DNA of 64,000 nucleotides from Sycon ciliatum (lineage: Eukaryota; Porifera; Calcarea; Leucosolenida; Sycettidae): positions 23,380,310 to 23,444,309 of the forward strand of contig NC_088650.1 of the NCBI RefSeq assembly GCF_964019385.1. Reading direction: 5' to 3'. The notes below the pieces were generated by a model that saw only the letters and a list, made by a program, of their open reading frames with translations, searched no databases and was not told where the DNA came from. Positions within the stretch are counted from its first letter, which is position 1, and each line of letters starts with the position of its first letter. The translations under genes and the position numbers were made by a program. Shown piece after piece: positions 1 through 64,000 of the stretch.

Positions 1-184
1 CCTAGTCCGATGTACTCCGTGTGGTGTCGAGCAGGTGTGCATTGGGTGTTGATTCACATGGCTTCGCCAGTTGTGTGGATTAGACAGTTATCTGGCGCTA
101 GCCTTGACCTGTCTCATTCAGATCTTGTCTGCTATCGTTGCTACAGTATAAGAGAAAATCTGTGGGTGCACATCCAGTGCGTTT

Positions 185-349
185 TTGGGGTGTCGGCCAT
201 TGGGCGGTTCAATAGCCAAGTGAGTCCTCTTTCTGAGATTCCTTTCGAATCTCTCTCCCCTCTCCCATGGAGACCCACGTGATCAATTTTGGCAGTGAGC
301 AAGTACAAGTTTGTGAGTGTGTGTACGTGCGTGCATGCGTACGTGTGTG

Positions 350-400
<51 letters not shown>
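185..400. repeat. Dispersed repeat copy 1 ending in a TG microsatellite
   Basis: This stretch, from a GTGTCGGCC-type start through GGAGACCCACGTGA and TTTTGGCAGTGAGCAA, recurs at about 1983-2230. Both copies run into a (TG)n tract at the same point, so the microsatellite appears to belong to the repeat rather than being chance neighbouring DNA. Nothing coding was found in it. Positions 1-184 hold no feature I recognise. Confidence 0.7.
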
Positions 401-474
401 CAGCTAGTTCGGTTGGTGGCTACACTTATGTCGGATAGTGTTGGGTCTGTTGCCAACGGGCTCAGCTGCTTTTA

Positions 475-1052
475 AAACGAGAGAGCTTGGAAGCTCAGGG
501 CCCTACGCTATGCTTTTTTGCCTTGATGACCTAGACAAAAAAAAAGCATAGGGATGTTATAAATTCTTTAAAAAATCCTCTTTTTTTAAGACATAACCTG
601 GGATTCGAACCCGCACTATCGCGCGCCCTGCATGCATCCCCCGATACACTTCGCATACAAACTAATTCTTCCAAGTTGTTTCGAATTGTGATCTTGCATT
701 TGAAAGCCCTATTTGAATATGCATTGTGGCCAGCCGTCTTTGATGGCACGGTACGGTAGGGGATAGGTACGGGACATGTACGATCGAGGGTAACACGACA
801 CCGTCTCGCGTGCCGTACCGTACCATCAAACACAGCTGGCCACATACAGCTGCCCGCAATATTCAAATAGGGCTTTCAAACGCAAGATAATAACGTGAAG
901 CAACTTGGAAGAATGGGTATGAATGCGAAGTGTATGGGGGAATGCATGTAGGGCGATAGTGCGGGTTCGAATCCCAGGATATGCCTGAAAAAAAATAGGA
1001 GAATTCAAAAATTTATAACATCCTATGCTTTTTTGTCGTCAGATACGGATAG
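475..1052. repeat. Palindromic tRNA-like repeat (SINE-like fold-back), copy 1
   Basis: The left half (about 535-770) and right half (about 800-1035) are inverted copies of each other. Both outer parts contain an A-rich tract with GCATAGGGATGTTATAA or its complement. Each arm carries a perfect Pol III B-box motif, GGTTCGAATCC: on the minus strand near 601-611 and on the plus strand near 965-975. The B box inside GCGGGTTCGAATCCCAGG looks like a tRNA T arm, so the unit is probably a tRNA-derived SINE that became a head-to-head dimer. No intact tRNA can be folded from it. Confidence 0.7.
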
Positions 1053-1098
1053 CGCCAGGCGTGACACAAACAAACACACAAACAAATACCAAACGAGA

Positions 1099-1830
1099 GA
1101 GCTTGGAAGCTCAGGGCCCTACGCTATGCTTTTTTGCCTTGATGACCTAGACAAAAAAAAGCATAGGGATGTTTTCTTTAAAAAAATCCTTTTTTTTAAA
1201 CCTGGGATTCGAACCCGCACTATCGCGCGCCCTGCATGCAGCCCCCGATACACTTCGCATACATACTAATTCTTCCAAGTTGTTTCACATTGTGATCTTG
1301 CATTTGAAAGCCCTATTTGAATATGCATTGTGGCCAGCCATCTTTGATGGCACGGTACGGTAGGGAATAGGTACGGGACAGGTACGATCGAGGGTAATAC
1401 GACACCGTCTAGCTGCCCGCAATATTCAAATAGGGCTTTCAAACGCAAGATAATAACGTGAAGCAACTTGGAAGAATGGGTATGAATGCGAAGTGTATGG
1501 GGGAATGCATGTAGGGCGATAGTGCGGGTTCGAATCCCAGGATATGCCTGAAAAAAAAGGAGAATTGAAAAATTTATAACATCCTATGCTTTTTTGCCGT
1601 CAGATACGGATAGCGCCAGGCGTGACACAAACAAACAAACAAACAAACAAACACACAAACAAACAAATACCAAATTAAAGCTGTGTGGACCCTGGCTAGC
1701 GCCAGACGTTACTGAAGTAACGTCTTCTGCATAGCTACGGGAATTAAAGCTGTGTGGACCCTGGCTAGCGCCAGACGTTACTGAAGTAACGTCTTCTGCA
1801 TAGCTACGGGAATAAGAAGGTGTAATGTTG
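1099..1830. repeat. Palindromic tRNA-like repeat, copy 2, with 69-bp tandem duplication at its end
   Basis: This is a second copy of the 475-1052 repeat, beginning with the same GAGAGCTTGGAAGCTCAGGG start. Inverted B-box motifs lie near 1206 and 1528. It continues further right than copy 1, through an ACAAACAA tract into a terminal module (AATTAAAGCTGTGTGGACCC to CATAGCTACGGGAAT). That module is duplicated in tandem with a 69-bp period (about 1674 and 1743). The same module ends the copies near 17330 and 57590. Confidence 0.7.
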
Positions 1831-1982
1831 TACCTACCACCTTTGTTGGTTTCAGGGTTCATGTACTTTCTATTTGAAGTATACATACCTGTCAACCATG
1901 GACTACTTCTGGCTAGATTAACTCTTGTGTAATCATGGTGCTAGTGAAGCTAAGTGGGATCATTTTCCAGTCCACCCAGAGT

Positions 1983-2230
1983 TTTGGGGATTTCAGGGGG
2001 GTGTCGGCCGTTGGGCGGTTCAATAGCCAATTGAGTCATCTTTCCAAGATTCCTTTTGAGTCTCTCTCCCTTCTCCCGGGGAGACCCACGTGACCAGTTT
2101 TGGCAGTGAGCAACAAGTACAAGTACACGTGTGTGTGTGGTGTGTGCGTGTGTGCGCATGTGTGCATATGTGTGTGTGCGCGTGTGCGTGTGTGTGTGCG
2201 CGTGTGCGTGTGTCATGTATGTTGCACACC
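1983..2230. repeat. Dispersed repeat copy 2 ending in a TG-rich tract
   Basis: This is a diverged second copy of the 185-400 repeat. It contains GGGCGGTTCAATAGCCAA, GAGACCCACGTGA and TTTTGGCAGTGAGCAA in the same order and again ends in alternating TG/CG sequence. No gene is seen between 1830 and 1983 or between 2230 and 2600. Confidence 0.7.
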
Positions 2231-2605
2231 TATGTCGATCCCAATCAGTGACATAACCGTGGCAGTTTGGCCTCTCACTGTTTCACAATGACGTTGACAC
2301 GTGTTTGGTTGCAAATGTACAGCACTTCTAGTCCAGCACTTCTACAGTCCATTCTTTGGAAACTGGCACTCTAACTTTTTGGTGTCTCTCTCACATAGAT
2401 GTAGATACTAGGATCGTGAAAACAACAGTACATCCTGCATTGGGTGACCCGTGCAATTACTCCTTGCCACATTTGAGGCCAAAAAAGTCCAAGAACAGGG
2501 AAATAGAAATTCAGTCAGGTTTTACAAAATTAGGTTTCTAATGAATGGACTGTAAGTCCAGCAGTGTGCTGTAAGCATGAGTGTAACATCATCGCTGTAC
2601 AGTAG

Positions 2606-3047
2606 CCCCAAGAGTATACAACCCCCCCCCCCCCCTCCCCCAAGAGTATACACTCCCCCTCCCCCAAGAGTATAGAACCCCCCCCCCCCCTCCCCCAAGA
2701 GTATACAACTCCCCCCCCCCCCCCCCCAAGAGTGTGCAACTCTGCATATGGGGTCTTAGACGGCGAAAACTCACATCACGTGTCTCAGATACGTTCGTAC
2801 TACGTACCAACGAAGGATAGCGTGCGCGCAGTCCGAATATCTGCCATGATCATGCTGGGGATTTGCATACCCGCAGTGAGTTTCTGTCAGAGAGTGCTTT
2901 TTTTATTACTTCGCTGCTCACTAAAAACGGGCAGGAAACGTACAACTGCGACACTGCACCACGTGATGTGAGTTTTCGCCGTCGGCGTACCCCATAGAAA
3001 TGGTATCAGGAGTTGCACACTCTTGGGGGGGGGGCTATACTCTTGGT
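2606..3047. mobile_element. CCAAGAGT-family palindromic MITE, copy 1
   Basis: The left end has four tandem C-rich modules with CCCAAGAGTATACAAC-like cores. The right end is the inverse, with GTTGCACACTCTTGGGGG followed by CTATACTCTTGG. Subterminal sequence is also inverted: GGCGAAAACTCACATCACG near 2763 mirrors CACGTGATGTGAGTTTTCGCC near 2959. Two further copies lie at 48069-48361 and 63007-63389. This is a non-coding DNA-transposon derivative; the superfamily is not recognised. Confidence 0.75.
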
Positions 3048-3315
3048 AACACTTTACTGAACCTTGCGGCAGGGTTGGGTAAAGTGCTATAGGGATGGTT
3101 GGCACATAACGGGTGAAAGCTTGATGACAACATTGCTACATGGGTGCTGTTGGGTGACAGTAGGTGTATGCTGTGGCGACATCATTGTTGAATGGGTGGC
3201 AATTGATTACAAGCTGTGTTGATATCACTCTCGAGCATTGCGGCCATAATGCTATGGCACCGTGTTGTACACTTGTGTGTCAGCTTTGGTGTTGTTTGGT
3301 TCTGTTGTATATTCC

Positions 3316-3640
<325 letters not shown>

Positions 3641-3642
3641 AG

Positions 3643-4049
3643 ATATAGGGCTGTCCGTGCTTTGGGCACTTTTGACTATAGTGGGAGCCGTGTTTCAACA
3701 CAGATGGCTGAAGAGACATGGCCTGCTTAGCATGGTGGCACTGTTCCGATTGGCAGCCGGCCAAGAGGTGAAAAGGGATGATGAGGAAGAGAGGAGAGAG
3801 GAAGATGATTCAGATGGTGCGGACCCAACAGATACCGTCCGCAGCTCACCACCGTCTTCCACGTTGCTATGCCAACATGCCAGCACTAGCAGTGTTGCCA
3901 GCGAAGAAGTGGACGAGAATACACCGCTTTTCTCCAGGCGGACAAGAAGGAGTCGACTTTCGGCTGCCCTGCGTGGCGTGCTTTCGTGGTTTAGTCGTGC
4001 ACGACAGACGAAGCCTGACCAGCCACTGCTTGCTCCGGGTGAAGCCTGA
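3643..4049 (+). CDS. Probable terminal exon of a membrane protein with acidic cytoplasmic tail
   Basis: This is a partial gene: only the last exon is recognised, and upstream exons were not found in 1-3640. After the CTCCTCACAG acceptor the frame encodes one hydrophobic segment (roughly the first 20 residues, IGLSVLWALLTIVGAVF). A basic stretch, a strongly acidic patch (DDEEERREEDD), a Ser-rich region and a dileucine-like ENTPLF motif follow, and the tail ends KPDQPLLAPGEA. This composition suits a cytosolic tail after a final membrane helix. A 31-bp tandem duplication (4010-4073) shifts the frame near the end. With one copy only, the frame would run to a stop at 4102-4104 and encode a slightly longer tail. 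The family is not recognised. The hydrophobic and acidic pattern favours this frame over the two alternatives, but it is not proof of expression. Confidence 0.45.
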
Positions 4050-4073
4050 CCAGCCACTGCTTGCTCCGGGTGA
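4010..4073. repeat. 31-bp perfect tandem duplication inside a coding exon
   Basis: The 31-bp unit that starts AAGCCTGACCAGCCACTGC is present twice head to tail. Because 31 is not a multiple of three, the second copy is read in another frame and the putative protein stops four bases after the first copy ends. The copies are identical, so the duplication is recent. Confidence 0.85.
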
Positions 4074-4104
4074 AGGCGAAAGTCCAATGGTGCGTGAACC
4101 GTAA

Positions 4105-5834
4105 CCAGGCTTCTGGGCTGTCTGAGGAATGTTCAGTGCACCCTGCTAGTGTGCTCCCAGGACTTACGTGAGCCTGACCCAACGTGACAGCTACTCATTT
4201 TCAAGCATATTATTTTACTCACGGGCAGACAGAGGTGCGATGTTTATCAGCGCATGGGCACACGTGCGTACCCGCACACCCAACCACGTGCAAACTTACC
4301 ACGTCAGCGTGCACCCCCCCCCCCCCCACACACACACATGGCTGGCCTAGACTATTTGTGTCATCGCTGTTAGTAGGAGAAGTTTTCTTCATTCTCTTCT
4401 TTACTATACTGATTTTTTCTTGAGTATGTTTGCATCAATGCATGCGGTGCTCATGTACTTTCTCGTTTTATTGTCAAAGACAATACTGGTAGATGGCGAC
4501 CCGCTGTGGCTGGCCACCATCATAATCAGTGCCACCACCACCGCCAGCCACCATCACCATCACAACCTATTCACGCTTCTTGCCTCCTTCCTTTCTTGGA
4601 GCCGGGTTGTTGGCACTGTGTTTATTTTTACTTGGAGCCCCGAGCTTCTCACTCGTTCTACGCTTGAACAAAGTTTGGGGTTATTTTCCCCCAGATTAGC
4701 CACACCTCTTTTCACATTATCGTCGGAAACTATTAAAAAAATTGACACCTCTTTTCACGATATTGTGTAGTATTATGAAAAAAATTGCTGCGGAGCACAA
4801 TTATGCACCCACAATGCCATATTCTTATGCTGAGTGATGTACTAGCACTTGCAGATATTTTACATTAGATTGTGAGCCTCACACCTCAGACTTATTATCA
4901 GGGAGTAGTACAATACCGGTATTGTACTACTCCCTGCTTCTGATGATGATTTCACCATGCTCATACATGTACATGATCAGATTTTTTGTGCTCAGAAAGC
5001 CACCTTCAGAGAGAAAGTACTCCGCTGTTGCAATGTTTTTGTCTGAAAACTGTGAAAGGCATTCAGACCTGGTAGATCTGAACACTTTCACAAAGAGGTT
5101 GGACGCACTCCACATACTAGTACCTAACTAACTTACGGGGAGTGGATGTGTGAACTCTGTTTTCGTTTTGAAACAAATTGCCATCACCAGATCACTGTAT
5201 ACATGTGCGGTGTGCACATCCCGCATTGCCGAACTGTCCGGTTTATCCAGACACTGTGCACTGTCTAACTGAAATCTCACGCTCTGCCCGAAGAATAACG
5301 TAAATCGCGCGAGAGTCGGATTGATATTTCCGCACACGTCGGAACATCACCACCCTCAAGAACCAAGGCATATGCATTGCACAAAATACAGTTCCTTGAT
5401 TCTTTGATGAGATGATGGCTGTATAAAATCTAGGTTAATACTACACTGTACTTTCTTTGGTTTTTCGAATTTTTCTCAGTAGGGCTCTGAAACTTCTGGT
5501 GTGGACATAGGTGACAGCAGAGACATCTAAGGGTTCCAAAATACACACACATACACACGCCCACACACTATTGCACTTCTCCTGAGTACACATGCCTCGT
5601 AGTACCCACTTCACTTGACGAGTAGTTGGCATAGGATGGTTCTTTAATTATTTAAAAACTTTAAAAAAATGTTCTCAGGGGGCTCAAAAGCCAATAACAG
5701 CACAGGCTAAAACTACTGAAATACCCATAATGCATGGGAAGGTCCACGGCGAATTGATGTGTTTGATAGGTCAGGAAGTTTGAATTTTGTGCTCGATAGC
5801 GAGCTATGGTGGCTGGACGGTGGCACTGTGATTA
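4105..5834. other. Intergenic DNA without a recognisable gene
   Basis: No ORF here has coding character. It contains a poly-C tract (4314-4327) followed by a short CA run, a CCACCATCACC-rich patch near 4520-4560, the mini-palindrome at 4899-4936, and AT-rich sequence. It presumably includes the 3' UTRs of the two converging genes on either side. No clear AATAAA site was pinned down for either gene. Confidence 0.5.
4899..4936. mobile_element. Mini hAT-like palindrome, 38 bp
   Basis: This is a perfect 38-bp palindrome with CAGGGAGTAGTA/TACTACTCCCTG ends and an ACCGGT centre. Flanking octamers CTTATTAT and CTTCTGAT match at six of eight positions, as expected for a decayed 8-bp target duplication. 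It belongs to a family with members at 8249, 8385, 48008, 49048 and 49534. Confidence 0.7.
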
Positions 5835-7519
5835 CTATGACAGTGGGAGTCCATCCAGCGGACAGTTTGGTGAGGAGTTAAGGAGCCATCGCTCAATGCA
5901 CTCCTTGTGGAACTCATGGCCACAGGGCAGCCGGGCTAGCACACTGTCAGGCGTGTAAGAGTCCATGCACACCGAGCACTGCGCTGCTGCTGCTGCCGTT
6001 ACAGTCATGCCGCCATCGCCGCTGTACTGGAATGTGGGCAGCTGCTGAACAACATCGCTGCTAGCCGTCTTCCTTGCCACACTGGCATCCAGCTGTAGCA
6101 GCAACTCATAGTCTTCCGGGCTGATGTCGCGATGCTGCAGCACTTCCAACGCCCGGATGAGCCGGGTCTCCAGATCGAGCTCCGCAGTGCGAGCGGCCGC
6201 CGCACGGAGTTCAAACTTGGCCGGCACCGGGTTTCCACGGTTACGCGGCGGAGCACGCTGCCGTGGTGTGTAGGAGTAGCGGTGACCGTGGTGACCAGCG
6301 CCATCGGTTGTATAGCCGGGCGTGGTGGCGACCACGGTGGGCCGCGGCAATGCGGCAGCCTTGCGTGCCTTACGCTGCAGGCAGTCACACTCAGTGCGGC
6401 ACTTGCGCGTGCACCTCGCAGCTACATAGCGCGACTTGGCTGATGTGAACGGCGATGGAGATTGGCGCGTTTCACAGCGGTGTAGTTGGCTGCCCAACGC
6501 AAAGTCCATCGATTCACACTCGTGCTTTGCCAGGAACTTCTTGAGGGAGTGACGAGTCGTGGGCAGCCATCGACCTCTGTTGCAGACGGGTGCTTCGAGA
6601 GAGTTAAGGATAGCAGAGGATTCGACACAGATCTTAAAAGAGCTTTGTGCAAGGTGGCGGCTGGGCAGTTTGAGTCGAGAGATGAAGCTCCAGCGGATTC
6701 GACGAAGATGCCTTGTTGCACCGTGCCTAGCTCCGTCCATAGTGCTGGATGTCGGCAACTTACGGTGCCTGGAGCATTCCATGACACACTCCTCAAAGCC
6801 GAGGGCTTCACTGATGGCATAGGCATGATCGGTGTGAACCACGTCCCCGCACATCGTGTCTTCCACGTGATCAGCGCTGCGACCTTGTGACTCCGGCCAT
6901 TGCGCATAGTCGTCCTCGTCTTCTAGCAGTTCCACGGCGAGTCCCAGCACCTTGAAGATGTCTTGCCCGACTAGACGCCGGTGCTTCTTGCGATGACGTG
7001 TGCTGGTCGTGCGTACAACAGTGGCTGCTGCTGCTGCTCCGTTAGTCTGAGTCCGTGTAGGTTGCTGCTGTGCCGAATGCTCTTGTTTAGCAGATTGACT
7101 CTTCAAGTTCTTCCTCTCCCTTACAGTATGGGACGCACCAAGAGGAGGGAAATCCACTTCGTAGGCACGCTGGCGAGCTTGATCGAGTCGGAGTATCTCT
7201 TGCTCACCTGTGGACTCTGACGCGACTGACACTTCACCAAGTGTCTGTGATGTTACACACAAATGTTCATATTGGATTTCCGGTGCGCGGCGGCCTTTCT
7301 CGCCGTCGGCATTGCTTGTGCGGTATTCGGAGGCCAATAGGCAATTTCCAGTGATTTCCAGAACCATGGCCTCAGGTAATCTGCTGGCTTGAGTTCTAGC
7401 AGCTGGGCACTCCACACCGAGAAATTCAATAAATATGTCACAGAGCCGAGTCGTTGTCTTTGGGCAGCTGCTATCTTACCCCACAGAGCAGTGGGGGAGA
7501 ACTGAGCTTTCGGATCCAT
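5835..7519 (-). CDS. RING-H2 E3 ubiquitin-ligase-like protein
   Basis: The product is a probable RING-type ubiquitin ligase of about 535 residues. The C-terminal RING (about residues 489-530) has the spacing C-x2-C-x14-C-x-H-x2-H-x2-C-x11-C-x2-D. The eighth zinc ligand is Asp rather than Cys, as in RBX1-type RINGs. Before it lies a helical segment with the motif SPEDYELLLQLD, then Arg/Pro-rich and Cys-rich low-complexity regions; the N-terminal half has no domain I recognise. The long open frame begins at a GTG, so it has no ATG at its 5' end. My model starts at ATG 7519, with exon 1 at 7480-7519, a 77-bp intron (7403-7479, donor G|GTAAG, acceptor CCCAG) and exon 2 at 5835-7402, which join in frame. 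An internal ATG near 7367 is an alternative start. Sure of the RING, moderately sure of the start. Confidence 0.75.
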
Positions 7520-7835
7520 CTCGCTTGCTTTTTCTCTCGCTTTATCATCCGAAGTAAAGTAGAGAGATTACCATGATCAAACACACCTACTGTGACCTAG
7601 CTCCGGGGCCGGGCCCCCATGCTGGCCCAGCAAAGTAATTACGTCTTCGTTGTTGCTTGTTGCAGTTTGAGGTGCAATTTTAGTCAGTTACGTCACCTTA
7701 CGTCATGCCTGCATACGCGTATACGGTACATGTACATACACGTCATTAATTTTTTGGTGCAGTCGTGCATGCCTCGCGTCTCACGTGACCATGGTGACTG
7801 TCAGTTAGGCCCAGACAGATCCTGCCGGCTTCGGC

Positions 7836-8217
7836 AAAATATCGAAGAATTGAAAGAGCGGAAATTGCCGGCAAAATCGGAACAAAATATCGAAATGTTG
7901 GGTAAAATCGATGCCTGATATACTTAGATTTCCTTGTTTTTTACCCGTTCAGCAGGATACACTGCCCAGGCCAGGACGAGATCATGTTACCGAAATACAT
8001 GCATGTATCTCTGGGATTCACTGTGGATCGACTTGATTTTGGAAGAATTCAGGGACACGTGCGTTGAAACCGGTGCGATTTTTATGAAACGTTGTACGGG
8101 AAGTGGATATAATACACGTTTTCCCGGAGCAAAATGGAGCAAAATATCGAGTTTCTTGTGCCAGGCTCGGCAAAATATCGAAGATTTCGCAGCAACATTT
8201 TGCCGCAAAATATCGAG
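7836..8217. other. Cluster of CAAAATATCGA motifs
   Basis: The 11-mer CAAAATATCGA (followed by A or G) occurs five times, near 7836, 7873, 8138, 8171 and 8206, with shorter AAAATCG variants between them. No ORF or palindrome explains the spacing. TATCGA is part of the DRE motif bound by DREF-like factors in insects, but a regulatory role here is only a guess. Confidence 0.4.
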
Positions 8218-8248
8218 GCGACCTGAGCAGATCATAGATAGAGTACGC

Positions 8249-8286
8249 CAGGGAGTCGTCAAAATTTTAATACTGACGACTCCCTG
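8249..8286. mobile_element. Mini hAT-like palindrome, 38 bp, perfect 8-bp TSD
   Basis: Ends are CAGGGAGTCGTCA and TGACGACTCCCTG around an AT-rich 12-bp centre. It is flanked on both sides by GAGTACGC (8241-8248 and 8287-8294), a perfect 8-bp direct repeat. CAGGG termini with 8-bp duplications are typical of hAT transposons. Confidence 0.8.
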
Positions 8287-8384
8287 GAGTACGCACTGTG
8301 CATGTAGTGAGCCATTCAAAAAATACGAAAATTTTGAAAAGTAAAAAGTTAAAAGGTCGTGCGGCTAGGCCGGCTAGTAATAAC

Positions 8385-8412
8385 CAGGGAGTAGTACAAG
8401 TACTACTCCCTG
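8385..8412. mobile_element. Mini hAT-like palindrome, 28 bp
   Basis: The sequence is CAGGGAGTAGTAC, AA, GTACTACTCCCTG. It has the same termini as the copy at 4899 with an even shorter centre. No convincing target duplication is seen around it. Confidence 0.65.
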
Positions 8413-8899
8413 CTTTCCACAACAGCAGGAGGTTACTTCCGACCACTGAAATACGAATGCCTTTTGACAGCCGTTTCGGTCACTGAGACCTGGCCTCATC
8501 ATGCAGAGAAGATTCAGTTGTTGGATGACTGGAAAAGAAATACATGCAAGCATCAATTTTTTCATACCGAGAAATAAGAGATGGCGCGCTGGTGTGTGCG
8601 GCGTGCGCTCTGGGAAAACTCACAACAGTTACATGGAACACCCTACACAATGTCCATCACCAATGTAAGTGATCTCTTTGAAGTATAATTTGAAGTATAA
8701 TGTCACTACTCAATCGAATGTTCGGCCAGGAGCCATCATCAGGATCGAGGGGAAACCTGTGAAGTGCACGGCCTACATAATACCGGTATATCATACAACA
8801 CAAGGTGCCAGGGAAGGTGGGATGAACTACCCCATACGTGATAAAAGTACACCGTCACGGAATGATTCAGCTGTCACACACTCAGACACACACGCACGC

Positions 8900-9042
8900 A
8901 TAAAGTTACATACACACACACACACACATAGTGACGCGTACGCGCACGCACCATGATGAGGCACACATGTGTGTGTGTGTGTTTGTGTGTGTATGTGTGT
9001 GTGTGTGTGTGTGTGTTTGTGACAAACACACACACACACAAT
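8900..9042. repeat. CA and GT microsatellite cluster
   Basis: A (CA)n tract at about 8900-8928, then (TG)n with TTTG interruptions at about 8970-9017, then (CA)n at about 9023-9042. The opposite-strand arrangement can fold back on itself. The rest of 7520-10419 shows no gene; it holds the mini-palindromes and the minisatellite at 9257. Confidence 0.85.
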
Positions 9043-9256
9043 CACGCAGAGTGACACGCTCACACGTACATTGTACAGGTGTAACAACAATACGCAAAAC
9101 AACGTGCCTAGAAACGAGGTGTGAGGAGTGGTGGGACTGCATGTACAGTGTGACAAAAAGATGAGCCTGCTACTCAACTGTAAACAACACTGTGCCGAAC
9201 AGTAATCAGATTATCAGTGTGTGGAGTGCGGAATAAGCACGTTCTGGCAACCGGAC

Positions 9257-9360
9257 AGTACACTCCCGGACAGGACACTCCCGGACAGGACACTCCCGGA
9301 CAGGACACTCCCGGACAGGACACTCCCGGACAGGACACTCCCGGACAGGACACTCCGACA
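9257..9360. repeat. 15-bp minisatellite
   Basis: About seven tandem copies of a 15-bp unit (ACTCCCGGACAGGAC). Reading frames across it encode repeats such as GQDTP or SGSVL, which are by-products of the array. No conserved gene is attached. Confidence 0.9.
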
Positions 9361-10419
9361 GTGGCAACAGTAACAGTAACAGTGATCATCGTCCAAATGT
9401 CGCAATTGTCAATTGTCAGAAGCCTCCAACCACAATCATGGTGGCGTCTGGATTACTACGTGTGTGGATGGCCTTCCTCACCAGAGTCACCTGGCCACAT
9501 AATGGAGCCACTCGAGGGGATGCCCAGTCCACCACCACGCCGGCATGGATTGGTGTGTCGAGCTGGTATATACCCCAGATCTGCAGCACATTACCCATCA
9601 CAACTACTGAGCCAGTATCCTTCCTCCTCAGTCACGAAATAGCGACTCCACTCATTGCCCCATTCCCTCATCGTAACGTGGAATCAGCTCCCGCCTACCC
9701 TTCTGCAGTCTCCCCCAGCCTTCTCCCAGAGGTATGCGAACTTTCAAGAAAATGTCAAAGACCACTTGCGGCGCAGCAAGTGGGAGTGGGCCACAGCCAG
9801 GTTATGATTCTCTCCATACAGGTCAACACACCAGCCGAATAGACCGCTCTCCAGCCCCTTCTGCTGCGTCAGGCAACACCTACCAATACCATTTCCTTGC
9901 CTGGAGAGCCTTGTTTTCACCCTAGCCTGGGCTGTCACCAACTCCCTAGACCTAGAATAGCGCTAGATCCCTCTCTTGCCTTCACATCACGACGTGTTGC
10001 CTGTCACCATAGTCACGACTCGACTGTGTCCGGCGTAGAGCTAGATATAATAATATAATAGGAGCTGTTGCTGCGGGAGTAGATCTACGGGTCCTGACTC
10101 TCCGCCTCGCACTGGTAAGTACAGTGGTATGGCTGTCTGTGGTTTTTGGCACGATCAGCACACCGTATCTACCATCACCACGATTACCAGTTCGACACCG
10201 CTACTGCCGCTACATGCATCACGCGTAGCAGCAGATCAGGCCTGATCGCTGAAAGAAAGGAAGAACTCCAGAACGGCAGAAGTGTCAAAAATATCTCAGT
10301 GCCCATTACATTTCTGGAATCTAAAGTCAGTAACGACAAGTATATCACATGAGGCTTGTTCTTTACGATAATTATCGCCCACTACATCGAAGGGTGGTCG
10401 TGCAAACTAGGCCGGTGCA

Positions 10420-29137
<18,718 letters not shown>

Positions 29138-29441
29138 TATCCCATGCCTCTGCCGTGGATTGGAAGTGTAACACTTGCCTACAGTCACGTTAAAGACCAA
29201 CGCCAGGTACCATAGGCATTGCTCATGTGGAACATCAAACCAGTCTAAACGTGTCTCCTTCAATTTTTCATATCTCTCTGTTTATCTTCTTGGACTCTCT
29301 CCATGCTACTTGCAAAACTTGAGCATCCGCTGGCGGAAGCCAAGTGAGCACGTTTCTAATGAATGATGGTTTGAATTTTTTTAAACACATCGACCCTTTG
29401 AACAGTGCATGGAAGTGATATGACACATGTCCATGTGCATG

Positions 29442-29509
<68 letters not shown>

Positions 29510-30758
29510 ATGTTGAGGGGGCGGGGGTGCACGCTTGTGCCTCGTACATGCCATCATTCATGCAGTTTTCTCACTTGGAATTCATTGAAGGCTGATCTGC
29601 TTTCTAGATGCAGGTCAATATGGCTCGTGTGACACAAATCACTTCCAAGAGGTGATAATGATGACATATTTGTACTGGGACCTGCCACGTGATCACGTAG
29701 CAAATGGGTAGTTGATGTCCGTGACCACACACATTCACCAAAATTAATGATGATCATGGTCATACATCGTCGTCACACTGAGCCTAGCCGCCAAGTGTCA
29801 ACGGCCATTCAAGCTCTCGAGAGATCTCCACTACCTTGTCGCCCGTTGCCATGTTTTACTCAAGCACTTTTTTTAAAAGGCTCTTTGACTAGTCTTGACT
29901 TGAGTCTTGGTAACCATGGTAACCTAGACTAGAGACTAGTATAGTAGTCAAGAGTAAGTGACCATGGTGACGACAATGCACAAAGCAGCTCAATGAAATC
30001 CGATCACAATCATGCCAGTCCCAGGCTTGGGCGCTGTGCTACCTTAGACCTGTGAACATCGGACTGGACTCCACCTATGCCCTACCCTTTCCCCCATTAT
30101 CTAATGTTATCTGCTTGAATCCCCTCGTAAAATAACTTTTTGGCATCTATTCTTCATTCGCTTCCTTAGTATTCACGGGGTTGGATTTTACTGAGCAGCA
30201 TTGCACAGAGTGCTAGTGCGTGATTACCGAATGGAAGCCGCACTTTTGGATGCACACAGAGCAGCGCCGAGGACCGCGCGGCCCTAACATTACGAACACT
30301 AGCCTAGGCGTCAAACTAACTTGAACGCGGCGCTGGCTACTGTCAAGACAAGAGCACACGATAGATCCATTGCCCGGATTTCATGGAGCCACACACCATA
30401 ACAAACATAAGGCATATGATAAGCACCGCACGTGAGCTGTTAGCGTATCAACACCGGTGCACCTGACACAAAGTTTGTGACAAACGTCGAAAGAGTGAGA
30501 AGTCGAAAAGCCTTCACACCTCCACTCCAGTTTAGTTGTACATCACCTCCTTTCTCCTCCGAACCTGCGAACACCTCGCATCATCTCTGTAATCTAAGTT
30601 CTTGCTTCATCAAGTTCCTACAATTGTTGTAGCCAGCAGGCAACACACACCTACCACTGCGGCATTTTCCCCGCGCCTCTTGTGATTCTGGCGACTCGAC
30701 CGAGGCGAAACCGCCATGGAGTCAGGACAGCATCTCATCATCCATTTCAGGTCATTCA
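29138..30758. other. Spacer between the two GH3 genes
   Basis: About 1.6 kb between the stop of gene A and the first recognised coding base of gene B. It contains a (TG)n tract (about 29441-29506) and a partial copy (CAATGAAATCCGATC near 29992) of the MITE end seen at 33996. The palindrome-like block TCTTGACTTGAG/GACTAG is near 29888-29950. No additional gene is seen. A promoter for B, and possibly a 5' exon for it, should lie here, but no TATA or initiator motif stands out. Confidence 0.5.
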
Positions 30759-33700
30759 TTGTTTGGCTGCGTCTTGCTGCTGGCTCTTTCACTGAATTGC
30801 AATGTTTGTAACGGAGGTCAACACGCTTCGCCGGCTGAGCATGGAGTTGGAGAGGAGCAAGCATATCCCCGTCCTCCTGGGCGGCCAGTTCAGGCTGGGT
30901 ACATGGACCCAAGCGCACCCATCCAAGAGCGTGTCACTGACCTGCTGTCCAAGATGACGACCGAGGAGAAAATTGCCCAACTGGCCGCTATCTACCTGAT
31001 GGGTGACATTGGGTAAGGAAGGCCAACCAGCGTTCTTGTCTTTGTGTGTACTTCAGGTAGGTCTGCTGACATATAATGTGCATGACGGTTCACTATTGAA
31101 GGTCTGGAACTTGTGGAAGTAACTTACTGGCAATGGTCGTAACTCGCGGGCAGGGAGCTTTGGCTTAGATAGCCAAAGCCTGTTCCTCCATGGAACTCCA
31201 GGCTGGAAGCGACGCCATGTTTGGAGTTGATATGCTGTACTGTACATATGTATGCGGCATTTACACATTTGAGTCTGGGAAGACCACAATGTGTGTCATT
31301 GGCATAGTAGACGAGTCTAAGACCATGTTTGAGCAGCAAGAGGCACCTGGTTGAAGTCCTATATCTGGGAGCGGTTTGGCCAGTCGTGCTGCTTCTGCCC
31401 ACAGTCAGCTGTGACTTGTGCAAGTTGTGGCCACTGGCACAATGCCGGGTATATGGATGTGACTGATGGGGCTCTCGGCAATTGTGCCAGTAGTTGCGAG
31501 ACCTGCCCCCTAACCTCCACCATTAGGCGCTGCTGCATCTGCTATTGGGTTATTCCAGGTGTTAGCAGCCACTGTGCGTTCCCTTGGGGAACGGAGACAA
31601 ACATTGCCAGGCTTTTTCCACGATGCCCTGTAGGTGGGCCTTAGGCACTTCCTCAGTGAAGCATTGTATAATACTGCTTACAGATCACTGTAATTTTATC
31701 ATGGGTTTCGAGGTGAGGAAAATGTTGAACGGTCTCTGCTGGGACGACGGCTATACCATAGCCAATAGTTTTACAGCTTTGCTAGACTATAGCAAAAGGT
31801 CCCATGTTTGAGTCCTGGTGCCGATTATTGTCCATTTTTCCTTCGTTTTTTTCCCCCAGTTCAACTCCCTCAAACCACAAAAACAGCAGGCAAAGTGGGT
31901 TTGTCAAAGACCATAATTGAGATACGAGAGGTACCTGGTTCAAGTCCTGCCTGGGAGCGGTTTTTCCAGCCGTGCTGCTACCCACAGTCAACTGGGAACT
32001 TGTGGCCAGGCACAAGGGGTACATGGATGCGGCTAATGGGGTCTTTCTCGGCACTTGTGCCAGTGGTTGTGAGACTTATCCACTCACCCCCACCGTTAGG
32101 CGCTGCATCTGCCGCTAGGGTTTACTGGGTGTTAGCGGCCGTCGTGAGTTCCCTTTGGGAACGGACACGATAATTTACTTTTTTTAACTCCCTCAAGCTA
32201 AAGAACACATCAATATTCTGCTATTACTATCATCGTTGTTGCAGTGAAGAGTACTCCAAAACAGGACTTGGCTGGACGGTGTTTCCTGGCTCAGCACAGA
32301 AGCGCAATGACATGCAGAGCAAGATCATGCAAAGGTCAGAACACTGAGGGGGGACATCACAGGCTAGTTGTACGCATGCTGAATGTGCCATCTTTCCAAG
32401 CATGCCGAGTGTGCCATCTTTCCAAGCATGCCGAGTGTGCCATCTTTCCAAGCATGTTGCAACGTGCTTCATCAAAACTACTTTCTTTCCACATTTGAAT
32501 GTTACGAGAGCAATGGAGAGGATCAATGCTGGAGGTATGTTTGTTGCAGAAGTAAGGCCGGTGAGGATGCATGCAGTTGCTTTGTAAGTAGGAAGGTGTT
32601 TGAGCTGACAGGCTTGTTTTCATCACTCTGCGCAACACTGAGGACTGTTTTAGTGTAGATTTTGGCAACATTCCGGCATTTCACCATCATCGGGTCAGTG
32701 TCGAAGCTGTGCAAAGGAGCAACTGAATATACGGCCAGCTTTTCAGAGCAGGAAGCGTGTGCCAATGTGTCGTGCATGTCAACGTGCTGTGAATTGTAAT
32801 GAAATTTGGTGTCAGAGCTGAACTATAAATCCAATAGGTACATGATATGATTACAAACAAAATACTGTAGCACTGTGTGCTCCCTTGATCATCATCCACA
32901 CTGTATTCTGGTTGAGGTAGCTGGGGCGGTACAACTTTTTAGGGAGAACTTTGACAGCGTTTCACGTTTATCGGCAAGGCAGAGATAAACTATGAAATAT
33001 ATTCTGATCATATTCATACTTGCCGAGCAGGGCACTGCAGGTGTGGAAGCATGAAACACCCGGGTTGCAATGACTATCTCTGCTGTATGTGGGTATGTGT
33101 GCCTGGGTCACGCGACATGCAGCTCAAGGTTGCACTTGCCCCTTGCCTTCACCGAGGAGTCACTTCACAGTTCTGTTGAAGGCGGCACGGTATTCCCCAC
33201 ACCTGTACTGCAAGGTAGGACAGGATCGCGGAGTACTTGCAGTTAAACATGATGCAGCAGTGCAATGTTGTGTATGCACACCCTGGGAGTCAAGCTGCCA
33301 CCTTGCTTCAGTGACCGCATGTAGTGTTGTGAGGCTGATCGATTACCCTCTTACCGCCTAGGAGCTGCTTTCACACCTTGATCCTGGAGGGTGGTGGCGT
33401 TTCTTCAGATGCGGAAAAGTCAATCCGACTGTCTTTACCGCCATACGAACCGTGATTCCATTTATTCTTTGGATCTGAACGTGCTGAATGTGTAGTGGTC
33501 ATTGAAAATATGTGACAAAAATGATCATTTCTTGGCCGTAGCACCGGGATTTCAGGTAGTCCCGTCAAATGGGATATTTCACCAGAAATGAATATCATTG
33601 ACGGAAACCCTGCTTTGTGCAAAATGGGGGTCAACTTTTATTGAAATAAGGTCTGGCCATAGTCCGACCATGGCCCCACTAAGGTCCGACCATGGCCTGG

Positions 33701-36700
33701 CAGGGACGGACTGGGTGCTATGGCTCTGCACATCATACATTCCAACCACTGGTTATTTTATTATTTTAAGTGAAAGATGCTGCTTGTGATGCTTATGATT
33801 CACCGTAATGCCGTCCTTTCGTGGCTGCTGCACTGTGTACTGGCTATTATCATGCAGGTTGCACCTGGAACACTTCACTGGTCACCATGATAGCCTCTAG
33901 CATAGCACTGGAGGCAAGCAGTGTGGGTGTGGACATAGGGCTCACACCAGTACTGAACATGTTCACTGATCCCAGGTCAGTACAACAACTGCATGTACAA
34001 TGCTGCTCAATGAAATCCGACGCCACGTGTCAAGTGCTTGCCAGGCACTGTGCAGCCCTATATATGTGAACGACTGCGCTGGGCACTGGTGCACGGTGCA
34101 AACTTGACTCGCGCAATCAGATTTCATTGAGGAGCACTGTATGGATCACTAGATGGACTCTACCACAGACATCCTATTTTGTGCACGGCTTGTAATACAT
34201 GTTTTTTTTTATTAAGTTGAAGTTCAGAAGGAAATAATACTATACTCAAATTAACCCGATTATTCGAAGTAATCTCTCAAAAGTGACTTCGTCTATTCCA
34301 GCCGTTTCTTTAGCGGAAACCATGTACGTTGGAAGGTGACATTTGCTGGCATGATGTCTCCTCGAACAAAGACATGATGCAAAAAGAAACTGCCCCTCAA
34401 ATAGAGGAAGACTGGCACCAACACTTAAAAAGCATATTGCGTTCTTGTCTCCGAGGAAACTGTCTACTTATCATATGGGTCTCTGTTAGGCGATCCTGAG
34501 CAAGTGCATGAGCCTACCAAAAGGACAATGTCTTTGCCTCGCCGGTGTGTTTGTGCACAATGTGCTTTGAAACACTCAAGGGAGAGGGAGAGGAGAGGGT
34601 GATGAACTGTTTAGAAGCCGTGGAAACCCACCATCAGAAATTAGTTTCCGAAATCATTCCGACTACTGACTACTGACTAGGTGTTATAGAGAGACTGGGT
34701 CCTATTGATGATGAGAACAGCAATGCAGTGCCAACATTGACAATGCAGTAGATAGTCACGCAGCCAGTGTTAATCTACTACCTGAATACAATTTCCATCC
34801 AATTCCCGAGTCCAGCTAGTCCGACCAGAGGTCTCGGAGTCAGCACCGGATGCGCGTACCAGGAAGGGGTGAGGGCGGGTTGAGGGGGAGAGGAATGTAG
34901 TACTAAAATCGCACCATAAAGTAGAAAATCAAATACAGGTGTAAGGCGTGTGTACAGTGTTATGGTTCTTAGTTGATCTTAGTTGCTGTCTATGGCCCAC
35001 AGCCGGTCCTTCTGGCGAAGGTGCTTCCAGGCAGCTGCCTTGAAGGCAGGCATACTCTTCAACGGTAATTCTTGCCGGAAGAGAGTAGGAGGGTAGGCAG
35101 TACCGTTCACCGATGAGGCGGTGAATGGGAAAGATCTCCTGATGCAATCTGGAGCACCTGGTGGAAGTGGGTTGATGAGTTGGTGCTTATGGACTGGCAC
35201 ATGCTGACTGCGTGTTCCTGGGGTATGAACCCTGGGGGCAGGTTTGTACTGAAGTACTTCAAACTAGCGGAAATATGGCTTGGTGTAGCATACCTGCCAA
35301 GCATCCCGATTTTCGGGATTATCCCGCAACTTTGGGTGAACTCCCGCGATCCCGAAATTCCTGTCGATTATCCCGGAAATCACTGTCACACGAAGCAAAA
35401 TCTTGATCTTGTTCTTGGAGCACTTCCAGTTCAAGTGACTGTGTCTAGCTGTCCTTGTTGATTCTGTACCGCCATAGCTGTAGAACCAGTGGATTTTCTA
35501 GTACTCCTACCATGAACAATCTCCAAACCTCTTTGAGTCTCGAACATGTGGAAAATGCTATGTACATGCATATATCATCACCCGGTGTCATAAAATTTAA
35601 TGTTGGTGTCATCATTTAAAAGTTGAAAACGGAATTTTGGAAAAAAAAGTATGGTATATCCCGAAAAATCAAGGCAAATCCACTGATTTTGCCCTGGTGA
35701 TCCAGAAAGAGCACTCTCAGTACTTGACAGGTGTGGTGTAGACTAGCTTGTTGAATGTGGAAGCATGCTTGTGGTGACTCTCTGGCATTCTGTGTTGGCA
35801 ATTAGATTTGGTCGACACTCTGAAGGCTTCTCTGAGAACCCAACCTTGTCGGCAGCATACGCCAAGGCCGCGGTTGCAGGATACCAAGGTGAGAACACAG
35901 GTCCTACTGGTCGACAGTAAAATTACACAGTGGCGGATCCAAGGGGGGGGGGGGTGGGGGTTCGAAGGTTCTGCAAAGCAGAGCGGCAGTAGGGCGGCAC
36001 AACGCAGAAAAGTGTATGAAGAATGCAAAGCAATGTAAAAAGAAGGTGCGGTGGATAATATAGGAACACAAAGCAATGCAAGAGAAAAATTGAACGCAAT
36101 GGCGGAGGTGGATAAAATGAACGCAATGGTGAAGGTGAATAAAATGTGAATTGTGAAATGTGAATTGTGAAAGAAGGTGAGACTGTCCAAAGGAAGATGT
36201 GGTTATAAGCTTATTTCAGTACTATTAAAGGAGTACCTCATCAGACCATTGGAGTCTAGAATGGTGGAGCAGTCTCTTATCAGTATAATTTTTGTGTGCA
36301 GGTGAAAACAACTAGGGGTGTAAAAAGAAGCAGCCGGGTAGGTGTGATTCTCAGACATGTTGAGGTGACTAGCCAGGCTTTTCGTCTTTTACCAGGCGAT
36401 AAATGGTGCCTGGCCCAAAATGGTGTCAAGTTTGTGTTTAATCCACAAGGTTTTTTACACCTTACTTAGATCGGTTAGACCTGGATGATATGGGAGTATG
36501 AGTGGCGGTGTGGTGTTGTTTTTTAGAGCGAGTGGGTCGTTTGCGATGAGTAGAGGATATGGCTGCGTTAACTACTGACGTGGAGTAGCCACGTTCGATT
36601 AGTTTAGCTGCTAGAGAGGAGCGAGTACCTAAAGAGGTGGTTCATAGATCCTCTATCCGCTCTGATCATATCCCCAGGTGCCATTGCCTTCCAAGTATGG

Positions 36701-39700
36701 GAGGGGTGGGATGATCTGGGAGAGATATATTGGAATTTGTTTGTTTGTTTAAGGTTAATTTTGGATTCAATTATGTAAAAATGAATACAGGTTGGAATGT
36801 CAAACTATTAGAATGCATGTAAAGTGAAGTCCACGTCCCGACCGGTTTCGCTGTCTATAGCTCGTCAGGGGACGCTTAAAAAGAAAGCCGTGGACTAAAA
36901 ATTAGAAATGTGAGTACTTTTACATTGGCGGCCTCAGCACAAGTCCATACACTCACGCATTTTCGCTAGCACAAGTCTAGGTCCTCTGCCGAACCAAAAC
37001 CAACCCAAAAACCCACTATGTTCCAAACATAGGGTTTTGTAGTTGTCAGTTGTTATGCCAACAGTAGTGGAGCTTTTATCCGCTCTACACACCACAAGAT
37101 TGGTGTTACGAAGAGTTAGGAGGGCTTTTAGTTCAGGTGGTGTGAGATTGTTATTTCTGGGTTTGGGTTTGTAGTTTTGTAGAGTAGTGCCAGGGTGCAT
37201 ACTAAACTCAATAAGTTCGATAGGAATAGGGTTGAGCGGTGGTGTCCAATTAGATTTGGCAAAATTCTAGAATATTGATTTTTAGCGCGTGGCTGATCCA
37301 TGAAGTATGCATGGACGTGTAGATTACGCAGAAATCTAGGGACATTATCTGCCCAGGATTTGTGTGGGAGAGTGTTAGTGCGAGGAACGAATTTAAGATC
37401 GAGATTAGGATGTCGCGGGCGGTGTCAGAGATTTCAATGTCCCCGATCATCGTGACCTGTGTGGTGTTTTTAGATTCGTTGAAAATTAGTTCTGCTGCAC
37501 TTTTTTTCAATCTCTGGCATTACTCTACAAAACTACAAACCCAAACCCACAAATAACAATCTCACACCACCTGAACTAAAAGCCCTCCTAACTCTTCGTA
37601 ACACCAATCTTGTGGTGTGTAGAGCGGATAAAAGCTCCACTACTGTTGGCATAACAACTGACAACTACAAAACCCTATGTTTGGAACATAGTGGGTTTTT
37701 GGGTTGGTTTTGGTTCGGCAGAGGACCTAGACTTGTGCTGGCGAAAATGCGTGAGTGTATGTATGGACTTGTGCTGAGGCCGCCAATGTAAAAGTACTCA
37801 CCTTTTTAATTTTTAGTCCACGGCTTTCTTTTTAAGCGTCCCCTGATGAGCTATAGACAGCGAAACCGGTCGGGACATGGACTTCACTTTACATGCATTC
37901 TAATAGTTTGACATCCCAACCTGTATTCATTTTTAAATAATTGAATCCAAAATTAACCTTAAACGAACAAACAAATTCCAATATATCTCTCCCGGATCAT
38001 CCCACCCATCCCATACTTGGAAGGCAATGGCACCTGGGGAGATGATCAGAGCGGATAGAGGATCTATGAACGAAGCCACCTCTTTTGGTACTCGTTCCTC
38101 TCTAGCAGCTAAACTAATCGAACGTGGCTACTCCACGTCAGTAGTTAACGCAGCCATATCCTCTACTCATCGCAAACGACCCACTCGCTCTAAAAAACAA
38201 CACCACACCGCCACTCATACTCCCATATCATCCAGGTCTAACCGATCTAAGTAAGGTGTAAAAAACCTTGTGGATGAAACACAAACTTGACACCATTTTG
38301 GGCCAGGCACCATTTATCGCCTGGTAAAAGACGAAAAGCCTGGCTAGTCACCTCAACATGTCTGAGAATCACACCTACCCGGCTGCTTCTTTTTACACCC
38401 CTAGTTGTTTTCACCTACACACAAACATTCTACTGATAGGAGACTGCTCCACCATTCTAGACTCCATTGGTCTGAGGTACTCCTTTAATAGTACTGAAAT
38501 AAGCTTATAACCACGTCTTCCTTTGGACAGTCTCACCTTCTTTCACAATTCACATTATATCCACCTTCACCATTGCGTTCATTTTATCCACCTCCGCCGT
38601 TGCGTTCAATTTTTCTCTTGCATTGCTTTGTGTTCCTATATTATCCACCGCACCTTCTTTTTACATTGCTTTGCATTCTTCATACACTTTTCTGCGTTGT
38701 GCCGCCCTACTGCCGCTCTACTTTGCAGAACCTTCGAACCCCCTAAAATTCACAAATGTACTATTGGAAACCATGCGCATGTACATGTATCAGCTATTGA
38801 GTTTTGGGAAAACTGCCCCCCCCCCTGTAGAGATCTCTGGATTTGCCCCTGCTACAGGTGAAGGTGAATGAAGAGGGCTTGGCACGCAAAGCTAGCGACT
38901 TCCGGTACTTTCTACCGCGCATAAGAATTCAAGTTCTTCCAAGCACGCCATAATTATAATTATGATGTCATGATGATGGGCATCATGCTTCAGAGTAGAA
39001 TTCTTGAACAGAAATGGTCAGATTTGGAATTGTTCTGCCCTGTGTCCGGAAAAGAAGGTCATGTGTGTTCTCCATCATTGCCATGCCTGCCTACATCTTG
39101 TGTGTTACTTATCCAGTGGGGTGCAGACAGGCATAATGGGATGCGGGTCTAAGACCATGATTAGAAAATAGAGGGCAGCACGCTCAAGTCCTGCTTGGAA
39201 GCGGAAGGATTATTTTCCAGCCGTGCTGCGACCCACAGTTAACACTTTTGGTGGGTCTGATCTACTCGCCTCCCACCACTTCAGGAGCTGCATCTGCGCC
39301 TTAGATCTTTGCAGGGTGATGGCATTCCTACGGTTACGAAAAACTGGGCCTGTAGCAGAGTCTCACGCGAACCGCGAATGATTTTACATCATTTTAGTGG
39401 AATGTAGTTTGATACTTGTGTGTACTTTAGAGAGGGCTGGATATCCGGCCAACACTTTTTCTGCTTCCAACATTAATATTTATTTTCTTTGTTGCCGACC
39501 ACTATAGGTGACAACGGCACGGGACCTTTGTCATACTTGGATCATAGCAAACATTTCGTGTCACTGGCCAAGCACTATGCTGCGTATGGAAACGCGGCCG
39601 GCGGGCAAAACGCCGGGCCGTCTCATTTCGACATGCAAACACTGTTTGATATCTATCTCAAGGTACAGAAACTCCTAGCAAAGCAGTAGGCAAGTTGGCA

Positions 39701-40840
39701 CGCATTATGAATGGACATCTATTGCCTCTTGAGTATACGGAGGCTCGCAACAAGGATGATGTCATCGCTGGTAATGTAAAGCAGAAATCGAAGCCGAAAG
39801 TATAGGTATTGCTGTTTTGTGTTGTATGATTCTTCAGTGACCCATATTTGGAATTATATGATTCTTCAGTGACCCATATGTGGAATTATATGATTCTTCA
39901 GTGACCCATATGTGGAATTATATGATTCTTCAGTGACCCATATGTGGAATTATATGATTCTTCAGTGACCCATATGTGGAATTATATGATTCTTCAGTGA
40001 CCCATATGTGGAATTATATGATTCTTCAGTGACCCATGTGTGGAATTATATAATTCTTCAGTGACCCATATGTGGAATTATATGATTCTTCACTGACCCA
40101 TATGTGGAATTCACAGTGGTGTTATACTCTCTTGTGTTTCCGATGTTCATTTGTGTGTTGTCTCTCAGCCATGGCAAGCATTTGCCATGCATGGTGGCAG
40201 AGGAGCGATGGCCAGCCATCAAACTGTGAATCATTTACCATGCCATGGCAACCCGTATTTGGTCAATTCCATCTTAAGAGAAACATTTGGGTTCGGTAAG
40301 TACTAGACAGTAAACAATGACACAGTGTATGCTTGCGTGTGATGAGCCTTGCTATTCTTGCCTGACTGAACCTGACTAAGACTAAGCCGGGCTAGGCAGT
40401 ACAGTAGAGGCAGTTTGTGTGAGAAAGTAGAATGCCGGTCACGGTCAAACCATGACTTGTGCATATACATGCATCTGGTGCCATGTTACCTTGTAGATAA
40501 TAATTGTAGATATTATGCATCATGCCATTCATGTGCTTTAGCTGTGCGAGGCATTGCACTGCCACATATGGATACAAATCCATACGGTGTATTTCGTTAA
40601 CTAGTAGTGTGCGCATGTGCATGCGTGTGTGTGTGTGTGTATGTGTGAAAAAATAGGGAGTCACTGGCCAGAAAAAGCCACTTCAATCAACTGTGTGGTG
40701 GATACCAGGCTAAAATTAGTGGCGGTCAATTCATCAGCCCTGCAAGCTGTTGAATGGTGTAATCCCAGCAAAAGTTGCTATGTCTAACATAGCTGTTCGC
40801 TTTCATCGCTTCCGTGATGGGCATGTCTGAGTTTGAGTCT

Positions 40841-40916
<76 letters not shown>

Positions 40917-41893
40917 TGTGTTTATGGTGTGTTTGCTGGCTGCAGGTAATGGCAGTATTACGAGTGATTGCAACGACATATCCGTCCTTGCACAGTACCG
41001 AATTGCAGCCAATGCTACGCAAGCGGCCGCAAAGGTAGTAAACGGATGGCCACGGTTGGCCCATATGTTGTAGTCTTTGGACGCTGAGTCAACCGGTCTT
41101 GGTCCGAGAATGCTACGATGTAGCGTTCGTTTGGCTCTTATTTCCAATCGAGCATGGTTGAATAAGCGGTCACGTGTTCATGCATACACCAGTCACCTGG
41201 TCACTGTGCCTGAAGGGTACAACAAACAGCCTGTTTGGGCGCGATCCTGTCACTCGAGTTGAACTCGAGTTGAACCTTGGTGTGAAAGTTGTAGCCTGCA
41301 GGCACGGTGACCAGGTGACTAGTGTACGCATGAGCACGTGACCGCTTATTCAACCAAGTTCACTGCCTTCTCGGATCAAGACAAGTCGACTCGGCGTCCA
41401 AAAGAATAACATATGGGCCAATCGCTGTCATCCATGCTTTTATAAGAATTAAATGGCGCTTTTAGTGACATTTTGCATACAAATCCCCATCTAGTAGGGC
41501 GCAGTCACCCAGTTTCGGTGGAAGTTGTGAGTTTGATTGGGCATAAAGGAGGAAGGGAGCGTCTCAGCTTCCTTGGACCAAGACCATTCGACTCTGCACC
41601 GCGAAGACTACAACTGGTGAAATTATGATTTTAGGCTTAACTTCCCCTTTAAAGAAATATGTGTTTTCAACGGTTTGTTCAGGGTCTCCAAGGTGGCGTT
41701 GACATAGACTCGATGTGTGGCCATGATCCATCACTGCATAGCTACAATAGACTGGGGGATGCCCTCAGTGATGGGCTCATCACGGTATCCGATATCGACA
41801 CTGCTGCAGGACATATTCTCGCAGGGAAATTTGGTGAGTCCATGAATGTTGATTTGATCGCTGCTTGTGTGTGCACTCGCTCACATATGTTTG

Positions 41894-41950
<57 letters not shown>

Positions 41951-41958
41951 ACGCCCAC

Positions 41959-41996
<38 letters not shown>

Positions 41997-44900
41997 CTGT
42001 TGCTGGAGCAGTGTCAACCAGCCCAACGAAATGTTCCTTATCAGATGCAATGATCGTCAAATGTGATTGGAAACTTGCGGCTGCCAAATATACAACTATC
42101 TGAAGTCCAAGACCCTTGGCTGTGAATGCTGCTTAACTCTGCTCTCCTTCTTGTCCAACGTGTTGTGTTGTTGCGCAGCTCTGCGGTTGTTTGATGAACC
42201 ACTGGTCAATGACACAGCTCCCTCTGTTCTCAACACGCCGGAACACCAGATGCTGGCGTACGAGGCAGCACTCCAGGGCATGACCATTGCCAAATATCCC
42301 ACTGGACAATGGCCGCCGATTGCATCAACCGGTGATGCGTACATTGCCGTTTTGGGGCCCAATGGCGGGTGCCCGGATGAAGAGAGCTCATTTGAGATAG
42401 GTGAACTGGCTGGCGTCAACTTAGAGCATGGAGCAGAGTATGCACAGTCTGTATCCTCTCCATCACGCTCATCTTCAGCTGCCTCGCACTGCGATGCCCA
42501 AACCAACATGGCCGGCCCCAACAGCCAGTACGGCGACGTCGACATTAAGACAGTGGCCACGTATCTGAAGGAGAAAGTCAACGGCTCGACGGGGCGTGTG
42601 GCCTACTCTAGAGGCTGCGAGATTGGCAACTCGAGCACGGCGGACTTGGAGAAGGCACTTCAATTGGCTGCAAACGCTACTCACGTTGTGGTGGTGAGTA
42701 CAGTGAAGCTTTAGAATATCCTGGATATATAATCATATAACACACTATTCTAAAGGATAAAAGCGGGCCCCATACGGTTCGTATGGCCACAAGACCGAGA
42801 CTCTATACCTACCGGTTTATGGCTTCAGTCAGGAACACTGTTTTCCATACAGTGTGTCCTTGTGACAAGCTGTCATCGTAAAACAGGTTTCAAGGGCTAT
42901 AGACGTATAAAGTACGGTTTTGAGGATCCTGCATAAAATGGTGTAGCAGTCATTTGACCTTGGATACTCGTATGCATTAGCTTGGGACGGAGTTTGCATC
43001 TTGGTGGTACGTTGCACATTGGCTTGACTGCACTGTGTGTAACGTCTCTTCTACACGATGTTCCTCCGTACGCATAAACGTCATAGCTTTGTATGTTAGT
43101 TCAGGAGTAAAACATTGTTGCATATCAGCATTGGTGAAACAAGGCTAGAGCCATCACAAATATAACACATCTCCCCGACACAGTCCCTTGGTACGGGTAC
43201 GAGCATGGTATTGTTGTTTGTTGTTGTTTGTATTCTTCATTTAGAGTGGGAAGTCCAAAACAGGCCCTAGCCTAATAACAATGGTCCACTAGTATAGTGA
43301 GGGAATGCTGTATATCTGTGCATAGGGATCAGTGAGTGTAACAGCAACTAGTAGGGAAAGAAAAAGAGAGAAGAAAAACAACTCAAAACAGGAGTTGCGA
43401 CTTGCATAGGAAGAAAATAATGGAAAGAGCAGTGCATACAGCATTTGTAAAGAGGCTGTTAGATATTGCATACGTCTTCACTCTGTACATTGTCTCTGAT
43501 TTGACAGCTGCACTTTCGATGCATTTCTAGTATTTATTGCTACTGTGTGTTACCGTCGGACAACACTACGATTTATTGTTACATGTACGTTTTATGTCAA
43601 GTCAACCCTGTTCCCATTTGTTTTCTAGTTCTATACTTACTGCCATGACTTGTCCCGTTTATGGTTATACAGTCTTCTTCTTCTCCCGTTGTATTGCTTT
43701 CGTTTACCGGAGACTTCTACGGTATGTCTCTATTCGCCTCAACGCTGTCCTTATCCTGACACTAGCATTTTCTGCGTCGCGTACGGCTGGTGGGAATATC
43801 TACCCCAGCCGTCGTGATGTAGACGCTTCCTCACCATTACTTCTTAGAGGACAGTCACGAGTTCGAGTATCTCTGATACTAATGATAATGATTCTTACTG
43901 AAGTATGAGGAGAATTGTTTCCGAGTGGAAAGACACTGAGTGTCTATGTGTAATAACTAAATGAGCTCAACGAAGAGCCAAAACGTCCTTTAGGATTCTA
44001 CTACTACTAGTACGGGCAGAACCAGAGTAGGATCTCTAAAAGAGGCTTATTTATTTACTACCAACTTTGCAGTACATGTACATGTACATGTACATGTATG
44101 TGTTATTGCATAGTCGATTGCTGCTGATGTTGCATGCTCTCCTATTCGTTCAGGTGGTCGGAGATTCTCTAATGTCCTATGGCGAATGGCATGATCGTGA
44201 CTCGCTGGACCTTCCTGGTGGCCAGCTGAAACTCATCGAACAAGTGAAGAATGTAACCAAGGCAAAAATCATTCTTGTCGTGACGAGCGGGGGACCGGTG
44301 ACGTTCGGTGACAAGTAAGGACAGACCGAGGAAACGTTTAGAAACTTTACTTTTTGAACTTACCATCCATTCGTCTAAAACTGTTCCACTGGCTTTTGAA
44401 AGCCTGATTTGCTTTGTCATGTATACCTGGCAGGGTTTTTAACTTCTTATCCTTTGATGTTTCCAGTACTAGTGTCCTAACAAACCGATAGCATTAAAAA
44501 ATGTTACTGCAGTGTACAGAAAAAAGGGGAAACAAAAACAAAAGCAAAACCGTGAAAATCATCCCAATGGCCGTTTAGGTGATACGTGAGCTGTTCCCCA
44601 GAGTGGTATGCACTGCAACCGGCATAGGTGTGTTGGCTGCCTGCCGCTGAGGCGCTTGCATACATTAATGCTGTACGATACATGTGTTTGCCTTGCCTGT
44701 CCTGTTCCTTGCTTCTTTGCGCGCCGTGTGTAGGAATGCAGTACTGGACATGGCTGACTACGTGTTGATTGCGTGGAGGTCGGGGCAGATGGGTGGTGTT
44801 GCAATTGGTGACGCTATTCTTGGCCACGCTGAACCAACGGGACGATTGGCACAGGGATGGCCAAGGAATGTGGGACAGGTACGCCCATATTGGACGAGTA

Positions 44901-45715
44901 TTCTTCTTCAGTGAAACTAGGGGTGAAAGTTGGCACTGAGATCCCGAGTTCGAGTACTCTGATTTTCTCTGATCGAATATTCGAGTATTCGAGTATTCTT
45001 CATCTCCTAAAAATTGCACACCAAGGGCCTTAAAATCACATGATACAACCCTGATTGAACCGAGTGGCAGTCATTTTTCTCGGGTATAGTGGTTGGTGGG
45101 TCATTTGGGCTCTCTCTACTCGTGAACAAATGTTCACCACACCGTCTGCACATCAATATCTGCCGACTGCTGCTCTGAAACCGCAGATTTCTGTGGTAAA
45201 TGCATGTACCATGTATGAACGAGTACTCTGATTTATTCCGAGTACGATTATTTTTGAAAAAACCGAGCGAGTACTCGAGTATTCGGTATAATTGTTTCAC
45301 CCCTAAGTGAAACCATTGCAATTGTCTGCTGCAGCACTGGACAACAACATGGCAGTCGGATCCACTGAAGAACAATTCAATGCTTTTCTTTTCTTTCCAG
45401 CTGCTCATAAGATGAATGCGCATTGGATGGTGTGATGTACTGCACAGGTGAATGGGGCATCAAGTCCTTGGCTACAGCAGATTCGTGGTAAATGGGTAGC
45501 CAATGCACGCGGACAAACGGTAGACCCAGACGGACGACGCTATGACGACTACAAGGGAAGTCTGTCCACTCCTCTCTTCCCGTTTGGCTATGGCTTGTCA
45601 TTGTCTGAGTTCAAGTTTGACGCACTCAAGGCCACCAAGACAGGAGATGAGAAAGCTCCACTAATGGTGAGTAACATCACAGTCATGTGTGCGTTGCGTG
45701 TGTTGTACTTCAAAA

Positions 45716-45811
<96 letters not shown>

Positions 45812-46605
45812 GTGCTCCTTGGGAGCAGGTTACACTTTCTGAGCTCCGTGTTCTTGGCTTTCTCCCAAGTTTTCTGCCTGCCCAGGGCGACTCTGGCGTA
45901 GCCAGAGTCGACCCTGGAGCACCCTCGCACACTGCCAAGGTAGTGCTGCATGATTGGAGCGCGGAATCGCGATGTAGCTTGCAGGACAATTTACTTCGAT
46001 ATTGTCACTGCTGCGTCGGCCGTGGTCCACCACTCGCAGTGGAGTAGCTGTCCCTCGAGTGCTGTGAAGAATCCAAGCTCGAAGAATGCAGTGGTGGGAA
46101 TTGCGGATTGGCTGGTGGAGTGCTGGAACAACTCGTTGTTTTCAGTGGAGTGGACGAGCGAGTGCGGAGAGGAAGGTCCCAATGGCGGAATGGTGGGAAT
46201 TGAAACTTCAATCTTTCGTCGTCATGAGTGCACTGGTCAAGCGTTGTGGAAGTCTGTCGGATTTGTGAGGCCTTGCCCTGCCGCTTACATCGTCAACGTG
46301 GAAGAACTGCTAGTGGAGTCCTGGTGGGATTTCGGATGCCCACACTCCTTTTGCTTGGTGGATTCTTTCGTGGACAGTGTTTTTTCGTGACGTGAAATTT
46401 TGAATTTTTTTTCCTTCCTGTTCATTTTCAGTCGTTGTCACTGTAGCTGTCAGGTTGTTGTTACAGTATAGCAGCCGTCTGTTCTGCTCCATTGTTTCAT
46501 CTGTTTTGCCAGTTCTGCTAGCTGATCCTCTTTATTTGCCACTGCCCCTCATAGTGCTCATGCTTGGGTGGAGGGCGGCGTGACCCGTTTAGGGTAGCTG
46601 TATCA

Positions 46606-46649
<44 letters not shown>

Positions 46650-49176
46650 TGTGTGTGTGTGTGCGTGTTGTGTGTGTTGTATGTGCGTGTGTGTGTGTGT
46701 GTGTGGTGTGTGTGTGGGGGGGGGGGGGTTAAACTTGACTGATCTAAAGTATGTTAACACCAGCTGTAGTCTGCTTCTAGCATGTGGATGCTTCAATGGA
46801 GGCTCAATACCAGTAAGACTGTCCATCTCCACCAAACGTTTTCACACTTCCTCAACCTCAACCTCAACCGGTGGTAGCTCTCTCATACACTGATAGGGTA
46901 AGAAGAACCTGCCACTGCAAAGGTCAAGTCTGCCACTGCAAAGGTCAAGTCTGCCACTGCAAAGGTCAAGTCTGCCACTGCAAAGGTCAAGTCTGCCACT
47001 GCAAAGGTCAAGTCTGCCACTGCAAAGGTCAAGTCTGCCACTGCAAAGGTCAAGTCTGCCACTGCAAAGGTCAAGTATGCCACTGCAAAGGTCAAGTATG
47101 CCACTGCAAAGGTCAAGTATGCCACTGCAAAGGTCAAGTCTGCAACTGCAAAGGTCAAGTCTGCAACTGCAAAGGTCAAGTCTGCAACTGCAAAGGTCAA
47201 GTCTGCCACTGCAAAGGTCAAGTCTGCCACTGCAAAGGTCAAGTCTGCCGCGCGTACAATGCCACAATGCAGCAATGCCATTGGTGTTATCACTCCACGT
47301 TTCATGCTTGTAACGCAATCAGCAGGAAAACACGGTGCGTGGTGTTGATCATGCTATCATGCCACCGAGCAAGGCATCAGCATTATACTTCACTTTGAAG
47401 TTTAGTTTAGTGTTCTAGTGTTATATTGCCAGCCATGCTCTCCAAGCACAGTTGCGCTTGGTGAAATCCGCCCCGAAGTGCAAAGCTGGCGCCCTGGACT
47501 ACCGTATTTTTTTTCGTATTTTCCCTTTCGAACTTAGCAGCCACATGAGTACTAACTTTCGGCGGTGGTACTATCTTTCGGGGAGTACTTTTTTATGGGG
47601 GTAAATGGCACGCAGTGGGAAGCCTGCGCAACTCTAGTGTCCGTGCATATGGTGTATGTACTGTACGGTGTCTGTACATGTAGGACGGGTACGGACTTAC
47701 TATCTTTCGGGGGGAACTGTCTTTCGGGGTGATAACCTCGGCAGTGGAAAGTGTATTTTTATAAGGGGTACTAAGTCATTGGGGAGAACTAACTTACGGG
47801 GAAATACGGTAGTTCCGATCACATCATTGTACTGGAGTATGTGTACCTGAGTACGTCCAGCCTAGCCGCATTCATGCCACTTTCCTGTTCCAGGGCGTCA
47901 AGGAAGGGCGTGCTAGTTCGAGTTGAGGGCACCAAATACGCTCTCTGGGTTGGATTTCACCGAGCACAACTGCAAGTGTGCTATGTAGAAGTTGAGCTTG
48001 TCATGTGAGGGAGTCGTAAAATACCGACTCCCTGGTCATGATAAGTAAGTAATAGTTAGTACTTGACTCAGACCAAGAGTACATAACCCCAAGAGTGTGC
48101 AACTCCAGCTATGGGGTCTGCCACGGCAGAACTTGACATCACGTGATGAACCCGTACACATTATTTGCACTCTGTGCATGATAGATACTGGGTTGTACGC
48201 AGCCCAGCTTTGGGTACAACTCTCTTGTGATCACTTTGCACTGTTTGCCAGTATAACCTTTTGAACCATGTCACGTGATGTGAAGTTCTGTCGTCGCAGC
48301 ACAGCATAGAGGTTGTGCAGGCAGTTGCACACTCTTGGGGGTTATGTACTCTTGCTCAGACTGATAGCCATGGCTGAATGCCATGGGTGGAAGAGCGCAA
48401 CACTTCACGGTGCAATCCCGCCCCGTGACAATCGTCTGCTCTCCCTGTGTTTGCAGGTTGCCGTTGACATCACGAATACCGGCGACCGCGACGCTACACA
48501 GGTAGTTCAGTTTTACGTTCAAGATCCAGTGTTGCCATGGGTACCGTACTGGAAGCGTTTGATTGCGTTCGACAAAGTCTTCCTCAAGAAAGGTGAGCTA
48601 ATTCTTGTGAACATGGGAAAGGAGCTTGTGCGCAACTGAACAGGAACTCTAAAGTACAATGTAACCTAAAACATGTGTATTTGTCGGGCATGGTCCTTTA
48701 ATTGGGTGTAAAGACTGCCCCTACTATTCTGACCGCGGGAGCAGGGTTTGTTTCAATAAGCTTGAAATAATTATATTGCTTGTAGTGAAGGCGGCTGCGC
48801 TCACGTGCTTCTCTCTCTCTCCCTCTCCCCACCCCCGCGTCACGTTGAGGATGCAGCAACTACCTATCATGTGCCAGTACAGTCATGTAGATAACAGTTA
48901 CAAACAAACTAAACACCGTAAGTATTTGATCTTGATCCGGCTTTCCAGTACTCTCTGATAAGACTGACCCATTGCGTATCTTTTTCCTACTCAAATCTAT
49001 TGTTGTTGTATACACGCAAGTTATCACCGGTGTGTCCATGTTTGTACCAGGAGTGGTAAGTCCACTCCCTGGTTTGTACACAACTACTGTATGTTTTCTA
49101 GGCATCGAATAACAAACTGTGTGTGTGTGTGCACGTGTGTGTGCACGTGTGTGTGTGTGTGTATGTGTGTGTGTGT

Positions 49177-49218
<42 letters not shown>

Positions 49219-49437
49219 TGTGTGCACGTGCATGTGTGTCTGTGTATGACATGAACCCCGTTGTTTATATCATACTTTTGTACAGGCGAGAAGCGGACAG
49301 TTAGTCGTGCAGTGGACTGGCTGGACTTGTCTCTACACGACACACACTTAGAGCAGAGAATCATGCCTGGCGTGTACACTGTCAGGGTGGGAGACTGTAG
49401 CAATACTGATGTTCTCACTACCACCATCACATTTTAA
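30759..49437 (+). CDS. Glycoside hydrolase family 3 protein B, tandem paralog of A, 15 exons
   Basis: About 828 residues. Exons: 30759-31012 (5' end uncertain), 32245-32334, 33123-33214, 33858-33975, 35806-35888, 39508-39662, 40169-40295, 40946-41034, 41683-41833, 42179-42693, 44154-44314, 44734-44878, 45448-45666, 48457-48592, 49286-49437. Every intron has the same position and phase as in gene A. Landmarks are [25 protein letters not shown], the nucleophile motif ITSDCNDI (exon 8), [12 protein letters not shown], and the Fn3-like domain in exons 14-15 ending in [11 protein letters not shown]. The first exon opens with a signal-peptide-like [14 protein letters not shown]. No ATG is in frame with it: the ATG at 30716 is in another frame, and TTG occupies 30759. 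Either a 5' exon splices to the TTTCAG acceptor at 30750 or the start codon is damaged. Intron 5 carries a Penelope-like element. Divergence from A and intact frames suggest both genes are maintained. Confidence 0.88.
31310..31640 (+). mobile_element. tRNA-derived SINE-like repeat, copy 1 (gene B intron 1)
   Basis: The head GAGGCACCTGGTTGAAGTCC is a near match to a Pol III B box. The body includes TGGGAGCGGTTTGGCCAG, AGGCGCTGC and GTGTTAGCAGCC and ends near CCCTTGGGGAACGGAGAC. The same order of motifs recurs at 31900-32190 and, truncated, at 39145-39330. The ends are not precisely defined. Confidence 0.6.
31900..32190 (+). mobile_element. tRNA-derived SINE-like repeat, copy 2 (gene B intron 1)
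   Basis: It contains a perfect B box, GGTTCAAGTCC (31937-31947), in GAGGTACCTGGTTCAAGTCC. The same body as copy 1 follows (GGGAGCGGTTTTTCCAGCC, TTAGGCGCTGC, GTGTTAGCGGCC, TTTGGGAACGGACAC). It is in the same orientation as the gene. Between the two copies, GGTCCCATGTTTGAGTCC (near 31799) looks like a third decayed head. Confidence 0.65.
32382..32458. repeat. 26-bp tandem repeat, three copies
   Basis: Three tandem copies of a 26-bp unit (GTGCCATCTTTCCAAGCATG plus six bases) in intron 2 of gene B, about 50 bp after exon 2. No coding role is seen. Confidence 0.85.
33996..34141. mobile_element. TACAATGCTGCTCAATGAAA MITE (gene B intron 4)
   Basis: A 146-bp element with ends TACAATGCTGCTCAATGAAA and TTTCATTGAGGAGCACTGTA and TA at both edges. 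It is about 20 bp after the exon 4 donor of gene B. One end of a related copy is at about 29985. Confidence 0.75.
36835..36873 (-). ncRNA. Hammerhead ribozyme (left arm)
   Basis: Read on the minus strand: stem I GTCCC, core CTGACGA, stem II GCT/AGC with a six-base loop, core GAAA, minimal stem III CCGG, then TC at the cleavage site and stem I partner GGGAC. A further C-G pair extends stem I. The core differs from the usual CTGATGA only at hammerhead position 7, which tolerates any base. The four-base self-complementary stem III suggests it works best as a dimer, as in Penelope and retrozyme hammerheads. Confidence 0.85.
36934..37510 (-). pseudogene. Penelope RT N-terminal fragment (centre and left arm)
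   Basis: The minus-strand frames encode [65 protein letters not shown] and [12 protein letters not shown] in order. This is the arrangement of the N-terminal part of Penelope-like RTs (xGLxFxPTP, then the ADK motif). A frame change separates the first block from the second. The fragment loses homology after the ADK block, before any RT catalytic motif, so it is a broken gene. Confidence 0.75.
37838..37876 (+). ncRNA. Hammerhead ribozyme (right arm)
   Basis: Read on the plus strand: GTCCC (37838-37842), CTGATGA (37843-37849), GCT, loop ATAGAC, AGC, GAAA (37862-37865), CCGG, TC with cleavage predicted after C37871, then GGGAC (37872-37876) closing stem I. All conserved core bases are present. 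It mirrors the minus-strand copy at 36835-36873 and shares its gene B-intron setting. The + strand copy would be present in the pre-mRNA of gene B. Confidence 0.9.
38027..38254 (+). pseudogene. Penelope RT C-terminal-region fragment (right arm)
   Basis: The frame encodes [37 protein letters not shown] and a Lys/Arg/His-rich tail that ends at a stop. From memory, GExxRxxR followed by a helix ending in L..RGY is typical of the region after the palm in Penelope-like RTs. The inverse copy lies in the left arm near 36455-36680. No catalytic core or endonuclease follows. Confidence 0.6.
39145..39330 (+). mobile_element. tRNA-derived SINE-like repeat, truncated copy 3 (gene B intron 5)
   Basis: It contains GCACGCTCAAGTCCTGCTTGG, a B-box-like head, then TTTTCCAGCCGTGCTGCGACCC and CACTTCAGGAGCTGCATCTGC, in the order seen at 31900-32190. 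It is more diverged than the other copies. The 5' and 3' ends are uncertain. Confidence 0.5.
39835..40111. repeat. 32-bp minisatellite, about 8.7 copies (gene B intron 6)
   Basis: Tandem copies of a 32-bp unit beginning TATGATTCTTCAGTGACCCA. They differ by single bases and lie just before exon 7 of gene B. There are no spacers, so this is not a CRISPR array. Confidence 0.95.
40843..40915. repeat. TG microsatellite (gene B intron 7)
   Basis: About 70 bp of pure (TG)n ending 30 bp before exon 8 of gene B. In gene A the equivalent intron lacks it. Confidence 0.95.
41058..41419. mobile_element. GCCCATATGTT palindromic MITE (gene B intron 8)
   Basis: About 362 bp in which the outer parts (CCATATGTTGTAGTCTTTGG and its inverse ending AACATATGGGCC) and inner parts (GAATAAGCGGTCACGTG and CACGTGACCGCTTATTC) are inverted repeats. 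The centre holds a CTCGAGTTGAACTCGAGTTG duplication. A third, separate end-like segment (CTTGGACCAAGACCATTCGA to AGACTACAACTGG) occurs at about 41571-41619. Confidence 0.8.
41889..41991. repeat. TG microsatellite with CA interruption (gene B intron 9)
   Basis: (TG)n from about 41889 to 41948, a CACGCCCACACA break, then (TG)n to about 41991. It lies about 55 bp downstream of the exon 9 donor of gene B. Confidence 0.92.
44917..45306. mobile_element. CTAGGGGTGAAA MITE (gene B intron 12)
   Basis: About 390 bp with ends CTAGGGGTGAAAGTTG and AATTGTTTCACCCCTAAG. Internal CGAGTACTCTGATTT and ATTCGAGTATTC motifs appear in both orientations. CAGGGG/TAGGGG-type ends fit hAT-like elements, but no clear target duplication was found. 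It lies in intron 12 of gene B. Confidence 0.7.
45718..45800. repeat. TG microsatellite (gene B intron 13)
   Basis: About 80 bp of pure (TG)n starting about 50 bp after exon 13 of gene B. Confidence 0.95.
45884..45917. repeat. Near-perfect palindrome CAGGGCGACTCTGGC
   Basis: CCAGGGCGACTCTGGC, GTA, GCCAGAGTCGACCCTGG form a hairpin with one unpaired base. The CAGGG/CCCTG ends recall the mini hAT palindromes, but the inner sequence differs and no 8-bp duplication flanks it. Confidence 0.6.
46603..46720. repeat. TAG trinucleotide and TG tracts (gene B intron 13)
   Basis: (TAG)n over about 40 bp, then interrupted (TG)n to about 46716, then a poly-G run. Non-coding. Confidence 0.92.
46909..47249. 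repeat. 21-bp minisatellite, about 16 copies (gene B intron 13)
   Basis: Tandem copies of a 21-bp unit (CTGCCACTGCAAAGGTCAAG plus T) with clustered variants: CTGCCACTGC, ATGCCACTGC (three adjacent copies) and CTGCAACTGC (three adjacent copies). A multiple-of-three unit keeps all frames open, giving CHCKGQV or LTFAVAD repeats. I treat this as an array in an intron and not as a protein. Confidence 0.95.
47500..47811. mobile_element. TACCGTATTT MITE, copy 2 (gene B intron 13)
   Basis: A 312-bp element with ends TACCGTATTTTTTTTCG and CGGGGAAATACGGTA. Repeated TACTATCTTTCGGGG motifs lie in the interior. TA edges suggest a Tc1/mariner-type insertion. Confidence 0.75.
48008..48034. mobile_element. 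Mini hAT-like palindrome, 27 bp
   Basis: AGGGAGTCG, TAAAATAC, CGACTCCCTG with the first C lost. Flanking octamers GTCATGTG and GTCATGAT share the first six bases, consistent with a decayed 8-bp duplication. It is in intron 13 of gene B. Confidence 0.7.
48069..48361. mobile_element. CCAAGAGT-family MITE, copy 2 (gene B intron 13)
   Basis: Ends CCAAGAGTACATAACCCC and GGGGGTTATGTACTCTTG are inverted. The next modules CCAAGAGTGTGCAACTCC and GCAGTTGCACACTCTTGG, and CAGAACTTGACATCACGTG with CACGTGATGTGAAGTTCTG, are inverted too. It ends about 95 bp before exon 14 of gene B. Confidence 0.8.
49048..49071. mobile_element. Mini hAT-like palindrome, 24 bp, perfect 8-bp TSD
   Basis: CAGGAGTGG, TAAGT, CCACTCCCTG (one G lost from the left end). 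It is flanked on both sides by GTTTGTAC (49040-49047 and 49072-49079), a perfect 8-bp direct repeat. At 24 bp it is the smallest member of the family here and lies in intron 14 of gene B. Confidence 0.8.
49110..49215. repeat. TG microsatellite with GCACGTG interruptions (gene B intron 14)
   Basis: (TG)n broken by GCACGTG units, about 70 bp before exon 15 of gene B. Confidence 0.93.
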
Positions 49438-49533
49438 TACTACACACATGCCTGGGTCACTGAAAAAATGCGATGAATTACACAGTAACGTGCTGCTGCA
49501 GTGCAAGTAACAGTTAGTTGTCCAAGTGGAGTG

Positions 49534-49564
49534 CAGGGAGTAGTAAAATACCGATATTTTACTA
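49534..49564. mobile_element. Mini hAT-like palindrome interrupted by a MITE
   Basis: CAGGGAGTAGTAAAATACC begins a palindrome whose second half runs to TATTTTACTA. The expected CTCCCTG end appears only at about 49759 as CACTCCCTAG, after the 49565-49758 element. The mini-palindrome therefore seems older than that MITE. It lies about 97 bp downstream of the gene B stop codon. Confidence 0.55.
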
Positions 49565-49758
49565 CACTCAGACCTCGCTTATCCAGTCCCTTTTTATCCG
49601 GATCCCTCGCCGTCCGGAAGAAAATCGTTGGTTACCGATTTACAGCATATGTCATGCATGCATACATACAGTATGTGTGTTCGATTATCCGGTTCCCGCG
49701 CCAATCCGGATATTTTTTTGTGGAAAACGGATGTGTGTGGTTAAGAGAGGTCTGAGTG
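49565..49758. mobile_element. CAGACCTCGC MITE, copy 2
   Basis: About 194 bp with ends CACTCAGACCTCGCTTATCC and GAGAGGTCTGAGTG. The interior matches the 24374 copy in inverse orientation (TTATCCGGATCC, AATCGTTGGTTACCGATTTA, GGAAAACGGATGTG). Confidence 0.8.
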
Positions 49759-50077
49759 CACTCCCTAGGCCCTGGTACATGGTAGAGTGCATGCAAGCCA
49801 CACACAGGTAATCTAGCTAGTACTTCACTTTTTCATTCTCAGTCTGGTTGTGTGTTTCTGAACATTCAAGCGATGCCAACGCGGACCCCACGAATATTAT
49901 TATTCTTGTTGTAAAAAAAAATAGCACCGGTTCGCATACAGGGCGGGTCAGGAGCCGCCTTTCCGCTGCCGTGGGACGCCACACGGAGCTCTTGTTTTTG
50001 CTTGAGGAAGGAGAAATAAGCCGGCCAATTCTATCCGAGAAGAACATCTAAGATTTCTAGTCTTGTAACTAGTACAT

Positions 50078-50424
50078 TTGACACCCTTAGCAAAAAACGT
50101 TATGTTGTAACGGTATTATCGTAAGGGGGAAAATAACGTGATTTGGGTTCGACCTTTAGCAAGATGCACGCTATTTTTAGTACGCTGTTGCCACGAGAGT
50201 AGCTTTGATTTCGCGCGGTACAACCATTTTTGTCACCATATACGCGATACAAGGTGAAATGCGTACGGACTATGCAATATTTGGCCAAAACACGCACCGT
50301 TGGTCACAACGATAAATCAGCCCCCATAACGTTTATACGCTGCAGCTTCAACGCTATTTGGGTGATCAAGGTACGAGTACCGTAAAAAATAGCGTTACCG
50401 TTGTTTGCTATTAAAGAATGTCTA
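50078..50424. mobile_element. GACACCCTTAGC MITE, copy 2
   Basis: About 347 bp, the reverse-oriented relative of 23084-23433. It begins TTGACACCCTTAGCAAAAAA and shares GGTTCGACCTTTAGCAAGAT, CACCATATACGCGATACAAG and AGCGTTACCGTTGTTTGCTA. The right terminus is degraded (TTAAAGAATGTCT). Confidence 0.8.
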
Positions 50425-50448
50425 TGGTACTCCTTCTCACGTAGGTTG

Positions 50449-51205
50449 TTGTTGTTTCTTTATTTTACTTCACCATATGAACAGGCAAGACTGCCTTCTC
50501 ACCGGGGCTGTTGGCCCACGGCTCTCACAATATGATGAAAATGTTTAAAATGTGTATGAAGAAGAAAGGAACGGAAAAGAAGATGAAATGAAAGGAAAGA
50601 AAACAGTAGGTATTAATTTTATGAAGGGGGGGGGGGTATGAAATGGGTATTATCATAGTTGATGAGAGAAGTATTATATACAATATTCTTGTTCTACAGA
50701 CTATTAAATTTTAGTACGGGCATTTCATGAGAGTCATGCATGGGCAAGGCAGGATTTGGACTAGGATAGAGGACAAGAACATAATTGATGAGCATCTGTT
50801 CAGGCAGAATCTGTGAAGAAGACATAGTAGGCACAACATCGGAGAGCTAGTTGACGAGGGAGATGAGGTCATAGCCAGACAGCAATGCTTGAAACGTGTG
50901 GCGTACGTCGCAAGCGCGAATATCAGCAGGGAGAGAGTTCCATGTGGTACTGCCAACAAAGGCGATAGAGCTACGGCCTGAGGGACCAGGTAGGAACGGC
51001 ACTCTGAGCAGCTGGCTGACCTGACCACGCGTGACACAACTTCTGTCCACATCCGTGGCAATGAGGGAGTAGTAGGATTGGAACAGTGAGCTGGCTCTGC
51101 CATGAAGGCAGCGGAAGACGAAGAGAAGCAGACGTTGCACGTACAGCTGGTGGAGCTGAGGCATTGATAGTCTGGCAAATAGGGGAGCAGTGGGTATGTG
51201 CACTG
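50449..51205 (-). mobile_element. 5'-truncated LINE (non-LTR retrotransposon) fragment
   Basis: On the minus strand the frame ending at 50847 encodes LLLFVFRCLHGRASSLF, then GRSSIAFVGSTTWNSLPADIR and a short FQALLSGY tail. This is the typical C-terminal end of CR1/L2/RTE-type reverse-transcriptase ORFs (a WNSLP-like motif close to the stop). The 3' UTR runs to an AATAAAG-AACAACAAC-type tail near 50449. All upstream RT and endonuclease parts are missing. It lies in the spacer between gene B and the next gene. Confidence 0.7.
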
Positions 51206-51977
51206 TGATAAAAAAACCTCTAATGGAAATAAATTCAAATAATTATAGGGCCTAGTTGTTATGGTGATCATTCACCAGACTTAGCTGCTGCAACAGTTCT
51301 CACCATTCAACGGATGTTATCTCTCTCCAGTTTCTCCACCATTTAAAGTTTTGTTTAATGATGCAGGCGACAACACTCTGTTACAGTCGGTGTAGGAAAA
51401 AAATTCGGATTGGCTGAGAATAGGGACGTTAAGCAACTCGAAAGTTCGAACTTTTGGTGGCGGTGGTAAAAGTATTCATTCCAGTGTGTTTGGGATGGCC
51501 AGAATTTGCAGGCATGATCCTGATCATGGGAGTGGGTTTATAATTTTTTTGAAGTGTTCTAGCTTTCTTCAACTTCAGCTATATTCGATACATCGGTCAT
51601 GTTGACACACGTGCCATCAAAACTCTTTGGCCAGTCAGTGTTACTTTCCTATGATTCCAATCATCATGCAGTTTTCAAATGAAATAAAATAAAATAGCTA
51701 GGTAAATACATGAAATATGGCAAAAAAGCACAGCAATTGAGAAGCAGAATAGCGCAGATAGCATAACAACAGTAAATAAAAACAACGTTACAGCAAAAGC
51801 TCGCCTACATGCGGCAGTTTAAAACAATTCATGTACAGCAACCGCGACGACACCAGCAGTATGTTGATACGACCAGCGTCATAGAGAATTTACAAATACA
51901 TCTTTCATACCGGCACAACACCAGCTGAGTGTGAACAGTATCAAGCATTCTAACTCAACTATACGTCTCTGGGGTGG

Positions 51978-58299
<6,322 letters not shown>

Positions 58300-58985
58300 G
58301 TTAATGCGGGACGGAGACGACTCTATCTCTTTCTTTCAGGAGTGTGTACAGCCGGATGTTGAGGAAGTGCTCAATTAATAATTTTTTGTTGTGTATCAAA
58401 TTGGGATATTGGTGGACACTGCGCAGAAAGTGGCACTACGTCAAGCAATGTGAAAGGACTTGCACTGGGACAAGCAGAGAAAAGCAACAGCACTGCGTCC
58501 TAAAACTGGCAAGAGAAAGCAAGTTCGTGACAAGAAGAACGGGCAAACCGAGGCAGGAAGTTCGCTGTGCTGAACTTTTCTCAGCAAATTTCAATATTTT
58601 TATTTGAATGAGATGGCGCATGGCATGTACATGTACACAAAAAAAAAACAGATTAATCCGGACAAAATCATTATTTTTATGATTATTTTTTGTTCATCAT
58701 CATGACATCAGATCAGCACAAAGATGCAGGTGATGTCATTGATTATGCACGAGTGATTATCGGTCATCGCATAATATTGGTACAACTTTAGCGTACAGTT
58801 TCATGTAGGTACAACTAATGTTACTTTGTCGTACAAACTCATAGGCGGGTACGACTTTGTACAGCTGTAGTACATTCAACATCATAATGCACGTTTTCTT
58901 GTACATTCCCGGATCCCATCATGCATGGATAATGGAAGTTTCCGGAGGAGGAAGGAGGAAACTGTAGTTATCACCAACCCTCACC

Positions 58986-59029
58986 GCGCCCAGCTCACGC
59001 CGCTACGGCGTGCGACCTGAGCTGGGCGC
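58986..59029. other. GC-rich hairpin upstream of a candidate start codon
   Basis: GCGCCCAGCTCA and TGAGCTGGGCGC pair as outer arms, and CGCCG/CGGCG as an inner stem around CTA. The outer stem ends ten bases before the ATG at 59040. The region 58300-58985 upstream of it has no gene and is the likely promoter of the minus-strand gene. Confidence 0.6.
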
Positions 59030-59039
59030 CCTGCCCAGT

Positions 59040-59475
59040 ATGGAACTGTCCTCAAGCCAGTCACGTATTTGGCAGCCCAGTGAGCTGTCTACCGGATCGC
59101 AGCGTTTAGAAGCGCCAAATGCGGCAGGGCCAGTCTCAGGCTGGTCGCGTAGGCGGCAGGCCGGCGGGCGACCGGCAAGGCTGCATTCGCATTTGGATCA
59201 CCGAAGTGATACAGGTGCTTCGACGGCACTCCGTGGCGCATCAAGGAGGCATCTGGGGCCCAGGCAGCCCGCCCGTAAGCGCACCACCGTATCAGGTATG
59301 CGCAGGTGGAGCAGCAGAGCAAGATGTGTGCCGGACACTCACCATCATCCGGTCGACTGCATGGTTGTGCGACTTTACACAGCCGTCACTTATTACTTGC
59401 TATTGCTTGCAGAAGGCCAGAATTTTTTTTTCTTTTTTCGCTCTTTCCCTTCTTCCAGGCACGGCTTCATGTTAG
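59040..59475 (+). CDS. Doubtful small two-exon gene, 90 residues
   Basis: Exon 1 (59040-59295) starts at ATG and ends at a CAG|GTATGC donor. After a strong polypyrimidine tract, exon 2 (59459-59475) adds only GTASC and a stop. The encoded protein is Ser/Arg/Gly-rich with WSRRRQ and ARKRTT basic patches, and no domain is recognised. The GC-rich composition and good splice signals favour a real transcript. The lack of a conserved motif and the tiny second exon argue against it. It would be divergent from the 58299 gene with about 740 bp between the starts. Confidence 0.3.
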
Positions 59476-60692
59476 AGCAGTAAATTGCAGTTAGGGACTC
59501 AGCTGAGTCAAGCTGGACTCAGCGTGTCAAGTTTGGCATAATACAATAAGCGCGCTATCCCCAAACAGTTGTGTGGTTATTGTGTGAGTGTATATGCAGG
59601 AGTCCGCGGTCACGTGAGGGGGAGTGATAAACGTGGGTTTTATGCAAAATTTCTCGAAAACGCGGATGAAAGCTAATGGAAAATTGGGCGGCTGCGGAAT
59701 CCTGTTTGGACAGGCTGGCTCCTTCCTTCATCATTGAATCCAGGCTGTGGCAGCAACCAAACCATTTTCGTTTTGTGTTACATAGTCACATTGCACATGC
59801 ATGATGCCAAGGCCTTGCCCTGTGAAAAATGCTGGCACCTCCCACGAGTCCCAGAGCCTAGGCTAGCAGAGGGTAGTGCAGGCAACCAAGTACGTGTACT
59901 CAGAAACAATTGACAAAAGGCATATCGGTAACGTCAGTAGAAAGACCTTCAAGAAGAGACCAGAGAAAACAAGATGCTAAAAGGAGAATGGGACAAGAGC
60001 CACAGAAAAAAGGATCGCCATAGAATGATAGATAACGCCACGATGGCTATGTATTTCGCTCACTGTCAGTCCATGGGTGCTGGTCATAGCAGATCGGGTG
60101 AAGCACTTCCCAGACAAGTGAACGCCGGTTGAAATGACGATGTATAATCTTAGGACCAATGTTCTTAGGTTCTGACACGGGGGAACATGGCCCAACACGC
60201 ACAGCAACATTGTGCTATTGCATGCCTCTCTATAGAACAGCATGTCGAATAGAGCGCCACTGCAAAGCAGGATGGTGTCGCCGCCAAAGAACTACCCCTA
60301 TAAAAATGAATGTTGTGTGCGGACATTAAAACGGATGTAATGTCGCGCGTGGACATATGGAGAGGAGTCAAAACAACTAAACGCTGCGGTTTCAACACAA
60401 GGCATGCATGGCCACGCAAGATAACCCGTGTCTACCACACGCCTCTCAGGAGAATGGCAAACAGCTGTTTAGCTGTATCAAAGCGCACACCTTGAAACAG
60501 GGAAAATAATTTCAACAGAGAGGTTCCTATAGCCAAGTATAGGTAGGACACCCATCGTCAGTGGCTCTCCCAAACATGACATCATTCGCCAGCACCTCTC
60601 CTGGGTATGACATCATTCGTGAGCGCAGACTCTGCTCATGCTAAATCAGCTATCCACAGCCATAGCCTAGCAATAGCGAACAGCACTCCACA
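59476..60692. other. Intergenic DNA, no gene seen
   Basis: No ORF with coding character and no clear repeat copy was recognised here. It includes the presumed 3' UTR of the MetAP1 gene at its right end. Confidence 0.5.
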
Positions 60693-61820
60693 TCACTTCT
60701 TATCCATGAACCAGGGCAAGCCGTCATTCTCCCGCCGCCGTGTCAGGATCTCGCAGCCAGTGTCCGTGACAAGCAGGGTCTGCTCGAACTGCGCCGATCT
60801 CTTGCCGTCGCGGGTGACGGCAGTCCAGTCATCGGGCCAGGACACGTCACGCCACGAGCCCGCGTTGATCATGGGCTCGATGGTGAACGTGTTGCCGACC
60901 TTCATCACTCCCACCGCCTTATTTCCGGCATAGTGCGGCACGTTGGGCGCACAGTGGAACAAGCTGTTGATGCCATGTCCGCAGTAGGACTTGACTACCG
61001 AGTACCCGTTGGCAGACGCATGCGCCTGGATCACATTGCCGATCTCACGGAACTTTGTGCCCGGCCGCACAATATCTATGCCCTTCATCAGACACTCATA
61101 CGCCACCTTGGTGAGATCACGGGACTTCTCATCCACATCACCCACAAACAGAGTCTCGTTCAAATCTCCATGGAAGCCCCGATGATACACGGTGATATCG
61201 CAGTTGCACAAGTCGCCGTTCTCCAACGGACGCGTGTCCGGAATTCCATGGCAGATGACCTCGTTCACCGATGTGCACAGCGACTTTGGAAAGTTGTAGT
61301 AGTTCAGTGGGCTGGGGTAGCATTCGCGTTCGACGGCCGCCTCGTGCATCAGCCGGTCAACCTCGTCCGTCGTTACGCCAGCTTCGCATGCCCTGGCGGC
61401 AACGTCTAGGCACTCTCGTGCCAGCTTTCCCACTACACGCATACCTTCGATCTCCTCGTCGTTTAGCACGCGTATCATACCTGCGCGTTTGGCCTGCTGC
61501 TCGCTGATTGGTTCACCAGTTTCTGCATAGTCAGGTCTTGGAATGTGCGCTGGCACAGGTCTGTACGGACTGACGGGATACGGACGTAACGGGCCTGTGA
61601 ACTGGAAGCCAGACCACTTTCTTGAAGAGAGAAGGGCCTCCTGCGGAGTTTGATCCTTGCTGGAGGCCGTCATGTCGTGTACACCTTTGTGTGCTTTCCA
61701 CGAACTTTTGAAGCAGTCCTGCGAGCAGAAGAAGCTGCCTGGAATACCCAGCTTCACGCAAGTCGGACAGCGAAGCTTGGACGGCTTGCCGCATCCCACT
61801 GTTTCGCAAATAGCATCCAT
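60693..61820 (-). CDS. METAP1: Methionine aminopeptidase 1, intronless
   Basis: A 375-residue metalloprotease that removes the initiator methionine from nascent proteins in the cytosol and associates with ribosomes. Residues 5-48 form the eukaryotic N-terminal zinc finger (C5, C10, C18, C21, C32, C36, H44, H48; [21 protein letters not shown]). The pita-bread catalytic domain follows, with H191, metal ligands D208 (NCDIT) and D219 (HGDLNET), the His in YCGHGI, and the Glu residues in FTIEPM and QFEQTLL. All match MetAP1 as I know it, and the length is close to the usual 385-390. The start is the ATG at 61818-61820, immediately before the zinc finger. The gene has no introns, while its neighbours have many, so it could be a retrocopy that kept function or an ancestral intronless gene. 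No poly-A tract or target duplication was recognised to prove a retrocopy. Confidence 0.96.
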
Positions 61821-62014
61821 TGTGCTCCACAGATGGCAACGTACAGGAAAAAATTGCTACTGTAAAGAGGGGAACAAACAACACATGGAAGGTGCATGCA
61901 AAATGTTCTATGCTGAGAAAAAAAAACTGGTGTTCATTTTCGTTTCCAAAACGTTTGCGAAACAAAATTTTTAATTTAGGCCATGGTACCATAGTACATG
62001 TACCGTACTGGCAA

Positions 62015-62742
62015 TACAGTCAACTTCGCTAATAACGACTGCGGATATAACGACAATTCGCGAATAACGACCGAATTTCCATGCCCAGAGCAAAGTCCCA
62101 TCTAACTGTATATATTTAACTTCGGATATAACGACTATCTGAATAACGACAATTCGCATATAGCGACATGCTTTTAGTGCCCCGTGGTCATATTCACTGC
62201 TTGAATAACGACTTTCTGGGCTTTTGACAGCTATTTCAAGTACCTGTCAGTCAAGTACATGTAGTGTCATGCAGAAGTACCAGAACCTATGCATATGGTG
62301 CACTGGTGATGGATATTATTGCACACATGCAAGAAAATGCAGCCGGGGGGGGGGGGCTTTTTCTTCCTTTTTAATGTTGGCTTCAAAATGGTTGGATTTA
62401 CCAGCACACCTATATGTATACAATGTACATGTAGTTGTACATGATTGTACAGTAATCATCATACATGTACATATCTCTGGCCCTGTAGATTGCTCAAAAA
62501 GGCATATTTTTCAATTGATTTCCCTTGCATATTGAATTTTTAGTTCCTTTCAACTGCAATATGAAAATAAAGTACACATTGACATAGAGCAAAAAAAGAG
62601 CTTGATTTTGATATGCATATCATACTATACAAAATATGGGTTCACATACGTTCAAATGGGACTTCGGTTATAAGGACACTTCGCGAATAAGGACACTTTT
62701 CTGATGCCCCGCCGAATGTCGTTATTGGCGAAGTTGACTGTA
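62015..62742. mobile_element. TACAGTCAACTTCGC-ended composite MITE
   Basis: It starts TACAGTCAACTTCGCTAATA and ends GCGAAGTTGACTGTA, with TA edges. The first 200 bp and last 90 bp each contain family sequence (AACGACAATTCGCG; AAGGACACTTCGCGAATAAG; TGATGCCCCG). Unrelated AT-rich DNA with a poly-G run (62345-62356) lies between them. Either one longer element or two nearby copies would explain this. It lies about 195 bp upstream of the MetAP1 start. Confidence 0.6.
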
Positions 62743-62774
62743 TATGTTGCCGCGTAAAGGCCGATTCACAATAC

Positions 62775-62945
62775 AACTTTCTAATTTCTGCGACGCGACA
62801 CGCGATTTGCGACAGTTGCGACAAGAAACTGCCTGTCGCGAGCTGTCGCAAGCTGTCGCAAGCTGTCGCAATGCACCTGTCGCAGAAGTTGAAGAAAGTT
62901 CAACTTTTGCGACGTGACATGCGACACGCGACATACACAAATGGA
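62775..62945. repeat. GCGAC-rich inverted repeat block
   Basis: TGCGACGCGACACGCGA near 62799 and its inverse-like partner CGACGTGACATGCGACACGCG near 62909 enclose three tandem GCTGTCGCAA units. Matching CTTTCTAATTTCTGCGAC and GTCGCAGAAGTTGAAGAAAG are partly inverted. It looks like a fragment of a DNA transposon end, family unknown. Confidence 0.5.
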
Positions 62946-63006
62946 GTACAGTTTCGACCCTGGGTGCACGTGCAGTGTACGTGCAGTGCACGTGCATAGT
63001 ACTACT

Positions 63007-63389
63007 TATACCAAGAGTCCGGAGTCCATAACCCAAGAGTATGCAACTGTGATTATGGGTGCATGCGTGGCGCGCTGCCTTCATTACGTAACTTGCCTTC
63101 ATCACGCTCTGAAAGCATGCATTCAAACTCTCAATTTCTCGCACGAGCCCATCCGTTTTTGCTCGATTCGTTCCAGTACCTACACAATCTCTGAATTCTG
63201 GCGCGTGAACTCCAGTTCCGTACGAAAGTTCATTTCAAACTAGCGGGAAAGTGCGGTGTTTGATTTTCCGCAGTGCGCGGACTGCAGCTGAATGATGTAA
63301 TGAAGGCAGCGCGCCGCGCGGTTGGCCCATAGAAAAGAGATCACAGTTGCATACTCTTGGGTTATCTGGTTATGGACTCTTGCTTATAC
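63007..63389. mobile_element. CCAAGAGT-family MITE, copy 3
   Basis: Ends TATACCAAGAGTCCGGAGTC and GGACTCTTGCTTATA are inverted. Inner modules CCCAAGAGTATGCAACTGTG and CACAGTTGCATACTCTTGGG, and GGCGCGCTGCCTTCATTACG with TGTAATGAAGGCAGCGCGCC, are inverted too. About 380 bp, non-coding. Confidence 0.8.
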
Positions 63390-63569
63390 TTGTGCATGAG
63401 GATGTCGCAAACATGAAGAATATTGTGAACCGTGTGTGTCATGATGACTGCGCAGTCATGAACTTACTATTTCCCGCTTTTCCCACGTCGTGCATTATTG
63501 TACACATTTCGCGTATGCATGCTTTGACCCCTAGGCCTACTATCTCTTACACTTAGTTACAGCCATATC

Positions 63570-63890
63570 TGTTGTAAGTTCAAACGGGAGTTCAAACTCT
63601 CGCTCCTTTTGGACGCCTTACGTCATAATCGTTTACCGTGTTTTTAGAGCGGAGAACAGTTTTTTCTTCTTGGTCTAGTTTTCTGGTTTTTTGGTATGGA
63701 AGTTGTGTCTGGTTAGACCTTCTTCTCGTGACAGTGTTTTCGATAATAGCACTTGATATGATGAGTTTTTGATGTTCTCACGACGGAGACGAGGGACTGT
63801 GATCACAGCCACCGTTGAACTGCCCTGGAGTGCAGTAGTAATAGTATTTTAGACCCCCTTATTTTCCCTCGTTTATGTCCGTTCGTGACA
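63570..63890 (+). mobile_element. 5' LTR of a retrotransposon running off the window
   Basis: This is inferred from structure: TGTTGTAAGTTC starts it, GTTCGTGACA ends it, and a primer-binding-like TGGTGCTGTGACCAGGAT follows at once (63891-63908). An ORF then begins at 63914. TG...CA ends plus an adjacent TGG site are typical of LTR elements. The exact LTR start could be 63570 or 63573. The 3' LTR lies outside the window, so this cannot be confirmed here. Confidence 0.5.
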
Positions 63891-63908
63891 TGGTGCTGTG
63901 ACCAGGAT
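63891..63908 (+). promoter_or_regulatory. Putative tRNA primer-binding site
   Basis: TGGTGCTGTGACCAGGAT directly follows the LTR's terminal CA. It begins with TGG, the complement of a tRNA CCA end. The primer tRNA was not identified. Confidence 0.45.
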
Positions 63909-63913
63909 AGGAT

Positions 63914-64000
63914 ATGATGTCAAGTGAAGACTCTAATCGTACTAGTGAAGCCACTGAAGGTTGTGCTACAGCCACAACATGTCAGGAAGATGACTCCCAG
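63914..64000 (+). CDS. Start of a putative gag ORF, truncated by the window
   Basis: From ATG at 63914 (a second ATG follows at once) the frame is open to the last base, encoding a Ser/Thr/Glu-rich start (SSEDSNRTSEATEGC). Its position 23 bp after the LTR end fits gag or gag-pol of an LTR element. Too short to classify as gypsy or BEL/Pao. Confidence 0.4.
   Translation, partial: MMSSEDSNRTSEATEGCATATTCQEDDSQ

Follow-up and report, generated by a model that had tools for sequence, protein, structure and literature searches.

Minimal type I hammerhead ribozymes of Penelope-like elements (PLEs) were reportedly described by Cervera and de la Pena in 2014 and by Lunse et al. in 2017. PLE hammerheads have a type I core with a minimal stem III and lie in the terminal regions of the elements (PMC7761336). 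Terminons and Athena are telomere-associated PLEs that are endonuclease deficient (PMC6431247; PMC7943196). In the rotifer Adineta vaga, endonuclease-encoding Penelope elements form inverted insertions, most commonly head to head (PMC3846280). Metazoan non-LTR retrozymes are built from units of 150 to 450 bp, and PLEs have been named as a strong candidate for moving the hammerhead satellites of animals (PMC7229834).

We analyzed a 64,000-nucleotide stretch of Sycon ciliatum DNA (the window). It contains a palindrome of about 1.2 kb, the two arms of which are head-to-head copies of one element separated by a spacer (Table 1). An initial annotation had located a pair of mirror-image hammerheads here, in a Penelope-like element at 36835..37876. 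The cores are where it placed them, but that extent is too short for the arms. A global alignment of the arms from end to end (1250 versus 1230 nt) has 1196 identities, 25 mismatches, and 38 gap positions. For positions within the element we use a unit coordinate, u, which is 37514 minus the window coordinate in the left arm.

Table 1. Features of the palindrome and of the surrounding glycosidase gene (RT, reverse transcriptase)
Feature	Position	Strand	Details
Left arm	35944..37193	-	Ends approximate; element sense on -; element 3' end faces left
Right arm	37514..38743	+	Ends approximate; element sense on +; element 3' end faces right
Spacer	37194..37513	-	320 nt, single copy; further 5' part of the element RT frame, only on -
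Hammerhead A, left	36826..36896	-	Core 36840-36868, CTGACGAGCTATAGACAGCGAAACCGGTC; predicted cleavage 3' of C36840 on -
Hammerhead A, right	37815..37885	+	Core 37843-37871, CTGATGAGCTATAGACAGCGAAACCGGTC; predicted cleavage after C37871
Hammerhead B, left	36181..36269	-	Intact core 36207-36247; stem III palindrome ATAAGCTTAT
Hammerhead B, right	38447..38532	+	3 nt of CTGATGA lost
Inserted ribozyme module, left arm	36789..37018	-	u496-725, at the RT-core position
Inserted ribozyme module, right arm	37689..37922	+	Ends approximate
RT N-terminal and motif-1 peptide	36934..37266	-	
RT C-terminal peptides, left arm	36462..36804	-	Include LIERGY
RT C-terminal peptide, right arm	37937..38254	+	
Candidate target-site duplication, left	35918..35929	+	TAAAATTACACA; weak, p ~0.04; 14 nt off the arm edge used
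Candidate target-site duplication, right	38744..38754	+	TAAAATTCACA
Frame with GH3 N-domain exon, upstream of element	33809..34066	+	PF00933, E 0.016, profile 93-132, below curated cutoff
Frame with GH3-like exon, downstream of element	39477..39686	+	5z87 EmGH1 218-255, E 0.016; no Pfam match
Host gene, PF01915 matches	44040-44315, 44669-44911	+	E 1e-6 and 3e-8; second above cutoff

Each strand has one intact core of the first ribozyme, hammerhead A, and each arm holds one. The initial annotation was also right about stems I (GTCCC/GGGAC) and II (GCT/AGC) and about C37871 as the cleavage base, and a reading of the cores as type I with a palindromic stem III is supported. A loose core pattern, CTGANGAN{6,24}GAAANNNGTC, matched the 64-kb window exactly twice versus 0.06 expected, a count reached by none of 100 shuffles. 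With CCGGTC fixed in the pattern, the expectation was 0.00. The Rfam check proposed at the outset gave no hammerhead match in the window at the gathering threshold. The best row was HH9, with 18.5 and 15.4 bits against a cutoff of 52 (E of 0.38 and 3.9), and the Rfam hammerhead models matched none of 10 related loci at E up to 1. As the test, we replaced Rfam with a covariance model built from 11 hammerhead A copies, all from outside the window. This model scored the window sites at 93.4 and 87.2 bits, with E-values (rough, as for all of our own hammerhead models) of 7e-25 and 5e-23. Its only other window row up to E of 10 was at 27285-27350 (-), with E of 0.32.

In both window copies of hammerhead A, the CUGANGA...GAAA core is present with H17, as are helices I and II. 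Helix III is not closed in the monomer: it consists only of the self-complementary ACCGGU with no loop, which is the dimer type. Covariation was modest: two pairs had changes on both sides, the observed covariation score was reached by 16 of 500 shuffles, and the percentage paired was reached by 50 of 500. Single-strand folding of short stretches gave little excess over shuffles (z of -0.8 to -2.2). A small hairpin (GCUUU/AAAGC) is conserved in the 5' bulge of stem I (for example, in 37815-37885). It is present in all 16 distinct rows, save for one pair in the two window rows.

Each arm also has a hammerhead of a second type, hammerhead B, which was absent from the initial annotation and lies in the element's own 3' region. 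Among relatives its pattern is TTGGT-CTGATGA-stem II-GAAA-TAAGCTTAT-H-ACCA. A model built from 13 rows, none from the window, found both window copies (E of 7e-27 and 2e-24). The left copy keeps its core, and the right (+) copy has lost part of it by deletion. For covariation we used 21 rows, 19 of them from outside the window. In this alignment 94.3% of cells were paired, stem II and stem III changed on both sides, and covariation was 0.097 versus 0.063 in shuffles. Hammerhead B exceeded the shuffles on three of five measures (pairing, covariation, and doubly changed cells; none of 500 shuffles reached any of them) and did not on two coarser ones (pairs with a double change and further pair types). 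Ten of the 21 rows do not form the first pair of stem II, and the alignment there is poor for three rows whose stem II is shorter. All 21 rows have A, C, or T as base 17, and none has G. Stem III could close as 3 bp with an AGCU loop. Folding of short stretches showed no excess over shuffles (z of -1.0 to +0.7); the predicted folds do not contain the full hammerhead, so folding energy is no evidence here.

The hammerhead B pattern occurs at 44 places in the 538-Mb genome, and a reversed-pattern control gave 0. Hammerhead B is part of the parent PLE family. In another PLE lineage (L057), with a protein identity of about 50%, its model (R2) also finds a hammerhead (E of 6e-6). This second lineage lies at a contig start (C2:1-9000) as 3.82-kb tandem units with a hammerhead of its own, the stem III of which is a different palindrome, ACAGCTGT. 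Dimers of one hammerhead A and one hammerhead B were considered and ruled out, as their stem III palindromes differ (ACCGGU versus AUAAGCUUAU). Like the minimal PLE hammerheads in the source cited, those at this locus have a type I core and a minimal stem III and occur in the terminal region of a PLE (PMC7761336). In contrast, one element here holds two unrelated types. The stem III palindrome of each type is its own, and one type sits where the RT core should be.

An intact relative of the element has a 600-amino-acid RT frame with YIDD, which matches PF00078 with an E of 9e-5, below the curated cutoff. We take the family to be PLEs from motifs that appear to be of PLE type. A PDB search with the RT gave no meaningful match. 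No GIY-YIG endonuclease was found in the 600-amino-acid frame, the 527-amino-acid frame of the copy L037, or the scanned frames of the copy L040. Arrays with intact RT are found close to the end of contig C1, at the start of both C2 and C13, and on C173, a small contig without a placement. On C1, C2, and C13 their 5' ends point outward; the window copy is internal. At the C1 end there are five PLE copies in tandem. One joint between them is about 525 nt of pure CCCTAA, a second (L041) also runs into CCCTAA repeats, and the remaining three read AACCCTAACCTTACGG. The terminal 5.9 kb of contig C1 contain no telomere array. This and the missing placement of C173 count against a telomere-type location.

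We examined 23 element 3' ends. The sequence AACCCTAACCC stands at nine of them. One or more CCCTAA are present in 14, among them the right end of the window palindrome, which has one. The other nine hold none, including the left window end, which has a run of C, and these nine count against a telomere-type reading. Even so, the parent family looks to be telomere type and fits the telomere-associated, endonuclease-deficient PLEs. As in terminons and Athena, no endonuclease was found, CCCTAA occurs at many 3' ends, a hammerhead lies in the 3' region, and 5' ends are directed toward contig ends (PMC6431247; PMC7943196). The family here differs from them in its TTAGGG-type repeats and compact tandem units of 3.8 to 3.9 kb, in the internal position of the window copy, and in hammerhead B, which stands some 240 nt short of the 3' end instead of directly beside the repeats.

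The reading of the window element as Penelope-like in the initial annotation is supported, but the element appears to be a PLE derivative and is not a complete PLE: it keeps only the ends of the RT, and a 230-nt module with hammerhead A, of satellite type, stands where the RT core (about 800 nt in most relatives) belongs. A Pfam search with the RT remnants of the window gave only rows at chance level. We searched the genome with the arm unit and obtained at least 94 matches, the best candidates being scored, mainly at two kinds of place. PLE copies match u1-495 and a second stretch that starts at u726, u742, or u752 and ends at u1562. None of 27 PLE loci (L023-L049, overlapping places included) has a match to the module. 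Sixteen of the 27 keep both of its flanks, with 760 to 969 nt between them in 15 and 383 nt in the other (L043). Hammerhead A copies, on the other hand, match only inside u502-724 and build satellites. Since PLE copies do not have the module and hammerhead A copies are confined to the module region, the window arm is a chimera.

A first genome search with the 29-mer of hammerhead A (up to 3 mismatches) found 271 forward and 133 reverse copies, against 0 for the control. Satellite arrays with one hammerhead A per 500-bp unit lie at C1:96.29-96.32 and C1:97.27-97.32 Mb (L014-L020). The two stretches have 38 and 63 copies (101 in all, up to 4 mismatches), 93 of them with an identical 29-mer, and the copies are mostly 500 to 505 bp apart. 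The arrays consist of blocks of both orientations, with head-to-head joints at distances of 223 bp (three times) and 797 bp. At another locus that carries hammerhead A (L010), there is a 2.7-kb inverted repeat (1402-4128 and 6275-9001) with 99.6% identity, and hammerhead A lies just within its left arm.

The same chimeric order of RT start, module, and PLE 3' end occurs at C2:1.34 Mb (L056). This copy is head to head too, and both of its ribozyme cores are mutated. Next to hammerhead A lies a 104-nt segment. Both arms of the window palindrome, like both of those at L056, have it in the sense direction, and it is reversed in seven nonchimeric copies (two each in L009 and L011, and one each in L012, L013, and L014); it was not detected in L010. 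The shared flip means that the chimeras have a common ancestor and are one chimeric lineage at two loci. We also considered whether the satellite was derived from the chimera. Given the reversed segment in the seven outside copies, the opposite direction is likelier, although this is not certain.

Non-LTR retrozymes are marked by tandem units that each carry a type I hammerhead and by a circular RNA product; the C1 arrays have the tandem arrangement, and the window copy, which is not in tandem, does not. The arrays resemble published non-LTR retrozymes, with hammerhead A in short tandem repeats and one type I ribozyme per unit (PMC7229834). They differ in the longer, 500-bp unit. A literature search of limited depth found no published description of a PLE body with a hammerhead-satellite module. 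What is unusual here is that a ribozyme-bearing satellite piece replaces the enzyme core, as the mirrored copies themselves recur in the genome.

The initial view of the mirror layout as unusual is not supported. Inverted pairs of the same family are found elsewhere in the genome, including at L009 and L056, and PLEs with inverted repeats are in print (PMC3846280). Like the Adineta vaga insertions in that source, the pairs here have inverted terminal parts, and some have candidate site duplications; unlike them, the arms are 1.2 kb long with RT remnants, and those insertions encode an endonuclease. Hammerhead B 3' regions lying within 8 kb of each other form 16 close pairs, of which 7 are in the same direction, 6 head to head, and 3 facing (two of the three facing pairs look like one duplicated stretch). 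With only 44 sites in 538 Mb, the closeness of the pairs is not chance. However, 4 of 16 would be head to head by orientation alone, so this form is not clearly favored. The window and L009 are further head-to-head cases that the hammerhead B pattern missed, and L056 is one more, with hammerhead A.

We compared the flanks of seven head-to-head loci; for the C8, C10, and C13 pairs the comparison covered the regions outside their centers. Flanks were nonpalindromic at five (the window, C8, C10, C13, and L056), with only short, low-complexity inverted matches at C13. The palindrome continues into the flanks at the remaining two loci, one at C9:24.89 Mb and the other, L009, at C4:3.43 Mb. The first of these, at C9:24.888-24.890 Mb (L028 and L029), is a head-to-head PLE with a palindrome that extends at least 1.37 kb into both flanks (92.9%). 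Among six loci examined for site duplications, L056 has a candidate that agrees in 13 of 14 bases (p of about 0.003) and the window has another (p of about 0.04); none was found at C8, C10, C13, and C4.

The reading that we prefer, to which the sequences give about an even chance, is that the window holds a dead, nonautonomous copy of a telomere-type PLE that was copied onto both ends of one break. The parent RT would once have switched template to hammerhead A satellite RNA and back, and the chimeric lineage found today at two loci, both palindromic, would go back to that switch. We propose the switch from the order of the sequences. A PLE copy in which a hammerhead-satellite module replaces the RT core points to a single reverse transcription in which the two RNAs came together. 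At the window locus, RT may then have begun at the 3' tail of its own RNA at each end of a single staggered break, and two 5'-truncated copies would have been joined head to head, leaving the ribozymes as mirror images. The mirror layout would have arisen incidentally, through the insertion. Sense copies stand in tandem in the parent and in the arrays, and there the ribozymes could pair via the palindromic stem III and cut multimeric RNA. One PLE, an endonuclease-bearing one, is described as cutting and extending both DNA strands in vitro (PMC11167929). Copying onto both ends is in keeping with the nonpalindromic flanks at five of the seven loci and with the candidate site duplications in the window and at L056. 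It does not predict the two palindromes that extend into their flanks, site duplications are absent at four of the six loci and weak in the window, and the excess of head-to-head pairs is not clear.

A broader version of this reading is more tentative. A telomere-type retroelement might serve as a two-ended patch on internal breaks, with extension from a CCCTAA tail, and the chimera might be a fossil of satellite-RNA copying; we think this possible, though doubtful. If true, such a fossil would tie hammerhead satellites (retrozymes) directly to the enzyme responsible for their spread. The idea that telomere-type PLEs heal internal breaks also becomes testable with the inverted insertions, which have telomere-like 3' ends and lie at internal sites.

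Snap-back self-priming would give a similar product from one molecule. A single cDNA would have folded about 320 nt from its end and been copied back, with the spacer as the loop. The spacer is single copy and continuous with one arm only, as this predicts. A self-priming model has been published for PLE palindromes, and head to head is the commonest inverted form in that source (PMC3846280). However, a snap-back running through to the anchored end would often be expected to take in flanking DNA, and two of the seven loci show this. The arms also differ by several indels and the 25 mismatches, and later decay could explain these. On balance we find snap-back rather unlikely, but a serious competitor of two-ended copying.

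An origin at the level of DNA is unlikely, but it too is a serious competitor. A single copy might have been doubled by inverted duplication, or sister chromatids might have fused after an addition of telomere type. The palindromic flanks at C9:24.89 Mb and L009 speak for such events, but the flanks of the window, C8, C10, C13, and L056 have no inverted match beyond the short, low-complexity ones at C13.

The initial annotation proposed a different role for the layout: a working pair of head-to-head ribozymes that cuts the pre-mRNA of a glycosidase gene. That the palindrome lies within an intron of a + strand GH3 glycosidase gene is supported by matches to PF00933, PF01915, and EmGH1. We take EmGH1 to be a GH3 enzyme. 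GH3-like glycosidase genes stand in tandem on + at 19.3-24 kb and 30.6-45.6 kb, and the second of the two hosts the element. Both hammerhead A cores are intact, and each strand does have one sense copy of hammerhead A plus the antisense of the other. With no loop to close stem III, though, hammerhead A needs a second sense copy. The + transcript of 36790-37920 (1131 nt) has a predicted fold of -860 kcal/mol, in which 70 of the 71 bases of the + hammerhead A pair with its antisense twin; this prediction ignores cotranscriptional folding and proteins. A published PLE hammerhead required protein for cleavage in vitro (PMC11167929). With one sense hammerhead A per strand, predicted to be locked to its antisense twin, and with part of the core missing from the + copy of hammerhead B, self-cleavage in the pre-mRNA is unlikely. 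The ribozymes in the window most likely do nothing, as either strand has a single sense copy of A and of B, predicted to be held in a hairpin by its antisense twin, and we consider a working pair very improbable.

Palindromes are a known artefact of long reads, but an assembly artefact from a foldback read is hardly credible for arms that differ by 25 mismatches and indels, lie between different flanks, and have other inverted copies in the genome.

Two further features were seen in the window. An open frame of 1046 amino acids at 24584-27724 (+) is of Gypsy type, with protease-like, RT, RNase H, and integrase matches. A minisatellite at 46817-47398 is open in several frames and encodes a CHCKGQV repeat.
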